Source of the DNA: Acidiferrobacter thiooxydans
GTDB taxonomy: Bacteria; Pseudomonadota; Gammaproteobacteria; Acidiferrobacterales; Acidiferrobacteraceae
Assembly (NCBI RefSeq): GCF_003333315.1
Contig: NZ_PSYR01000001.1
Span: forward strand, 956,501 to 1,020,500
DNA: 64,000 nucleotides
Direction: 5' to 3'
Shown here: positions 1 through 64,000 of the stretch, piece by piece
Layout of the letters: every line of letters starts with the position of its first letter
Position numbering within the stretch: the first letter of the stretch is position 1
Made by a program: the position numbers and the translations under genes
Notes under the pieces: generated by a model
Told to the model about the DNA's origin: nothing
What the model saw: only the letters and a program-made list of their open reading frames with translations
Databases searched by the model: none

Positions 1-483
1 CTCGTGATCTTCATCAACCAGATCCGCATGAAGATCGGGGTGATGTTTGGCAACCCCGAGACCACGACCGGGGGTAACGCCCTCAAGTTCTATGCCTCGG
101 TCCGTCTGGACATCCGTCGCATCGGCACCATAAAGCGTGGCGAAGAGGTGATAGGTAGCCAGACGCGCGTCAAGGTCGTGAAGAACAAGATCGCCCCGCC
201 CTTCCGGCAATGCGAGTTCGATATCCTCTACGATCAAGGCGTGTCGAAGGAGGGTGAACTGATCGAGTTGGGGGTGGCCTCGAATCTGGTGGAGAAGTCC
301 GGGGCCTGGTACTCGTATGGAGGCGAGCGCATAGGCCAGGGCAAGGACAATGCGCGTCAGTATCTGCGCGACAACCCGACCATTGCCGCGGATCTGGAGG
401 CGAAGCTCCGGGCATCGTTCATGACCAAACCCGCGGGGACATCGGGCGATGACCTGGTGCCTGATGGCGGGGATGATGTGTGA
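1..483 (+). CDS. recA: RecA recombinase, C-terminal part (5' truncated by window edge)
   Basis: RecA is the DNA-dependent ATPase that pairs homologous DNA and triggers LexA cleavage. Only about the last 160 residues are present; the frame is open to base 1 and about 185 N-terminal residues lie outside the window. The visible part starts within [17 protein letters not shown], contains the DNA-binding loop region [17 protein letters not shown], and ends in the usual acidic tail ([12 protein letters not shown]). The TGA stop overlaps the recX start as GTGA, so the two genes are translationally coupled. The identification is secure. Confidence 0.97.
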
Positions 484-932
484 ATGCAGGGCGTGAGCCT
501 GCGAGTCGCTATGGCCTGGCGCTGCTTGCGCGGCGCGATTATAGCCGGCAGGAATTGATCGAGCGCCTGTGTCGACGGGGTTATAGCGCCGCCGAGGCGG
601 CAGACGCCGCCGCCGAGCTCGCCGCCAGCCGGGCGCTTTCCGATGAACGCTACGCGGCCGAACGGGTCCGCGGGCGCGTCGCCCAGGGGATGGGGCCTGT
701 GCGTATCGTGGTGGAGTTGAGAGCCAAGGGGGTGTCGGCCGAGATCATAGCCGCGGCACTCGCCCCGGAAGAGGGGGCATGGGCCGCGCGGGCGGCGGCT
801 GCGCGCACCAAGCGCTTTGGGATGGCGATCCCGGAGGATCGCCGCGAGCGCGCGCGCCAGGCGCGTTTCCTGCAGGCGCGAGGCTTTCGCCACGAAGATA
901 TTATTTTTGCGGTGGATGCGCAGCAAGACTGA
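480..932 (+). CDS. recX: Regulatory protein RecX
   Basis: RecX binds and caps RecA filaments and modulates recombination and SOS. The 150-residue product has the expected tandem three-helix repeats with the family signatures [16 protein letters not shown] near the N-terminus, [13 protein letters not shown] in the middle and the C-terminal helix [16 protein letters not shown]. The start is GTG at 480 because it overlaps the recA TGA by four bases; the nearby ATG at 484 is out of frame. Length and position immediately after recA are typical. Confidence 0.95.
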
Positions 933-967
933 CCCGATAACGACAACCGAGCACACCATAGCACACC

Positions 968-3547
968 ATGAAGAGCACCGAGATCCGTAATCGTTTCTTG
1001 CAGTTTTTTGCGCGTCACGGCCACGAGGTGGTGGCGAGCAGCCCGCTCGTGCCGGCTAACGACCAGAGCCTGCTCTTTACCAATGCCGGCATGGTGCAGT
1101 TCAAGGATGTGTTTCTTGGGCGCGACCGGCGTCCCTACACGCGTGCCGCCAGCGCCCAGCGTTGCCTGCGCGCCGGCGGCAAGCATAATGACCTGGAGAA
1201 TGTGGGTTATACCGCGCGCCATCATACGTTCTTCGAGATGCTGGGGAATTTCAGCTTCGGAGATTATTTCAAGCGCGATGCCATCCGCTACGCCTGGGAG
1301 TTCCTGACCGGCGAGATGGGCCTGCCGGCGGATCGGTTGTGGGTGACGGTGTTCGAGGGTGACGATGAGGCTGCGCGTATCTGGTTAGACGAGATCGGAG
1401 TGGATGCGGCGCGTTTTAGCCGCATCGGCGAGGCCGACAATTTCTGGTCCATGGGCGACACCGGTCCGTGCGGGCCATGTTCGGAGATCTTTTACGATCA
1501 TGGCCCGGGGATTGCGGGAGGGCCGCCCGGCAGCCCCGAGGCCGATGGCGACCGGTATGTCGAGATCTGGAACCTCGTCTTCATGCAGTTTGATCGGGAC
1601 CGCGAGGGACGGCTGAATCCTCTGCCCAAGCCCTCGGTGGATACCGGGATGGGGCTCGAGCGCATGGCCGCGGTCATGCAGAAGGTGACGAGCAATTACG
1701 ATATCGACCTCTTCCAGGGACTGATCCGGGCGGTGGGAGAGGTCCTCGACCTCAGCGATCTGCGCGACAAGTCCCTGAATGTGATCGCCGACCATATCCG
1801 TGCCGCCGCCTTTCTTGTGACCGATGGCGTCGTGCCGGGCAATGAGGGGCGAGGCTATGTGTTGCGCCGGATCGTGCGCCGGGCCTTGCGTCACGGCCAT
1901 CGTCTGGGCGCGACGGATCCGTTCTTCTATCGTCTCGTGGCCCCGCTGATCCGCGAGATGGGCGAGGCCTATCCGGAGCTTGCGCGTGATCAGGCACACG
2001 TGGAGGCCGTGCTGAAGCAGGAGGAGGAGCGTTTTGCGGAGACCCTTTCGCAAGGCCTGCGGCTCCTGGAGCAGGACATTGCCGGACTTAAAGCCGGTGG
2101 TGTCATCCCGGGCGCGACGGTCTTTCGGCTCTATGATACCTACGGCTTCCCCGCCGATCTCACCGCCGATATCGCCCGCGAGCGAGGGCTGTCCATCGAT
2201 ATGGTGGGGTTTGAGCGGGAGATGACCGCACAAAGGAACCGGGCGCGCGCCGCGCAGAGCTTTCGTGGCGACGAGGTCGTCGTGGCGGGCGAGACGGAGT
2301 TTTGCGGCTATGAGGAAGTCTCTGTGCCGGTGCGCGTCCGTGCACTGGCCGCCGGCGGGCGTACCGTTCCGTGGTTGTCGCCCGGCGAAGAGGGAGTGGT
2401 GTTCCTGGATCGCACCCCATTCTATGCCGAGTCGGGGGGGCAGGTCGGTGATCAGGGGCTCCTCGAGGGTCACGGCGCGCGGTTCGTGGTCGAAGATACC
2501 CGCAAGGGCTTTGCGCATATCGGGCGGATGGCCGAGGGGACCTTGCGGGTCGGTGATGAGCTGACGGCGATTGTGAGCGCCTCGCGGCGTATAGCGACGG
2601 CCGCGCACCACTCGGCAACGCATCTCCTGCATGCCGCGCTACGGCGCGTTCTCGGCACGCACGTGACACAGCGCGGCTCACTTGTTGGCCCCGAGCGCCT
2701 GCGTTTTGACTTTAGCCATAGCCAGGCAGTGAGCGCCGATGAGATCGTGGCGATTGAGCAGTCGGTGAACGAGGCCATCCGCGCCAATAGTGAGGTCGCC
2801 ATCGCGTATATGGCGCTCAGTGACGCGGTGAGTGGCGGGGCCATGGCGCTCTTTGGGGAAAAGTACGGCGAGCAGGTGCGCGTGGTGGCCATGGGCGGGT
2901 ATTCGACCGAGCTGTGCGGCGGCACCCACGTAAGCCGTACCGGCGACATCGGGTTTTTCAAGATCGTGTCCGAGACCGCGGTGGGCTCCGGCGTGCGGCG
3001 CATCGAGGCGGTGACCGGGGCGGCCGCGCTCGACTATGTGCGGGTGCTCGAGATGCGCGTGAATGAGGCCGCCCAAGCCCTGGGGGCGACACGCGAGGAC
3101 TTGGTGGACAAGGCACTGCGCATGAAGGCGCGCGTGGAGGCCCTGGAAAAGGAGATCGAGCAGGCGCGGGCCAGGGCTGGGCTCGCCGCGAGCCGGAATC
3201 TGGCGGCCGAGGCCGTTGAGCAGGGCGGGGTGAAGACCCTGGTGGGACGCCTTGACGGGGATGTGAAGGGCCTGCGCGAGGCCATGGATCGTCTGAAGGG
3301 CGAACTGCGCCCGGCGGCCATCCTGCTGGCCTCGATTGCGGGCGGACGGGTTACCCTGATGGCCGGCGTCACCCCGGACGTCGTGGCGCGCGTGAATGCC
3401 GTTGACCTCGTGAATGAGGCGGCGCGCGTGCTGGGCGGCAAGGGGGGCGGCCGTCCCGAGATGGCCCAGGCGGGCGGGCCCGATACGGGTGCCGTGGACC
3501 AGGCCCTGGAGGCGGCACGGGAATTCTTACGTAGCCGTTTCGCCTAG
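968..3547 (+). CDS. alaS: Alanine--tRNA ligase
   Basis: Charges tRNA-Ala with alanine in the cytoplasm. The 859-residue length matches bacterial AlaRS. An N-terminal class II catalytic domain (to about residue 440) begins with the usual [20 protein letters not shown] region. The editing domain has both zinc/catalytic motifs: HHSATH near residue 546 and CGGTH near residue 648. A C-terminal coiled region and the glycine-rich C-Ala domain ([15 protein letters not shown]) follow. It starts 35 bases after recX, in the standard recA-recX-alaS order. Confidence 0.98.
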
Positions 3548-3603
3548 GGGCGGGGTTTTCGTTTACACATAAGGAAGGGCGCGGTAATCTTCGCGTCTTT
3601 CTC

Positions 3604-4863
3604 ATGACAGACCCTCAAATTATGCCCTTGCTCGTGCAGAAGTATGGCGGCACCTCGGTCGGGACCGTGGAGCGCATCCAGGCGGTTGCAAAGCGCGTGG
3701 CGGCGGAGCGCGCGCGTGGCCACGATATGGTGGTGGTGGTCTCGGCCATGAGTGGTGAGACCAACCGTTTGCTGGCCATGGCTCGTGCCATTCACCCCAA
3801 CGCCCCGCCGCGTGAGGTCGATGTGCTGCTCGCCACCGGCGAACAGGTCACGATCGCGCTCCTGAGCATGGCCCTGGAGGAGCTGGGCTGTCCAGCCAAG
3901 TCCTATACGGGCGCGCAGGTCCATATTCGTACCGACAACGTGCATGGCAGGGCGCGCATCACGGCGATCGACGATGGACGCGTCCGTCAGGATTTGGCCT
4001 CCGGCCGAGTGGTGGTCATCGCCGGATTTCAGGGGGTGGACGAAGAGGGCAATATCACAACCCTGGGACGCGGCGGGTCGGATACCACGGCGGTGGCCAT
4101 GGCCGCAGCCCTCAAGGCCGATGAATGTCAGATCTACACGGATGTGGATGGTGTGTATACGACCGACCCGCGCGTCTGTCCGCAGGCGCGACGGCTCGAA
4201 CGCATCACCGTTGAGGAGATGCTGGAGCTGGCCAGTCTCGGCGCCAAGGTCTTGCAGATCCGGTCGGTCGAGTTTGCCGGCAAGTATCGCGTGCCGCTGC
4301 GGGTCCTCTCGTCCTTTGATGATGGCCCCGGAACATTAATTACTTACGAGGAATCCAAGATGGAGCAGGCGCTGATATCGGGGATCGCCTTCAGCCGGGA
4401 TGAGGCCAAGCTCACGATCAAAGGCGTGCCTGATGAGCCCGGTGTCGCCTACCGGATCGTAGGCGATGTGGCCCACGCGAACATCAACGTCGACATGATC
4501 ATCCAGAACGTCGGGGCCGATAAGACCACCGACTTCACGTTCACCGTCCCGCGCGGCGATTACCGTCAGGCGCGTGAGATCTTGGAGAAGACGGCCGTCG
4601 CCCTCAAGGCCCGCGAGGTGCGCGGTGATGAGCGTATCGCGAAGATCTCGGTCGTGGGTGTGGGCATGCGCTCGCATGCCGGGATAGCGAGCACGATGTT
4701 TCGGGTATTGGGCGAAGAAGGCATCAATATCCAGATGATATCGACGTCCGAGATTAAGATATCGGTGGTCGTCGAGGAAAAATATCTGGAGTTGGCAGTG
4801 CGCGCGCTTCATAGCGCATTTGGTCTCGATGCCGAGACAGCGACTGTGGTGCCGTTGGCATAG
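3604..4863 (+). CDS. lysC: Aspartate kinase (aspartokinase)
   Basis: Phosphorylates aspartate, the first step toward lysine, threonine and methionine. The protein has the N-terminal kinase motif [10 protein letters not shown], the conserved [19 protein letters not shown] segment near residue 158, and two ACT regulatory domains from about residue 270 to the end ([19 protein letters not shown]). Total length is 419 residues as called. An in-frame ATG at 3622 ([10 protein letters not shown]) matches the usual start of the family better and may be the true start; neither has a clear Shine-Dalgarno. Its position between alaS and csrA is common in gammaproteobacteria outside the enterics. Confidence 0.96.
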
Positions 4864-4994
4864 AAGCTGCAAGCGTTGAGTCGGCGAGCGTCGTCTCAGG
4901 GACGAGCAGTCATGGGAAAGCGGACCCAAAGCAGGTCCTCACGGGGAGCCGGAAACCAGGAAGGCTCAAGGCAGGCTTTAAGGAGAGCGGCGAT
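4864..4994 (+). promoter_or_regulatory. csrA leader with seven GGA motifs
   Basis: The 131 bases before csrA contain seven GGA triplets between about 4899 and 4984, the last one being the Shine-Dalgarno (AAGGAGAG) of csrA. CsrA binds GGA in RNA hairpin loops and represses its own translation in several gammaproteobacteria. The clustering is seen directly; autoregulation here is inferred. Confidence 0.45.
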
Positions 4995-5198
4995 ATGCTG
5001 ATTCTGACGAGACGTATCGGAGAAACGCTGAATATCGGCGATCAGGTCCAGGTCACGGTGCTGGGCATCAAGGGCAATCAGGTTCGCATCGGGGTCAACG
5101 CACCGAAGGACGTCCCGGTTCATCGCGAGGAGATCTACGAGCGCATCCAGAGGGAGCGCGAGACGGGGGTTGTCGAGGAAGAGGTTCCCAAGGACTGA
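4995..5198 (+). CDS. csrA: Carbon storage regulator CsrA
   Basis: RNA-binding dimer that controls translation and stability of many mRNAs. The 67-residue product has the full signature [16 protein letters not shown] and the RNA-binding segment [20 protein letters not shown]. An AAGGAGAG ribosome site lies 8 bases upstream. It is followed by tRNA-Ser(GCT), as in Escherichia coli. Confidence 0.98.
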
Positions 5199-5253
5199 AT
5201 CTTCGCCCGCCCTTTTCTGAAACGCCCGCACAAGGTATGCTGTGCGCTCTTTA

Positions 5254-5347
5254 GGAGAGATGGCCGAGCCGGTCGAAGGCGCTCCCCTGCTAAGGGAGTA
5301 TGGGGTCAAAAACTCCATCGAGGGTTCGAATCCCTCTCTCTCCGCCA
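5254..5347 (+). tRNA. tRNA-Ser (anticodon GCT)
   Basis: Acceptor GGAGAGA pairs with TCTCTCC; discriminator G and CCA are encoded. The anticodon stem-loop CTCCC-CTGCTAA-GGGAG shows anticodon GCT, and the long variable arm expected of tRNA-Ser is present, giving 94 nt. Equivalent in position to E. coli serV. Confidence 0.96.
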
Positions 5348-5667
5348 TCATTAGAAAGCAGGACCCGCGTGGCCGACCCAGGTCTCAGGCACGTGCCGTT
5401 TCTCGTCATGCGCCGCTGCGCGGCATGGTGCGATGCGGCAAGGCCCGGTCTTTCGGTCAAGTCAGGGGTGGCGTGAAGTCTCCGGGCGCTTTATAATGCG
5501 GCGCCTTCCGCCGTGAAGGCGCAAGGAGATTGCGGAGGATGTAGGGGCAGCGGGGGCCGTTGAGCGGCGCCGGCGGGCCTTGAGAAATGCTCCAATTCTG
5601 GCACCCAAGGCCGGGAAGGGTAGCAAGAGACGGAGCAATCCGTTAGAAGAGTCGGTCGTTCCAAAAC
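5348..5667. other. Intergenic spacer between tRNA-Ser and tRNA-Arg
   Basis: No gene is seen in these 320 bases. A perfect TATAAT lies at 5492-5497 and is followed directly by a perfect 8-bp-arm hairpin at 5501-5522 (GCGCCTTC / GAAGGCGC, 6-nt loop). No good -35 box is visible. The TATAAT may belong to a small RNA or to the downstream tRNA-Arg transcript. Confidence 0.4.
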
Positions 5668-5744
5668 GCGCCCGTAGCTCAGTTGGATAGAGTACCTGGC
5701 TACGAACCAGGTGGTCGGGAGTTCGAATCTCTCCGGGCGCGCCA
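5668..5744 (+). tRNA. tRNA-Arg (anticodon ACG)
   Basis: Acceptor GCGCCCG pairs with CGGGCGC; the D-loop contains AGTTGGAT; the anticodon arm CCTGG-CTACGAA-CCAGG shows ACG; the T-arm has GTTCGAATC; CCA is encoded. Length 77 nt. Matches E. coli argV-type tRNA in the same neighbourhood. Confidence 0.97.
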
Positions 5745-6348
5745 AATTCCTCGATAAAGTCCATAAGTGAGGGCGGTCCTCCTACGCCGCCTGCGGCTTC
5801 GGCGAGACCTCGTGAGACTTTTGTGGGACGGGTATCGTCGCAACACCGTCTCGGCCGCCACTGAGATTCGCAAGCCCTGCCGCCCGTCATACTCGGTGAT
5901 GCGCCTGGATCGATGCCCAGGCGGGTCTTGGCGGTCTTCAAAAGAGAGATGTGGGGCACAGCCATCGCGAACGCGCGCTTCGGGTCTGGACGCACGCCCG
6001 CGGTCCTGCGGTAGGGTCGTCAAGACCGCGACCCGCCCCGAATCGTGGCGTCATGCGTCGTCGCATGATGGGCGGAGACGGGCGTATGGCCGCGATTTGG
6101 TGATCGCAAGCCGCGGTCGGCTCGACCCCTCCCCTCAACGCGGGCCTCGTCGTGTCGCCTTTCGGGTCCAATAGTACCGGTGTCGCGCCTCGCGTGGTTC
6201 CTCGGGGCCAGAGTGGCTCGATCGTGCGATCCGGTGAGTCGTGTGGGCTTAGATCAAGGCTGGCGCTACGGGCATCCTAGGGTGTCGTCGTGACGGGACG
6301 CGTTTGTGCGAACAGGAACCGCGCCGTACTTTATATCTCTAACGAGAG
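5745..6348. other. Spacer without a supportable gene
   Basis: About 600 bases follow tRNA-Arg. Open frames here are short, arginine-rich and lack ribosome sites, so none is called. A T/A-rich segment (TTTATATCTCTAAC) at about 6332-6345 just before the MFS gene could contain its -10 region, but no clear -35 is visible. No repeat of the tRNA 3' end was noticed. Confidence 0.4.
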
Positions 6349-7704
6349 ATGAGCTCCCTACCCCCGTCTTCTGGTGATCATCACCCCTTGCGCGTTCTGC
6401 GGCGCGCATGGAAAACACCACGGCCGTTCATGGCGATGTGGTATGGGTCCTATCTCCTGCTCGGGGCCGCCGTGGCCGGGCTCTTTGCGATCATGGTGCC
6501 GCTTGCCATTGTCGCAACCACTCACGATAGTCGGCTCGTCGCCTACGTAATCGGTGCTTACAACGCGGGGCTGCTCCTGTCTCCGGCATGGGGGTTGCTC
6601 GCCGAGCGCAGTCAGGATTACCGGCCCATCTTTCTGGGGGGATTCGCCGGGGCGGCGGTGGGCCTCGCGGGTCTGTCTTGGCCGCTTGCGCCGCCTTTCT
6701 TGATGCTGGCGGCGCTGATCGTGGGGATTGGTACCGGTGCGGCGAGCACCGTCGCCAGTCTTTTCGTGCTTGATTTTGCCCCGCGTGATGAGTGGGAGCC
6801 GCGTCTGGGCTGGCTGCAGAGCTTCAATGGTGCGGGCGTCGTGGTGGGTCTATTGCTGGCCGGCCTGTGGACTCATGATCCGACACGAGGTATCCAGATC
6901 GCCGCTGTGCTCATGCTGGCGGCAGCGATCCTTGGAGCGTATCACCTGCCGGTCTCGCGCACGCCTCGTACGCCGCGGCCAGGATTACGTCACCTCGACT
7001 GGAGGGCGTTGGCACCCTTCGGGCACAGTGAGCTTTCCGGCGGCAATGTCCTCCACCATGTGCATATACCAATCCTTGCGCATCTCAAGGAAATGCGCAT
7101 CTTGATACAAAGCCGCTTCGGGCGTTTTCTGTTGTCGTGGGCAACGCTGTCGTTTGCGGTGGCGGCGTTCTTTGCGTATTTCCCGCTTCTTTTGCGCCAC
7201 GTCTTTGCGATTCGGCCGGCGGTCACGGCCCTGTCTTATGCCGTGGTGGCGGCTGTCGCCATCGGGCTCTATATCGTCGCCAGCCGCTGGTGCAGTCGTT
7301 ATGGGGCCATGCGCATCTACCGTTTGTCGCTATTGGCGCGCGCGGCGGGCTTTGGGTTACTGTGGATGCTGATGCTGATCCCAGGCGCCGCCCAGTCGCT
7401 ACCCGCCCTCATCGGCTTTGGCATCATCGTGATTGCCTGGCCGGGTCTGAGTGTGAGTGGCACGGTCCTTACCGGTCAGCTGACTCCGACCAGCGAGGGC
7501 GCGGCAATCGGTCTTTTCAATGCCGCGACGGCCCTGGCCACGGTGGCGGGCACCTTCGCGGGCGGTCCGCTCGTGGCGCGCTTCGGCTATGCGGCGGTAC
7601 TCGTCGTTGGACTTGGCGGGCTGATCGTCGCCTGGCTTCTTTTTGCGAATATTCGCGCCGGCGCTTCGACGTCGGCCGCATCATCATCAGGGCCTGGAAA
7701 GTGA
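6349..7704 (+). CDS. MFS transporter
   Basis: A 451-residue integral membrane protein with about 12 hydrophobic segments, in two halves of six separated by a polar loop around residues 200-250 (SRTPRTPRPGLRHLDWR...). The loop 2-3 region has WGLLAERSQDYRP, a degenerate form of the MFS motif A. The C-terminal half contains GLFNAATALATVAGTFAGG, typical of MFS helices 10-11. The substrate cannot be told; no neighbour gives a clue. ATG at 6349 follows an ACGAGAG stretch that may act as a weak ribosome site. Confidence 0.82.
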   Translation: MSSLPPSSGDHHPLRVLRRAWKTPRPFMAMWYGSYLLLGAAVAGLFAIMVPLAIVATTHDSRLVAYVIGAYNAGLLLSPAWGLLAERSQDYRPIFLGGFAGAAVGLAGLSWPLAPPFLMLAALIVGIGTGAASTVASLFVLDFAPRDEWEPRLGWLQSFNGAGVVVGLLLAGLWTHDPTRGIQIAAVLMLAAAILGAYHLPVSRTPRTPRPGLRHLDWRALAPFGHSELSGGNVLHHVHIPILAHLKEMRILIQSRFGRFLLSWATLSFAVAAFFAYFPLLLRHVFAIRPAVTALSYAVVAAVAIGLYIVASRWCSRYGAMRIYRLSLLARAAGFGLLWMLMLIPGAAQSLPALIGFGIIVIAWPGLSVSGTVLTGQLTPTSEGAAIGLFNAATALATVAGTFAGGPLVARFGYAAVLVVGLGGLIVAWLLFANIRAGASTSAASSSGPGK

Positions 7705-7747
7705 ATAGACGGAAGGCTGGCGCAACGACTCACCCCTATAGCCATCA

Positions 7748-7960
7748 ATGCGACGAGGCGCTCGCTTCTACCGCACCCTGAACGGGTGCCCGCGTGACCT
7801 CTTTATGAGCCTGATCCATGCCACCGCATTAAACCACGCCGCCCTATTCGAATACCGAGCCGCTCCAGCGTCATGCCGACGCGGTCGCCGTCCACCCCGC
7901 TATCTGGATGCCCTGGAACTATCAGGCGGCGCGGGCTCCCCAACAGGCCGGCCCCGCCCG
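7748..7960 (+). pseudogene. IS66 transposase (TnpC) C-terminal remnant
   Basis: The frame starting at 7748 reads RRGARFYRTLNGCPRDLFMSLIHA. After a one-base shift near 7855 it continues PLQRHADAVAVHPAIWMPWNYQ. Together these match the C-terminus of one branch of IS66-type DDE transposases (the FMSLI... / ALQRHA...WMPWNY signatures). No other part of the element is visible, so this is an old fragment at the edge of the accessory region. Confidence 0.6.
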
Positions 7961-8196
7961 CCTAATTAGTGGCTCCGCGCGTCAGTCGAGCCTTGCGCAG
8001 TGTGGCCGAAAGGACAGTTATCTCGGAAGGCGAAGGCCTTTGCACAAGGAAAATGCGGTGGCGATAGCGGAGGCCTCTAGCCGCTTTCTGAAACTGTTGG
8101 CTTTTTCGGAGATGCGCCGACCTCGGTACGGTCGGTCTTATTCCTCCTGTATAATGATTGCGCATCTCGGATTTTTGGTTAAGCGGAGTGACTCCG

Positions 8197-8493
8197 ATGA
8201 TCGGTGTGGATCCAGAAATCATGAAGCTTATGGCCAGCAAATATAGCTGGTGGAAATCCCCTGATGAGGCGCTTGCGATGCCGGAACGTATTATCGCCCA
8301 GGTTATGGATAGGGGGGATTACGGGGACGTACAAAGGCTGGCCGCCGCGGTGGGCAACGATGTCTTACGCGATGTGCTGGCCCGAGCGCAAGCGGGGCAA
8401 TTCAGCGCCCGATCCTGGGCCTATTGGCACTATCGCCTGGGCCTTGCCAAGGTAGACTGCGTACCGCCGTTGCCCACTCGGGTGTTTTTGTGA
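8197..8493 (+). CDS. Putative antitoxin-side partner of an AbiEii-like nucleotidyltransferase toxin
   Basis: A 98-residue protein with the motif YSWWKSPDEALAMPERIIAQVMD and ending SARSWAYWHYRLGL..PPLPTRVF. Proteins of this pattern are regularly encoded directly before AbiEii/nucleotidyltransferase toxin-like proteins. The start at 8197 follows a GCGGAG ribosome site. Its TGA overlaps the next ATG (TGATG), so the pair is translationally coupled. The reading frame is intact while its partner is broken. Function is inferred from family pairing. Confidence 0.6.
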   Translation: MIGVDPEIMKLMASKYSWWKSPDEALAMPERIIAQVMDRGDYGDVQRLAAAVGNDVLRDVLARAQAGQFSARSWAYWHYRLGLAKVDCVPPLPTRVFL

Positions 8494-9210
8494 TGTCGAA
8501 TTTCAAACCCTGCCGGGATATCTTGCCGGCAGCGCGGAGGCGTCTGTGGCCGCAATTGCAAAAAGCTGCGGATCTAGGGTTCGTCTTGTACGACGGCACG
8601 GCTATCGCCCTTCGTTTGGGCCACCGGACGTCCGTTGACTTCGATTTCTTTTCCGAAAAATCGCTTGACCGTGACGCGATCAAGGGCGCCTTCCCGTTTA
8701 TGGCGCACGCGACCTCGCTTTTGGATAAGGGTGATACCTGGAGTGTCTTGGTGCCCTGCAGCGATTCAAAGGGATGGCGTCCACATATCATTCTTTGGAA
8801 GCATCGGTTTTGGTCGAGTCGGCCGACCTGGTATTTCTGAGGACGGTGCGCTGCAGGTGGCGTCGCTCGAAGATTTAATGGCCACCAAGTTAAAGGTCAT
8901 TCTTCAGCGAGCCGAGGCCAAGGACTATCGGGACATCGCCGTTATGATCGATGCGGGTGTCAGCGTGGCACACGGGCTCGCTACCGCACGCCTGATCTTT
9001 GGTCCGGCGTTTCAGCCGAGTGAAAGTCTTAAGGCGCTCGTCTATTTCGAGGATGGCGATCTGCATACACTGACGGTAACCGAGAAGAGCGCGTTGATAA
9101 ACGCCGTGGCGGCTGTCGGTGATTTGCCTCGGGTCGCGCTTCTCTCACGGCAATTGACCGATGACGCTTACGAAGCATCGTCTGTTGTCGTGCCGGCAGT
9201 CCCGTCATAA
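8493..9210 (+). pseudogene. AbiEii-like nucleotidyltransferase toxin, frameshifted
   Basis: The first frame gives FVLYDGTAIALRLGHRTSVDFDFFSEK, the nucleotidyltransferase core (G-T/S plus DFDFF acidic motif) of AbiEii-type toxins. The second half (VHISFFGSIGFGRVG...LQVASLEDLMATKLKV, AKDYRDIAVMI) is in another frame. A single-base indel near 8767-8773, at an AAAGGGA run, separates them. The upstream frame runs on to a stop at 8838-8840 with an unrelated tail. The gene is therefore inactive unless a sequencing error is responsible. Confidence 0.75.
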
Positions 9211-9233
9211 CGGCGTATCTGGGATAGAGTCTA

Positions 9234-9248
9234 TCTAGACTGTCTAGA
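9234..9248. promoter_or_regulatory. Possible operator: paired TCTAGA palindromes
   Basis: TCTAGA occurs at 9234-9239 and 9243-9248, giving TCTAGACTGTCTAGA about 15 bases before the broken phd-like gene. TA antitoxins commonly bind such palindromes in their own promoters. The site is seen; the role is inferred. Confidence 0.3.
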
Positions 9249-9263
9249 ATACAGAAGGCAGCA

Positions 9264-9508
9264 ATGGGCTGGCAGCTGTAAGAGGCCAAAAAACGCTTGA
9301 GAGAAGTCGTGAAGGCGGCAGAGAAGGCGGGCCGCAGACGATTACCGTGCATGGCCGTGAGGCCGTTACCATGTTCTCTGCCGAGGCGTATCGCAAGCTA
9401 ACCGACTGGCGGGGATCGCTTGTGGCATTTTTTCAGAACTCGCCGTTGCACGGCCTCGATCGAGATATCTCGCGCTCGAGGGGCACTGGGCGAGATATCG
9501 GGTTGTGA
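9264..9508 (+). pseudogene. Phd/YefM-family antitoxin, degraded
   Basis: The start ATGGGCTGGCAG is followed by TAA at codon 6, where the family has Q/E-EAK. The next residues read EAKKRLREVVKAAEKAG, then after a frameshift PQTITVHGREAVTMFSAEAYRKL and ARG/AFFQNSPLHGLDRDISRSR. These are the standard Phd-type blocks in order. The end overlaps the next start codon as GTGA. Two independent lesions make it non-functional. Confidence 0.7.
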
Positions 9509-9930
9509 ACTACCCGCTTGATACGTGCTTGCTATCGGAACTTGGCAAGGCTCGCCCGATCCGGGTGTCATCGACTGGAATCCGGTATTGAGGAAGAGCA
9601 GTTTTTTGCCGGCATCCTGTCGTTGGGCAAAATCCAGAAAGGGATCGCCAAACTCGACGACGGTAAGCGGCGTCGTGTTATCCAAACCTGGCTGACCAGG
9701 ATGTACGCAAACGTTTTGATGGTCGTGCTGTGCCGGTAGATCGGGAGATCGCCCTCGAATGGAGGCGTGTCTGTGGCGAGGGCGAATGCGACGGGCTGCG
9801 GGTACGGGTAATCGATAGCCTTTTGGCCGCCACTGCAGTTTGCCGGAATCTCGTGCTGGCTTCGTGCAATGTAAAGGATTCCTCTCTTTACTCGATCAAG
9901 GGGCGGAAACCGTTGAATGGAGGTGGAATG
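9505..9930 (+). pseudogene. PIN-domain (VapC-type) toxin, multiply frameshifted
   Basis: PIN ribonuclease blocks appear in order but in different frames: NYPLDTCLLSEL at the start (first catalytic Asp), EEEQFFAGILSLGKIQKGIAKLDDGKRRR in the middle, VDREIALEW..CGEGE, and VIDSLLAATA..NLVLASCNVKD near the end. At least three shifts are needed to join them. The gene starts GTG at 9505 overlapping the broken antitoxin. Both partners of this TA pair are dead. Confidence 0.7.
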
Positions 9931-10193
9931 CCCCGGCGCCATTCCTGCAACGTGTGAGTGCGGTTCGCTACCTCTAAAGTCGCCTTTTCGTATGGTGGGC
10001 GTGAGATGAGTGTCTAGGATCAGTTTTCACCCGCCAAAGGAGGATTAGCCCACGCCTGATCCAGGTCCTTATGCGTAACGTCCTTCGCCTCGCATAAGGA
10101 GCCCCCTTTGTGTATCGGAGGAGTTGGACCGCTCATCATAAAGCGTATAAAATGCCACTCCATGCTGACCCGCATGGGGATGTCGCAACAGAA

Positions 10194-12071
10194 ATGCTGA
10201 TCTATAAGTCTACCGTTTCTGGATTTCTCAGCGACTCCCAGCGGTCGGATATTGGCGATGTCGTCAGAAATGCATACGAATCGAAAACCCAAAGGCATGC
10301 GCCAGAGGCCGAGATCAGGGCTTGGTCTGCGTCGCTTTATCATATGGCGATTACAGTCAATAACGGAAGTATCCCGGACGATGCAGGCGTGGCGGTCGAA
10401 TATTCCATTCCGCAATCCGCCAAGCGCATAGATTTTATTTTTTCTGGGTATGACCAATCGCATAATCCGGTTCTCGTCATTGTCGAACTAAAACAATGGT
10501 CGAGTTCAGAAAAAACAAACAAGCCCGGGGTGATTATCGCTAGAAGAGGCCCCGGGTCTGGAAGGGAAGGGCCCCATCCCTCCTACCAGGCATGGTCGTA
10601 TGCGGCACTTTTGAACGGATTCAACGAGGAGGTGTATTCTCGCAAGATGGGGCTGTTTCCGTGCGCGTACCTACACAATCATCCGGCGAACACTGCCATA
10701 GACAGCCCGTTCTACATGGATGATATGAAGCGCGCGCCGCTGTTTCTGAAAGGTGAGCATGAGCGTCGTCGTCTCTCTCAGTTTATCTCGCAGCACGTCA
10801 GGCACGGAGATGCCGCGAAGGTCATCGAGCAAGTCGATGGTGGGCGCATGCGGCCATCGAAGGCGTTGGCGGACAGTATTACCGGCATGCTGAAGGGAAA
10901 ACAAGAATTTGTCCTCATTGATGATCAGAAGGTCGTCTTTGAATCCGTTTGTGCCACTGCCGCCCGCGCATCTGACACGAACAAGAAAGTTGTCATTGTC
11001 GAGGGTGGACCGGGAACCGGGAAGTCAGTGGTGGCGGTAAATATTCTGGCCGCGCTTACAAAAATGGGTTTGCTGACAAAATACGTATCAAAAAACGCAG
11101 CTCCGAGAGCCGTCTACAAGGCGAAACTAACCGGAAACATGCGGTACACGGAAATCAGCAATCTCTTTTGCGGTTCCGGGGCGTTCGTGGATACGGACCC
11201 GAACGCTTTCAATGTTTTGGTCGTCGACGAAGCCCACCGCCTGAACGAGAAGTCCGGATTGTATGGAAATCTCGGCGAGAATCAGGTCAAAGAACTGATA
11301 AGAAGCGCGCACTGCACCGTGTTTTTTTTAGACGAGGATCAGGCAGTGACGCTCTCTGATATCGGCACGAAAGAGGAGATAAGGCGGTGGGCGGAATCCA
11401 TGGGGGCTACCGTCGAGTCTTGCGAGCTCTCCTCGCAGTTTCGCTGCAACGGCGCGGATGGTTATTTGGCATGGCTCGACAACACTTTGGGTATCCGGAA
11501 AACGGCGCACGAGTTTCTAGGGGCGGGCACCTACGATTTCCGGGTCCTTGACTCGCCAACGGAACTCCATGAACTGATTTATGAACGGGACGCAAAGGAC
11601 AACGGTGCCCGCGTGGTCGCTGGGTACTGCTGGAATTGGAGTAGCAAAAAGGATCCGTCAGCCGTGGATATCGTGCTTGAAGGTGGTGCCTATCGCAGAC
11701 GCTGGAATCGTACAGAGGACGGGAGTCTGTGGATGATAGCCCGGACGGCGGTTGAGGAGATTGGTTGCATCCATACATGCCAGGGACTGGAGGCAGACTA
11801 CATCGGGGTCATAATCGGTCCCGACCTGGTGGTCCGGGATGGAAAGGTGAGCACAGACTACAAGGCAAGGGCCTTGGTGGACAGGAGAAAATCGCTGTCG
11901 GGAATCGAGAAGATATATCGGCAAAATCCGGAGCAAGCCCTCAAGGCGGCAGACAGGATCATAAAGAACACGTACCGGACGCTCATGACCCGCGGCATGA
12001 AAGGGTGCTACGTCTATTCGGAAGATCCGGAAACGCGGGCATACTTCGCGAGCAGAGCGGCTGTCGTCTAA
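10194..12071 (+). CDS. DUF2075 helicase with N-terminal nuclease-like domain
   Basis: A 625-residue protein (start MLIYKSTVSGFL, typical of the family; the frame stays open upstream to 10110). The N-terminal part has RIDFIFSGYDQ...VLVIVELKQW near residues 80-100, which resembles the D-ExK core of PD-(D/E)XK nucleases. The P-loop GGPGTGKS is near residue 274 and the Walker B box VLVVDEAH near residue 340, followed by the superfamily I/II segments LSSQFRCNGADGYLAW and TCQGLEADYIGVIIG. DUF2075 proteins occur in defence islands and as stand-alone nuclease-helicases. No partner gene is adjacent: broken TA genes lie upstream and IS debris downstream. A defence role is plausible but inferred. Confidence 0.75.
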   Translation: MLIYKSTVSGFLSDSQRSDIGDVVRNAYESKTQRHAPEAEIRAWSASLYHMAITVNNGSIPDDAGVAVEYSIPQSAKRIDFIFSGYDQSHNPVLVIVELKQWSSSEKTNKPGVIIARRGPGSGREGPHPSYQAWSYAALLNGFNEEVYSRKMGLFPCAYLHNHPANTAIDSPFYMDDMKRAPLFLKGEHERRRLSQFISQHVRHGDAAKVIEQVDGGRMRPSKALADSITGMLKGKQEFVLIDDQKVVFESVCATAARASDTNKKVVIVEGGPGTGKSVVAVNILAALTKMGLLTKYVSKNAAPRAVYKAKLTGNMRYTEISNLFCGSGAFVDTDPNAFNVLVVDEAHRLNEKSGLYGNLGENQVKELIRSAHCTVFFLDEDQAVTLSDIGTKEEIRRWAESMGATVESCELSSQFRCNGADGYLAWLDNTLGIRKTAHEFLGAGTYDFRVLDSPTELHELIYERDAKDNGARVVAGYCWNWSSKKDPSAVDIVLEGGAYRRRWNRTEDGSLWMIARTAVEEIGCIHTCQGLEADYIGVIIGPDLVVRDGKVSTDYKARALVDRRKSLSGIEKIYRQNPEQALKAADRIIKNTYRTLMTRGMKGCYVYSEDPETRAYFASRAAVV

Positions 12072-12160
12072 GGATCTGCCCATGTGACCCCGTGGCAAGG
12101 CCACGACGACTGGTGCGGTACCCGGGGCTTTCTTCTCGAGTCATAGCATGACCGCGGGCC

Positions 12161-12715
12161 TTGGTACGAATCGAGGGGTCAGCGGGATTGGCGTGGCTCA
12201 GCCGACACTGGGCCAAGACGACGCAGCCCTTACTGGATACATCCGGGATCTTGGATCTTGATACCACGGTCAAGTGCCTCTACGGGAAACAAGAGGGCGC
12301 GGTGGTGGGGGTACAACCCCCACAAGCCCGGACGTCCTTCACACAGTTATCACTGCGCCTTGATGGCCACCACCCGGCTCGCCTTAGGCGTGGAAGTCAT
12401 GGCGGGTAACGCGAGCGCCCCCTGCACAGCATGCCGGGCATCTGGGCGTGGCTCGATGCCCGCCGGCCTTTGAACGTCCGGCCCGCTTGCGCGGTGACAT
12501 CGCCTATGGCAACGAATCCGTACTGCGCGAGGCCGAGGCGCGCTATCAGCGGTATCTCACGAAATTATGGCTTACGAAGAACGTGCGTCGCCTCGCGACC
12601 CGCTTCTTTGCCCATCCCGACTGGGAGAGGGCGGCCAGGGGTGGCAAGGCCGGGAAGACACCCTCCAGCTCTCCGGTTGGAGCCGCCCCCGGCGTGTCTT
12701 CGTTCTTCGTCGTGA
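12161..12715 (+). pseudogene. IS1380-family transposase remnant
   Basis: Successive frames read LLDTSGILDLDTTVKCLYGKQEGAVVG, YNPHKPGRPSHSYH, MPGIWAWLDA, RGDIAYGNESVLREAEARYQRYLTKLWLTKNVRR and GGQGWQGREDTLQLSGWSRPRRVFVLRRE, in that order. These are IS1380-type DDE transposase blocks. Several frameshifts and missing stretches show long decay. The remnant runs directly into the degraded TA block that follows. Confidence 0.65.
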
Positions 12716-12721
12716 AAGAGG

Positions 12722-12961
12722 TTGCAGTGGGTCGAGGTCGCGTGGGTCGATGCCGACCACAATGCTGGCTGGGTGAAGGACAAGCAAGTGGACGACGAAG
12801 AGGATCTGGGCTACGCCTGCGGGCTGCTCGTCCGCAAGAAGAGAAACTTCGTCACCATCGCGCACCAGCACAATCGCGGGAGCGGCGACTGGCGGGGCAT
12901 CTTGCGCATCCCGACCGGGATGGTGTGCAACATCCATGTCAATGGAACCCATTCCCTGTAA
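12722..12961 (+). pseudogene. Degraded copy of the 85-residue small protein at 22174
   Basis: The frame gives WVEVAWVDADHNAGWVKDKQVDDEEDLGYACGLLVRKKRNFVTIAHQHN..., closely matching the intact protein at 22174-22431. The normal N-terminus and start codon are lost; a stop lies upstream in frame at 12713 and only a TTG remains at 12722. It is followed, as at 22 kb, by a convergent vapC, so a whole block was duplicated. Confidence 0.6.
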
Positions 12962-13330
12962 ATCAGGTCGAGTGGCCTTCTCGAAAGGGTTGAGCGTAGC
13001 GACGCCGCGTGGCGCCACGTCGCGCGTGTGGCGCGTGTGGCGCGTGACAAGCACCAGGCCGTGTTCCTGTGCCGTTGCAGCGAGGAGCCCGTTTACCAGA
13101 GCCGGGGATAGGCACGAGATCTCCATACGAGGCTTGCGCGAATTCAGCCTGCAGGGAATGTGGGATTATGGAGCGTGTGTAAAGCCGAGATCATGGTGGC
13201 GCCGAAGGGGGAGGCCATTCCGGGATATCTGACCCCGTCTCGCGGGGGCGGGTTAGGTTCGCGTGTGTGAATCCAGCACTACTGCGCACGGCAAGGCCTT
13301 GAACCGTCATTGCCTTTCTTCCGAGGGGGC
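12962..13330 (-). pseudogene. vapBC remnant (degraded copy of 22437-23074)
   Basis: Read on the minus strand, 12962-13120 encodes VNGLLAATAQEHGLVLVTR..RDVAPRGVATLNPFEKA, the C-terminal end of the intact VapC at 22437. The central part of the toxin is deleted, and 13230-13330 retains patches of the antitoxin 3' part. A 9-base duplication has expanded TRNTRD to TRHTRHTRD. Confidence 0.6.
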
Positions 13331-13368
13331 TCTTTGGCCACGTGCTCTGCCAGCACCGCCTGATTCGC

Positions 13369-14100
13369 ATGATCTTCTTTCATGCCAATGTGACCCTGCC
13401 CAAAACCATGCGCTTGAATCATGGGGTCGCAATCCGCTTTGAACGCCGGGAGGATGTGCCGGACGTAGGGGGCGGCGACGCCGCGGCAGCGGCAACCGAT
13501 CGCGCCTCTTCGCTGTCTCCGGAGGATGCGCGCTTTGTGGCGGCCTTTGGGTCAGCCGGAGCGCCCGACACAGACCCCGCGGAGGCCTTGCTGACGGCCG
13601 TCGCCGCCTGGCGTCGCGGATCCCGAGGAAACCGACGGGACGACGCGGGCGGCGGGCCCGGGGCTATTCCCCGCCCGGAGCCGCCCGCGGGGATCCCCGA
13701 CGAGGGGGGCGAGGGTCACGGACCCCAGTTTGCAGACGATGATCTGGCCTTCCTGGGTCAAGAGGAAGACGCCGGGCCTCTGGCCGAGCCGGGCGCGGAG
13801 GCGGTCTCGGCGACCGAAGGCGAGATCCATGCCGAGAATGATGAGGGGGCCGTCCGGCCGGGGCAAACGCCCCTCGAAGATCCGACCCGCCGCGCGGTCC
13901 AGGCGCTGGCGGATGCGCTCGGTATGGAGTCCGGATTGACGCCTGAGGTCGATCAGCAGACACGGGAACAATCGGCCTTTCGCGAGGCCTATCCCGCGGA
14001 CCTCGATCGTCCGCGTGGGCCGGAAGATGAGCAGGACCTGGATGAGATCGAGCGGCGGTTGCGAGAGGCGTTACAGTCCCGCGAGGTGGAGACGCGATAA
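13369..14100 (+). CDS. Uncharacterised acidic protein
   Basis: An open frame of 243 codons starting MIFFHANVTLPKTMRLN. The middle is rich in Gly, Ala, Pro, Asp and Glu with low complexity. The last 50 residues (RPRGPEDEQDLDEIERRLREALQSREVETR) could form a helix. I recognise no family. It starts just after the degraded TA copy and ends 54 bases before the zeta-like TA pair. It may be a gene fragment or a chance frame in GC-rich DNA. Confidence 0.35.
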   Translation: MIFFHANVTLPKTMRLNHGVAIRFERREDVPDVGGGDAAAAATDRASSLSPEDARFVAAFGSAGAPDTDPAEALLTAVAAWRRGSRGNRRDDAGGGPGAIPRPEPPAGIPDEGGEGHGPQFADDDLAFLGQEEDAGPLAEPGAEAVSATEGEIHAENDEGAVRPGQTPLEDPTRRAVQALADALGMESGLTPEVDQQTREQSAFREAYPADLDRPRGPEDEQDLDEIERRLREALQSREVETR

Positions 14101-14142
14101 TGGCGCAACAAGAAGAAGATGGTGATCAGGGGAAAGTCGGTT

Positions 14143-14148
14143 TATAAT
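14143..14148 (+). promoter_or_regulatory. -10 box (TATAAT) placed for a leaderless mRNA
   Basis: A perfect TATAAT ends 6 bases before the ATG at 14155, so transcription would begin at or next to the start codon. No ribosome site is seen. A -35 match 17 bases upstream is weak. Confidence 0.4.
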
Positions 14149-14154
14149 TTTCTC

Positions 14155-14382
14155 ATGGATACTTCGTCTCTCGCACCTCCGCTCACCTTGCCCGACGAGG
14201 ATCTTGCTGATTCCCTGGAGGCCGACGTCGGGCGTGTGGAGGCCATGGTTCCGCAGATGGCGGCAGCGGCACAGGCCGCCCAGGTCGACGCGCGCGCCCG
14301 GATTGCGGCTCTCCACGCGCGGATTGCGCAAGACGTTACGGCCCTTCGGAAGAGCGAGGCGTGCGTCCGATCCTCACGGTGA
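14155..14382 (+). CDS. Putative antitoxin paired with zeta-like kinase
   Basis: A 75-residue, alanine-rich helical protein (MDTSSLAPPLTLPDEDLADSL..., then a heptad-like run QMAAAAQAAQVDARARIAALHARIAQDVTAL). Its 3' end overlaps the GTG start of the zeta-like toxin by 22 bases, a typical TA arrangement. No family can be named for it; the role is inferred from position. Confidence 0.5.
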   Translation: MDTSSLAPPLTLPDEDLADSLEADVGRVEAMVPQMAAAAQAAQVDARARIAALHARIAQDVTALRKSEACVRSSR

Positions 14383-15017
14383 TCGCCGGGCCTAACGGCT
14401 CTGGTAAGTCATTCTTGACTGCCATCCTCAGACGCCAGTCCTGGTTCTCGCGTACGCCTTTTCTGAACCCTGATGATATTGCCGCCCGCCTCGGGGATCC
14501 CGGCGAGTTGGAGGTTATCCTCCAGGCGGCACGTGAGGCGGAGGCCCAGCGGGAGTATTGGCTGGCCGAATGCCGCAGCTTTGCCTTCGAGACTGTTTTT
14601 TCCGCTCTTGACAAGGTCGCATTCTTGCGGCGTGCGCGGGACGCCGGTTATCGCATTCGTATATTTTTTTTGAGTACCGGCAACCCGGAAATCAACGCCG
14701 CCCGCGTGGCCCGTCGTGTCATGGCCGGCGGACACGATGTGCCTATCACGAAAATCATCAGTCGTTATGGCAAGTCCCACGTCCAGGCGGCGCAGGTGGC
14801 CCCGTGGGTCGACCGCATGTATCTCTTCGATAACGCTGTGGATGGCGAAACCCCCGTCTTATGCGCCTGGTCAGCGATGGGGCAGTGGCAAGTGCGACGT
14901 GATAAGACGCTTCCTGTGTGGGCCACGTCGATCGTGACACACCCGTCCGCGTCCCCACAGCCGACCGAAGCCCAGAATCACCGTGGTTTTGAGCACCCGG
15001 ACGCCGAACCGCGGTGA
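14361..15017 (+). CDS. Zeta-toxin-like P-loop kinase
   Basis: A 218-residue P-loop protein: PILTVIAGPNGSGKS at the N-terminus (Walker A), then PFLNPDDIAARLGD, FAFETVFS and FFLSTGNPEINAARVARRV. This order (GPNGSGKS, N-D, ETV, R-x-x-R-V) is that of the zeta/UDP-GlcNAc kinase-like ATPases often annotated as zeta toxins or AAA ATPases. Start is GTG at 14361, overlapping the upstream small gene. The last 40 residues are unlike the family and may reflect readthrough of a lost stop. One of few TA-like pairs here with both frames open. Confidence 0.7.
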   Translation: MRPILTVIAGPNGSGKSFLTAILRRQSWFSRTPFLNPDDIAARLGDPGELEVILQAAREAEAQREYWLAECRSFAFETVFSALDKVAFLRRARDAGYRIRIFFLSTGNPEINAARVARRVMAGGHDVPITKIISRYGKSHVQAAQVAPWVDRMYLFDNAVDGETPVLCAWSAMGQWQVRRDKTLPVWATSIVTHPSASPQPTEAQNHRGFEHPDAEPR

Positions 15018-15300
15018 AGGGGTCGGGCATCCTGGCAGGTGCCCGATCAGGTGTTTCGCGACCAGGCTCCTGTGGGGCGCGTGATCGTCTTGTGCACGGT
15101 TTCCGGAGTGCCAGTGCCAGGCGAGGATGGCGAAAATCCGGCAGAAACCGGGTGCCTGAATCTACGGAGATCGGGTTACTGGGTGTCTTGCGCTGGGCAT
15201 CTGTCACGAAAGGCCCTATCGAAACTGCGAACTGGCGGACTAGGATCCTGGTGATTCGGGATGTAGGCGCATTGATTGGGGTCCTAGTATGAGGAAGCGC
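15018..15300. other. Spacer, no gene seen
   Basis: Open frames in this stretch are short and unlike any protein family I recognise. It separates the zeta-like gene from a TnpB fragment. Confidence 0.35.
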
Positions 15301-15474
15301 CGACACAAGAGATCAAACCGACGCAACGTTGTCATGTGCGGGCCATTGCCGGACGAGAAAAAAAGGCTCTCGGATCGACAGCATCAGTGTCCGCATCGCG
15401 GCCTCACCTATGGCCGCGATGACCATACGGCGCGGGTGCTGTCGCTGGCTGGAAACGCGATTGGCCGGCAATGA
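15301..15474 (+). pseudogene. TnpB-like (IS200/IS605) C-terminal zinc-finger remnant
   Basis: The frame reads RSNRRNVVMCGPLPDEKKRLSDRQHQCPHRGLTYGRDDHTARVL. This resembles the TnpB zinc-finger and RuvC-III end (C-x-x-CG ... L-S-x-R-x-H-C-P-x-C-G ... D-R-D-x-N-A-A), with several key Cys and Asn replaced. No IS200/IS605 ends or TnpA are visible. Confidence 0.45.
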
Positions 15475-15548
15475 GCATGAGACGCACGTCGTAGTCGTAT
15501 AGGCTTGGCGGGAGCCGCTCATGCTGCCGCCGGCCATTTTCGGTGCGA

Positions 15549-16376
15549 TCAGCCGGCCTCGCGTGTTGTGTTGCGGATGCGCTCGCTGTGGGCATAGACA
15601 GTCATGCGCGCATCCCGCGTATAGCCGATTAGGGTCAGTCCACGGATCTCGGCCACCTGGATCGCGAGGCTGCTCACGCCGGAGATTGCGGCCACGATCG
15701 GCACGCCGAAACTCAGGGCCTTCACGGCGATCTCGAAGGTAAGGCGTGAGGACACGCCCAGCATCGTAGCCGCCCCGTGCGGACAGCGTCCCCCGAGCGC
15801 TGCGCCGATCACCTTATCCACGGCGTTATGGCGGCCGATGTCCTCGCGCACGATATGGCCCCATGGCGTGGCGAGAATGGCCGCATGGGCGGTGCCGGTG
15901 CTGTGATTGAGCGCCTGCAAATCGCGCATCCGCGCCAGCAGGTCGTGGATGGCCTGCGAATCCCAACAGTGGTCGCTTTGGAGCGGCGCAAAAGGTACGA
16001 GGCCTTCGAAGCGCGGAATGCCGCAAAGGCCGCAGGCGCTCGCACCGACGATGCGACGGCGCTTGTGGCGAACTCGTTTCAAGGCCGCCCCGGCGAGCTG
16101 GAAATAGGCAGCCCAACCTTCCGCTACGCGCACCGTTTCCCACGCGACGATCTCATCGAGCGATCGCAGGATGCCTTCGCTCAAGAGAAAGCCCCGGAGG
16201 AAGTCGTCTAGGTGGCTCGGGGTTGCCATCATCACGGCATAGATCTCTCCGTTGATCGTGACGGAGACCGCCGCTTCTTCGAGAATCGCCTCCTCGCGCA
16301 CCATAGGCCCGCGGCGGGGCTCCAGGACTGTGGCCTGGGACCACGCTAGCCCGTGCCGATCGGTATCTGCGTACAT
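15549..16376 (-). CDS. fdhD: Formate dehydrogenase accessory sulfurtransferase FdhD
   Basis: Passes sulfur from cysteine desulfurase to the molybdenum cofactor of formate dehydrogenase-type enzymes. The 275-residue protein has the CxxC sulfur-transfer loop (C115-GL-C118 in SACGLCG), GEIYAVMMATPSHLDDFLRGFLLSEG, HAAILATPWGHIVREDIGRHNAVDKVIG and SSRLTFEIAVKAL, all family landmarks. The start overlaps the small regulator gene by 31 bases. It is the last gene of the ydeP-like operon, consistent with maturing that enzyme. Confidence 0.95.
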   Translation of the reverse strand: MYADTDRHGLAWSQATVLEPRRGPMVREEAILEEAAVSVTINGEIYAVMMATPSHLDDFLRGFLLSEGILRSLDEIVAWETVRVAEGWAAYFQLAGAALKRVRHKRRRIVGASACGLCGIPRFEGLVPFAPLQSDHCWDSQAIHDLLARMRDLQALNHSTGTAHAAILATPWGHIVREDIGRHNAVDKVIGAALGGRCPHGAATMLGVSSRLTFEIAVKALSFGVPIVAAISGVSSLAIQVAEIRGLTLIGYTRDARMTVYAHSERIRNTTREAG

Positions 16377-16624
16377 AATTCCCGTCCTTTTGCGGTGAGC
16401 GTAACCATGATTCGGCCCTGGTGTTCTTCCTGGCGGACATAGCCGAGTCCGCCGAAGCCGTCCGTATGCCCGAGAAGCGCCAAAAGACGCTCCAGCTGGC
16501 TGCGGCGGATATTCAAGTCCTTGGCAGCCCGCGCCAAAGACAGCGCGCCCTCGGCACAGAGGGCCTGCATCAGCGCGATCGCCATGTCCTCGGTCGCCTC
16601 GTCCCCGCCGGATCCCTCAGCCAC
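16346..16624 (-). CDS. Small winged-helix DNA-binding protein
   Basis: A 92-residue protein with a helix-turn-helix-like core (GALSLARAAKDLNIRRSQLERLLALLG), then a wing-like GLGYVRQEEHQGRIMVTLTAKGRELC. The GTG start at 16624 overlaps the stop of the upstream oxidoreductase gene by 8 bases, and its 3' end overlaps fdhD. It probably regulates this operon or relatives of it; this is inferred from position and fold. Confidence 0.65.
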   Translation of the reverse strand: MAEGSGGDEATEDMAIALMQALCAEGALSLARAAKDLNIRRSQLERLLALLGHTDGFGGLGYVRQEEHQGRIMVTLTAKGRELCTQIPIGTG

Positions 16625-18881
16625 GCGCGGTCGCCGGATGCAAGGTGACGCTCACGGATTTGGAGGTCGGCGTGTTGGCGCGGTCGGCATGGCTGGATAG
16701 GGGCACGAGTATATTCAGCTCCGGGTAGTAGCCGGCTAGGCAGCCGCGCGGAATGTCATACGGCACCAGCACAAAGTCGTGCGCCACCCGTTTCCCGTCG
16801 GACCAGTGGGATACGATATCGACGTGCGCCTCCGGATCGAAACCGAGGTCCGAAAGATCGTCTGGGTGGATGAAGCAGACATTGCGCGCCCCCGAGACCC
16901 CGCGATAGCGGTCCTCGAGGCCATAGATCGTGGTGTTGTACTGGTCGTGACTGCGGATAGTCATCAGGTTAAAGACGCGTTCGGCGGTCTGCGGTCGGTA
17001 ACGGTCCGCTACGAGGGTACTCAGGTCCTGGGCGATGAAGTGGGCCTTGCCCGAGGGCGTCGTCCATTTGCGCGCCCGCGGCGGCAGATCGAGATGAAAC
17101 CCGCGGGGTTTGTGGACGCGTGCGTTGAAGTCCTCGAACCCCGCCACGACCCGCGCAATCCGGTCGCGGATCCGGTCGTAGTCGGCGACGAGTTCGCGCC
17201 AGGGCGTCCGGCTTTTGGGCAGGGTCGCCTCGGCCAATCCCGCCACGATCGCGCATTCGGACTTGAGGTGCGCGGACGCGGGCGGCCTCATGCCCTGGGA
17301 GATATGCACCATGCTCATGGAATCCTCGACGGTCACGCCCTGCGGCCGGCCGTCCTGGATGTCGATTTCCGTGCGCCCGAGGCAGGGCAGGATGAGGGCA
17401 TCCTGGCCGTGCACGACATGGGAGCGGTTGAGCTTGGTGGCGACGTGCACGGTCAGCCGGCATCGGCGCAAGGCGGCATGCACCCGGGCGGTGTCCGGTG
17501 AGGCATTGGCGAAGTTGCCGCCCATGGCGAAGAACACGGGGGCGCGTCCTTCCTCCATGGCCTTGATGCTCCCGATGACGTCATAGCCCGGCGCGCGCGG
17601 CGGCTCGAAATCGAACTCCCGGCCCAGGCGCTCGAGGAAATCCGCCGGCGGCCGCTCCCAGATGCCCATGGTCCGGTCCCCCTGCACGTTGCTGTGCCCG
17701 CGTATGGGGGCAGGTCCGGCGCCGGGCTTGCCGATGTTGCCCTTCAGTAGCAGCACGTTGACGAGCATCTGAACCGTGGCTACCGCGTGTTTGTGCTGGG
17801 TAATGCCCATGCCCCAGGTGATGATGGCCGCTCGCCCCTCATCGTAAATCCGTCCGACCTCCTCAAGGTCGGCGCGGCGCAATCCGCTTTCGGTCTCGAT
17901 GGTCTCCCACGGGGTACCGAGGGCAAGGGTCTTGAAGGCGTCGAACCCCTGGGTATGGGCAGCTATGAAGTCCCTGTCTGGGGTACCTGATTCCAGCACA
18001 TAGCGGGCGATGCCCAGGGCGATAGCGTAATCCCCGCCGATGCGCGGCTGGTAATAATGCGTTGCGATGTCGGTGCCGTGGCGGCTCAGGAGTTCGCCGG
18101 CATGCTGCGGATGGACGAAGCGTTCGAGGCCCCGTTCCTTGAGTGGGTTGAATGCCAGGATCCGGCAGCCGCGCCGGGCGGCGTCACGCAGCGTGCCCAG
18201 CATGCGCGGATGGTTGGTGCCCGGGTTGTGGCCGAAGAGCAGGAGCGTATCGGCGTGGTCGAAGTCCTCGAGCGTCACCGTGCCCTTGCCGATACCGATG
18301 GATTCCGGCATCCCGATGCTCGTGGGCTCGTGGCACATATTGGAGCAGTCCGGCAGGTTGTTCGTGCCGAACTCCCGCACAAATAGTTGGTAGAGAAAGG
18401 CCGCCTCATTGGATGTGCGCCCCGAGGTGTAGAAGATCGCCTCGTCGGGGGATTTCAGTGCCCGCAGATGATCGGCGATGCGCCGAAACGCGGCCTCCCA
18501 GGATATCGGGACATACCGATCGCCGGCCGCGTCATAGGCCATGGGCTCGGTCAGCCGCCCCTGGTCTTCCAGAAAATAGTCGTCGTGCTCGGCAAGCCAT
18601 GACACGGGGTGCTCAGCAAAGAACGCCGCCGTCACCCGCTTGCTGGTCGCCTCCGCCGCCACCGCCTTCACGCCGTTTTCGCAGAACTCGAAGGTCGAGT
18701 GGGCGTCCGGGTCCGGCCATGCGCAACCGGGGCAATCGAAGCCTTCCGCCTGGTTGGATTTCAGAAGTAGCGCCGTGCCATCGGCCAGAATCCCCTGGTG
18801 TTGCAGGCTGTGCAGGGAGGAGCGCAGGGCCCCCCAGCCTCCGGCCGCTTGCTGGTAAGGGCGGAATTTCACGGTCGACAT
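16617..18881 (-). CDS. FdhF/YdeP-family molybdopterin oxidoreductase
   Basis: A 754-residue molybdopterin oxidoreductase of the YdeP type (E. coli YdeP is about 760). It has the family CPGCAWPDP segment (C50, C53), FYTSGRTSNEAAFLYQLF, the MGD-binding GHNPGTNHPRM region, GMGITQHKHAV, and the C-terminal dinucleotide domain (FNLMTIRSHDQYNTTIYG). YdeP is linked to acid resistance in E. coli; its substrate is not settled. Start ATG at 18881 follows AAGGAGACCC; the frame is open 390 bases further upstream but without family similarity. First gene of the operon with the winged-helix gene and fdhD. Confidence 0.9.
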   Translation of the reverse strand: MSTVKFRPYQQAAGGWGALRSSLHSLQHQGILADGTALLLKSNQAEGFDCPGCAWPDPDAHSTFEFCENGVKAVAAEATSKRVTAAFFAEHPVSWLAEHDDYFLEDQGRLTEPMAYDAAGDRYVPISWEAAFRRIADHLRALKSPDEAIFYTSGRTSNEAAFLYQLFVREFGTNNLPDCSNMCHEPTSIGMPESIGIGKGTVTLEDFDHADTLLLFGHNPGTNHPRMLGTLRDAARRGCRILAFNPLKERGLERFVHPQHAGELLSRHGTDIATHYYQPRIGGDYAIALGIARYVLESGTPDRDFIAAHTQGFDAFKTLALGTPWETIETESGLRRADLEEVGRIYDEGRAAIITWGMGITQHKHAVATVQMLVNVLLLKGNIGKPGAGPAPIRGHSNVQGDRTMGIWERPPADFLERLGREFDFEPPRAPGYDVIGSIKAMEEGRAPVFFAMGGNFANASPDTARVHAALRRCRLTVHVATKLNRSHVVHGQDALILPCLGRTEIDIQDGRPQGVTVEDSMSMVHISQGMRPPASAHLKSECAIVAGLAEATLPKSRTPWRELVADYDRIRDRIARVVAGFEDFNARVHKPRGFHLDLPPRARKWTTPSGKAHFIAQDLSTLVADRYRPQTAERVFNLMTIRSHDQYNTTIYGLEDRYRGVSGARNVCFIHPDDLSDLGFDPEAHVDIVSHWSDGKRVAHDFVLVPYDIPRGCLAGYYPELNILVPLSSHADRANTPTSKSVSVTLHPATARG

Positions 18882-19131
18882 GGGTCTCCTTAGTCCACAG
18901 ACCAGTCCTTGGGGGAGGTTCAGGATAGCAGCGCCACCGATCCCCTCACAAGAACCTTGACGCTCACGCGTACGGGCAACTAAAACGCCCGTTTTGTCTG
19001 GTGAGGCGGCCGTCTGGGAGAAATACACGGGCTGTGACCAGACTGCGAGAACGGCTCCTGCCGGCGCGGGAGGGCTCGCCGCGGAGGAACCTCCTCGCCG
19101 AAGGCGAGCGGAGGCCGGTCGGCCTGAGCCC
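18882..19131. other. Spacer upstream of the FdhF/YdeP operon
   Basis: Contains the ribosome site AAGGAG at about 18885-18890 on the minus strand and presumably the promoter, which I cannot place. No gene seen. Confidence 0.35.
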
Positions 19132-19468
19132 CTATTTCCGTCCGTAAGCCTCGTCGTGGTCGTGATGGATGGTCTGGAAGCGCATGAATGCGTTTTCCCA
19201 TACCACGACCGCGCGGTAGGACTAAGATAATCGAATCGTGTATTTGCCGGGGAAGGCTCCTCAGTTCTTCCCATTTGAGACCATGATCCTGAAAGACCTC
19301 GCTCCAGGTGAGGGCCCTGAGTTTCGTGAGCGTCTTGAAGACCTTCTTGATTTCCGGGGCGTCCAGGGCGAAGAGTTCCGACGGGAACCCAGGGTGGTTC
19401 AGGTCGAGCAGGACTTTGGCGGAATTTCCGCTCGCGTTATCACGCGAGGGCGCCCCAGTCCGGCTCAC
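19132..19468 (-). pseudogene. RelE-like toxin, one frameshift and one nonsense codon
   Basis: The N-terminal frame reads VLLDLNHPGFPSELFALDAPEIKKVFKTLTKLRALTWSEVFQDHGLKWEE. After a one-base shift near 19265 the sequence continues GAFPGKYTIRLS-stop-SYRAVVVWENAFMRFQTIHHDHDEAYGRK. These are the start and end of a RelE-fold toxin family (…LYSLR…RAV…MRFISLHPDHDAAYG). The TAG sits where the family has Gln or similar. The GTG start overlaps the antitoxin stop. The toxin is inactive while its antitoxin frame is intact. Confidence 0.72.
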
Positions 19469-19743
19469 GCGGGTTGCTTACGCTCATTACCGCCTGAATG
19501 GCCAGCGGCCTCGAGTTCTTCCAGCGAAGTTTCCGCGGGTGGGTGGTCGCGCATCCAGGTGTCGGCCTGCGCGAGCTTGTCCCGCACGGCGGGCTCATGC
19601 GCCCACCGCTCGTTTATCGGAACGACGGCCGCCCGCTTCAAGATGATGTCGCCACCCGGTAACTCTTCCACCAGGAAACCTGTTCCCGCGAGCGCTTTCC
19701 CCAGCGAAATCTGGCCGCTTTTGCCCACAATCTTGATGTGCAT
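19465..19743 (-). CDS. Antitoxin of the broken RelE-like pair
   Basis: A 92-residue protein beginning MHIKIVGKSGQISLGKALAG, then FLVEELPGGDIILKRAAVVPINERWAHEP and ending PPAETSLEELEAAG. This pattern belongs to an antitoxin family that precedes the RelE-like toxin described just downstream. AGGG lies 5 bases before ATG 19743; in-frame ATGs at 19761 and 19776 are alternatives. It overlaps the toxin start by four bases. Confidence 0.7.
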   Translation of the reverse strand: MHIKIVGKSGQISLGKALAGTGFLVEELPGGDIILKRAAVVPINERWAHEPAVRDKLAQADTWMRDHPPAETSLEELEAAGHSGGNERKQPA

Positions 19744-19891
19744 AACCCTACTCGCTTTCATGCGGCATGATAGCATGACGGAAGCGGCGGGGAAAGGGGA
19801 AGGGGTGGCAAGGGGTAGAGGTGCCCGCTCCGGTTGGGGAGGCGGCTATCTGGGAGAAGTATGCAGCCATACGGTCGGTGAAATGAAATGA

Positions 19892-19984
19892 GAGGAGGGC
19901 GCCCAGGCGTGGCTGGAAGAGCGCCATGTCAAGGCCCTGCCGCCACAGGCGCACCCGACCGACTTCAGTCGCAAGTGGTGGTAG
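19892..19984 (+). pseudogene. 3' remnant of an AlpA-like regulator
   Basis: Reads EEGAQAWLEERHVKALPPQAHPTDFSRKWW-stop, nearly the same as the C-terminus of the intact AlpA-like protein at 43665-43898. The N-terminal helix-turn-helix is missing. It is followed by a GC-rich inverted repeat at about 19984-20013. Confidence 0.65.
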
Positions 19985-20095
19985 CGCGAACCGGCCCAGG
20001 AAGGCCGGTCGCGCTTGCAGACAAGGCCCGGGGCGGCAGGGAGATGTGGCGCGGCTCGCGGAAACCGCTATGGTGGGTATTCCGCCCCTGTGGAT

Positions 20096-20117
20096 TATAA
20101 TGACCACTATTCTGGTC
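20096..20117 (+). promoter_or_regulatory. Promoter -10 and operator of the VapB/Phd-like gene
   Basis: TATAAT at 20096-20101 is followed at once by the inverted repeat GACCA-CTATTC-TGGTC (20102-20117), 13 bases before the GTG start of the antitoxin. Placement overlapping the transcription start fits autorepression by the antitoxin. The motif is seen; binding is inferred. Confidence 0.5.
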
Positions 20118-20130
20118 GACGAGGCTTTTT

Positions 20131-20364
20131 GTGGAGACCATCAGTTTGGCCGAGGCCAAAGTGCGGCTGAGCGAAATCTTGAACGAGGTCGAGGCGGGCG
20201 GGGAGGTGGTTATTACACGCCACGGCAAGCCGGTCGCGCGTGTGGTGTCGGCGCATGGCTCGCTCAAACCCTTGCCGTCTTTAGCGGCCTTTCGGGCAAG
20301 CCTTCCTCGAGCACGGGCCTCAAGCGCGGAGATCCTGCGCGTTTTGCGCGACGAAGGCTATTGA
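20131..20364 (+). CDS. Phd/YefM-type antitoxin
   Basis: A 77-residue protein, METISLAEAKVRLSEILNEVEAGGEVVITRHGKPVARVV, the standard Phd/prevent-host-death N-terminal DNA-binding domain, followed by a C-terminal toxin-binding helix (SAEILRVLRDEGY). Start is GTG at 20131 behind a promoter and palindrome. The stop TGA abuts the GTG start of a broken PIN toxin. Frame intact. Confidence 0.85.
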   Translation: METISLAEAKVRLSEILNEVEAGGEVVITRHGKPVARVVSAHGSLKPLPSLAAFRASLPRARASSAEILRVLRDEGY

Positions 20365-20794
20365 GTGCTCTATCTCGACACGAGTTTCGTGGCCCCTGGT
20401 CATGCCTGAGGAGTCGAGCGACGCCGTGGAGGCGTTCCTTCGCGACGGCGAAGACGAACTGGCCACGTCCCAATGGACCCGGGTGGAGCTGGCAAGCCTT
20501 GTGTCGCGGCGTGTGCGCATGGGTGAATTCGACGAAGTGCAGGCAGAGGCCATTCGCAAGACCTTCGAGCAGCTCTTGGTGCAGTCGTTTGTCCTCCTCG
20601 CCCCGAGCGTCGGCGATTTCGTGACGGCCGCGCAGCTTCTGACTCCAGCGGATACGGGGCTTCGTGCCGGAGACGCGCTGCATCTCGCCATAGCCACGAA
20701 CCACGGAGCGAAGAGGGTCTATACGCTCGACCGGGGTTTGCTGAAGGCCGGGGAGCAGCTTAAGGTACCCGTCAGTTCGGGAATTCGCTGGTAG
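20365..20794 (+). pseudogene. PIN-domain toxin (VapC), frameshifted near the start
   Basis: GTG at 20365 begins VLYLDTSFVAP, which carries the first catalytic Asp. A one-base deletion near 20390 shifts the frame and the product stops after 14 codons. The rest is open in the +1 frame from 20402: MPEESSDAVEAFLRDG...TRVELASLVSRR...AGDALHLAIATNHG...VYTLDRGL, with the remaining PIN acidic residues. Without the first Asp-containing strand the downstream frame should lack RNase activity. Confidence 0.75.
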
Positions 20795-20834
20795 TGGATT
20801 CGCGCAAGGCGCCTGTCTTGTCCAGTGAGGCAGT

Positions 20835-20894
20835 CGTATCAAGGTTCCGCCACCGCAGACGCATCCGACCGATTTCGGCCGTAACTGGTGGTAG
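20835..20894 (+). pseudogene. Second 3' remnant of an AlpA-like regulator
   Basis: Reads RIKVPPPQTHPTDFGRNWW-stop, matching the C-terminal 20 residues of the AlpA-like protein at 43665-43898. The GC-rich inverted-repeat flank also resembles that after the 19984 remnant (GGCCCTGGGAAGGCCGG). Only the tail survives. Confidence 0.55.
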
Positions 20895-21069
20895 TGTGGG
20901 CCCTGGGAAGGCCGGCCGTGCTTGTAGGGCGAGGCTCGTGGCCCGCTACCTCGCCGCGTGTGAAGCGAGCGCGTTCGGCGCGACCCGTATGCGAGCACGC
21001 CTAGCGGCTTAGGGTCACCTGGTCCGTGCTACTATCGGGTCGGGCTTCTTGCGAGAAGGGGTGGCGTCC

Positions 21070-21279
21070 ATGAAACAGATAGCGGAAGCGGTCATTGACG
21101 AGAACGGTCAAATCCATCTCATTGAACCGCTGCACGTCACAGGCGCCCACCGTGCCTTGGTAACGGTGCTCGATGAGCCGCCGGCGGCTTGGGACGAGAC
21201 GCTTGCGGCGGCGGGGCAATCTCTGGCGCAGGACTGGCTGCGCCCCGAAGAGGACAAGGCATGGGCGCACCTGCAGTAG
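21070..21279 (+). CDS. Antitoxin of a MazF/PemK-type pair (toxin deleted)
   Basis: A 69-residue protein, MKQIAEAVIDENGQIHLIEPL..GAHRALVTVLDEPP...LAQDWLRPEEDKAWAHLQ. This pattern is typical of small antitoxins that precede MazF/PemK-like toxins. ATG 21070 is preferred over the GTG/TTG starts upstream. Only about 10 codons of the toxin remain downstream, so this is an orphan antitoxin. Confidence 0.65.
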   Translation: MKQIAEAVIDENGQIHLIEPLHVTGAHRALVTVLDEPPAAWDETLAAAGQSLAQDWLRPEEDKAWAHLQ

Positions 21280-21311
21280 GTGCGGGCATCCTGATTCCGT
21301 TTCCTGCGTGA
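21279..21311 (+). pseudogene. MazF/PemK-like toxin N-terminal stub
   Basis: GAGILIPFPA-stop, equivalent to the G-D-V-V-L-I-P-F-P start of MazF/PemK toxins, directly after the antitoxin stop. The rest of the gene is absent; about 20 bases later a HigB tail begins. Confidence 0.5.
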
Positions 21312-21330
21312 GCAATAGGGGGCCACGTTG

Positions 21331-21387
21331 GCATCCGAACTCGAGAGGGGTCACGCCTACGTCGTGGACTATGAGGACTATCACTGA
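21331..21387 (+). pseudogene. HigB-like toxin C-terminal remnant
   Basis: Reads ASELERGHAYVVDYEDYH-stop, matching the F-E-x-G-D-A-Y-V-V-D-Y-E-D-Y-H end of HigB/RelE-type toxins. It lies just before the HigA-like antitoxin, the expected order. A deletion seems to have fused the start of a mazF-like gene to the end of higB. Confidence 0.55.
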
Positions 21388-21392
21388 TAGCT

Positions 21393-21678
21393 ATGCACAA
21401 TCCTCCACATCCAGGGGAATTTCTCACCGCGGTCTATCTGGAGCCCAACGGGCTCAGTGCCCGGGAACTCGCAGTCACGCTCGATGCCTCGGCCTCGACC
21501 TTGCGTCGCATCCTGAAGGGGCAGAGTGGCATAAGTCCGGACATGGCCCTGCGTCTTTCCAAGGCGCTCGGACGCTCCCCGGAGAGCTGGCTTGCTGCAG
21601 TCCCGATATGACCTCTGGCAAGCCAAACAGCGTGTCAAATTGAGCCGGGTCGGCAGGGTCCGGCTGACTGCAATGTGA
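21393..21678 (+). pseudogene. HigA-family antitoxin, C-terminal frameshift
   Basis: MHNPPHPGEFLTAVYLEPNGLSARELAVTLDASASTLRRILKGQSGISPDMALRLSKALGRSPESWL is a full HigA/XRE helix-turn-helix domain. The annotated frame then stops at 21611 after AAVPI. In the next frame the normal tail continues LQSRYDLWQAKQRVKL, to a stop at 21678. The DNA-binding domain could still be made as a 72-residue protein. Its toxin survives only as a tail. Confidence 0.7.
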
Positions 21679-22137
21679 TGCTTCATCGGCATCGACCCCG
21701 GTAAACAGGGTGCCCTTGCTGTCATCAACGAACATCTCGATGTGCTGTTTATGGCCCGGACGCCCAAGACGACCGCCGGCATGGCGGACGTCGCGCGGCA
21801 GGCGATGTAGCTCGGGGAGGTAAAGCTTGCGGTGCTCGAGCGCACCCAGGCGATGTCCGGGAACGGCGTCGTCGCCATGCACAGCTATGGCCGTCAGGCA
21901 GGCACCTGGGAGGGCATCCTGGTCACGCTAGGCGTACCCCTTATCCAGCCGTACCGGCGGGTTTGGCAGGCGCTTGTGAGCGCACCGGGCTGCAGGCGCG
22001 GGGTGACCAAAAAACGCTCCATCGCCTCCGCGAAGCGCCTGTTTGGGGTGACCCTCAAGAAGAGTCAGGATGGTATCGCCGATGCCCTACACATGGCCCT
22101 GTGGGCCTTGCACGTATATGCGACTGGGGGAATGTAG
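21679..22137 (+). pseudogene. RuvC-like Holliday junction resolvase (phage type), nonsense codon and lost start
   Basis: The frame reads CFIGIDPGKQGALAVI..LDVLFMARTPKT, then TAG at 21808, then VKLAVLERTQAMSGNGVVAMHSYGRQAGTWEGIL...KKRSIASAKRLFG...QDGIADALHMALWAL. This is an RNase H-fold resolvase: D in GIDPG, E in LER, and the C-terminal D-G-I-A-D-A helix. The first codon is TGC and a stop precedes it, so no start remains. It looks like phage or plasmid debris. Confidence 0.68.
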
Positions 22138-22173
22138 GGCCGGGCCTATACGTACACACGAAAGGAGGCCCTT

Positions 22174-22431
22174 ATGGTGAAACACAAAAAGAGATTGCAG
22201 CTGGTTGAGGTGGCGTGGGTCGACGCCGACCGCAACCCGGGCTGGGTCAACGACGAACAGGTCGATGATGAGGAAGGGGAGGGTCAGGCCTATGGATTGC
22301 TCGTAAGGAAGAAGACGGCGCGCTTTGTGTTTCTCGCCCACCAGTATAATCACGGTGACTGGCTCGGCCTATTTCGTATCCCTGTGGGGATGGTGCGCGA
22401 AATCCGCGTCATCGAAACCTATCCGCTATGA
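22174..22431 (+). CDS. Small mobile-element-type protein of unknown function
   Basis: An 85-residue protein, MVKHKKRLQLVEVAWVDADRNPGW...AYGLLVRKKTARFVFLAHQYNHGDWLGLFRIPVGMVREI. The layout (E-W/V-x-D ... Y-G-x-L-V ... L-A-x-Q ... I-P-x-G) resembles small phage/plasmid-borne beta-rich proteins. AAGGAGG ribosome site lies just upstream. A degraded copy is at 12722-12961; in both places a convergent vapC follows. Confidence 0.6.
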   Translation: MVKHKKRLQLVEVAWVDADRNPGWVNDEQVDDEEGEGQAYGLLVRKKTARFVFLAHQYNHGDWLGLFRIPVGMVREIRVIETYPL

Positions 22432-22436
22432 CTAGG

Positions 22437-22856
22437 TCAAGTAACCTTTTCGAAAGGATTGAGCGTAGCGACGCCGCTTGGCGCCACGTCACGGGTGTTG
22501 CGCGTGACAAGTATCAGTCCGTGTTCTTGCGCCGTTGCGGCGAGCAGTCCATCCACCAGCGGTAAGGGGTTGGGTACATTGTTTTCCGCCCAACGCTTGG
22601 CGATGGGCGTCGTAATGGGCAGGATTCTATCCTGAAATGTAGATTCCAGGGTTCGCAGTTTTTCGGCCAGTCGACTGGTCTGCGGTGCATCGCGGCGACG
22701 GAGGCGGGCTATACCCTGTTGCAGCTCCCCGATGATGAGCACCGAAAGAAAGAGGTCCCCATAAGAGGCTTGCGCGAACCAATCCTGTGCGGACGAGGTC
22801 GCCCGGGCGCCTTTTTGCAGTTCCGAGATGATGTTGGTGTCTAAGAGATAGGCCAT
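22437..22856 (-). CDS. vapC: PIN-domain ribonuclease toxin VapC
   Basis: A 139-residue PIN protein with an intact acidic set: LLDTNIISEL (D6), GELQQGIARL (Glu), VDGLLAATAQEHG (Asp) and TRNTRDV (Asp). It would cleave RNA when not bound by antitoxin. It overlaps the upstream antitoxin gene by 16 bases. A decayed copy lies at 12962-13330. This is the only VapBC in the window with both frames open. Confidence 0.85.
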   Translation of the reverse strand: MAYLLDTNIISELQKGARATSSAQDWFAQASYGDLFLSVLIIGELQQGIARLRRRDAPQTSRLAEKLRTLESTFQDRILPITTPIAKRWAENNVPNPLPLVDGLLAATAQEHGLILVTRNTRDVAPSGVATLNPFEKVT

Positions 22857-23074
22857 TCCGGGATGTCTCGCCCCGTCTCCTGGGAGCGGGTGAGGTCCAC
22901 GTCCGTAAGCCCTTGCGCCACTTCACACAGCAACGCCTTGAACTGCCGTTGGCGTTCTTCCGAGGAGGCGTCTTTGGCCAGAACAACGACCTTCACCGGT
23001 GTCCCATCGGGGATATTCTCCGGGACCGGTACCGAATGGTTGCTTGTGACACTCTCGAATTCGAGGGCTCGCAT
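22841..23074 (-). CDS. vapB: VapB-type antitoxin
   Basis: A 77-residue protein, MRALEFESVTSNHSVPVPENIPDGTPVKVVVLAKD, with an AbrB-like beta-strand N-terminus typical of antitoxins paired with VapC. AAGGAG lies 8 bases before ATG 23074, and a likely -10 (TACAAT, minus strand 23131-23136) sits about 60 bases upstream. Overlaps vapC. Confidence 0.75.
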   Translation of the reverse strand: MRALEFESVTSNHSVPVPENIPDGTPVKVVVLAKDASSEERQRQFKALLCEVAQGLTDVDLTRSQETGRDIPEWPIS

Positions 23075-23173
23075 ATGTTGTCACTCCTTATCCCGCGGAA
23101 AAGTCTTCCGAGATAGGCAAACAGACTGACATTGTAGCAGAAAGCGGCGCGCGTCGGTCTTTAACCTAAGTCG

Positions 23174-23386
23174 GTGCTCGATGTGGGGGCTATTGCCCTA
23201 TCCTCGCTGCCCGCATCGACGGCTGCGACTGGCAATCTCGTGCCCTCGAGCGAAACCGACCCAGGCGCCGACCATTACCGGCAGAGCGCCAACCAGGCGT
23301 TGACCGTGTTCGTGGGCGCGCTCAAGGCCTGCAAGCTGCGCTACAACTTCACGGACCTCGCCATCCTGCTGCAATCCGGCCTCGCG
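23174..23386 (+). pseudogene. Fragment resembling a conjugative coupling protein (TraD/VirD4-like)
   Basis: Reads LDVGAIALSSLPASTAATGNLV...DHYRQSANQALTVFVGALKACKLRYNFTDLAILLQSGLA and is cut by the IS21 right end at 23387. The ALTVFVGALKA..YNFTDLAILLQS segment resembles type IV secretion coupling ATPases. Neither Walker box is present. Tentative. Confidence 0.4.
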
Positions 23387-23395
23387 TGCGTATTC

Positions 23396-23480
23396 CGATG
23401 AAGATGACCGCCGATTCCGGCGGATGGTGACCGCGGATTCCGGTCGAAGGTGACCGATCAATCCGGGCGAAGATGACCGG
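23396..23480. repeat. IS21 right-end terminal repeats
   Basis: Four spaced copies of a GATGACCGCCGATTCCGG-like unit at about 20-25-bp intervals. IS21 elements carry such multiple transposase-binding repeats at each end. The left-end counterpart is at 27715-27830. Confidence 0.7.
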
Positions 23481-23521
23481 CCAGAGAGCCGGTCGCGCTG
23501 AACGACTTTTACACTACATAA

Positions 23522-24190
23522 TCACAGACCGTCAATGGTCTTGGCCCCCTGTGTGTGGGTGTTAGGGAGATCAGGCCGGGCAGACGGAGAGCGCCCCGGC
23601 TTCTTGGTTTGATCAGAGGGTGCAAGCGCGGCGTACACCGCGAGCTCTCCCCGCAGTCTCCCGCATTCCTCGGCGCGCTGGTCGTTATGGAGTTGCGCCG
23701 CCTCCAGTTCCGCCTTCAGTTCCGCGATACGCGCCTCCAGTTGAGTGATCTTCGCGGCGTGCGCGGCAAGATGCGTCTCGGCGGTGGCCAGGGCCGGCTT
23801 GAGGGTCGCAATCCGGCCCTCCTGGTCCTGTACGGTGCGCTCGAGGTGTGCGATCTCCTGCAGGGTCTCCTGCGCCTGCATCTGGGACTCCGCGATCTGG
23901 GTGTGGGCGGCACTACGGACAGCCTGGACCTCCTGCTGGGCGAGCTCGGACGCGGCGGTCCAGACCCGGGCCAGGGCCTGGTGCGCGGCGGCCTCGATCT
24001 CGGGCGGTAGGGGCGGGAGTGGGTGGGTTGGGATATGGCTCTTCCAGGCACGCAGATGCTGGGAGAGGGTCGTGAAGCTGCCGTGGCCCAAGGCCTCGCG
24101 GAGGGCCTGGACGGTGACGGGTTGGGCGCGGTCGGCCAGCGCCTGCGCGGCGGCAAAGACCTGGTCTTGGGTAATACCTGTGCGGGACAT
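23522..24190 (-). CDS. KfrA-like DNA-binding coiled-coil protein, IS21 passenger
   Basis: A 222-residue protein. The N-terminal part, MSRTGITQDQVFAAAQALADR...TVQALREALGHGSFTTLSQHLRAWK, is the KfrA_N DNA-binding domain of plasmid KfrA proteins. Residues about 60-190 form a long alanine-rich coiled coil (AHLERTVQDQEGRIATLK...). AGGAG precedes ATG 24190. It lies between istB and the IS21 right end, so it is cargo of the IS. KfrA represses its own promoter on IncP-type plasmids; the repeats upstream at 24229-24252 could be its operator. Confidence 0.78.
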   Translation of the reverse strand: MSRTGITQDQVFAAAQALADRAQPVTVQALREALGHGSFTTLSQHLRAWKSHIPTHPLPPLPPEIEAAAHQALARVWTAASELAQQEVQAVRSAAHTQIAESQMQAQETLQEIAHLERTVQDQEGRIATLKPALATAETHLAAHAAKITQLEARIAELKAELEAAQLHNDQRAEECGRLRGELAVYAALAPSDQTKKPGRSPSARPDLPNTHTQGAKTIDGL

Positions 24191-24228
24191 GAGAACTCCT
24201 GTATTGAGGGGGTGGTTCATGGCGTCCG

Positions 24229-24252
24229 TAATTACGTATGTAATTACGTAAT
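24229..24252. promoter_or_regulatory. Candidate KfrA operator (TAATTACGTA repeats)
   Basis: Two direct copies of TAATTACGTA (24229-24238 and 24241-24250) separated by TG, the second forming the palindrome ATTACGTAAT. It is A/T-rich in a GC-rich element and lies 38 bases upstream of the kfrA-like start, as expected for an autoregulatory site. Confidence 0.5.
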
Positions 24253-24266
24253 GCCGTTCGGGTACG

Positions 24267-25007
24267 CTACGCCTGGGCCTGACTCTTGCGCTTGCGCATC
24301 GACTCGCCTTCGAGTGTCAGGGTGCGGGCGGAGTGCAGCAAGCGATCGAGGATGGCATCGGCGAGCGTCGGGTCGCCGATGTACTCGTACCAGTGCTCGA
24401 CCGGCAACTGGCTCGTGATGAGCGTGGCGCGCGCGCCGATGCGATCATCGAGGATCTCCAGCAAGTCGCCGCGCTCGCGCGCGCCCAAAGGAGAGATGGC
24501 GAAGTCATCGATTACCAGCAGGCTCGTCTTGGCGAGTGCGGCCAGGCGTTTGCGGAAGCTCCCGTCGGCGTGCGCGAGGGTCAGTTCCTCGAAGAGCCGC
24601 GGGGCACGCACGTAGAGGGCCGACAGCCCCTGCCGGCAGGCCTGATGCGCCAGGGCGCAGGCGAGGAAGGTCTTGCCGCAGCCGGTGGCGCCCTGGATGA
24701 GGAGGTTCTGCCCCACCCGGATCCAGTCGCAGGCGGTGAGCGTCGCGATGTGCGCGCGGTCGAGACCCCGGCGGGCGCGGAAGTCCAGATCCTCCAGGCA
24801 GGCGCGCTCCTTCAGTTGCGCCTGCTGCAGGAGGCGCGTGAGCCTGCGGCTCTCGCGGAACACCGCCTCGCGCTCGACGAGCAGCCCAATGCGCTCCTCG
24901 AAGGACAGGCCCTGGGCGGCGCTTTGGGTCATCTGCTCTGAGAGGGCCGCGGCCATGCCGTGGAGCTTCAGGGCGTTTAAGGCATCAAGGGTGGGTTGGA
25001 TCAACAT
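24267..25007 (-). CDS. istB: IS21 helper ATPase IstB
   Basis: A 246-residue AAA+ ATPase of the DnaA/DnaC type: IQGATGCGKTFLACALAHQA (Walker A), SLLVIDDFAISPLG (Walker B), and the Arg-finger region ITSQLPVEHWYEYIGDPTLADAILDRLLHSA. It loads IstA on target DNA and licenses transposition. ATG 25007 overlaps the istA stop by 7 bases, the usual coupled arrangement. Confidence 0.95.
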   Translation of the reverse strand: MLIQPTLDALNALKLHGMAAALSEQMTQSAAQGLSFEERIGLLVEREAVFRESRRLTRLLQQAQLKERACLEDLDFRARRGLDRAHIATLTACDWIRVGQNLLIQGATGCGKTFLACALAHQACRQGLSALYVRAPRLFEELTLAHADGSFRKRLAALAKTSLLVIDDFAISPLGARERGDLLEILDDRIGARATLITSQLPVEHWYEYIGDPTLADAILDRLLHSARTLTLEGESMRKRKSQAQA

Positions 25008-25508
25008 GGTTCCGATTCTCCTTCAGTACGGGTTGAGGTTTGGGTGGTGGACTGGAAGTACGCCGCGCCGCGCACGTTGTCGTGGTGGACCGGCGGGATG
25101 GCAGACGCCCCCTCAGGGGTCGTGCCGGGCGGGGGTTGCTGATCGAGCCGCGCCTCGAGGATGGATTTCACGCTTTTGAGCACCGGCGAGCCGATCGCAA
25201 GCGCCCGCTGGCAGGCGGCCTCCAGGCGCACGTTCCCATACCGCTTGCCGAGATTCAGGAGCCCCAGACAGGCGCGGTAGCCCTGCTCGGGGTGCGGGCG
25301 GTGGTCGAACTGCCATTGCACGATGGCCTGGGTCTTGGGGCCGATGCTGTGCGCCCAGCGTAAGAGCCGCCCGGGCGTCCACTCCCGGTGCCGGCGATGG
25401 GCCTCGGGCATGTGTTCGGCAAGCGTCGTGAACTTCCCGCGCGCGAGCGCGCGGGCATGGACGGCCACACGCTTGCTCTTGAAGAAGAACTCGACGGTTG
25501 AGGCGGTC
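25001..25508 (-). pseudogene. istA: IS21 transposase IstA, C-terminal part
   Basis: Reads TASTVEFFFKSKRVAVHARALARGKFTTLAEHMPEAHRRHREW and on to the normal C-terminus. The DDE catalytic region is absent. The 5' side is cut at 25508 by an IS3-A copy. The matching N-terminal piece is at 27917-28192 on the other strand. Confidence 0.85.
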
Positions 25509-25519
25509 TGAAGTGGTCC

Positions 25520-26413
25520 CTACGCAGCGGACCTCATAGACGGGTCTTGATCTGGGTGTTGCATTCTGCGCGCATACTCGTTGGGCGACAAGTATCCGAG
25601 TGATGAGTGCAGGCGGACAGGATTGTAGAATCCGTGGATGTATTGCGCGATCGCTCTGTGGGCGTCCTGTTTTGTCGCATACGGCTCGGTCGCTTCTTCG
25701 GTCTTCAGTGTTGCGAAGAAGCTCTCCGAGACCGCATTGTCCCAGCAATTTCCCTTGCGACTCATGCTGGCCACCATGCCAAGTGCGCCGAGAGCGTTGC
25801 GGAAGTCATCGCTGGCATACTGGCTGCCGCGGTCGGAATGAAACACCGTACCGGATGGCGGTGTCTGGAGATGGCAGGCATTGCGCAGCGCATTGAGCAC
25901 CAGCTCATCGGGCATGCGATCCGAGAGGCTGTAGCCGAGCACCTGGCGTGTCTGTAAGGCGATAATCACCGCCAGGTACAGCCAGCCCTCACGAGTGGCA
26001 ACGTACGTGATGTCGCTTGTCCAGGCCGGCACGGCTGTGTCGACGCTAAATCGCCTCTGTAGGACGTTCGGGGCGATGGCGCGCTGATGGGCACTGTCGG
26101 TCGTGCGCGGCACGAAGCGCCCTTTACGCACGCCTCGCAAGCCTTCCTCGCGCATCACTCGATGCACACGTTTGGGGTTGATGCGCATGCCCTGTGCGCG
26201 CAGGGCATGCGTGAGGCGCCGGCGACCATAGCGGCGCCGGCTTTCCTCGTGGACCTGTATGATCGCTGCACGCAACGGAGCGTCCGCGTCGCTCTGTGGC
26301 GCACGTTCTCGGGCCTGCCAGGCGAAGAATCCCGACGTCGATACCTCAAGTACCCGGCACATGAACCCGATCGGGTAGTGAGTCCGCTGCGAGGCGATAT
26401 AGGCGTACTTCAC
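25520..26413 (-). CDS. IS3-A transposase OrfB
   Basis: A 297-residue integrase-like DDE transposase with D in WTSDITYV, D in FHSDRGSQYAS and E in NAVSESFFATLK. Frame is -1 relative to OrfA, overlapping by four bases; the A-run ATAAAAAAAGC at the end of orfA is a typical slippery site for OrfAB fusion. This copy differs slightly from copies 2 and 3 (Val/Ile in the antisense of 25800). Confidence 0.93.
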   Translation of the reverse strand: MKYAYIASQRTHYPIGFMCRVLEVSTSGFFAWQARERAPQSDADAPLRAAIIQVHEESRRRYGRRRLTHALRAQGMRINPKRVHRVMREEGLRGVRKGRFVPRTTDSAHQRAIAPNVLQRRFSVDTAVPAWTSDITYVATREGWLYLAVIIALQTRQVLGYSLSDRMPDELVLNALRNACHLQTPPSGTVFHSDRGSQYASDDFRNALGALGMVASMSRKGNCWDNAVSESFFATLKTEEATEPYATKQDAHRAIAQYIHGFYNPVRLHSSLGYLSPNEYARRMQHPDQDPSMRSAA

Positions 26414-26706
26414 TTGGACTCCTTCGCAAAGTACGCTGCGGCTTTTTTTATGAAATCGCGCTCCATGCGCAGCTGAGCATTCTCGGCTCGAAGCCGTGCA
26501 TTCTCAGCTTCCACATCGCTCACAGGACGGCGCTTCCCGTCCTTGGCGAACCCTGCTCCATCACGCGAAATGCGGATCCAATTAGCCAGCGTCTTGACCG
26601 AAATACCGAGCTTGCGGGCAGCCTTTGCCGCTCCGAGGCTCTCTGCCAATGACACTGCCTGCGCCTTGTAATCGGCGGTATATTGAGCACGAACCTGACG
26701 TTCCAT
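26410..26706 (-). CDS. IS3-A OrfA
   Basis: 98-residue helix-turn-helix protein MERQVRAQYTADYKAQAV...ARKLGISVKTLANWI with a leucine-zipper-like VEAENARLRAENAQLRMERDF end, standard IS3 OrfA. Confidence 0.9.
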   Translation of the reverse strand: MERQVRAQYTADYKAQAVSLAESLGAAKAARKLGISVKTLANWIRISRDGAGFAKDGKRRPVSDVEAENARLRAENAQLRMERDFIKKAAAYFAKESK

Positions 26707-26769
26707 AGTGACCTCCAAGTGGTTGGTTTAATCCATCCATTAGAGGTCCGTCAACGGGGGACCACTTCA

Positions 26770-26923
26770 GCCTACCGTTCTCGCCCTTAGGGTAATAGGG
26801 TGCGATCACCGCACAAAGATCCTGCCATGGCACCACTTTCTCCATATCCGCTAGGAACTTCTCGCGACGGGTGGGTTTCCTGTGGGTCTCGAAGGTACCG
26901 GTGGCTAAGGTGAGCTGGCGCAT
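26770..26923 (-). pseudogene. IS5-family transposase, N-terminal piece
   Basis: MRQLTLATGTFETHRKPTRREKFLADMEKVVPW...PYYPKGENGR, the N-terminus of an IS5-type transposase, broken at the ENGR/PPVG point by IS3-A. The remainder continues at 29454 on the plus strand. Confidence 0.88.
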
Positions 26924-26994
26924 GGATTTTATCCGTTTTAACTTACGCCATTTTACCATAACGGCTTGTATATAGGGACTAAATCAGAGGTGCC
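26770..26994 (-). mobile_element. IS5-family element, detached left part
   Basis: Carries the left terminal inverted repeat (GGCACCTCTGATTTAGTCCC read on the minus strand, ending at 26994) next to TTAG, the CTAA target duplication on the opposite strand (26995-26998). It was separated from its right part (29454-30420) by IS3-A insertion and then inversion. Confidence 0.88.
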
Positions 26995-27698
26995 TTAGGT
27001 CCCCCGCGGCTCCCTCTGTATCCTCGCCCTCCTCATCCCGGACGCCATCGAGCATCAGCACGGAGCCGTCTACGTTTGCGCTTGCGGCCTCGGCCACCCG
27101 CAGGGGGGCCGGTCCTTCGGTGTGCAACGCCGCGCGCAGCTTCTGGGCCGCCGCTCCCGACTGGCTGGAATGGGCCTCGTCGACAATCAAGGCAAAGCGG
27201 CGGGAGGCGAGGTCTGCGCCCGCCATCTTCTTCTGGATGAAGGGAAACTTCTGCAGGGTGGTGACGATAATGGGCGTGCCCTCGCTCAAGGCGCGGGCGA
27301 GCTGCTGGCTGTCTTCGTCAATCTTCTGCACTACGCCGGTCTTGTGCTCGAACTGGCTGATGGTCTCCTGGAGCTGGCGGTCCAGCACCCGCCGGTCGGT
27401 GATGACGATGACCGAATCAAAGACCCGCTCGTCGGCCGCGTTGTGCAGCGACGTCAGGCGGTGGGCACACCAGGCGATGGAGTTGGACTTGCCCGAGCCC
27501 GCCGAGTGCTGGATGAGGTAGCTGTGGCCTACGCCCTCGGCGCGGGCGGCCTCCAGGAGGCGTGTGACGACATCGAGCTGGTGGTAGCGCGGGAAGATGA
27601 GGGTCTCGCGCGCGGGCTGCGTCTTGTCCGTGCCCTCTTTGCGTTGCAGGTGCAGGAAGTTGCCCAGGATATCGAGCCAGGTGTCGCGAGCCCATACC
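26995..27698 (-). pseudogene. hsdR: HsdR (type I restriction), middle fragment, inverted
   Basis: Reads VWARDTWLDILGNFLHLQ...RETLIFPRYHQLDVVTRLL..., then HSAGSGKSNSIAWCAHRL (Walker A), VIVITDRRVLDRQLQETI, ITTLQKFPF and FALIVDEAHSSQSG (DEAH box). This is the first helicase lobe of a type I restriction subunit. Its 3' end (GDL, CTAA) continues in frame at 30421 on the plus strand once the IS5 element is removed and the segment is flipped. The nuclease N-terminus is missing beyond the IS21 end at 27699. Confidence 0.9.
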
Positions 27699-27714
27699 TG
27701 CATATTCCGAAGCA

Positions 27715-27830
27715 AGATGACCAAGGATTCCGATCGAACGTGACCACGGATTCCGATTCATCTTGACCGCGCATTCCGATCGAAGATGACCACGGATTCC
27801 GATCCATCGTGACCGACGTCGTGTCGGCCG
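27715..27830. repeat. IS21 left-end terminal repeats
   Basis: Five copies of a GATGACCACGGATTCCGATC-like unit spaced about 22 bp, the same motif as at 23396-23480. Confidence 0.7.
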
Positions 27831-27916
27831 AGGATCATCCCGCCTGATAAGTCCGAGAGCGCACCGGGTTCCCAATTCCGCGGGCTATCCTCCCTGATTT
27901 TTCCACAGGAGAGGAC

Positions 27917-28192
27917 ATGCCCGCCCCGAGGAAGACCATGCGTAAGATCAAAGACGTTCTGCGACTGAAATACGAAGCGGGGCTTACCCACGACCGGATC
28001 GCCCGGGCCTGTGGGGTGGCCAAGGGCACGGTCGCGAAGTATGTGGAGCGCGCCCAGGCCGCCGGCCTGTCCTGGCTGTTGCCCGCAGACCTGGACGACG
28101 CGGCGCTCGAGGCGCGGCTCTTTCCGCGCGCCCCGGGGCTCGTGGCCGCCCACGCACCGCCCGATTGCGGCTACCTCCACCAGGAGATGAAG
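27917..28192 (+). pseudogene. istA: IS21 transposase IstA, N-terminal part
   Basis: 92 residues, MPAPRKTMRKIKDVLRLKYEAGLTHDRIARACGVAKGTVAKYVERAQAAGLSW...PPDCGYLHQEMK: the IstA helix-turn-helix domain. Cut at 28193 by IS3-A copy 2. The next IstA residues preserved anywhere are those near 25508, leaving about 240 missing. Confidence 0.88.
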
Positions 28193-28255
28193 TGAAGTGG
28201 TCCCCCGTTGACGGACCTCTAATGGATGGATTAAACCAACCACTTGGAGGTCACT

Positions 28256-28552
28256 ATGGAACGTCAGGTTCGTGCTCAATATACCGCCGATTACAAGGCG
28301 CAGGCAGTGTCATTGGCAGAGAGCCTCGGAGCGGCAAAGGCTGCCCGCAAGCTCGGTATTTCGGTCAAGACGCTGGCTAATTGGATCCGCATTTCGCGTG
28401 ATGGAGCAGGGTTCGCCAAGGACGGGAAGCGCCGTCCTGTGAGCGATGTGGAAGCTGAGAATGCACGGCTTCGAGCCGAGAATGCTCAGCTGCGCATGGA
28501 GCGCGATTTCATAAAAAAAGCCGCAGCGTACTTTGCGAAGGAGTCCAAGTGA
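28256..28552 (+). CDS. IS3-A OrfA
   Basis: Same 98-residue helix-turn-helix protein as at 26410-26706. Confidence 0.9.
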   Translation: MERQVRAQYTADYKAQAVSLAESLGAAKAARKLGISVKTLANWIRISRDGAGFAKDGKRRPVSDVEAENARLRAENAQLRMERDFIKKAAAYFAKESK

Positions 28553-29442
28553 AGTACGCCTATATCGCCTCGCAGCGGACTCACTACCCGATCGGGTTCA
28601 TGTGCCGGGTACTTGAGGTATCGACGTCGGGATTCTTCGCCTGGCAGGCCCGAGAACGTGCGCCACAGAGCGACGCGGACGCTCCGTTGCGTGCAGCGAT
28701 CATACAGGTCCACGAGGAAAGCCGGCGCCGCTATGGTCGCCGGCGCCTCACGCATGCCCTGCGCGCACAGGGCATGCGCATCAACCCCAAACGTGTGCAT
28801 CGAGTGATGCGCGAGGAAGGCTTGCGAGGCGTGCGTAAAGGGCGCTTCGTGCCGCGCACGACCGACAGTGCCCATCAGCGCGCCATCGCCCCGAACGTCC
28901 TACAGAGGCGATTTAGCGTCGACACAGCCGTGCCGGCCTGGACAAGCGACATCACGTACGTTGCCACTCGTGAGGGCTGGCTGTACCTGGCGGTGATTAT
29001 CGCCTTACAGACACGCCAGGTGCTCGGCTACAGCCTCTCGGATCGCATGCCCGATGAGCTGGTGCTCAATGCGCTGCGCAATGCCTGCCATCTCCAGACA
29101 CCGCCATCCGGTACGGTGTTTCATTCCGACCGCGGCAGCCAGTACGCCAGCGATGATTTCCGCAACGCTCTCGGCGCACTTGGCATGGTGGCCAGCATGA
29201 GTCGCAAGGGAAATTGCTGGGACAATGCGGTCTCGGAGAGCTTCTTCGCAACACTGAAGACCGAAGAAGCGACCGAGCCGTATGCGACAAAACAGGACGC
29301 CCACAGAGCGATCGCGCAATACATCCACGGATTCTACAATCCTGTCCGCCTGCACTCATCACTCGGATACTTGTCGCCCAACGAGTATGCGCGCAGAATG
29401 CAACACCCAGATCAAGACCCGTCTATGAGGTCCGCTGCGTAG
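28549..29442 (+). CDS. IS3-A transposase OrfB
   Basis: 297-residue DDE transposase, GTG start overlapping OrfA by four bases; catalytic D, D, E as in copy 1. Confidence 0.93.
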   Translation: MKYAYIASQRTHYPIGFMCRVLEVSTSGFFAWQARERAPQSDADAPLRAAIIQVHEESRRRYGRRRLTHALRAQGMRINPKRVHRVMREEGLRGVRKGRFVPRTTDSAHQRAIAPNVLQRRFSVDTAVPAWTSDITYVATREGWLYLAVIIALQTRQVLGYSLSDRMPDELVLNALRNACHLQTPPSGTVFHSDRGSQYASDDFRNALGALGMVASMSRKGNCWDNAVSESFFATLKTEEATEPYATKQDAHRAIAQYIHGFYNPVRLHSSLGYLSPNEYARRMQHPDQDPSMRSAA

Positions 29443-29453
29443 GGACCACTTCA

Positions 29454-30262
29454 GGCCGCCGGTGGGGCTTTTGCGCATGCTCCGGATCTATTTTCTCCAG
29501 CAGTGGTTCAACCTCTCCGATCCGGGAGCGGAAGAGGCCTTGTATGAATCGGTCTCCATGTGCCGGTTCGTGGGTATCGACCTCGGCCGGGAGCCGGTGC
29601 CGGATGAAACGACCATCTTGAAGTTCCGTCATCTGCTTGAGAAACACCATCTCGGGAAGAAACTCTTCCGGGAGGTCCACCGGCATCTGGAATCCCAAGG
29701 CGTCAAGGTCACCCAAGGCACGATTGTCGACGCCACGATCATCAATGCGCCCTCATCGACAAAGAACAAAGCGGGGAAACGCGATCCGGACATGCATCAG
29801 ACCAAGAAGGGGAATCAGTGGTACTTCGGCATGAAAGCCCATATCGGCGTCGACAGCAAAACCAAGGTCATCCATGCGGTGGTCGCCACTGCCGCCAACG
29901 TCCATGACGCCACCATCCTCCCCGATCTCCTCCATGGCGGCGAGACCCGAGTATGGGGCGACTCGGCCTACCAAGGTCAGACCGATGTCCTCCGGCAACA
30001 CGCCCCGAAGGCGCGCGACCTCACCAACCGCCGGTATCGGTACAAAGGCGTGGTAAACGAGGTTGAGCGCGCTCGTAACCGTATCAAGTCCCAAATCCGC
30101 AGCCGCGTCGAACATGTCTTCGGGGTCATCAAAGGCATCTTCCATTTCACCAAGGTTCGCTACCGGGGTCTTGAGAAGAACGCCTATCGCCTGTTCGTCA
30201 CTTGCGCCTTGGCCAACCTCTACCTCGTGCGCCGACGGCTATTGCGACCCACAAGGGCGTAG
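29454..30262 (+). pseudogene. IS5-family transposase, C-terminal piece
   Basis: Continues PPVGLLRMLRIYFLQQWFNLSDP...VGIDLGREPVPDETTILKFRHLLE...GTIVDATIINAPSSTKN...MHQTKKGNQWYFGMKAHIGVD...VWGDSAYQGQ...RAKVEH-like RSRVEHVFGVIKGIF. These are the DDE blocks of the IS5 subgroup. The N-terminal 50 residues are at 26770-26923. Confidence 0.9.
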
Positions 30263-30420
30263 TCCGTCCGGAAATTGGATCTCGGGCCACAAAAGGCTTC
30301 CCGAACGACCAAACAAAGCCCCATCAGGGCGCAGAACGGTGCGTTTCGCCTTCCCGGCCTAGCAGAATTCCGTTTCGGCGCCTTGGGCTTGTCGAAATGA
30401 GGGGTTAATTCAGATGTGCC
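29454..30420 (+). mobile_element. IS5-family element, right part
   Basis: Runs from the IS3-A junction to the right terminal repeat (…GGGTTAATTCAGATGTGCC, ending 30420), which is followed by the CTAA target duplication at 30421-30424. The complementary left end is at 26994. Confidence 0.9.
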
Positions 30421-31142
30421 CTAACGCAAGAGGATGTCATCAACGCGGCGATAGCGGCCCGCGTCCGGCCGCCCAACTGCTCCTATTTTGCCTTCACCGC
30501 CACCCCCAAATCCAAGACCATGGAGCTATTCGGGCGGCCGGATGCCGATGGCAAGCCGGCGCCCTTTCATATCTACTCCATGCGCCAGGCCATCGAGGAA
30601 GGCTTCATCCTGGATGTCCTGAAGAACTACGTGACCTACAAGGCCTTCTACAAGCTCACCTCCCAGGCGGACGACAAGTGGGTCCCGCACAAGAAGACCC
30701 AGGTGGCGCTGGCGCGCTACGCCAAGCTCCACCCCTACAACATCAGTCAGAAGGTCGTCGTCATCGTCGAGCACTTCCGCGCCCATGTCGCGCCCAAGCT
30801 TCAAGGCCGGGCCAAGGCCATGGTAGTCACCGACAGCCGGGTGGCGGCGGTGCGCTATAAGCTTGCCATGGACCGTTACCTCAAAGACCGCGGTTACCGG
30901 GATATGAAGACGCTGGTCGCCTTCTCCGGAAAAGTGACCGACCTGGAGTCCGGGCCCGAAGACTTCACTGAGACCGGCATGAACCCGGACCTGCACGGCC
31001 AGGACCCGGCCGAGGGTTTCAAGGGGGATGATTACCGGGTCTTGCTGGTCGCCAACAAATACCAGACGGGCTTCGACCAGCCGCTCCTCTGCGCCATGTA
31101 CGTGGACAAGCGCCTCTCGGGGGTCTTGGCGGTGCAAACCCT
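30421..31142 (+). pseudogene. hsdR: HsdR, second helicase part
   Basis: Continues LTQEDVINAAIAARVRPPNCSYFAFTATPKSKTMELFG (motif III, TAT) through VVVIVEHFRAHV..GRAKAMVVTDSRVAAVRY and DYRVLLVANKYQTGFDQPLLCAMYVDKRLSG (motif VI region). Frame matches the fragment at 26995 across the CTAA duplication. Interrupted at 31142 by IS3-B copy 1. Confidence 0.92.
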
Positions 31143-31221
31143 AGAGATGGACCCCAATTCTTGGACACTAGCTTAGGTGATTATCTGCCCTTACAGTAAC
31201 GCAACAAGGAGCAGAAATCCT

Positions 31222-31497
31222 ATGAGCAAGACACGACGCAATCACGCCCCGCAGTTCAAGGCCAAGGTGGCCCTTGAGGCCCTGGCCGGGGAGAAGACTA
31301 TCCATGAGATCGCAGCCAAACACCAGGTCCACCCGAACCAGGTGACCCAGTGGCGCCGGCAGTTGATCGACCAGGCGGCGAGCATTTTCGGCAAGCCCAC
31401 GGGGACGACACCCACCAGCGATCGCGAGGCCTTGCTGGCCAAGATTGGAGAGCTTACGGTCCAGAACGATTTTTTCGCACGAGTGCTCGGCAAATGA
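31222..31497 (+). CDS. IS3-B OrfA
   Basis: 91-residue MSKTRRNHAPQFKAKVALEALAGEKTIHEIAAKHQVHPNQVTQWRRQL..., helix-turn-helix OrfA; AAGGAG ribosome site. A TTTTTT run near its 3' end could allow -1 frameshifting to OrfB. Confidence 0.9.
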   Translation: MSKTRRNHAPQFKAKVALEALAGEKTIHEIAAKHQVHPNQVTQWRRQLIDQAASIFGKPTGTTPTSDREALLAKIGELTVQNDFFARVLGK

Positions 31498-32348
31498 CCA
31501 CGGCTGAGAGACTCCAACGGGTCGAGCGCGAGAATCCGGTGGTGCCGATCGCACGCCAATGCGCGTGGCTTGGCGTGCCCCGCTCGAGCGTGTATTACCA
31601 GGGGAAGCCTGTGGTCTCCGAGGACGATCTGGCGCTCATGAAGCGGCTCGATGCGATCCACCTCCAGCACCCGTTCCTGGGCTCGCGGCGCCTGCGGGAC
31701 CGGCTCGAGCGCGACGGCGTGTTCGTAAACCGCAAGCGCATCCAGCGGCTCATGCAGGTCATGGGGATCAAGACCCTGTACCCCAGGCGCAAGACCAGCG
31801 CCCCGGGTCCGGGTCATCGCATTTATCCCTATCTTTTGCGAGGCATGACCATCACCCGGCCCAACCAGGTCTGGTGTGCGGACGTGACCTACATCCCCAT
31901 GGCCCGGGGCTTTTGCTATCTCGTCGCCATCATGGACTGGGCCACGCGTGCGGTGCTCTCCTGGCGGCTGGCCACCACCCTGGAGGCCGACTCCTGTGTC
32001 GAGGCCCTGGAGGAGGCCCTGGAGCTCTATGGGGCCCCGCAGATCTTCAACACCGACCAAGGGGCGCAATTCACCTCCGAGGCCTTCACAGACGTCCTGA
32101 AGGCCCACACGATCGACATCAGCATGGACGGCAAAGGCTGCTGGCGTGACAACGTGTTCGTCGAGCGGTTGTGGCGCTCTGTCAAGTATGAGGAGGTGTA
32201 TCTCAAGGCCTATGCATCGATACCTGAAGCACGGGCCTCTCTTGCAAAATACTTCCATTTCTATAATCATGAGAGGCCTCATCAAGCACTGGATCGACGG
32301 ACACCGTGGGAGGCTTACACCACAGCGTCCTGGGATCTAGCCGCTTGA
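31494..32348 (+). CDS. IS3-B transposase OrfB
   Basis: 284-residue DDE transposase: WCADVTYI (D), FNTDQGAQFTS (D), NVFVERLWRSVKYEEVY (E). Overlaps OrfA by four bases (ATGA) in the -1 frame. Two residues differ from copies 2 and 3 (K/R near residue 40, I/L near 57). Confidence 0.93.
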   Translation: MTTAERLQRVERENPVVPIARQCAWLGVPRSSVYYQGKPVVSEDDLALMKRLDAIHLQHPFLGSRRLRDRLERDGVFVNRKRIQRLMQVMGIKTLYPRRKTSAPGPGHRIYPYLLRGMTITRPNQVWCADVTYIPMARGFCYLVAIMDWATRAVLSWRLATTLEADSCVEALEEALELYGAPQIFNTDQGAQFTSEAFTDVLKAHTIDISMDGKGCWRDNVFVERLWRSVKYEEVYLKAYASIPEARASLAKYFHFYNHERPHQALDRRTPWEAYTTASWDLAA

Positions 32349-32412
32349 CCAACCCGGCAGATAATCCACCTAAGGATCGGGAGATTCTGTCCAGGGGTTG
32401 GGGTCCATCTCA

Positions 32413-33331
32413 CCTCTCGCGATTAAACCGCACCTACCCCGGCAAGGACGAGCCCTTTGTGCTCGATTTCGTAAACGCCCCGAACGAGATTCTGGAGAGC
32501 TTCCAGCCCTACTACCGGGCGGCGCAGTTGGAAGATGTCACCGACCCCAACATCGTGCACGAATAGCAAATCAAGCTCGACGCCGCGCAGGTGTACCTCC
32601 CAAGCGAAATCGAGGGCTTCGCCCAGGCCTTCTTCGACCCCAAGCGCCGCCAGGCGAGCCTCCACGCCTATCTCAAACCAGCCGCCGACCGCTTTGCCGC
32701 CCTCCCTGAGGAGGAGGCCGACCAGTTCCGCAAGGACCTGGGCACCTTTCTGCGGATGTATGACTTCCTGTCGCAAATCATCCCCTACAATGACTCAGAC
32801 CTCGAAAAGCGCTACGCCTTCGGCAAGAACCTGATGCCGCGCATCAACGCCCCCAGTGCTACGAGCCTTATCGAGATAGAAGCCGATGTGCGGTTGAGCC
32901 ATTACCGCCTGCAGCGCCTGGCTGAGCAGAGCCTCGACCTCGCGACTGGCGAATCCGTGCCGCTGCGCCCGGTGTCGGAGGCCGGTACCGGCCGGGCGCT
33001 GGAGGATGAGAAGCGCCGCCTGGCCGAAATCGTCGAGCGCATGAATGACCTTTTTGCCGGGGATTTGAGCGAGGCCGACATGGTGGGCTATGTCACGACT
33101 ATCCAGGGCAAACTACTGGAAAGTCCGGCGCTCGCCGAGCAGGCGGCGCACAACACCGAGGAGCAGTTTGCTTTGGGCGACTTCAAGACCATCCTCACCG
33201 ACATCATCCTGGACGGCCAGGAGGGTCACAATCGCATCGCCGACCAGATGCTGAAAGACGAGCGGACGTTTACACAGATGCAGGGGATGCTGGCCGGGTT
33301 GGTGTACAAGGCGTTTCGTGCACAGAAATAG
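32413..33331 (+). pseudogene. hsdR: HsdR, C-terminal part, with in-frame TAG
   Basis: Continues SRLNRTYPGKDEPFVLDFVNAPNEILESFQPYYRAAQLEDVTDPNIVHE, then TAG at 32564-32566, then QIKLDAAQVYLPSEIEGFAQAFF...DLGTFLRMYDFLSQIIPYNDSDLEKRYAFGKNL to a normal C-terminus (QMLAGLVYKAFRAQK-like). Thus even without the insertions this hsdR would be truncated. Confidence 0.92.
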
Positions 33332-33529
33332 GTTTTAACGACATAAGCGTTCGTTTGTGTGATGGCAGCTGCCGAGGCTTTCCTGTGGCTCATTAATCAT
33401 ACTTCTGCACCGGCCGTGTAAGGCTTTCTTAAGGCAAGAAAAGACCGTGTTGAGTGCATAACAATCAACACGCACGGGATAATTCACAAAAAATCAATTC
33501 TGTGTGTGCTTCAACAGAGGGGGAAATAT
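33332..33529. other. Spacer after hsdR
   Basis: A/T-richer than the surroundings; contains a GAGGGGG ribosome site for the next gene. No gene seen. Confidence 0.35.
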
Positions 33530-34114
33530 ATGGCAAGGCCAAAAACGCGTTTTGTAACTCACGTAGATATAATGGGAAAGGATGGCAAGAAAAAAGGACA
33601 CCTTGAGTTTACGAGTGGAAACGTTCTGTATTATAGGCCGAATGCTAAGGATGTGACGTTGCGCGTAACATATCAAGAGCTGTCAGCCATGATGGAAAAT
33701 GTGGCAGAAACTGCCGAAATACATACGAGTAAATACTCATTACCAGAACCACACAATGATGGGTGCGACTTCAGCGTAACTGTTATTGAGGCGGAAAGCG
33801 ACGATGTAGATAACGTAGATAAATGGCCAATAATTGAGAGGATGGCTTCGTGGAAGAAATTGGACGAATCGAGAATCGGCATCGAGAGAGGAACATACCA
33901 GTTCTTTAGTGGATTTTTCAAAAGAAAGAGGGGTGATAAGTACGAGTGGTTCGTCCACGTGTCCGTTCAGGGGGCATTATGGATTATAAGAAGGTATCTA
34001 GAAGAGCATTTGGTACAAAAGCGCATGACGTATGCGACAGATGACGACGTCGTTGTATCGAAGAAAGAAATGCGCGACGTTATACTGTACTTCCTCAAGC
34101 TGTTGGGTGAATAG
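33530..34114 (+). CDS. Hypothetical protein (A/T-rich accessory gene)
   Basis: A 194-residue protein starting MARPKTRFVTHVDIMGKDGKKKGHLEFTSGNVLYYRPNAKDVTLRVTYQEL. GAGGGGG precedes ATG 33530. It is basic at the start, with Asp-rich middle (ESDDVDNVDKWP) and a C-terminal helical part. No family recognised. Base composition is clearly A/T-richer than the core genes, suggesting transfer. First gene after the broken hsdR. Confidence 0.55.
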   Translation: MARPKTRFVTHVDIMGKDGKKKGHLEFTSGNVLYYRPNAKDVTLRVTYQELSAMMENVAETAEIHTSKYSLPEPHNDGCDFSVTVIEAESDDVDNVDKWPIIERMASWKKLDESRIGIERGTYQFFSGFFKRKRGDKYEWFVHVSVQGALWIIRRYLEEHLVQKRMTYATDDDVVVSKKEMRDVILYFLKLLGE

Positions 34115-34325
34115 AATGCCTTCTTATGTGTCGATGTCATTAATGCGGTTCCGTTGTGAATGGAGCGGAAATGGAACTCGCGCGGTGAGTTATGGGAAGC
34201 TGAGAGCTGTGGTTGAGTGACGCCAGTAGTGGGGTAACGTAGCCCAGCGGTTGGAGGCGAGGATTGAGGGGAACTCTGTGTAGCTGAAAACATGGCATGT
34301 GACATGCGGTGACGAGGGGGCCGTA

Positions 34326-34688
34326 ATGGGGCTAGAATTTGCTGTCCGCATAGATACTGGCACGGTATGCGAGCGCGTTCGCGGATACTGGGTGGAAGTG
34401 TGGCCATTGCCCGTTGTCTCCAGTTCGGCATTCGCCGATGGTGCGGACAAACGGGTCCGGGTAATCCCTCCAGACAAGCTGCATGGGATGGTGTTCCGGG
34501 AGGACAGCTTTGACGCGACGACGCGTATCCGACGCGGACGGTTCTATAGCTGCGCAGGCAGAACCGACACGGACACTGTCTGGCCTCATATGGGCCCGCA
34601 GGTACCGGTACCCGGCATTCCGCGGGCGCCCCTCCACTATTTCCAGGCTCTAACTAAAACCGACCGCCAGGGTCGTCGCCATTGGTGA
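34326..34688 (+). CDS. Short relative of the 61171 protein (hypothetical)
   Basis: A 120-residue product (MGLEFAVRIDTGTVCERVRGYWVEVWPLP...). The segment MVFREDSFDATTRIRRGRFY resembles MLFREEYFNSATRIRRGWLY in the protein at 61171-62037, so both share a small domain. The downstream part of that longer protein is absent here. Function unknown. Confidence 0.45.
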   Translation: MGLEFAVRIDTGTVCERVRGYWVEVWPLPVVSSSAFADGADKRVRVIPPDKLHGMVFREDSFDATTRIRRGRFYSCAGRTDTDTVWPHMGPQVPVPGIPRAPLHYFQALTKTDRQGRRHW

Positions 34689-34796
34689 GGAAGACTCCCG
34701 CTGGCGCACTTTCGGCGCGAAACGCACCAATGTGCCGCGAATATCCAGTTTACATACAATGGCTCTTGTGCGACCCAAATACTTGTGTGGCATGAA

Positions 34797-35357
34797 ATGG
34801 CTTGGAAGAAGATTTTTACGTGGTGCGGGGATAACCTATCCGGAATTGTATCGGTATTTGCGATACTAATTTCCAGTGTGTCACTCCTGGTAACATATAG
34901 CGAGTTATCATTCCATAAAGACCGTGAGACGTATGCATTTTGGACACATATTAATAGCGACATGGAGGAGCAGAGGAGAGCCACAAGCCGTGCCTACGAA
35001 AGAATGATGAGGGACGAAGGGGTAGCATATGCGATATTGGGTACAATCCATGATGAGCGCCTGGACTGCAAAGCGTTGACCAAGGTAATGGCTCGAGCGC
35101 ATGAGTATGGCGTATCAGAGACGGCCACCGTAGAAAGCTCGGATGAAAGCGCCCTTATAGCAGAGTACCGGGCGACCGTGCTGGAAAATAGACCGCTGAT
35201 AAATATGCTACACATCGCAGGGTGGTCGAGGTTCGTGAAGGCGGAGAGGTTTTCGGACAAGTGGTGGGGTAGTGTCGCCTGGAACGCGATGCATATTCAG
35301 TTTCTGTCTGGAATATGGGGGTGGCGGTGTGCGACTAAATCCATACAAGCGATATGA
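34797..35357 (+). CDS. Single-pass membrane protein, unknown
   Basis: A 186-residue protein, MAWKKIFTWCGDNLSGIVSVFAILISSVSLLVTYSEL..., with one N-terminal membrane segment (residues about 14-36) followed by a soluble, mostly helical domain. No family recognised. A/T-rich like its neighbours. Small membrane-anchored proteins of this size are common in defence islands, but no function can be assigned. Confidence 0.5.
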   Translation: MAWKKIFTWCGDNLSGIVSVFAILISSVSLLVTYSELSFHKDRETYAFWTHINSDMEEQRRATSRAYERMMRDEGVAYAILGTIHDERLDCKALTKVMARAHEYGVSETATVESSDESALIAEYRATVLENRPLINMLHIAGWSRFVKAERFSDKWWGSVAWNAMHIQFLSGIWGWRCATKSIQAI

Positions 35358-35813
35358 GTCTCGAAACTTAACGTGCGACTATTAAAGCAGGCGCTGGCGA
35401 TAACTCGAAAAAGCGCGATTGATATTGAGTTATACGGTGGACCGAATATTATGGCAATTCAGAATTTGGAGTCAGAAAACGAGTCGGCTCGAGTGTCCAT
35501 ATGGAACATAAGGAAGAAGCTGGGGCGCGTTGTCGGCGACTCAGCTCACAGACCAAAATCCCTCCATAACTGATGCAAGCGTGGACGGAAATCCTCAAGG
35601 ACGAGTTGTTAGCTAACAGGGAGCTGGTCGTAGCGGATGAACAGCTACACTGGGTTGCCGCTATGCAACAAAGGAAGCGCCATAGATAACGTGCCGGGCC
35701 CTGGGGTGGTTCCGATGGGGCGTGGGAGATATCCAGGGCAAGTGCCTGGAGAACACGACGTCGGCCGAGTTAGGCAGAGGGTTTGCAGGAAACAGAATGA
35801 AAGGAGCAGCGCC
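35358..35813. other. Spacer with a doubtful 66-codon frame
   Basis: An open frame at 35373-35573 (MRLLKQALAITRKSAIDIEL...) has no ribosome site and no recognisable relatives, so it is not called. The AAAGGAG at about 35799-35805 serves the next gene. Confidence 0.3.
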
Positions 35814-36512
35814 ATGAAATGCCCGCACTGCCAGACGGCGTGCAGCCGGAGTCCGAACGTGTCGAACTTGGGGCGCGTTGGAGAGATTGACGGTAAGGTC
35901 TGTTTTTGGAGCGTCGAGGTCCATTCATGTCCTGAATGCCGCAAGCCGGTTTTGTCCTTGATTCAATCACTGCTTGAGCCGGACAGCATTCCCACTGTGG
36001 GTTTCTCAGTATTTAGGCATCCGGATGACGACCGGACGCGCAAAAGCGTAGTTGTCCCAAGAGGTGCCGCCCGGCCACTTGCGCCACCAGAGGTCCCTGC
36101 GGATATTGCCTCCGACTTCAACGAGGCCTGCCTGGTCCTCGTCGATAGCCCAAAAGCCTCAGCCGCCCTTAGTCGACGCTGTCTTGAGCACCTCCTGCGC
36201 GAACGGAAGGTCTCGACCGAGGAAAACTTAAGCAGGGCGATTGAGGATGCGCTCGCAACACACCTTCCACCAAATATTGGTGACAATCTAGACGCAATCC
36301 GAAACATTGGCAATTTTGCCGCGCACCCGCAAAAGAGCGAGAGGTCCGGGGAAATTCTGGATGTCGAGCCCGGCGAAGCGGAGTGGAACCTGGATGTGCT
36401 GGAGTCGCTGTTCGACCATTATTATGTGCAGCCGGCCAAAAGCGCAGCGAGGCGTGAAGCCTTAGACAAGAAGCTGGCCGAGGTGGGAAAAAAGCCGATG
36501 AAGCAGCCGTAG
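35814..36512 (+). CDS. DUF4145 domain protein with zinc ribbon
   Basis: A 232-residue protein. N-terminal zinc ribbon CPHC...CPEC (residues 3-6 and about 41-44), then the DUF4145 domain from about residue 105: FNEACLVLVDSPKASAALSRRCLEHLLRERKVS...LDAIRNIGNFAAHPQK. DUF4145 is a HEPN-like fold often beside or fused to type I restriction subunits. AAAGGAG lies 8 bases upstream. Its closeness to the hsdR remnant fits a restriction/defence setting. Confidence 0.78.
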   Translation: MKCPHCQTACSRSPNVSNLGRVGEIDGKVCFWSVEVHSCPECRKPVLSLIQSLLEPDSIPTVGFSVFRHPDDDRTRKSVVVPRGAARPLAPPEVPADIASDFNEACLVLVDSPKASAALSRRCLEHLLRERKVSTEENLSRAIEDALATHLPPNIGDNLDAIRNIGNFAAHPQKSERSGEILDVEPGEAEWNLDVLESLFDHYYVQPAKSAARREALDKKLAEVGKKPMKQP

Positions 36513-36519
36513 GGCGCAG

Positions 36520-37128
36520 ATGTCAAGAACGCAAATAGCCTTGAAGGCCGCAACCTCACCACCAATCCATGCGGTTGTAGGGTCGGTGGCGATGTCATCA
36601 GTTCACATGGTCTGGATACCGCTCGCATCCGCTCTTGTCGGCGCAGTAGCTGGTGCGGTAATAGGTGCGTGGGCTGTTTTTCGGAATACGAAGGAGGAGT
36701 GGCGGCGGAAGCAAGCGCAGGCGCGACGCGCCCTGCAGATTGAGATGTACAACAATGCGCTGATACTCAAGGCGGCGACGGGCACCCTGAGCGCTAAGCG
36801 CCTGAATGATGTACTGGCAAAGCACACATTTAGCCTCGCATTTAGGGCATATTTTACCGAAGCCTCCGAAGGGGTTTCATGGAGGGACGTCCGGCATGTG
36901 CTTGCTGCGTATAGCCTTGCGCAGATTCTATTGGATGGGGGTCCAATACGCGGCCTGCGAGGAGAGTCCGTGAAGCGGCAAGCTACTAAAAGCGTAGGCA
37001 GATTTTGTAAGGCTATCAGGGCTATGAGTAGATACGAGAGGCTCGAGGACTCATTCTACAAAGGGGTCGAAAAACTCGAAAGGTGGCTCGTAAGTGCCAA
37101 CCAGCCAACAGCGCCCGGCACCTCGTAA
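36520..37128 (+). CDS. Membrane-anchored hypothetical protein
   Basis: 202 residues from ATG 36520; a start at 36592 (MSSVHMVWIPLASALVGAVAGAVIGAWAVFRNTKEEWRRKQ) is also likely. One glycine/alanine-rich membrane helix (WIPLASALVGAVAGAVIGAWAVF) is followed by a basic helical domain. It begins 7 bases after the DUF4145 gene, so they are probably co-transcribed. No family recognised. Confidence 0.5.
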   Translation: MSRTQIALKAATSPPIHAVVGSVAMSSVHMVWIPLASALVGAVAGAVIGAWAVFRNTKEEWRRKQAQARRALQIEMYNNALILKAATGTLSAKRLNDVLAKHTFSLAFRAYFTEASEGVSWRDVRHVLAAYSLAQILLDGGPIRGLRGESVKRQATKSVGRFCKAIRAMSRYERLEDSFYKGVEKLERWLVSANQPTAPGTS

Positions 37129-37154
37129 GTTGGTCTTCGCAGAAGGCCCATGGC

Positions 37155-37363
37155 TCACCCGGCTACAAAGCCGATGCGAATAGCCATGGGGTGGTTCTCG
37201 CCGCACTCGATACGTTCCACAAACACTCGCAGCGCCAAGGCCTCTGCCTTGCCCATGGCCTCGTCGGACGTGGCGTCATAGACGGAGACCGCGGGGGAAT
37301 TTCCGGGACCTCTGCGAGCCAGCGCCCATCCTTTTTGCGCGCATATTCGATAGGAAAATCCAT
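37155..37363 (-). pseudogene. hicB: HicB antitoxin, frameshifted
   Basis: MDFPIEYARKKDGRWLAEVPEIP is the HicB start. After a one-base shift near 37290 the proper continuation is VSVYDATSDEAMGKAEALALRVFVERIECGE. These are the HicB RNase H-like fold blocks. Confidence 0.72.
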
Positions 37364-37440
37364 TCGACCTCTTGGCCCGGGAGCCGAGCCGCGTCCAACA
37401 CGGGTTTGAGCCCCTTCAGGGCGGCCACGCCATGTTTGAC
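37364..37440 (-). pseudogene. hicA: HicA toxin remnant
   Basis: Directly upstream of hicB on the minus strand is VKHGVAALKGLKPVLDAARLP, which resembles the V-x-H-G-x-x-L-K-x-G-x-x-x-x-I-L end of HicA. The rest of the toxin is absent. Confidence 0.45.
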
Positions 37441-37569
37441 GTCGGCGCCGCGACCGAGCAAATGCCTATCAGGCCGCGCACGACGTGGCTATCAGTCGGT
37501 CTTGGCGCACCAAATGACGAAGCGTTATACTCATCTCAGTGCTATTGCGGCCGCGAGGTCTCTAGCCCG

Positions 37570-37926
37570 ATGAAACTTCCCGGCGGCGACCAGGCCGTCA
37601 TTGATGATGACAAGCTCATCGGGTATTGCCTGAATCCTGAGCACCCCGAGGGCCGCCACAAGGCGCGGGTCTTTCAATCCGTCCTGGGTATCGGACTCAA
37701 ACAGGCTCTTGATTTGAAAGAGGCCCTTCACCAGGCCGCCGCGAAGGAATCGGCGGAGCATGTCGGGGCAACCCCGCATGGCGACTTGTACACGATGGAT
37801 TTTATGCTGCACCATGAGGGTAAGGCCGCTCTGGTACGGTCGGTATGGATGGTACGGAAAAACGAGAGTATGCCGCGGCTGGTGAGCTGTTATGTGCATA
37901 AATCGGCATTGAGAGGGGACGCATGA
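37570..37926 (+). CDS. DUF6883 protein
   Basis: A 118-residue protein, MKLPGGDQAVIDDDKLIGYCLNPEHPEGRHKARVFQSVLGI...LYTMDFMLHHEGKAALVRSVWMVRKNESMPRLVSCYV. The K-L-x-x-Y-C-L-N-x-x-H-P-x-G-R-H-K-A-R-V-F motif is that of DUF6883. Members are commonly paired with a DUF4926 gene, as here (overlap ATGA at 37923). This is a two-gene module of unknown action, with TA-like organisation. Confidence 0.7.
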   Translation: MKLPGGDQAVIDDDKLIGYCLNPEHPEGRHKARVFQSVLGIGLKQALDLKEALHQAAAKESAEHVGATPHGDLYTMDFMLHHEGKAALVRSVWMVRKNESMPRLVSCYVHKSALRGDA

Positions 37927-38132
37927 AAACGCTTGATGTGGTGGCTTTAGTGAATGATTTCCCCAAGGAAGGATTGCAACGCGGGCAGGTCGGCACCATT
38001 GTGGAAACGCTTTCCCCGGCCGTCTTTCTGGTGGAGTTCGCGGATATGCAAGGGGAGGCTTATGCGTTCCTGACGGTGACAGAGGCGGATTTGCTGGTGC
38101 TCCACCATCAGCCGGCCCTCAAAGTGGCGTAA
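37923..38132 (+). CDS. DUF4926 protein
   Basis: A 69-residue SH3-like beta protein: LDVVALVNDFPKEGLQRGQVGTIVETLSPAVFLVEFADMQGEAYAFLTV, the DUF4926 pattern. Overlaps the DUF6883 gene by four bases. Probably the small partner of that protein. Confidence 0.75.
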   Translation: MKTLDVVALVNDFPKEGLQRGQVGTIVETLSPAVFLVEFADMQGEAYAFLTVTEADLLVLHHQPALKVA

Positions 38133-38289
38133 CGGGACGCGCACCCCCAGGCCCCGGGTAGGTGTGCTCCCTGTTTGCGTTTTCGCGTGGCTATGAAATT
38201 CCCGCCAACCTCTCCACTGTATGCGCCGGCTCTCCTTACGTGCTGACCGCATCACCATAATGTCCCGAGGATGCCGTGCGCCAAATCAC

Positions 38290-38643
38290 TTACTGGTTCA
38301 GTAGACTTTCGGCCGGGATATGGAATTGCCGGTTCAAGGCCTGAATCATCCGTATCGTCAACGGGCGTTTGCGAGCCAGGACCTCGTAGACGCGGTTTTT
38401 GCGTCCAATGGCAGGGACTAAGTCATCAACGGTGAGGCCCTGCTGCTCCATGCGAAATTTGATGGCCTCCACGGCATCGGGCCAATCCAGGGGATAGTGT
38501 TTGCGCTCGTACGCCTCGACCAGGGTCACCAGCACATCGAGGCGGTCGCCGGCTTCGGACCCCGGCTCCGCGGTCATGAGCGTTTCGATTTCGTGTAACG
38601 TCTTGCGATAGTCCGCGTCGGTCTTGATAGGGTGAATGTCCAT
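38290..38643 (-). CDS. higA: HigA-type antitoxin
   Basis: A 117-residue protein with an N-terminal toxin-binding part (HPIKTDADYRKTLHEIETLM) and a C-terminal helix-turn-helix (MEQQGLTVDDLVPAIGRKNRVYEVLARKRPLTIRMIQALNRQFHIPAE). This is the HigA2-like antitoxin found 3' of HigB toxins. It starts 9 bases after the toxin gene. Both genes of this pair are open. Confidence 0.85.
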   Translation of the reverse strand: MDIHPIKTDADYRKTLHEIETLMTAEPGSEAGDRLDVLVTLVEAYERKHYPLDWPDAVEAIKFRMEQQGLTVDDLVPAIGRKNRVYEVLARKRPLTIRMIQALNRQFHIPAESLLNQ

Positions 38644-38652
38644 GAGGTGCCC

Positions 38653-38955
38653 TCAGATAGTCTGTGCGTCGATGCGGTCGTACTCCTCATGCGTGCCCAG
38701 GAAGCGGACGTAGAGCACTCGGTAGGGAGTATTTATCCACACGACCAGCCGGTATTTGTTGCCGCCGATGTTGAAGACGACCCGTCCGTCTTTCAGGATG
38801 CTGGCGTTGCCGAATTGCCGTTTCACGTCGTCGGGTGTCGACCAGTCGGCCTTGACCGCTTCGCGATACCACGCCATCGTCGGCCCCTCGGCGTCCCGGT
38901 ATTCCGGCCTGCCGGTCCAGAACGCTTTGAGGGTCGACACGGCGATGACGCGCAT
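38653..38955 (-). CDS. higB: HigB-type mRNA interferase toxin
   Basis: A 100-residue RelE-fold toxin: MRVIAVSTLKAFWTGRPEY...WYREAVKADWSTPDDVKRQFGNASILKDGRVVFNIGGNKYRLVVWINTPYRVLYVRFLGTHEEYDRID, all HigB landmarks in order. ATG 38955 is preferred to the upstream GTG/ATG at 38985. Frame intact, transcribed before higA. Confidence 0.88.
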   Translation of the reverse strand: MRVIAVSTLKAFWTGRPEYRDAEGPTMAWYREAVKADWSTPDDVKRQFGNASILKDGRVVFNIGGNKYRLVVWINTPYRVLYVRFLGTHEEYDRIDAQTI

Positions 38956-39079
38956 GAGGGCACCGTAGTCCCATATTGGGACCATGTCAAGTCGGCCGTG
39001 GCGAGCCTGCAGTTTTTACGCGGGGAGGCTCTCTGGTACTACCCCAGCCTGCGGTCTTTACGCGCCTCGCGGAAACCGC

Positions 39080-39349
39080 CTAGTGGCGACCGTACTCGAG
39101 GCGCGCGCCGCGTTTGCGCGGGGTGATTTCCTCCTGGTAGCGGAGGAGGGCCTGGCGCAGCAGGACGGTGTCCGCGAGCTGTTTGGCTTCCGCCTCGCCG
39201 GGGGTCTCCGTGGTCAGGGTTTGCTCAGTGGCTCGCGCCCACGCAATGGCTTCCGCACGCGTAGTAAAGGTTTTGGTTTTGGTGCCGCGTCCATTTAGAC
39301 GCACACGCGCCTGCCATCCGCCCCACGGCCGTTTTGTGATGGATGCCAC
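39080..39349 (-). pseudogene. Tyrosine integrase, N-terminal remnant
   Basis: Starts GTG at 39349: ASITKRPWGGWQARVRLNGRGTKTKTFTTRAEAIAWARATEQTL...LADTVLLRQALLRYQEEITPRKRGARLE, the arm-binding and SAM-like start of phage/ICE integrases. It ends after 90 residues, so the catalytic R-H-R-Y domain is missing. IS3-B copy 2 sits about 60 bases upstream; without it the integrase start would be roughly 160 bp from the tRNA-Val 3' half. Confidence 0.7.
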
Positions 39350-39473
39350 GGTTGCCCCGCCTCGTGCCAAATACCCGTCAGGCGCAGCTTGCCCCCCTGG
39401 TGGATGGAATGAGATGGACCCCAACCCCTGGACAGAATCTCCCGATCCTTAGGTGGATTATCTGCCGGGTTGG

Positions 39474-40328
39474 TCAAGCGGCTAGATCCCAGGACGCTGT
39501 GGTGTAAGCCTCCCACGGTGTCCGTCGATCCAGTGCTTGATGAGGCCTCTCATGATTATAGAAATGGAAGTATTTTGCAAGAGAGGCCCGTGCTTCAGGT
39601 ATCGATGCATAGGCCTTGAGATACACCTCCTCATACTTGACAGAGCGCCACAACCGCTCGACGAACACGTTGTCACGCCAGCAGCCTTTGCCGTCCATGC
39701 TGATGTCGATCGTGTGGGCCTTCAGGACGTCTGTGAAGGCCTCGGAGGTGAATTGCGCCCCTTGGTCGGTGTTGAAGATCTGCGGGGCCCCATAGAGCTC
39801 CAGGGCCTCCTCCAGGGCCTCGACACAGGAGTCGGCCTCCAGGGTGGTGGCCAGCCGCCAGGAGAGCACCGCACGCGTGGCCCAGTCCATGATGGCGACG
39901 AGATAGCAAAAGCCCCGGGCCATGGGGATGTAGGTCACGTCCGCACACCAGACCTGGTTGGGCCGGGTGATGGTCATGCCTCGCAAAAGATAGGGATAAA
40001 TGCGATGACCCGGACCCGGGGCGCTGGTCTTGCGCCTGGGGTACAGGGTCTTGATCCCCATGACCTGCATGAGCCGCTGGATGCGCTTGCGGTTTACGAA
40101 CACGCCGTCGCGCTCGAGCCGGTCCCGCAGGCGCCGCGAGCCCAGGAAGGGATGCTGGAGGTGGAGGGCATCGAGCCGCTTCATGAGCGCCAGATCGTCC
40201 TCGGAGACCACAGGTCTCCCCTGGTAATACACGCTCGAGCGGGGCACGCCAAGCCACGCGCATTGGCGTGCGATCGGCACCACCGGATTCTCGCGCTCGA
40301 CCCGTTGGAGTCTCTCAGCCGTGGTCAT
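39474..40328 (-). CDS. IS3-B transposase OrfB
   Basis: 284-residue DDE transposase, same as at 59794-60648. OrfA/OrfB are intact, but the left inverted repeat is separated by the inserted element. Confidence 0.93.
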   Translation of the reverse strand: MTTAERLQRVERENPVVPIARQCAWLGVPRSSVYYQGRPVVSEDDLALMKRLDALHLQHPFLGSRRLRDRLERDGVFVNRKRIQRLMQVMGIKTLYPRRKTSAPGPGHRIYPYLLRGMTITRPNQVWCADVTYIPMARGFCYLVAIMDWATRAVLSWRLATTLEADSCVEALEEALELYGAPQIFNTDQGAQFTSEAFTDVLKAHTIDISMDGKGCWRDNVFVERLWRSVKYEEVYLKAYASIPEARASLAKYFHFYNHERPHQALDRRTPWEAYTTASWDLAA

Positions 40329-40600
40329 TTGCCGAGCACTCGTGCGAAAAAATCGTTCTGGACCGTAAGCTCTCCAATCTTGGCCAGCAAGGCCTCGCGA
40401 TCGCTGGTGGGTGTCGTCCCCGTGGGCTTGCCGAAAATGCTCGCCGCCTGGTCGATCAACTGCCGGCGCCACTGGGTCACCTGGTTCGGGTGGACCTGGT
40501 GTTTGGCTGCGATCTCATGGATAGTCTTCTCCCCGGCCAGGGCCTCAAGGGCCACCTTGGCCTTGAACTGCGGGGCGTGATTGCGTCGTGTCTTGCTCAT
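40325..40600 (-). CDS. IS3-B OrfA
   Basis: 91-residue OrfA identical in pattern to that of copy 1, overlapping OrfB by four bases. Confidence 0.9.
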   Translation of the reverse strand: MSKTRRNHAPQFKAKVALEALAGEKTIHEIAAKHQVHPNQVTQWRRQLIDQAASIFGKPTGTTPTSDREALLAKIGELTVQNDFFARVLGK

Positions 40601-40818
40601 AGGATTTCTGCTCCTTGTTGCGTTACTGTAAGGGCAGATAATCCTTTCTATTGCACACATCTTTGGCGATTTTCTCTGATTGTTTGACGCGCCTAACGAA
40701 AGTGCTGGACACACGCGCCGAGATTGCGTAAGGTGGCGGTTGTCGCGGCGTGCGACAAGGACAGGCGGACGGCGTGCAAAAGTCGAGGCGTTGTGGGGAT
40801 CCGGATGTGCGGGCGATC

Positions 40819-42261
40819 ATGGAGGCCGGCACAGAGTCGGTCGAGTGGGTGAGACAAGAGTTTGCCCGCGCCGACCTCTCCGATAAACGCCTGGATCGTC
40901 GCTTGGTGAAAACTGCGGAATATCTCGCCCAATCTCCCGGCTCGCCGATCAATGAAGCGTGCGGCAATTGGGCCAGTACGCAAGCGGCGTATCGGCTGTT
41001 CAATAATGCCAAGGCGAGCGCGGCGGGGATCCTCAAACCCCATTGGGAAGCGACGGCCGCGCGCATGGCCGGCTGCGGGGGTGCGGTGCTGGTGATGCAG
41101 GACACGGTCTTCTTCTCCTACGGCCGGCACGTCAGGACTCGGGGCCTCGGACCGATTGGCAAGAGCAACGCCGCGCATGACCGGGGCCTCATCATGCATA
41201 ACGCACTGGCCTTCACCACCTCGGGCGTGCCGCTCGGGATCGTGAGCCAAAGCATCTGGGCGCGCGGGGAGATCCCGGAGGAAGACTATCAGGAGAAGAT
41301 CGAGCGCCTGCAGGTCACGGCGATCGAGGAAAAAGAGAGCGCGAAATGGCTTATTGCGCTCAAAGAGACGGTCGAGCGGGCGCCCGCGGGCGTGCCGGTC
41401 GTCACCGTGGCCGACCGCGAATCGGACTTCTTCGAGTTCTTGACACGCGCCCAGGACCTGCAGGCGCACTATCTCATCCGCGCGCGCACCGACCGCAAGC
41501 TCGTGCCCGAAGACAGCGCGGGCTGCACGCGGATGCTCGAGGCGTTGAGCGATGCCCCGGCATGGGGGAGCATGACGATTGAGGTTCCTGGCAACGGCAG
41601 TCGTAAGGCGCGCACGGCGGCGATCGAGGTGCGCACAGCCGAGGTCACGATCCAGCCCCCACCGCGCCGTGGGGCGGCCCAGACGTCCGGCTCCAGCGAG
41701 CCTGTGACCGTCACCCTGATCGGGGCGACCGAGTCGTCCCCGCCGGCCGGGGTGGAGCCGATCAGCTGGGTGTTGCTCACAAATCTCATCGTCAAAGACT
41801 TCGCGTCCGCCACCGAGAAGGTGCGGTGGTATGGGCGGCGCTGGGGCATCGAGATCTGGCATAAGGTGCTCAAATCCGGCTGCAAGGTCGAGGACTGCCT
41901 GCTCGAGGAGGCCTTGCGCCTCAAGCGCTATCTGACGCTTTTCAGCATCATCGGCGTGCGCCTGATGCATGTGACCTACCTGGCCCGCGCGCACCCGGAT
42001 CGGCCGGCCACCGAGGTGTTCTCCGAGGAGGAGGTCGAAGCGCTGCATATCCGCGTCACGCGGGCATTGCCCCCCGCAGGTCCTGCCCCGACGCTGCGCG
42101 ACATGGTGCGCATGCTGGGCCGGCTCGGCGGCCACTTGGGCCGCAAGGGGGATGGCGAACCCGGCGTCACCGTGCTCTGGCGCGGCTGGACGAGTCTTTA
42201 CGAGACGGTCGAGACACTGCGTGCCCATAAACATGTCCTCAGCCCGCGCGACTCGAGCTGA
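40819..42261 (+). CDS. Tn5/IS50-type (IS4 family) transposase
   Basis: 480 residues from MEAGTESVEWVRQEF; the frame is open back to 40750. N-terminal DNA-binding region ADLSDKRLDRRLVKTAEYLAQSPGSPINEACGNWASTQAAYRLFNN, catalytic Asp in VMQDTVFFSY, second Asp in VTVADRESDFFEF, and the Y-R-E-K signature in YGRRWGIEIWHKVLKSGCKVED. These match Tn5 transposase. The gene is complete. Confidence 0.92.
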   Translation: MEAGTESVEWVRQEFARADLSDKRLDRRLVKTAEYLAQSPGSPINEACGNWASTQAAYRLFNNAKASAAGILKPHWEATAARMAGCGGAVLVMQDTVFFSYGRHVRTRGLGPIGKSNAAHDRGLIMHNALAFTTSGVPLGIVSQSIWARGEIPEEDYQEKIERLQVTAIEEKESAKWLIALKETVERAPAGVPVVTVADRESDFFEFLTRAQDLQAHYLIRARTDRKLVPEDSAGCTRMLEALSDAPAWGSMTIEVPGNGSRKARTAAIEVRTAEVTIQPPPRRGAAQTSGSSEPVTVTLIGATESSPPAGVEPISWVLLTNLIVKDFASATEKVRWYGRRWGIEIWHKVLKSGCKVEDCLLEEALRLKRYLTLFSIIGVRLMHVTYLARAHPDRPATEVFSEEEVEALHIRVTRALPPAGPAPTLRDMVRMLGRLGGHLGRKGDGEPGVTVLWRGWTSLYETVETLRAHKHVLSPRDSS

Positions 42262-42264
42262 ACG

Positions 42265-43119
42265 ATGCGCTACTGCGGACGAGAGTTTACACCAGCCGAG
42301 ATCGCGCTGATCCGCGAGTGGCTCACGACCCCCCAGATGAACCGTGCTCGTTTATCCCGGGAAGTCTGTGAGAGGCTCGGATGGCGCCGGGAAAATGGCG
42401 CTCTGAAGGATATGAGCTGTCGCGTGGCCCTCAACCGCATGCACGCCGATGGGCTGATCACACTGCCCCCGCCGCGCAACCCCAAGCCCGTCACCTACCG
42501 GTCCTATCCGGACATCGAACAGGCGGTTTGCGAACCCGCCGTCATCCCGGCCATCGATCTCGCTACGCTCACCATTGATCCGGTCCTCGGCAGAGCCGAA
42601 TCGCGGCTGTGGAACGCCTATATCGAACGCCACCACTACCTCGGGCATACCCTCATGCCCGGGGCGCAACTGCGCTACTTCGTACGCGCCCAAGGCCAGA
42701 TCGTCGCGGCCCTGGGCTTCGGGGCCAGCGCCTGGAAGGTCAAGCCCCGCGATCAGGCCATCGGCTGGACGGTCGATCAGCGGCAACGCAATCTGCACCT
42801 GATCGTCAACAATGCCCGTTTCCTTATTCTGCCGTGGATCCATTGCCCAAACTTGGCCTCACGGATCCTGGCCTTGGTCAGCCGCCGACTCCCCGACGAC
42901 TGGCACGCCCGCTACAGCTATCGCCCGGTTCTGCTCGAAACCTTCGTCGAGAAGCCGCGCTTTACCGGTACCTGCTACAAGGCGGCCAACTGGCAAAACC
43001 TTGGGGATACTCAAGGGCGCGGTAAGCTCGACGTCTTGCATCGCCACGCAAAGCCCGTCAAAAGTATCTGGATCTATCCGCTCGTGCGGGACTTTCGCCG
43101 GCATCTCTGCAACGCATAA
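42265..43119 (+). CDS. DruA-family protein (DUF4338), transposon passenger
   Basis: A 284-residue protein with a complete DUF4338 domain: SRLWNAYIERHHYLGHTLMPGAQLRYFV, ALGFGASAWKVKPRDQAIGW, NLHLIVNNARFLILPW, NLASRILALVSRRLPDDW, VLLETFVEKPRFTGTCYKAANW, TQGRGKLD and the C-terminal KSIWIYPLVRDFRRHL. DUF4338 is the domain of DruA in the Druantia anti-phage system, where its function is unknown; none of the other Druantia genes (large DruE helicase etc.) is present. It begins 3 bases after the transposase stop, within the inverted repeats, so it moves with the element. It may help transposition or protect the host. Confidence 0.88.
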   Translation: MRYCGREFTPAEIALIREWLTTPQMNRARLSREVCERLGWRRENGALKDMSCRVALNRMHADGLITLPPPRNPKPVTYRSYPDIEQAVCEPAVIPAIDLATLTIDPVLGRAESRLWNAYIERHHYLGHTLMPGAQLRYFVRAQGQIVAALGFGASAWKVKPRDQAIGWTVDQRQRNLHLIVNNARFLILPWIHCPNLASRILALVSRRLPDDWHARYSYRPVLLETFVEKPRFTGTCYKAANWQNLGDTQGRGKLDVLHRHAKPVKSIWIYPLVRDFRRHLCNA

Positions 43120-43340
43120 GACAGGCCATTCGATTACCTATCGATATTCATCGATGCCTCATGCTTTGTTGACAGAAAGATGTGTGTAATAGAAAGCAGA
43201 TAATCACCTAAGCTAGTGTCCAAGAATTGGGGTCCATCTCTGAAGGCAATGAACCCGTGGCACGAAACGTGTCCCCCGATACTCAGTGGAGCGGAGCGTG
43301 ATTTCGTGGGGAGGATGATGAGCTAAGTGCTGGATTATAT

Positions 43341-43385
43341 TGGTGGGCGATAGTGGGATCGAACCACTGACCCCTGCCGTGTGAA
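43341..43385 (-). other. 3' half of tRNA-Val(CAC): probable attachment site
   Basis: Reading the minus strand: TTCACAC (anticodon loop, CAC), GGCAG, variable GGGTC, T-arm AGTGG-TTCGATC-CCACT, acceptor ATCGCCC, A, CCA. The 5' half is missing: upstream bases cannot form the anticodon stem or acceptor. A break at the anticodon loop is typical of the att core left by tyrosine integrases that target tRNA genes. Confidence 0.75.
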
Positions 43386-43480
43386 TGCGCTAAGCTCTTG
43401 AGCGCCCGCAACAAAATCCCACAAAAACAATGAATTACCAGTCCGATAATTCCGTCCCTGAGGCAGTTTTTCGAGTGAAA

Positions 43481-43557
43481 GTGCGCCCAAAGTGCGCCCA
43501 AAGTGCGCCCAAAGTGCGCCCAAAGTGCGCCCAAAGTGCGCCCAAAGTGCGCCCAAA
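43481..43557 (+). repeat. Seven tandem copies of GTGCGCCCAAA
   Basis: Seven perfect 11-bp units in a row, ending in GTGGGCGCG. The unit length is not a multiple of three, so it is not a coding repeat. Located between the att site and the AlpA-like genes; could be iteron-like binding sites. Confidence 0.85.
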
Positions 43558-43664
43558 GTGGGCGCGGTTAGGCGGCGTGGCTGGCGCCCGCGGGCGGGAG
43601 CCACATCCGTGTGAATTTCACCCGGGGCCTAAGAACACCACAGCCAAAACCGTGGTGAACCAGT

Positions 43665-43898
43665 ATGCCGAAAACAACGCTCGACGCCAAACAGCTGGCG
43701 GCGGTGCTGCACATGAAGCCCTACACGATTACGGACTACACAATCAGGCATCCGGAGCGGCTACCACCCTTCATAAAACTCCCCACAGGCAAACCTCTGT
43801 GGTTCGAGGAGGACGTGCAGGCCTGGCTGGAAGAGCGGCGCATCAAGGTTCTGCCGCCACAACAGAGTCCCACCGACTTCAGTCGCAAGTGGTGGTAG
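43665..43898 (+). CDS. AlpA-like helix-turn-helix regulator 1
   Basis: A 77-residue protein, MPKTTLDAKQLAAVLHMKPYTITDYTIRHPERLPPFIKLPTGKPLWFEEDVQAWLEERRIKVL, with the winged-helix pattern of AlpA/excisionase-like proteins (x-x-x-W-x-x-x-D-V-x-x-W-L). Two decayed copies of its C-terminus occur at 19892 and 20835. Likely controls excision or gene expression of the integrated element. Confidence 0.7.
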   Translation: MPKTTLDAKQLAAVLHMKPYTITDYTIRHPERLPPFIKLPTGKPLWFEEDVQAWLEERRIKVLPPQQSPTDFSRKWW

Positions 43899-43908
43899 CA
43901 TCCCCTCC

Positions 43909-44211
43909 ATGGACCGACTGCTGACCACCAAGGACCTAGCTGCGATGTTGGGCACGACTCCGGCTGCGATTCGGCGCCGCTTGGAGCGCAGCAGCCAATC
44001 CCTTCCGCCCGCTGTACACCTGACGGGGTCTCGGCTGCTGTACTGGCGTCAGTCCGACGTCGAGGCGTGGCTCGCCGCCCTGTCAACGCGCACCACGAGG
44101 CGCCAGCCGCCCCGCGCCCGGGCCAGCAAGCCAGTCAAGCTGACGGGCATTCTCGCCGACTGGGAGCCGTACCTGACGAAGGAGCAGCTGGAGAAGCTCC
44201 AGGCCGGGTAA
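43909..44211 (+). CDS. AlpA-like helix-turn-helix regulator 2
   Basis: A 100-residue protein, MDRLLTTKDLAAMLGTTPAAIRRRLERSSQSLPPAVHLTGSRLLYWRQSDVEAWLAAL..., the same winged-helix type as its upstream neighbour, with a basic tail (RTTRRQPPRARASKPVKLTG). It starts 10 bases after regulator 1 and immediately precedes the hairpin repeats. Confidence 0.68.
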   Translation: MDRLLTTKDLAAMLGTTPAAIRRRLERSSQSLPPAVHLTGSRLLYWRQSDVEAWLAALSTRTTRRQPPRARASKPVKLTGILADWEPYLTKEQLEKLQAG

Positions 44212-44303
44212 GCGGTTTTCGCGAGACGCGCCATAACACCAGGCCTCCCAGGCCTCGGGCAGCGCCCGAGGCCTGGGTACGCGAAAACGTCCTCAAAAAT
44301 TCC
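44212..44303 (+). repeat. 92-bp hairpin repeat, copy 1 (loop AGC)
   Basis: Outer arms GTTTTCGCG / CGCGAAAAC enclose a perfect 14-bp stem, CCCAGGCCTCGGGC (44247-44260) and its complement (44264-44277), with loop AGC. It matches 44387-44478 at 87 of 92 positions. It ends in CTCAAAAATT, which pairs with AATTTTTGAG at 44327-44336. Confidence 0.85.
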
Positions 44304-44386
44304 AAGACACGGCAACATGGCGCGTTAATTTTTGAGCGCTCGCTTGTCGCGAGGGCTCTGCGTGGAGCAACTCCTGCGCAGCAGGA

Positions 44387-44478
44387 GCGGTTTCCGCGAG
44401 ACGCGCCATAACACCAGGCCTCCCAGGCCTCGGGCGCTGCCCGAGGCCTGGGCACGCGAAAACGTCCTCAAAAATTCC
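44387..44478 (+). repeat. 92-bp hairpin repeat, copy 2 (loop GCT)
   Basis: Same layout as copy 1: stem 44422-44435 / 44439-44452 with loop GCT, the exact reverse complement of the AGC loop in copy 1. A further inverted repeat, TGCGCGCC / GGCGCGCA, follows at about 44483-44502, inside arms CTCAAAAATTC / GAATTTTGGAG. Confidence 0.85.
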
Positions 44479-44637
44479 CTATGCGCGCCCAGCCGGCGCG
44501 CAGATTAGAATTTTGGAGCGGACAGGTCTCCCGCTCTTGTCGTTGACGGAAATCGGCCCTGGACAAACCGCGCCTGAATTTCCGCGCGGGCCTATAGAAC
44601 ATGGGCCAGCTGTTGGCCACTACGCAAGGAATACGAC

Positions 44638-45420
44638 ATGGCAGACCGCGACTCGGCCGTAATGGCTACGTTCACCGCATTCCAGTATATTTCCCCCATG
44701 ACGCTCAAATTTCATGGTCCCCTGGACGCCCTGAAGGCCAAGCTGCAGCCGCTGGGGCTGGAAGGAGCCTGGGAGCAGCAATCCAACGGAGTCCATAAGC
44801 TGAAATGCCGAGACCGTAGCGGACTTCTCTGGTCTGAAACAAAAGGTACGGTATGGTTTGACGGTCCGCCGGAAGCGAAAAGCGCGCTCGAGGACCGGGT
44901 TTCGGCACTTCTCGCGGACAGCGAGGCGACCGAGCGCACGCCGCACGATGGTAAGGTTTTTGTGGTGCATGGCCGTGACCACGAGGCGCGTGACCAGCTT
45001 GAGCTCGTGCTCCGGCGCCTGGGACTGGAACCATTTGTTCTGCAGATTACCGGCGGAGGCGGTGACACTCTCATAGAGGCGCTTGAGCGGATGATTGGCA
45101 AATCCGCCGAAAGTTCTTTCGGCATCGTGCTCCTGACGCCGGACGACATGGGGTACCTGAAAGAGGAAAAGACCGAAGACGCGAAGCCGCGGGCTCGCCA
45201 GAATGTCATCATGGAGATGGGCATGTTGATGGCATCATTGACCAGAAGGCGGTGCGCTATCCTCCAGAAGGGGTTCGTCGAACTCCCTTCTAACATGGGC
45301 GGGGTGATTACCCTGCCGTTCAATGCGCATGTGCGCGAAGTGGTCCCAAAGCTCGTGCAGCGACTGCAGGACGCCGGTTTCCGGCTAGACCCGGCGAGCA
45401 TCGGAATTGCGCAGGGTTAA
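44638..45420 (+). CDS. TIR-like nucleotide-binding protein (CAP12/Pycsar-effector type)
   Basis: A 260-residue protein. Residues about 105-250 form the TIR-like domain: KVFVVHGRDHEARDQLELVLRRLGLEPFVLQITGGGGDTLIEALE, GIVLLTPDD and RQNVIMEMGMLMASL, where E193 is at the position of the catalytic glutamate of NAD-cleaving TIRs. The first ~95 residues (FTAFQYISPMTLKFHG...TKGTVWFDGPPEAKSALEDRV) look like a small separate domain that may sense a trigger. Such TIR proteins act as abortive-infection effectors. No cyclase gene is adjacent. Starts at ATG 44638 or 44662. Confidence 0.8.
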   Translation: MADRDSAVMATFTAFQYISPMTLKFHGPLDALKAKLQPLGLEGAWEQQSNGVHKLKCRDRSGLLWSETKGTVWFDGPPEAKSALEDRVSALLADSEATERTPHDGKVFVVHGRDHEARDQLELVLRRLGLEPFVLQITGGGGDTLIEALERMIGKSAESSFGIVLLTPDDMGYLKEEKTEDAKPRARQNVIMEMGMLMASLTRRRCAILQKGFVELPSNMGGVITLPFNAHVREVVPKLVQRLQDAGFRLDPASIGIAQG

Positions 45421-45502
45421 CGTAAGTATCGCCTGACGTACTTTGGGCCTGCTACGGCCAAGCGCCAGGCTTGGTGTGGCGGGCATCTTGTCGACAGCTC
45501 AG

Positions 45503-45694
45503 TCAGAGCGGTACGCGCTCCAGTTGGCGTTGGTCGAGGGCCAGCCAAAATGCCCACTCTCCCAGTGTCGTCACGCCCATCGGGTCGCCTGGTGTCGAAT
45601 CGAGGTCGCGCAGGTAAACCCCTTTCCTGTCACGCCCCACCAGGACGTAGATGGCGCCGGTTGCCGTGTCTCGGTAAAGCTGGGGTCCTGGCAT
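45503..45694 (-). CDS. Small hypothetical protein
   Basis: 63 residues, MPGPQLYRDTATGAIYVLVGRDRKGVYLRDLDSTPGDPMGVTTLGEWAFWLALDQRQLERVPL. The sequence is protein-like (beta-rich, hydrophobic pattern) but no relatives are recognised and no strong ribosome site is seen. The remainder of 45421-45779 has nothing else to report. Confidence 0.35.
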   Translation of the reverse strand: MPGPQLYRDTATGAIYVLVGRDRKGVYLRDLDSTPGDPMGVTTLGEWAFWLALDQRQLERVPL

Positions 45695-45961
45695 CGCCGC
45701 GCCCTGTCTCGTTGAGGAACCGTCAGTATCGGGCTTGGTGCCACCAGTTGCGACCCGCGCGGAATCCAGCCGCTCTTTCGTATGCGCTCCATTAACCCCA
45801 CCCTCCCACGCCTGGCGTCACGCTGATATCGTGTGGGCCATGGATAGGTCGGTCGTGTGGACCGGGCAACCGGGGTAGTAGGCAACAGTTCTTTAACAGC
45901 CAGGATGCGGGATGGTCTGGCCCCGGCGCCCGGGGTGGGGCGCCGGGGCGGGGTGATGGGG

Positions 45962-46217
45962 TCAGCGCCGGGGCGTGAAGCGGGGCAACGTCGGGTCGGA
46001 GGTAAGATTCATGGGCAGCAGCGCCTCGAAGTCTTCGACGGTGCAAGCCTTGGGGAGATCAGTGAAGATCCGGCGCAGGTAATGATAGGGCTCGAGGCCG
46101 CAGGCCTTGGCGGTCTCGATGAGGCCATAGAGGTTGGCGGAGGCCTTCGCGCCCGCCACGGTGTCATGGAAGACCCAATTCTTTCGACCAACGCAGAAGG
46201 GTCGCAAGGCATTCTCG
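45962..46217 (-). pseudogene. tnpC: IS66 transposase TnpC, C-terminal piece
   Basis: NNATENALRPFCVGRKNWVFHDTVAGAKASANLYGLIETAKACGLEPYHYLRRIFTDLP...VEDFEALLP. It carries the catalytic Glu of the DDE triad (A-T-E-N-A-L-R-P), right at the junction with the RIT element. Confidence 0.92.
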
Positions 46218-46376
46218 GTCGCGTTATTCCGCGTCACGGATTATTCCGCCTCGCCCGCATGGAGAGAGATTTTGGGCTTGTTGTCAGGCATTAGCAGACC
46301 AGCCCCCTGTTCGTGACGCGGCATAATCCACGTGGTCTCCTGAGTTCGGCAATGGTGCCAAACCAGGAGAAGCCAC

Positions 46377-47609
46377 ATGGAGACAGATGGTTCGCAAAGA
46401 GGTGAGCGCCCCGGACCCCTTGAGGCATACGTCGACGCGTTTCTGGACGACCAACGGATCGCCGGGTACTCCCCGAACACCCTGGCCGAGCGCAGGGCGG
46501 TGACCATCGCCTTCGCGCGGTGGGCCAAGCGGCACGCCATCGCCGAGGGGTCCCTCGGGGAGGAGCACGTCCAGTCCTTCATCAGGCGCCGGCCGCCGCA
46601 ATGTTCGGCCACCGAGAGCGAGCGGGCCACGGTACGACGTTTTCTGGCCTATCTGCGCGCGTGCGGCGTCATGCCGTCTGCACCCTCCCAGCCGGACACG
46701 CCTGCCGAGGCACTGGTGGCGCGCTACATCACTTTCCTCCGCAAGGATCGGGGACTCGCCGAGCGTTCGATCCTGGTCTATGCGCCCTGCGCCCGGGCGT
46801 TTCTGGCCACCCGGCAGGCGCAGGCGGGGCGGCTTGCGCTCGATCAGTTGGATGCCAAGACGATTCACGCCTTCCTGCTCGGCCGGATCAGGAATCACGC
46901 CTCGGAGTCGTCGCGGTTGGTGACCGTGGCGCTGCGCTCGCTGCTGCGCTTCCTCTTCCTGCGCGGCGAAACCCCGAGGGACCTCTCGGCGGCGGTCCCG
47001 ACGATGCGTACGTACCGTGAGGCGGGCGTGCCGGCGCTGTTGACGCCCGAGGAGGTCGAGGAGGCGCTGGCGAGTCCGGATCGATCGACCTCCAAGGGCC
47101 GGCGCGACTACGCCATCCTTCTGCTGCTCGCGCGCCTCGGGCTGCGCGCCTCCGAGGTGGTCTTGCTTACGCTCGAGGATGTTCATTGGCGCACCGGCGA
47201 GCTGGTTGTGCGCGGGAAGGGGTCCCGGATGGAGTCCCTGCCGCTTCCCGCCGATGTGGGTCGGGCGCTGGCTGAGTATCTGCGCCGCGACCGGGGCACC
47301 ACCACCTCCCGCCGCGTGTTCCTGCGTGCGATCCCGCCGCGCATCGCACTCACGGGCCCGTGTGCCATTGACCACATCGTGCGGCTGGCCCTCGCCCGTG
47401 CCGGCATCCCGCCGCAGCCACAGCACGTCGCGCACCTGTTTCGGCACAGTCTGGCGACCCGGATGATCCGCCAGGGCGCCTCCCTCGCGGAGATCGCCGA
47501 AGTGCTGCGGCACCATACGCAAGCGAGCACCCGGATCTACGCGAAGGTCTCGCTGGAGGCGTTGCGGGGCGTGGCGCTCCCGTGGCCGCTGACCGGAGGT
47601 GCGCCATGA
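46377..47609 (+). CDS. ritA: RIT tyrosine recombinase A
   Basis: 410 residues. N-terminal SAM-like domain (VDAFLDDQRIAGYSPNTLAERRAVTIAFARWA), second core-binding block and catalytic domain with Arg in LARLGLRASEVVLLTLED, H-x-x-R in HVAHLFRHSLATRM, H in VLRHHTQASTRIYAKVS and the nucleophile Tyr in IYAKV. Catalytic set complete. Overlaps ritB by ATGA. Confidence 0.9.
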   Translation: METDGSQRGERPGPLEAYVDAFLDDQRIAGYSPNTLAERRAVTIAFARWAKRHAIAEGSLGEEHVQSFIRRRPPQCSATESERATVRRFLAYLRACGVMPSAPSQPDTPAEALVARYITFLRKDRGLAERSILVYAPCARAFLATRQAQAGRLALDQLDAKTIHAFLLGRIRNHASESSRLVTVALRSLLRFLFLRGETPRDLSAAVPTMRTYREAGVPALLTPEEVEEALASPDRSTSKGRRDYAILLLLARLGLRASEVVLLTLEDVHWRTGELVVRGKGSRMESLPLPADVGRALAEYLRRDRGTTTSRRVFLRAIPPRIALTGPCAIDHIVRLALARAGIPPQPQHVAHLFRHSLATRMIRQGASLAEIAEVLRHHTQASTRIYAKVSLEALRGVALPWPLTGGAP

Positions 47610-48555
47610 GCGCGCTTGGGGAGGCCCTGACCCAATACATCACGGTGCGCCGCGCCCTCGGGACGCGGCTGGCGGAGCCGGCTAACACACTCCGGCAGTT
47701 CGTCACATTTCTCGAACAGGAGGGCTCCGCGCACATCACCACGGCGTTGGCGCTGCGCTGGGCGACCGCCCGTCCCGGCGTGCAGAAGGCTACCTGGGGC
47801 CGGAGGCTCTCGATGGTGCGGAAGTTCGCGGCCTGGTGGAGTGCCTTCGATCCGCAGACCGAAGTGCCCCCTCGGCATCTGGTGTCCTCACGGCACCGCC
47901 GCCCCCGCCCCCATATCTACACGGAGGCGCAGACGCAAGCCCTGATGGCCGCGGCGGCGCAATGCCGATCACCCACCGGCCTGCGTGCACTGACGTATAC
48001 GACGCTCATCGGGCTACTCGCCGCCACCGGTCTGCGTCCGGGCGAGGCGCTCGCGCTGGATCGCAGTGACGTGGATCTCCAGAACGGGATCCTCTTCATC
48101 CGCGAGACCAAGTTCGGCAAGTATGCCTCGTGCCCATCGCCGCCACTACGCGCCTCGCGCTCGCGCACTATGCCGCGCGACGCGACGCGTTGTGTCCGCA
48201 TCCGCAGACCCCGGCGTTCCTGCTCTCCGAGCGGGGGCGGCGCCTCGCCGGCTCCAGCGTCCGGCGGATGTTCGTCAGACTCTCCCGCGCCGTCGGCCTG
48301 CGCCCTGCAAACGGTTCGCCCCGCGCTGGCCGCGGGCCGCGGCTGCAGGACTTTCGCCACTCGTTCGTCACCGGCCGGCTGGTGGCATGGTACCGCGCCG
48401 GGGCGGATGTCACGCGCGAGCTGCCGAAGCTTGCGACGTATGTCGGCCACACCGAAGTTGGCCTCACCTACTGGTACATCGAGGCCGTGCCGGAACTGCT
48501 GATGTTGGCCACCGAACGCCAAAGCGGGCGTGCGGATACGGGAGGTGCACGATGA
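47606..48555 (+). pseudogene. ritB: RIT tyrosine recombinase B, frameshifted
   Basis: Starts MSALGEALTQYITVRRALGTRLAEPANTLRQFVTFLEQEG; Arg box LLAATGLRPGEALALDRSDVD. A one-base deletion near 48120 (after TKFGK) shifts the frame; the rest, LVPIAATTRLALAHYAARRDAL...LQDFRHSFVTGRL...YVGHTEVGLTYWYIEAV, is open in the next frame to 48555. Box II and the Tyr are therefore not translated in frame. One defective member should disable a trio if all three are needed. Confidence 0.85.
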
Positions 48556-49550
48556 GCCCGACGACATTCCCGGCCTTGCTGCAGCAATTCTTCACCGAGC
48601 GGTTGCTTGGGAGCCAGGGTGCGAGTCCGCACACCGTGGGAGGCTACCGCGACACCTTCCGCCTGCTGTTGCGCTTTGCCGCGGCACACCTGCACTGCAC
48701 CCCGTCGGCGCTGCGCCTCGAGCAGCTCGATGCCCCGCTCCTGGAGGCGTTCCTCGAGTATCTGGAGCGTGAGCGGGGCAATGGGGCGCGCACCCGCAAT
48801 CAGCGGCTCGCGGCCCTTCACGGCTTCTTTCGCTACGTGGCGCTGGCCGAACCGGCGCGCAGTTTGCAGTGTCAGCGCATCCTCGCGATTCCGCCCAAGC
48901 GCTTCGAGCGCGGGCCGGTGGCGTTTCTCACCCCGGAGGAGGCGCAGGCGCTCATCGCCGCCCCGGATGCCGGGACCTGGATCGGCCGGCGGGATCGCAC
49001 CCTCTTGGCACTGGCCCTCCAGACCGGCCTGCGCAGCAGTGAGATCCGGCAGCTTTGCTGCCGGGACGTCGCGATCGGCACAGGACCCCATGTACGCTGT
49101 CTCGGCAAAGGACGCAAGACGCGCTGCACCCCGTTGCGCCCCGAAGTGGCGGCCCTCCTCAAGGCATGGCTATGCGAACGCCGAGGGGATCCTGCGGATC
49201 CGGTCTTTCCGAGCGCCCGGGGTGGCGGCGCCTTGAGCGCAGATGCCCTGGCAGGCATCGTGGCGCGGCACACGGCGACCGCCGGCCGAGCCTGCCCCTC
49301 GTTAAAGACCAAGCGCGTCACCCCGCACACGCTGCGACACGCCGCGGCCATGGCCCTGCTGCAAAGCGGCGTCGATATCACGGTCATCGCCCTGTGGCTC
49401 GGACACGAATCGACGCAGTCCACGGAGATTTATCTGCATGCCGACATGCGCCTGAAGGAGCAGGCGCTGGCGCATGCGACCTCCGCGGGCATTGCGCCCC
49501 GCCGCTTCCACGCCCCCGATCGGCTGCTTACGTTCCTCGAGGGCCTGTAA
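48552..49550 (+). CDS. ritC: RIT tyrosine recombinase C
   Basis: 332 residues, MSPTTFPALLQQFFTERLLGSQGASPHTVGGYRDTFRLLLRF...; catalytic Arg in LQTGLRSSEIRQL, H-x-L-R-H in VTPHTLRHAAAMALL, G-H in WLGHESTQSTEIYLHAD with Tyr in IYLHA. Complete. ATG overlaps the ritB stop (ATGA). Confidence 0.9.
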   Translation: MSPTTFPALLQQFFTERLLGSQGASPHTVGGYRDTFRLLLRFAAAHLHCTPSALRLEQLDAPLLEAFLEYLERERGNGARTRNQRLAALHGFFRYVALAEPARSLQCQRILAIPPKRFERGPVAFLTPEEAQALIAAPDAGTWIGRRDRTLLALALQTGLRSSEIRQLCCRDVAIGTGPHVRCLGKGRKTRCTPLRPEVAALLKAWLCERRGDPADPVFPSARGGGALSADALAGIVARHTATAGRACPSLKTKRVTPHTLRHAAAMALLQSGVDITVIALWLGHESTQSTEIYLHADMRLKEQALAHATSAGIAPRRFHAPDRLLTFLEGL

Positions 49551-49667
49551 TTATGCCGCGACCGGGCGTGCCATTGATCCGCGATCCGCCGCGAAATCGC
49601 AGCGCTGCACCGTGACGCGGAATAATCCGTGACGCGGAATAACGCGACTAATGCCGTTAACGGCATT

Positions 49668-49936
49668 ATCAGCATTGTTATCGATCGGGATACGCCCATC
49701 GGTGAGATACACGACGAGCTTGTCCCATTCGTTCGCAAGATACGCCAAAGCCCGGCCCAAGGCGCTTTGCGGCGGGACGCCGGGGCGGTGGATAGCAAGC
49801 CAGGTCTGGAGCGTGTCCCACAGGGGCTTGGCATGCTGGGCGCGGTACTGCTGCCGGTCTTCGGGGCTTAGGGGGCGCGCCGCCTTCTCCACGGCATAGA
49901 GCTTCTGGATCTGGGCGAGCGCCTCCTCGGCCAGGC
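49668..49936 (-). pseudogene. tnpC: IS66 transposase TnpC, middle piece
   Basis: SLAEEALAQIQKLYAVEKAARPLSPEDRQQYRAQHAKPLWDTLQTWLAIHRPGVPPQSALGRALAYLANEWDKLVVYLTDGRIPIDNN, ending at the RIT junction just before the catalytic Glu segment and beginning at the IS3-A junction. Confidence 0.9.
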
Positions 49937-49999
49937 TGAAGTGGTCCCCCGTTGACGGACCTCTAATGGATGGATTAAACCAACCACTTGGAGGTCACT

Positions 50000-50296
50000 A
50001 TGGAACGTCAGGTTCGTGCTCAATATACCGCCGATTACAAGGCGCAGGCAGTGTCATTGGCAGAGAGCCTCGGAGCGGCAAAGGCTGCCCGCAAGCTCGG
50101 TATTTCGGTCAAGACGCTGGCTAATTGGATCCGCATTTCGCGTGATGGAGCAGGGTTCGCCAAGGACGGGAAGCGCCGTCCTGTGAGCGATGTGGAAGCT
50201 GAGAATGCACGGCTTCGAGCCGAGAATGCTCAGCTGCGCATGGAGCGCGATTTCATAAAAAAAGCCGCAGCGTACTTTGCGAAGGAGTCCAAGTGA
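50000..50296 (+). CDS. IS3-A OrfA
   Basis: 98-residue OrfA, same as the other copies. Confidence 0.9.
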   Translation: MERQVRAQYTADYKAQAVSLAESLGAAKAARKLGISVKTLANWIRISRDGAGFAKDGKRRPVSDVEAENARLRAENAQLRMERDFIKKAAAYFAKESK

Positions 50297-51186
50297 AGTA
50301 CGCCTATATCGCCTCGCAGCGGACTCACTACCCGATCGGGTTCATGTGCCGGGTACTTGAGGTATCGACGTCGGGATTCTTCGCCTGGCAGGCCCGAGAA
50401 CGTGCGCCACAGAGCGACGCGGACGCTCCGTTGCGTGCAGCGATCATACAGGTCCACGAGGAAAGCCGGCGCCGCTATGGTCGCCGGCGCCTCACGCATG
50501 CCCTGCGCGCACAGGGCATGCGCATCAACCCCAAACGTGTGCATCGAGTGATGCGCGAGGAAGGCTTGCGAGGCGTGCGTAAAGGGCGCTTCGTGCCGCG
50601 CACGACCGACAGTGCCCATCAGCGCGCCATCGCCCCGAACGTCCTACAGAGGCGATTTAGCGTCGACACAGCCGTGCCGGCCTGGACAAGCGACATCACG
50701 TACGTTGCCACTCGTGAGGGCTGGCTGTACCTGGCGGTGATTATCGCCTTACAGACACGCCAGGTGCTCGGCTACAGCCTCTCGGATCGCATGCCCGATG
50801 AGCTGGTGCTCAATGCGCTGCGCAATGCCTGCCATCTCCAGACACCGCCATCCGGTACGGTGTTTCATTCCGACCGCGGCAGCCAGTACGCCAGCGATGA
50901 TTTCCGCAACGCTCTCGGCGCACTTGGCATGGTGGCCAGCATGAGTCGCAAGGGAAATTGCTGGGACAATGCGGTCTCGGAGAGCTTCTTCGCAACACTG
51001 AAGACCGAAGAAGCGACCGAGCCGTATGCGACAAAACAGGACGCCCACAGAGCGATCGCGCAATACATCCACGGATTCTACAATCCTGTCCGCCTGCACT
51101 CATCACTCGGATACTTGTCGCCCAACGAGTATGCGCGCAGAATGCAACACCCAGATCAAGACCCGTCTATGAGGTCCGCTGCGTAG
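50293..51186 (+). CDS. IS3-A transposase OrfB
   Basis: 297-residue DDE transposase, same as copy 2; complete. Confidence 0.93.
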   Translation: MKYAYIASQRTHYPIGFMCRVLEVSTSGFFAWQARERAPQSDADAPLRAAIIQVHEESRRRYGRRRLTHALRAQGMRINPKRVHRVMREEGLRGVRKGRFVPRTTDSAHQRAIAPNVLQRRFSVDTAVPAWTSDITYVATREGWLYLAVIIALQTRQVLGYSLSDRMPDELVLNALRNACHLQTPPSGTVFHSDRGSQYASDDFRNALGALGMVASMSRKGNCWDNAVSESFFATLKTEEATEPYATKQDAHRAIAQYIHGFYNPVRLHSSLGYLSPNEYARRMQHPDQDPSMRSAA

Positions 51187-51197
51187 GGACCACTTCA

Positions 51198-52257
51198 GGC
51201 CTTTCTTTCTGTGCTTGCCTTGCGATTTGATGACCTCATCAAAGCGGCGTCGCGCATGGGCGAGGCATCCTGCGTGGATGAGCCCCTGGGCACGGACCGC
51301 GGCACAATAACCGGCATAGCCATCGGTCTGCAGGATACCCGTGAAGCCTGCGAGCAGGCGCAAGGGCACCTCCTGGGAACGGCTCGGGTCGTAGTCAAAG
51401 AGGATGATGGGGGCCTCGGGCGGTCCGCCCCGCTGCACCCACAGATAGGACTGTGACGTGGCGGCCTTGCCCGGCTCCTTCAGGACCTGGGTGGGGGTCT
51501 CGTCCATGCTGATATACCCGTAGGCCAGCAGTTGATCGCGCAGGAGATTCACAAGCGGTTGCGCGGTCTCGGTGCCCAAGGCCACCATCCAGCGCGCCAT
51601 AGTGGCCCGCGGGAGATCCACCCCGATGCGCGTCAGGATCTGCTCCTGGCGGTACAGGGGCAAGGCGTCCTGGTACTTCGAGACCACGATATGGGCGAGC
51701 AGGCCGGGGCTTGCCAGGGTCTTTGGGAGGGGTTGCGGGGGCAGCGGGGCGATCTTCACCCCCGACGCGTCGTCCTTCCGGACCCCATACTTCAGGCGCA
51801 CATGGCGCAATACCCGTATGGTGGCCGGGACGATGTCGAGCTGTTCGCTCACCTCTTCGCCGATCACCACCAGCGGCTGCCCATCGGGGGTTAGGCGCGC
51901 CTCTTCGGGGAGCTCATGGATGATATCCACCCGGGGAAGGGCGGCCGGCAAGGGCTTGCGGTACCCGCGGGCCTTGCGGATGTGGCCGGCCACCACGCTC
52001 TCGACTTCCGGGACCTCTTCAGCGGCGAGGGCCTCCCGCTCAGCCTCGGCCTCGGCCTCGTCAAAGAGCCCCATCTGCGGGCTTGGACCCTTCTCGCTGC
52101 GTGCGCTATAGCGCCGGGCGATCGCGAGGTTCAGTTGTTCCTGCAGGAGTTCGGCATGGCGGGTCAAGCGCTCGATCGTGGCATCGCGCACGGCGATCAA
52201 GACCTTCAGGGCCTCGATGTCGTTGGGTAGCGCCGTGTCCCGTATGCCGTCCGTCAT
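51198..52257 (-). pseudogene. tnpC: IS66 transposase TnpC, N-terminal piece
   Basis: From MTDGIRDTALPNDIEALKVLIAVRDATIERLTRHAELLQEQL (coiled coil) through the zinc-binding-like IS66 domain to YISMDETPTQVL (Asp) and GILQTDGYAGY (Asp), CLAHARRRFDEVIKSQGK, then cut by IS3-A. About 350 residues. Confidence 0.92.
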
Positions 52258-52313
52258 AGCCACGATTATACGACAGTCGAAGCGATATTGCACCCCCATG
52301 GCCACAATTTTTG

Positions 52314-52679
52314 CTAGGAAACCCGCTGATACACCAAGGACGGATGCGGCTTCATGAGGGTGATGTCATAGCCTGCGAGCAGCCACTGGAGCTGGTCTTC
52401 CGAGAGTGTCAGGACCGCCTCCGTGACCTTGCGCGGCCAGGCAAAGCGCGCCGCCTCCAGGCGCTTTAACCACAGCGCAAAGCCGGTCTGATCCCAATAG
52501 AGGATCTTCACGCGGTCGCGCCTGCGGTTGGTGAAAAGAAAGAGCGCGCCCGTCAAAGGCGACAAGGCCATCTCTTGCTCCACACGGGCGGCGAGCCCAT
52601 CGATCCCCACCCGGAAGTCGATGGGATCACGGTGCAGATACACGGCCAAGGGGTCTATGAACATGCGCATGGGGATCAC
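52314..52679 (-). CDS. tnpB: IS66 accessory protein TnpB
   Basis: 121 residues: GTG start at 52679 gives MIPMRMFIDPLAVYLHRDPIDFRVGIDGLAARVEQEM..., then LFLFTNRRRDRVKILYWDQTGFALWLKRLE, the IS66 Orf2 signature. Overlaps the tnpA stop as GTGA. Confidence 0.92.
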   Translation of the reverse strand: MIPMRMFIDPLAVYLHRDPIDFRVGIDGLAARVEQEMALSPLTGALFLFTNRRRDRVKILYWDQTGFALWLKRLEAARFAWPRKVTEAVLTLSEDQLQWLLAGYDITLMKPHPSLVYQRVS

Positions 52680-53047
52680 GCCTCCAGGGCCATAAGGAGG
52701 GCGGCCACCCAGGCCGGGGGCACGGCAGACGACAACGCCAGGGAGGCCTTGCCGATAGTGAGCGTGACCGTATCCCCCACGCAGTGGGGGCCACCTGGCT
52801 TGGGGCCGACCGGTGCTGGCAGGCCCCGGGGTGTGACCGTCACCGGCACGAAGGCCGCGGGGGGTGCGCCACGCTTGACCTCTTGCCCCCGGCGGCTTGC
52901 CGAACGCCCGCGAAGCTCCAGGCTGCGCCGATAGAAGTACGTCAACCGTAGCCCATGCCGGGCACAGAAGTCGCGCGCACTCTCTGCGCTTGCCTCGTAC
53001 TCGGCAAAGAGCTCTTGCCAAGCCTCATTGCTGCGGATCTTTGCCAT
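52676..53047 (-). CDS. tnpA: IS66 protein TnpA
   Basis: 123 residues: MAKIRSNEAWQELFAEYEASAESARDFCARHGLRLTYFYRRSLELR..., a helix-turn-helix IS66 Orf1, with the usual Pro-rich middle and PPAWVAALLMAL end. Confidence 0.9.
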   Translation of the reverse strand: MAKIRSNEAWQELFAEYEASAESARDFCARHGLRLTYFYRRSLELRGRSASRRGQEVKRGAPPAAFVPVTVTPRGLPAPVGPKPGGPHCVGDTVTLTIGKASLALSSAVPPAWVAALLMALEA

Positions 53048-53169
53048 CCATCCGTCTCCATCAATGTGATGGATCGGATCGTAAGCGACTTAGAGGATCG
53101 CGGGCAGGGTGCGGTTGCTGGAGCGCTTACGCTCTTTCACGGTGACAGGCTTGCCAATGTTGTTTACGG

Positions 53170-53697
53170 CTACGCCTGTGTGCCCGGAATTCCGAGCTTA
53201 TTTCGCCACGCATCCGTTACCTTGCGAATGACGTAGGACAAGATAAAGGATTTGCCGTCATCCAGGGTGACCCGGACGTCGACCGGTTTGAGCATGCCGC
53301 CGGGCACCATGCCCAGCGGCGCTGTGCCCAGGGCCCCGATGTAGTGTCTCTTCACTTGCCCGGCATGAGTCAGCTGTGGTTGTGGGTTTTTGCGGGTGAG
53401 CTCGGCGTGTTTGCTGGCGTCCGCGAGGTCCCGGATGATGTCCGCAGCGGAGTAGCCTGGATGACTCGGGATGGGCGTGTCGGCACGAAGGGCAGCGCGG
53501 GCATCTTCAAGGGCCGCCTCTCGCTCCTTGCGTGTATCACCGCTCGCTGTATCCACGCACCAGTAATCCACCATGTGGTTCAGCACAATAGCGGCCAGAC
53601 GTCCGCGACGAATATCTTCCGGGCGCGCAAGGTATTCGTCGACAGAGGGCTTCACGACGTTATCGAAGAATTCAGTAGTGCGCGGATAGGTGCTCAC
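53170..53697 (-). CDS. Hypothetical protein
   Basis: 175 residues, MSTYPRTTEFFDNVVKPSVDEYLARPEDIRRGRLAAIVLNHMVDYW...DIIRDLADASKHAELTRKNPQ. The helical first half with L-A-D-A-S-K-H resembles HEPN-like all-helical proteins, but the R-x-x-x-x-H motif is not clear. The second half is beta-rich (KPVDVRVTLDDGKSFILSYVIRKV). No family named. Confidence 0.55.
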   Translation of the reverse strand: MSTYPRTTEFFDNVVKPSVDEYLARPEDIRRGRLAAIVLNHMVDYWCVDTASGDTRKEREAALEDARAALRADTPIPSHPGYSAADIIRDLADASKHAELTRKNPQPQLTHAGQVKRHYIGALGTAPLGMVPGGMLKPVDVRVTLDDGKSFILSYVIRKVTDAWRNKLGIPGTQA

Positions 53698-53748
53698 GAG
53701 ATTCCTCTCGGGGCGGTTCCATATGCGTTTCCAATGAGGGGCCGCGCA

Positions 53749-54189
53749 TCAACCGTGCAAGACTGACGTGGCCCATAACGCGCCAGATAGAAACATCAAG
53801 GTGCCCACCGCGATTAAGCCGAGGGTAAGTCCGACCCATGTCATATGGTTTAGTTTTTCGCTGCCAGTGCGCTCACCGATAGATTCTCTATACAGAGTGA
53901 GTTGGGTTAAGTAAGCGCTCGTAAATCCAAGGCCCCCCATGCAGAGCCCTACCACAAAACAGATAGCCGGGCCTTGGAAATTCACTGCCGCGCATGTCTT
54001 TGCATAAATGCTACCCAGAAGGCCAAGCACAGCCACCAAAGCCCCACCATTCACGAGAAGCACAAACTTCACGGCGTTCTGGCCGTAGGAAACGAGAGAC
54101 TTGAAAGTCTCCCTTTTGTGCCAAGACTCATGGTAAGGTTCTTTGTTCACCCACGCCTCCGATGCATACGGAATTATATCCGGGCGCAA
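53749..54189 (-). CDS. Small membrane protein with three helices
   Basis: 146 residues; membrane segments FVLLVNGGALVAVLGLLGSIY, AICFVVGLCMGGLGFTSAYL and VGLTLGLIAVGTLMFLSGALW. The cytoplasmic start (ESWHKRETFKSLVSYGQNAVK) is charged. Proteins of this size and layout are frequent in defence islands; function unknown. A/T-rich composition. Confidence 0.55.
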   Translation of the reverse strand: MRPDIIPYASEAWVNKEPYHESWHKRETFKSLVSYGQNAVKFVLLVNGGALVAVLGLLGSIYAKTCAAVNFQGPAICFVVGLCMGGLGFTSAYLTQLTLYRESIGERTGSEKLNHMTWVGLTLGLIAVGTLMFLSGALWATSVLHG

Positions 54190-54344
54190 AGCTGTGCGCC
54201 ATCAAAGCTGGTGTAGCGGTTAAGAAGGACGAAAACATCGAGTCATACAAGAATTTATGGCGCGCAGGCACCGCAGGGACACATGTGGCATGCCCTGAAT
54301 ACTGCTTCATGCTTGATTATTATGCTCTTTATTCTTTCAGGAAA

Positions 54345-54905
54345 CTATCCTGATACGCTGCACGTTAACGTTGGTACGGGCGCGGAATCCGGCAACAGGC
54401 GCGGATTCATGAAAGCCATGTCAAGGTCTTTCTTTCTGCTCCTGTCACCGCGAACATAAGGAATAGCGTCGACAATGTCTGCATGTAAGTCCTCGCAGAC
54501 AAGTATCAAGCGTCGCGTGCCATTGTAAGAGTCCTTGTTCAGATGACGATGACCATCATACGGGTCGCTGCGCTGGGTAAAAACTACACCGGTTTCGGGG
54601 GCGCCTACATGAGCCATGCCGTGGCGCATGTGTTTATACAGGTCATGTTGTTTCCCGACACGATTCCGCTGATACCGGCGAAGACTTGGTATTCTGGCCA
54701 GAGCCGCATTGAACCGCCCGTTCCAGACGTTTTCTGTCGTAAGGAAAGACTTTGTATCGTATACGGAACCAAGGAGCTCTATGATAGGACCCATTATTCC
54801 GAAGCTGAGATAGTGAAGCTCCGCCTGGTCAATCATTTTTCCTAGGTCGCGGATTGCTACGGTTTCAAAAAACCAATCAAGCGTTCCTTCCATAAGAGCG
54901 GCCAT
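54345..54905 (-). CDS. Hypothetical protein
   Basis: 186 residues, MAALMEGTLDWFFETVAIRDLGKMIDQAELHYLSFGIMGPIIELLGSVYD...RVGKQHDLYKHMRHGMAHVGAPETGV. The internal DLYKHMRHGMAH segment resembles an R-x-x-x-x-H HEPN-type catalytic motif (RHGMAH). Not recognised otherwise. A/T-rich like 53749. Confidence 0.5.
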   Translation of the reverse strand: MAALMEGTLDWFFETVAIRDLGKMIDQAELHYLSFGIMGPIIELLGSVYDTKSFLTTENVWNGRFNAALARIPSLRRYQRNRVGKQHDLYKHMRHGMAHVGAPETGVVFTQRSDPYDGHRHLNKDSYNGTRRLILVCEDLHADIVDAIPYVRGDRSRKKDLDMAFMNPRLLPDSAPVPTLTCSVSG

Positions 54906-55211
54906 TCTTAATGTCTCCTCGGGTCAACCAACCTCACTGCATCCAGGATGATACAGGCGGTTCCTAAATTCTCATGCATAAGGAATTGGGTGTCGAGGGT
55001 ACCAGATTGCTTTGCGGGTGGCAGTTAGGTGGGGTGGCAGCGTCGCCCAGGCGCGAATGTTCAGCTTTATATATGTCCATGTGCCGCGGCTTTCCGGTGG
55101 TATACTTTTCCGGGGAACCCGATTGTGAAAGCACGCTGCGTCGACGCGGATGCGGCGTCATACGCTAGCGGGTCGCTTTTGAACGAATTCCACTGGGCGT
55201 ACGAAAACAGC
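54906..55211. other. Spacer before hsdM
   Basis: No gene called. The frame upstream of hsdM is open but without family similarity. Probably holds the hsd promoter; none can be placed with confidence. Confidence 0.35.
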
Positions 55212-56569
55212 ATGAATTTCTCCGAACTCGCCAACTTCATCTGGGGCGTCGCCGACCTCCTGCGCGGCGACTACAAGCGCGCCGATTTCGGCAAGGTCAT
55301 CCTGCCGTTTACCCTCCTGCGCCGCCTCGAGTGCGTTCTGGAGCCCACCAAGACCAAGGTGCTGAAGGAACAGGAAAAGTATAAGGGGGAGGGCGGGGCC
55401 CCGGGTGTCGTCTTGAAGCGGCGCAGCGGCCAGGCATTCTACAATGTGAGCCCGTTTACATTGCCAGGGCTCCTCGCCGACCAGAAGCACATCCGCCAGA
55501 ACCTGACGGCCTATTTGGGCGACTTCTCGAGTGAGGCCCGCGAGGTCTTCGAGCGCTTCAAGTTCCTGGAGCGCGTGCGCGAACTGGACGACAAGAACCT
55601 TCTCTTCCTTCTGGTCCAAAAATTCGCCACCATCGACCTGCACCCCGATACGGTCCCGAACGAGACCATGGGCCTGGTCTTCGAGGAGCTCATTCGGAAG
55701 TTCGCCGAGGAATCCAACGAGACGGCTGGGGAGCACTTCACGCCCCGGGATGTCATCCGCCTCATGGTCCAGTGCCTGTTCGCCGAGGATAACGATAGCC
55801 TCTCCCAGCCCGGGGTAGTACGGGCGCTCTACGACCCGGCGGCCGGCACCGGCGGCATGCTGTCGGTGGCCCAAAACACGCTCCAGGGCATGAACAACAA
55901 GGCGAAGCTCGCCCTCTTTGGCCAGGAGCTGAACGACGAGTCCTATGCCATCTGCAAGGCCGACATGCTCATCAAGGGCCAGGACCCGGATAACATTCGC
56001 CGTGGCAATACCCTCTCCGAGGACGCGTTTCCCGCCGAGAAATTCGACTACGGCCTGTCCAACCCACCCTTTGGCGTCGACTGGAAGAAGGTCCAGGAGG
56101 CGGTCAAGAGCGAGCACGAGAAGAAGGGCTATGGCGGCCGGTTTGGCCCGGGGCTTCCGCGCATCTCGGACGGGGCGCTCCTCTTCCTCCTGCACCTTAT
56201 CTCCAAGATGCGGCCCCCGGCCGAGGGCGGCGGGCGCATCGGCATCGTCTTAAACGGCTCGCCGCTCTTTACGGGGGACGCCGGCTCCGGCGAGTCCGAA
56301 ATCCGGCGCTGGATACTGGAAAACGATTGGCTGGAGGCCATCATCGCGCTGCCGAATGACCTCTTCTACAACACCGGCATTGCCACCTACATCTGGATAC
56401 TGGACAACCACAAAAAGCCCAACCGCCAGGGCCGCGTTCAGCTGATTGACGCCACGCGCATGTACGCCAAGATGAAAAAGAGCCTCGGCAATAAGCGCAC
56501 CTATATCACCGAGGAGCAGGCGGACGAAATCGCGAGAGTCTATTCCGAGGCCCGGGACGGGGCCCCCTG
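55212..56569 (+). pseudogene. hsdM: HsdM (type I methyltransferase), N-terminal part
   Basis: MNFSELANFIWGVADLLRGDYKRADFGKVILPFTLLRRLECVL (HsdM N-terminal domain), EHFTPRDVIRLMVQCL, SAM motif DPAAGTGGML and catalytic NPPFGVDW. Interrupted after about 452 codons by IS3-C. The C-terminal 157 codons continue at 58213. Confidence 0.95.
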
Positions 56570-56627
56570 TGTCACAGTAGTTGCCGCCTCCATTAATCGT
56601 TAATCTGGGGGGCGAGGTGAGAGAACG

Positions 56628-57101
56628 ATGGCACGATACGCACAACGATTGAAGGATCAGGCCGTGGCCCGGCTGTTGCCGCCAGAAAGCGCTTCAGTGG
56701 ATACAGTGGCTCACGAGCTGGGGGTAGGCATCGCCACGCTCGAGCGCTGGCGAGCCGAGGCCTTGGGGGCCCCGAGAACGGAGCGGACCTGGACGGCCAC
56801 TGCCCGTCTGGAGGCCGTGATCGCCACCGCCGCGCTGGACGAGACGGCCCGCAGTGCATGGTGTCGTGAACAGGGCCTGTATCCCTCGGATCTGGAAGCC
56901 TGGCGGGATCAGGCCATCGCGGCATTGGCCACCCCGGCCGAGGTCCGGGCCAGACCCGAGGAGACCCGCAAGGATCGGCGGCGCATTCAGGAGCTCGAAC
57001 GCGAGATGCGGCGCAAAGACAAGGCCTTAGCCGAGACCGCGGCCTTGTTGGTGCTCTCAAAAAAACTCTCGGCGATCCTTCGAGAGGGCGCGGACGAATG
57101 A
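56628..57101 (+). CDS. IS3-C OrfA
   Basis: 157 residues: MARYAQRLKDQAVARLLPPESASVDTVAHELGVGIATLERWRAEAL with a helix-turn-helix and a charged coiled C-terminal end (QELEREMRRKDKALAETAALLVLSKKL). Longer than standard OrfA, as in the subgroup with split large OrfA. Confidence 0.85.
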   Translation: MARYAQRLKDQAVARLLPPESASVDTVAHELGVGIATLERWRAEALGAPRTERTWTATARLEAVIATAALDETARSAWCREQGLYPSDLEAWRDQAIAALATPAEVRARPEETRKDRRRIQELEREMRRKDKALAETAALLVLSKKLSAILREGADE

Positions 57102-58189
57102 TTCCGCTGAACGATCGCCAAACTTTCGCCCAGAATATCCGGCAAGCGCAGGCCGCAGGGGCCCGCCTGCACGCCGCGTGCGCGCTCGCCGGCATTGATA
57201 GCCGCACCCTGCAACGTTGGGAGCGGGGCTTGGGCCTCACGCACGGAGACCGACGTCCAGAGGCTGTGCGCAAGACGCCCTTGCATGCCTTGTCCGCGGC
57301 CGAACGCGCGCGGATTCTGGCGGTGGCCAACGAACCGCGCTTTGCGGAAATGCCGCCTGCGCGGATCGTGCCGAAACTGGCCGATGAAGGCGTGTATCTC
57401 GCCTCCGAATCCACGTTCAGCCGGGTCTTGCGAGCGGCAGGGCAAACCCACCACCGGGGTCGGGCAAAGACCCCGCGGCCTTCGCGACCGCCCACCACTC
57501 ATGTGGCTACCGGCCCCCGCCAGGTCTGGTGCTGGGACATGACCTATTTGCCAGCCGAGGTTACGGGGCTCTGGTTTTATCTCTACCTGATCCTCGACCT
57601 CTATAGCCGCAAGATCGTGGGCTATACGGTCGCCGACACCGATGACGCTGATCACGCGGCGCATCTCGCGCGACGCACCGCTCTTGCCGAAGGAATCCAC
57701 GGTCTTCACGAAAAGCCCGTGCTCCACGGTGACAATGGGGCAACGCTCAAGGCCACCACGGTGCTTGCCATGCTCCATTGGCTGGGCGTGAAGCCGTCCT
57801 ACTCCCGTCCGCGCGTCTCCGACGACAACGCCTTCGTGGAATCGCTCTTTCGCACCGCCAAATACCGGCCGGAATTCCCGGAACGAGGCTTTGCGGATCT
57901 GGAATCCGCGCGTGCCTGGGCGGCTACCTTCGTCCATTGGTATAACCATGACCATGCCCACAGCGGGATTCGCTATGTAAGCCCGGCACAACGCCACGCC
58001 GGAGAGGATGTCGCGATCCTCACCGCCCGTCATGCTCTGTATCAGGAAGCCAAGGCACGACACCCGCGTCGCTGGTCGGGACCGACCCGCAACTGGTCGC
58101 CGATAACGGTGGTCACTTTAAATCCGGAGCGAGAGGCAGCAATCAATGCGGCCCTCGATCCCTTAACCGAAAAACGCAAGAGTGCATAA
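57098..58189 (+). CDS. IS3-C transposase OrfB
   Basis: 363 residues with a helix-turn-helix start and DDE core: WCWDMTYLPAEVTGLWFYLYLILDLYSRKIVGY (D), VLHGDNGATLKA (D), DDNAFVESLFRTAKYRPEFP (E). Overlaps OrfA by four bases. Confidence 0.9.
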   Translation: MIPLNDRQTFAQNIRQAQAAGARLHAACALAGIDSRTLQRWERGLGLTHGDRRPEAVRKTPLHALSAAERARILAVANEPRFAEMPPARIVPKLADEGVYLASESTFSRVLRAAGQTHHRGRAKTPRPSRPPTTHVATGPRQVWCWDMTYLPAEVTGLWFYLYLILDLYSRKIVGYTVADTDDADHAAHLARRTALAEGIHGLHEKPVLHGDNGATLKATTVLAMLHWLGVKPSYSRPRVSDDNAFVESLFRTAKYRPEFPERGFADLESARAWAATFVHWYNHDHAHSGIRYVSPAQRHAGEDVAILTARHALYQEAKARHPRRWSGPTRNWSPITVVTLNPEREAAINAALDPLTEKRKSA

Positions 58190-58212
58190 CTTAGGCGGCA
58201 ACTGCCTTGACA

Positions 58213-58684
58213 CGCACCGGGGGCGACCTTCACGACCGAGTACCGCGAACCGATAAAGGCCAACGGCAACGGCAAGGCCCCCGAACCCGAGGCGCCCCGC
58301 ATCGTCTCCAAGGTCTTCGACAACCGCTTCTTTGGCTACCGCAAGGTCACGGTCGACCGGCCTCCGCGGCCCGGCAGCGAAGGCAAGCCGAAGAAGGGCG
58401 AGAGGCCCTACGACAAGGACCTGCGCGACACCGAGACCATCCCGCTGACCGAGTCTATCGACGCGTACATGCAGCGCGAGGTCCTGCCCCATGTGCCGGA
58501 CGCCTGGGTGAACACCACCATCCGGGACGAGAAGGACGGGGAGGTGGGCAAGGTGGGTTATGAAATCAACTTCAACCGCTACTTCTACGTCTATAAGCCG
58601 CCAAGGCCGCCGCATGTCATCGCGGAAGAGATTCGCGAGATGGAGAAGCGCTTCCTGGAGCTCATGAAGGGGGTGGTGGAGTGA
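58213..58684 (+). pseudogene. hsdM: HsdM, C-terminal part
   Basis: APGATFTTEYREPIKANGNGK...IVSKVFDNRFFGYRKVTVDRP...DTETIPLTESIDAYMQREVLPHVPDAWV...KVGYEINFNRYFYVYKPPR, the end of a type I methyltransferase. Its TGA overlaps the hsdS GTG start. Confidence 0.92.
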
Positions 58685-59442
58685 CCGCTGCGCAGTGGCG
58701 CAACCTGCCGTTGAAGCGTGTGGCAGAGATAATGCCGAGCAACGTGGACAAGCACAGCGTTGAAGGCGAGATACCGGTTCGGCTTTGTAATTATGTGGAT
58801 GTTTACAATAATGACCGCATAGACGACAGCATTGATTTTATGTCGGCCACGGCTTCTGAGGCGCAAGTCGCCCGCTTTACACTGAAGGCGCAAGATGTTT
58901 TGGTGACAAAGGACTCCGAGGAGCCCAGCGACATCGGAATACCGGCCTACGTGCCCCAGGATATGCCAGGCGTCGTATGCGGGTACCATCTTGCGGTTCT
59001 TCGACCTGATTTAAGGCGAGTGCATGGCGGTTTTTTGAGCTGGGCGCTCCAGTCCGCCGAAGTTCAAGCTTACTATGAAACGGCTGCAACCGGTATCAGC
59101 CGCTACGCTCTGGGGATAAGCGACCTAGGCATGACGCCATTGCACTTGCCGGAGCTCCGGGAACAAACCCGAATAGCCAACTTCCTCGACGAGAAGACGG
59201 CGCGGATTGATGCGCTGATTGGGGAGAAGCAGAGGCTGGATGCGCTGCTGGGGGAGTATCGTTCGTCACTGATTTCTTCGGCGGTGACGGGGCAGGTGGA
59301 CGTGAGTGCAGAGACGATGGTTCCTAAAACAGAAAAATGGGACGAGCCTATAACCGATTGCCAGCTAAAACATCTGGCATCAATGAAAAGCGGAGAAAGC
59401 ATCAGTTCTGATGAAATTATACAAGATGGACCCTATCCTGTG
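58681..59442 (+). pseudogene. hsdS: HsdS (type I specificity), N-terminal part
   Basis: GTG start overlapping hsdM. First target-recognition domain to about residue 155, then the central conserved helix LPELREQTRIANFLDEKTARIDALIGEKQRLDALLGEYRSSLISSAVTGQ, and the start of the second domain (ISSDEIIQDGPYPV). Cut by IS3-B copy 3. Confidence 0.93.
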
Positions 59443-59521
59443 AGAGATGGACCCCAATTCTTGGACACTAGCTTAGGTGATTATCTGCCCTTACAGTAAC
59501 GCAACAAGGAGCAGAAATCCT

Positions 59522-59797
59522 ATGAGCAAGACACGACGCAATCACGCCCCGCAGTTCAAGGCCAAGGTGGCCCTTGAGGCCCTGGCCGGGGAAAAGACTA
59601 TCCATGAGATCGCAGCCAAACACCAGGTCCATCCGAACCAGGTGACCCAGTGGCGCCGGCAGTTGATCGACCAGGCGGCGAGCATTTTCGGCAAGCCCAC
59701 GGGGACGACACCCACCAGCGATCGCGAGGCCTTGCTGGCCAAGATTGGAGAGCTTACGGTCCAGAACGATTTTTTCGCACGAGTGCTCGGCAAATGA
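59522..59797 (+). CDS. IS3-B OrfA
   Basis: 91-residue OrfA, same as copies 1 and 2. Confidence 0.9.
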   Translation: MSKTRRNHAPQFKAKVALEALAGEKTIHEIAAKHQVHPNQVTQWRRQLIDQAASIFGKPTGTTPTSDREALLAKIGELTVQNDFFARVLGK

Positions 59798-60648
59798 CCA
59801 CGGCTGAGAGACTCCAACGGGTCGAGCGCGAGAATCCGGTGGTGCCGATCGCACGCCAATGCGCGTGGCTTGGCGTGCCCCGCTCGAGCGTGTATTACCA
59901 GGGGAGACCTGTGGTCTCCGAGGACGATCTGGCGCTCATGAAGCGGCTCGATGCCCTCCACCTCCAGCATCCCTTCCTGGGCTCGCGGCGCCTGCGGGAC
60001 CGGCTCGAGCGCGACGGCGTGTTCGTAAACCGCAAGCGCATCCAGCGGCTCATGCAGGTCATGGGGATCAAGACCCTGTACCCCAGGCGCAAGACCAGCG
60101 CCCCGGGTCCGGGTCATCGCATTTATCCCTATCTTTTGCGAGGCATGACCATCACCCGGCCCAACCAGGTCTGGTGTGCGGACGTGACCTACATCCCCAT
60201 GGCCCGGGGCTTTTGCTATCTCGTCGCCATCATGGACTGGGCCACGCGTGCGGTGCTCTCCTGGCGGCTGGCCACCACCCTGGAGGCCGACTCCTGTGTC
60301 GAGGCCCTGGAGGAGGCCCTGGAGCTCTATGGGGCCCCGCAGATCTTCAACACCGACCAAGGGGCGCAATTCACCTCCGAGGCCTTCACAGACGTCCTGA
60401 AGGCCCACACGATCGACATCAGCATGGACGGCAAAGGCTGCTGGCGTGACAACGTGTTCGTCGAGCGGTTGTGGCGCTCTGTCAAGTATGAGGAGGTGTA
60501 TCTCAAGGCCTATGCATCGATACCTGAAGCACGGGCCTCTCTTGCAAAATACTTCCATTTCTATAATCATGAGAGGCCTCATCAAGCACTGGATCGACGG
60601 ACACCGTGGGAGGCTTACACCACAGCGTCCTGGGATCTAGCCGCTTGA
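59794..60648 (+). CDS. IS3-B transposase OrfB
   Basis: 284-residue DDE transposase, same as copy 2; complete. Confidence 0.93.
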   Translation: MTTAERLQRVERENPVVPIARQCAWLGVPRSSVYYQGRPVVSEDDLALMKRLDALHLQHPFLGSRRLRDRLERDGVFVNRKRIQRLMQVMGIKTLYPRRKTSAPGPGHRIYPYLLRGMTITRPNQVWCADVTYIPMARGFCYLVAIMDWATRAVLSWRLATTLEADSCVEALEEALELYGAPQIFNTDQGAQFTSEAFTDVLKAHTIDISMDGKGCWRDNVFVERLWRSVKYEEVYLKAYASIPEARASLAKYFHFYNHERPHQALDRRTPWEAYTTASWDLAA

Positions 60649-60712
60649 CCAACCCGGCAGATAATCCACCTAAGGATCGGGAGATTCTGTCCAGGGGTTG
60701 GGGTCCATCTCA

Positions 60713-61174
60713 GTGTATGGTGGTAACGGCCTGCGCGGTTACACGGATAACTACACGCATACGCAAACGGGACCGCTTATTGGCCGACAAGGCGCGCTTT
60801 GCGGGAATGTGACATTTGCTAGTGGAACTTTTTGGGCTACTGAGCATGCGATTGTGGCGACACCACAGGAAGGGATTTGGCCTAGATGGCTGTTTTGGTT
60901 GTTGGAAGGCTTGGACCTCAACCAATATTCCGTAGCGGCCGCGCAGCCGGGCCTTGCTGTCGAGGCTCTAGCGAGAGTTAGAGCACCTAAGCCCGAGTTT
61001 TCTAGTCAAATTCGCATCGCCAACTTTCTCGACGAGAAGACGACGCGGATTGACGACCTGCGTGGCCATTGCAAGGAGCACATATCCCTTTTGTGCGAAT
61101 ACCGCTCCTCCCTGATTTCTGCGGCGGTGACGGGGCAGTTGGATATAGACAACTTCGGGCGGAGCGGCGCATGA
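60713..61174 (+). pseudogene. hsdS: HsdS, C-terminal part
   Basis: Continues YGGNGLRGYTDNYTHTQTGPLIGRQGALCGNVTFASGTFWATEHAIVA (second target-recognition domain), then the C-terminal conserved helix QIRIANFLDEKTTRIDDLRGH...LLCEYRSSLISAAVTGQLD. Rejoined to the N-terminal part, the gene would encode about 406 residues in a single frame. Stop overlaps the next ATG. Confidence 0.92.
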
Positions 61175-62037
61175 GTTACATCGCGGAGGCGCAAGGCATA
61201 TGGTACGAAGGCAGCAGTTCTTGGCTACGGCTCATGCAGCAGCATCCCTTGCTGCTACCAATTCGCTTTGTGGGCCACCTCCCGGATGCGGAAATGCTCT
61301 TTCGGGAGGAATACTTCAATTCGGCTACACGCATACGACGCGGCTGGCTGTACGAGAGAACCGAGAGGTTCGGGTGGGGTCCTGGCTGCGTGAGTCGCCA
61401 CCCGCTGCGGGAGTACAATAATCACAATACTGGCCTCACAATGAGTAAAGCTTACAAAGCGGCCGAATGTTCGGTGCGGAATGGGTGGACGGCTATTCTC
61501 GGCGACAATAACGCGCAATCTCATTGGACTGTTGTTTTCGCGGAAAGGGCCGGGCTCGACGCCCACTATCTCACGCTGAAGTCCAAGACCTACTTCGGCG
61601 TCCTCCCTGAGGTTAACCGCGATGTCATCCCCGAGGCCAATCGCCAGGATATCCTCCGGGCGCTTGACGCAGTTGTCGAGGCGGCCCCCATCCAAGCGCC
61701 CCAGCCGGTCATTGATGCGTGTCGCAATGCGGCGTGCCATATGATATCCGCACAATTTCCGGAGTCGAATTCCGCGGGCAAGAAGGATTTGGGCGAACTC
61801 GTGACATGGCTCTTGAACGAAGGGAAACTCAAGTCCTGCACGGATGCCGCTGGCACCTTAGTCTATTTGCTGGAGGTCTCGTCCAGTCACCTTATCGCCC
61901 GTCTGCACAGCCGCGCCAAAGCCAACGCCGCAGCACAGCACGGAACGCGCCCCGTCTCCCAGCAGGACGCCAATCTGGCCGTGGACGCCATTGCGTTCCT
62001 GCTCCAGGACTTTGGGTGGGCGGAGACGATGGCATGA
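61171..62037 (+). CDS. Uncharacterised protein coupled to hsdS
   Basis: 288 residues, MSYIAEAQGIWYEGSSSWLRLMQQHPLLLPIRFVGHLPDAEMLFREEYFNSATRIRRGWLYERTE..., then a helical C-terminal domain (LGELVTWLLNEGKLKSC...SHLIARLHSRAKANAAAQHG...DANLAVDAIAFLLQDFGW). The C-terminal layout resembles abortive-infection-type C-terminal domains. The small FREE-F-N-S-A-T-R-I-R-R-G domain also occurs in the protein at 34326. Starts as ATGA overlap with hsdS, so it belongs to the RM operon. Confidence 0.6.
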   Translation: MSYIAEAQGIWYEGSSSWLRLMQQHPLLLPIRFVGHLPDAEMLFREEYFNSATRIRRGWLYERTERFGWGPGCVSRHPLREYNNHNTGLTMSKAYKAAECSVRNGWTAILGDNNAQSHWTVVFAERAGLDAHYLTLKSKTYFGVLPEVNRDVIPEANRQDILRALDAVVEAAPIQAPQPVIDACRNAACHMISAQFPESNSAGKKDLGELVTWLLNEGKLKSCTDAAGTLVYLLEVSSSHLIARLHSRAKANAAAQHGTRPVSQQDANLAVDAIAFLLQDFGWAETMA

Positions 62038-62071
62038 CGCGCCATTGGCGTTTTCGGAGCTCCCGTAAAAC

Positions 62072-63208
62072 ATGACTGGCAAACGTCACCACTACGTCCC
62101 GCGGTTCTTGCAGGCTGGCTTTAATAGTCGACCTGGGGAGAGGGCCAGACGGGCTTGGCTCTATCGGAAAGGTGGGGCGACGCCTCTCGAGGTAACGCTG
62201 AAGCACATCAGTGTTGAGGTGTCCTTTTATCGTTATCAGGCGTCTGGGGTGGACATCTCCGCGGACGAAGCCATTACGCGCGCAGAGGGGCAGCGCTTGG
62301 CGCCACTTGTACAGAAATTGCGAACAGGGAATCCGACAAGCATACTGGACCCTGCGGCTTTGGCGGAGCTCTTTGCGCATATTTACGCCCGGACAAAGGC
62401 TCTATGGGAAATAGGGAGACTGCAAGCCCCGCTGATGTTTGAGCGGCTTGCCACGTTCACGCGGGACCCGCAGGCCATACAGAGTGTCCTGCCGCGACTC
62501 TTAGAGACGCAACGTCCCATCGTTACACGGCTCCTAGCATCGCGTTATCCTGACCGAGATGTTGGCGAGTTGTTGTCCGAATGGGGAGAGCAAATCCAAG
62601 GCGTCGCGTCGGAAAAGTTGAGTGCAGATATCGGCCGCATATCGGATGCGCTTTTGGGGTGGGCTTTGCGGGCCCTCCAGGTAAGTAAGGTCCAATCCAT
62701 GCAAGAGCTTTCGAAGAACCCTGCGCTAGCGAAGAGGTTCCACGGTTGCACGTTTCGCCTGCTGGAGTTTGACGGCGCACGGCTCGTGCAAGGCGATACG
62801 CCCGTCGTATTTTACCGGGTGGGCGGTTTTACGCCCATGCTGGCAAAAGACGAGTCGTTCGATTACGCGTTCCTGCCGGTTACTCCTATGCGAGTGGTGG
62901 TGGCGTGCGTCAGAGATATACCTCATTCCTGGGAGGAGTTGCGCGACGCCAGCATCGCGTGCTCCCACGAACACTTTATTGCAGCCGCGCGATATCCGGA
63001 ATTGGCCACGCTGGCAACCACCATCGGACACAGTTTCCCGGCTGTGACCGACGCGGACATTGAAAAGCTCTTCGCGGAGGCGGTTGCCCTAACGTCTGCG
63101 GCGGATTGGCTGGGTACCGACGCGGGGGCGATGGTTGAGCGCCTAGCGCATGAGTGTTTGTGGCCGCCACAAGACGGGGGGCCGTCATCGTCTGGAGAAG
63201 AAAAATGA
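62072..63208 (+). CDS. DUF4238 protein
   Basis: 378 residues with the DUF4238 signature KRHHYVPRFLQAGFNSRPG at the N-terminus and FAHIYARTKALWE. DUF4238 proteins are frequent in mobile and defence regions; activity unknown. It starts 34 bases after the 61171 gene and overlaps the next gene as ATGA, suggesting an operon with hsdMS. Confidence 0.75.
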   Translation: MTGKRHHYVPRFLQAGFNSRPGERARRAWLYRKGGATPLEVTLKHISVEVSFYRYQASGVDISADEAITRAEGQRLAPLVQKLRTGNPTSILDPAALAELFAHIYARTKALWEIGRLQAPLMFERLATFTRDPQAIQSVLPRLLETQRPIVTRLLASRYPDRDVGELLSEWGEQIQGVASEKLSADIGRISDALLGWALRALQVSKVQSMQELSKNPALAKRFHGCTFRLLEFDGARLVQGDTPVVFYRVGGFTPMLAKDESFDYAFLPVTPMRVVVACVRDIPHSWEELRDASIACSHEHFIAAARYPELATLATTIGHSFPAVTDADIEKLFAEAVALTSAADWLGTDAGAMVERLAHECLWPPQDGGPSSSGEEK

Positions 63209-64000
63209 GCACGGAATCAATGCAGTTCGAATGGCCTGAAGGAAACCCGAGTAACGAAGCGGAATTTGACCGCCTCATGTGGGCCTTAGACAAGCATCTG
63301 GCGGAGCGGAGGGGCCAGCCTCTGCATCGGTTAATGGGATTCTACATTGAGGACGCCCTGCGGGAGGCTAGGCTAGACTGCGGTGTAACCTACGCATGGC
63401 GGTCGGAGTCGGCAAGGGAGCCCGGTTACGCAGGGGAGCCGCTAGTGGCGAAGGCTTACCGGTGGTACGGCCAAGTCTACGGCGTAAAGGTGTCCGGGCG
63501 GAACGCCGTCGCGGACATGTGGTCATCCGGATTTTTCCCGGCAATGCTCGGCAACGAGGCGGTATGGAAGGTGCGTATACCGATAAGAACGATGGGATGG
63601 CCGCATGTCGTTTGCGACGCGGAGGATTTCAAAGGTTCCGAGGGAGACAGCTATGTAAGCCATGACGCGGAAACGGTGAATGTTCTGCGCCTAGTCGAAA
63701 ACTTGCCGTTGAAGCTTATTGATTATATGTCAGAGGCGGAGCAAACCGATTTGACCGCAGTCTGTGCGATGGCCTTGTGTGCCATGGGATGGCTTCACGC
63801 TGCCAGAAAAATACTTGCCGCAAACAAAACAGTGGCTAAGAAGGACCGTGAGCTTTTGCAACATACACGTCAGGACTATGTGAGCTCTACTGTCAATTTG
63901 CTGGCCTACAACTACGCCCAGTCGCGTTGGTCGTCATCTCAGGCTATCGAAAAGATGATAAAGGGCTTATTGACGCTCGCCGGGAAAAAATATCCTAATG
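63205..64000 (+). CDS. Uncharacterised protein, 3' truncated by window edge
   Basis: Open frame of 265 codons to the window end: MSTESMQFEWPEGNPSNEAEFDRLMWALDKHLAER..., then FYIEDALREARLDCGVTYAWR and a helical end (DLTAVCAMALCAMGWLHAARKILAANKTVAKKDRELLQHTR). ATG overlaps the DUF4238 stop. No family recognised. The position right after DUF4238 in one operon suggests a related task. Confidence 0.65.
   Translation, partial: MSTESMQFEWPEGNPSNEAEFDRLMWALDKHLAERRGQPLHRLMGFYIEDALREARLDCGVTYAWRSESAREPGYAGEPLVAKAYRWYGQVYGVKVSGRNAVADMWSSGFFPAMLGNEAVWKVRIPIRTMGWPHVVCDAEDFKGSEGDSYVSHDAETVNVLRLVENLPLKLIDYMSEAEQTDLTAVCAMALCAMGWLHAARKILAANKTVAKKDRELLQHTRQDYVSSTVNLLAYNYAQSRWSSSQAIEKMIKGLLTLAGKKYPN

Follow-up and report, generated by a model that had tools for sequence, protein, structure and literature searches.

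A DruA-family gene within a Tn5-type insertion sequence of Acidiferrobacter thiooxydans and its recurrent linkage to transposases of several IS families

Why should a compact Tn5-type transposon carry, as its only passenger, a gene of the DUF4338/DruA family? This question is raised by an element in a 64,000-nucleotide stretch of the Acidiferrobacter thiooxydans genome (hereafter the window), for which an earlier note, made from the sequence alone, had suggested either that DruA-type proteins act in transposition or that the transposon spreads a defence gene. The features of the element are as follows:

40635..40643, no strand: left copy of the target-site duplication (TSD), CAGATAATC, matching the right copy exactly
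40644..40664, + strand: left terminal inverted repeat (TIR), CTTTCTATTGCACACATCTTT; the identical sequence delimits all copies
40750..42261, + strand: IS4-family, Tn5/IS50-type transposase, based on Pfam, NCBIfam NF033590 and catalytic motif alignment
41101-41103 (D), 41413-41415 (D) and 41851-41853 (E), + strand: transposase DDE residues, from catalytic motif alignment
42265..43119, + strand: DruA/DUF4338-type accessory gene, 284 aa (PF14236, 153 bits), intact in 7 of 8 copies
42265..42540, + strand: N-terminal helix-turn-helix (HTH)-like domain of DruA, a weak fold assignment from the structure model
42556..43113, + strand: predicted GNAT-fold core of DruA, from predicted structure and profile alignment
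42634-42639 (H124-Y125), 42859-42861 (S199) and from 42976-42978 (Y238) to W243, + strand: Mom-type signature in the DruA core
43176..43196, - strand: right TIR, CTTTCTATTACACACATCTTT, read on the - strand
43197..43205, no strand: right copy of the TSD, CAGATAATC, pairing with the left copy

Analysis of the boundaries agreed with what had been claimed: the two 21-bp TIRs are identical at 20 of 21 positions, and the element is flanked by a perfect 9-bp duplication. Only two genes lie between the ends, and both are intact by Pfam domains and catalytic residues, as also proposed. The transposase starts with GTG at 40750 or with an in-frame ATG at 40819 and its reading frame ends at 42261; after a gap of 3 nt, the DruA gene extends from the ATG at 42265 to the TAA at 43119. 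The transposase contains the Pfam domains Tnp_DNA_bind, DDE_Tnp_1 and Dimer_Tnp_Tn5, scored 367.8 bits against NF033590 (Tn5-type IS4), and had complete DDE and YREK catalytic residues in the motif alignment. With these domains and residues, the TIRs and a target duplication of about 9 bp, the element is assigned by its sequence to the IS50 group of the IS4 family. The DruA protein scored 153.2 bits against PF14236 (cut-off 27) and belongs to the DUF4338/DruA family. Thus, the element resembles IS50/Tn5 in its DNA-binding, DDE and Tn5 dimerisation domains, YREK motif and duplication length, whereas it differs in TIR sequence and in the DruA-type gene inside its ends, 3 nt downstream of the transposase. 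IS50 itself is not known to code for anything beyond the transposase and its inhibitor.

Scanning of the genome (3.25 Mb, 4 contigs) for TIR pairs revealed 9 occurrences of this pair, each enclosing both genes. The earlier note had asked whether other elements with these ends always contain DUF4338, and here they did (9 of 9), with the gene inside the ends in every copy. One pair, located where contig C2 begins (L049), differed from the C1 copy by 0 mismatches and 13 gap bases over 3284 bp, and was therefore considered a redundant low-quality duplicate, which leaves 8 distinct sites. Four of the 8 copies are identical across 2553 bp and one more differs at a single base; in two others a single nucleotide is deleted, once in DruA and once in the transposase (sequencing error or mutation), and one is interrupted by an istAB-type (IS21-like) insertion. 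The TSDs at the 8 sites are 8-10 bp long, being exact 9-bp duplications at four sites and 10-bp duplications at two. For two oppositely oriented copies (L050 and L052), the TSD halves (8 and 9 bp) were exchanged, indicating a large chromosomal inversion via recombination between both copies. In the empty sites, an A at -4 from the duplication was observed in 14 of 20 half-sites, with roughly TTAGG ahead of the duplicated bases. The element is active or recently active. As separate observations, the first part of contig C2 duplicates a C1 region and differs from it by indels only, an assembly redundancy, and at C2:37267-38655 a decayed relative of the element has a DruA gene that is still open (67%) beside a broken transposase.

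The same genome contains a second DruA-bearing IS unrelated to the Tn5 type. Four near-identical 2.4-kb elements (L057:1515-3939, and L058-L060) have the ends CAGCAATTCTAAATGT and 9-bp TSDs, and code for a 450-aa DDE transposase of unassigned family with an adjoining DruA inside the ends, 43% identical to the window DruA. Five copies of a relative of this IS were found in the congener G001.

DruA genes were also linked to transposases in other genomes, where elements of the window type with the same TIRs and gene order were present in other MAGs. Among 80 GTDB loci with DruA relatives, which were collected using IS-type queries and so are not an unbiased census, 71 had a transposase HMM match directly beside DruA: IS66 TnpC upstream of DruA in 49, a Tn5-type transposase upstream in 9, DruA between IS66 TnpB and TnpC in 6, DruA upstream of TnpC in 5, and DruA upstream of a Tn5-type transposase in 2. 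Pfam calls agreed with these HMM neighbours, and IS1634 and further DDE cases are among the remaining loci. An independent scan for PF14236 across 299 genomes of the phylum identified 19 loci beyond those of this genome, comprising 5 long DruA proteins and 14 IS-type loci; six of the latter had an adjoining or fused transposase (two each of ISKra4, Tn5-type and ISAs1), and the others were fragments or had no recognised neighbour. The NCBIfam names of the partner transposases were IS4, IS66, ISAs1, IS1634 and ISKra4. DruA lies within readable ends in four types, namely Tn5-type, IS66 (GTAA ends, 8-bp TSD), ISAs1 (10-bp TSD) and the second IS described above (9-bp TSD); for IS1634 and ISKra4 the linkage consists of adjacency only. 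Like other IS elements with passenger or accessory genes (IS66 TnpA/TnpB, transporter IS), the window element is compact and has an extra gene inside its ends, but DruA differs from such passengers in that one accessory family recurs over unrelated IS families and is also fused to transposases. A more general slot for accessory genes was considered from the Rhodothermus marinus plasmid pRMAR01, in which a GIY-YIG gene follows a Tn5-type transposase by 3 nt; this was rejected because the IS ends at 2772 of L337, just past the transposase, so that the GIY-YIG gene lies outside it.

Fusions provided the closest form of linkage. In seven G001 loci, DruA is in one frame with the N-terminal part of an ISAs1 transposase, and in all copies checked a -1 shift at the A7 run after this first half connects it to the second, and the joined frame encodes about 606 residues and has only one stop, at its end. 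One 558-aa DruA-ISAs1 protein is continuous without any frameshift, and the N-terminal part of WP_216644545.1, a public plasmid protein annotated as an ISAs1 family transposase, also matches DruA. In addition, we found one fusion of DruA with a Tn5-type transposase (672 aa) and one of IS66 TnpC with DruA (808 aa). The ISAs1 fusions are without the N-terminal HTH-like part of DruA but retain the GNAT core residues. Single fusions could be chance read-throughs; all of them together are hard to explain in this way. As a side observation, ISAs1-type elements at L278:2666-4595 and in L265, L266 and L275-L277 encode a transposase with DruA as its N-terminal domain and may use programmed -1 frameshifting at CCCAAAAAAAG.

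We then considered the history of the pair. Between the window and its relatives in the Tn5-type group, dN/dS was 0.13-0.17 for DruA and 0.11-0.20 for the transposase; DruA is under purifying selection as strict as that on the transposase (dN/dS about 0.15). DruA and transposase distances are correlated, with r=0.67 for IS66 (n=48) and r=0.99 for the Tn5 type (n=7). In the transposase tree, the group with DruA downstream forms one clade (support 1.0), and forms with DruA upstream or fused are placed elsewhere, among transposases without DruA, which implies that the association arose more than once. Close relatives of the transposase without DUF4338 would have spoken against a role in transposition, but in the subgroup with at least 62% identity DruA directly follows every reasonably intact copy. 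More distant Tn5-type IS (at most 41% identity) are mostly without DruA, among them the relatives at 33-41% identity, and Tn5-type transposition in general therefore does not depend on it. Of the two suggestions of the earlier note, the first, a role of DruA-type proteins in transposition, is well supported by at least five named IS families plus one unassigned (same operon or fused), purifying selection and co-divergence.

What the protein might do was approached through its predicted structure. The AlphaFold model of DruA (53 sequences, pLDDT 91) has an HTH-like N-terminus and a GNAT core, and DUF4338 has been described as a GNAT domain in DndF (PMC10853773). The top match in the VIA structure comparison was Mom of phage Mu (8bv8, S124A mutant; Z 14.8, 164 residues, 3.5 A, 15% identity), the next-best match being at Z 13.0 and numerous acetyltransferases of proteins or small molecules scoring Z 12-13. 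Comparison of DruA with a profile of 12 Mom-family proteins by hhalign gave an E-value of 2.1e-10 over 169 columns and paired H124-Y125 with H48-Y49 of Mom, S199 with S124, and Y238-x-A240-x-N242 with Y149-x-A151-x-N153, at a sequence identity of about 15-17%. These signature residues are conserved across DruA proteins of the IS types with few exceptions: P replaces Y125 in the second IS of this genome and in the Tn5-type fusion, and single changes at A240 or N242 occur in two other proteins (one ISAs1-type sequence was left out of the residue alignment for frame problems). Model and alignment together show a predicted GNAT fold homologous to Mu Mom with the signature residues kept. DruA has in common with Mom the GNAT core and the H-Y, N..S and Y-x-A-x-N motifs; it differs in being IS-borne, in its fusions to IS transposases, in the extra N-terminal HTH-like domain and in falling below the Pfam Mom cut-off, and its base-modifying activity is putative. 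No match to Pfam Mom (PF25680) was obtained for the window DruA, the best relative reaching 19.6 bits (cut-off 27.1), and no meaningful hit came from searching PDB sequences with DruA alignment profiles. The N-terminus was modelled as three helices with weak matches only (best Z 4.9, Foldseek E 0.9). The Mom recognition motif in the TIRs was also considered, but the other IS types are without it, and it was dropped.

DruA is co-mobilised with the element, maintained by selection, and recurrently linked in operons or fused with DDE transposases of several IS families. This linkage shows that DruA functions together with the element, not at which step. We infer base modification by DruA as well as its site and purpose: the chances seem to us about even that the second gene codes for a DUF4338/DruA-family enzyme dedicated to assisting transposition, which modifies bases at or near the DNA of the transposase. 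In the Mom reaction, an acyl-type group is attached to N6 of adenine (PMC7824862), and DruA might similarly use a CoA donor to place such a group on a DNA base, which by analogy would be adenine. The modified DNA would be held by or close to the transposase, i.e. the transposon ends, the target or the freshly moved copy. IS50 and IS10 are regulated by host Dam adenine methylation, and the mark would regulate or protect transposition in a similar manner, except that it would be encoded by the element. Free-standing DruA may reach DNA via its N-terminal HTH-like domain, and the ISAs1 form without this part would be tethered by its transposase fusion. We prefer modification of transposase-bound DNA because the fusions place the enzyme there, because in the ISAs1 fusions the HTH-like part alone has been lost, and because adenine methylation is known to regulate IS50 and IS10. 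On the other hand, GNATs mostly act on proteins or small molecules, DruA-Mom identity is low and the Pfam Mom model missed DruA, which counts against base modification.

Several other explanations had to be weighed. First, DruA might be an accessory protein acyltransferase whose substrate is the transposase or a protein of the host instead of DNA; it might, for instance, tune transposase activity. The GNAT fold, with many protein and small-molecule acetyltransferases among its structural matches, would fit such a role, and a transposase fusion would supply the substrate in cis; nevertheless, we consider it unlikely, since in both structure and profile the nearest match modifies DNA bases and has signature residues in common with DruA, and a shared protein substrate site is less plausible when one core serves structurally different transposase families. 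Second, DruA might, like Mom in Mu, mark DNA broadly and thereby enable DNA with the element to survive restriction on entering a new host. Mom homology and the spread of the family across many phyla in MAGs are consistent with such anti-restriction or self-protection, but an IS cannot by itself move between cells and the transposase fusions point to transposition sites. Moreover, relatives are rare in sequenced plasmids (2 records) and none was found in phage records at the sensitivity used; this explanation appears rather improbable. A search of viral contigs with the transposase gave no match. Third, a DNA-binding protein without enzymatic activity, which helps to choose targets or recognise ends, would be suggested by the N-terminal HTH-like part and by the site preference for A at -4, whereas the catalytic-type GNAT residues are among the most conserved and are kept in ISAs1 fusions that have no such N-terminal part, making a helper of this kind quite improbable.

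Spread of a Druantia-type phage-defence gene, the second suggestion of the earlier note, did not hold up and is very improbable. PF14236 bears the DruA name and some DUF4338 proteins do belong to defence systems, but the PADLOC DruA model matched the window protein with only 17.2 bits over 80 residues, compared with 267-592 bits for long DruA proteins, and no DruE-type helicase domain (MZB/DUF1998, PF09369) was detected in the whole genome. Judged by these matches, the window DruA is not part of the Druantia defence system. The long DruA proteins compared here are five PADLOC DruA model matches and not verified Druantia type I loci, two of them lying with a HerA-type ATPase instead; they have W-S at the H-Y position and G at R185 and S199, and are without the A-N-W part. 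Long defence-type DUF4338 proteins share PF14236, a GNAT-like core and equivalents of G133, R162, G247, T249 and G251 with the window DruA, but are about 400-1280 aa long and have no IS genes directly attached (5 examined). Many IS families, in addition, carry DruA without defence partners. Finally, passive hitchhiking of DruA in a small number of related elements, as the DruA-free Tn5-type relatives at 33-41% identity might suggest, is largely refuted by the dN/dS of about 0.15, equal to that of the transposase, and by repeated independent association with several IS families, and is hardly credible.

Extending the preferred reading of DruA as a base-modifying transposition accessory, we suggest more tentatively that several DDE IS families may carry or fuse a Mom-like base-marking enzyme for self-encoded epigenetic control of transposition, and that Druantia-type DruA may be a later diverged branch of a family that lives chiefly in transposons. 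Our search of the literature for links of DruA or DUF4338 with IS or transposases revealed no prior report, although older Mom-family work (Iyer, Aravind and others) may mention one; within this literature, neither the DruA accessory gene nor its repeated occurrence among IS families seems to have been described. The DruA-type gene carried by these elements seems to be a widespread accessory to transposition and not a gene for phage defence. DUF4338 proteins are annotated as "Druantia anti-phage protein DruA", and our results suggest that many such annotations refer to transposon accessory genes and that counts will be inflated in defence inventories that rely solely on PF14236. Should the Mom-like activity be real, insertion sequences would contain a built-in DNA-modifying enzyme. 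The candidate catalytic residues and natural transposase fusions make this activity directly testable, and the likeness to Mom offers a testable idea of the original activity of the DruA core.

Some minor observations were also made. In two unrelated genomes (L231:4911-9072 and L232:5622-9887), a long DruA is followed by a protein of 404-412 aa and a HerA-type ATPase (589-614 aa), a candidate DruA-HerA system with no DruE seen nearby; the L232 locus adjoins TniQ and other Tn7/Tn5053-type transposition genes. In the window, a gene for a HigB-type toxin next to a probable antitoxin gene (38290-38985, - strand) and an IS3-type transposase orfB directly left of the element (39474-40472, - strand) were found. 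To the right of the element lie short tandem repeats of GTGCGCCCAAA-like units (about 43460-43560) and a gene for a protein with a CAP12/Pycsar-type TIR domain (PF10137; 44638-45420, + strand), which is likely a defence effector.
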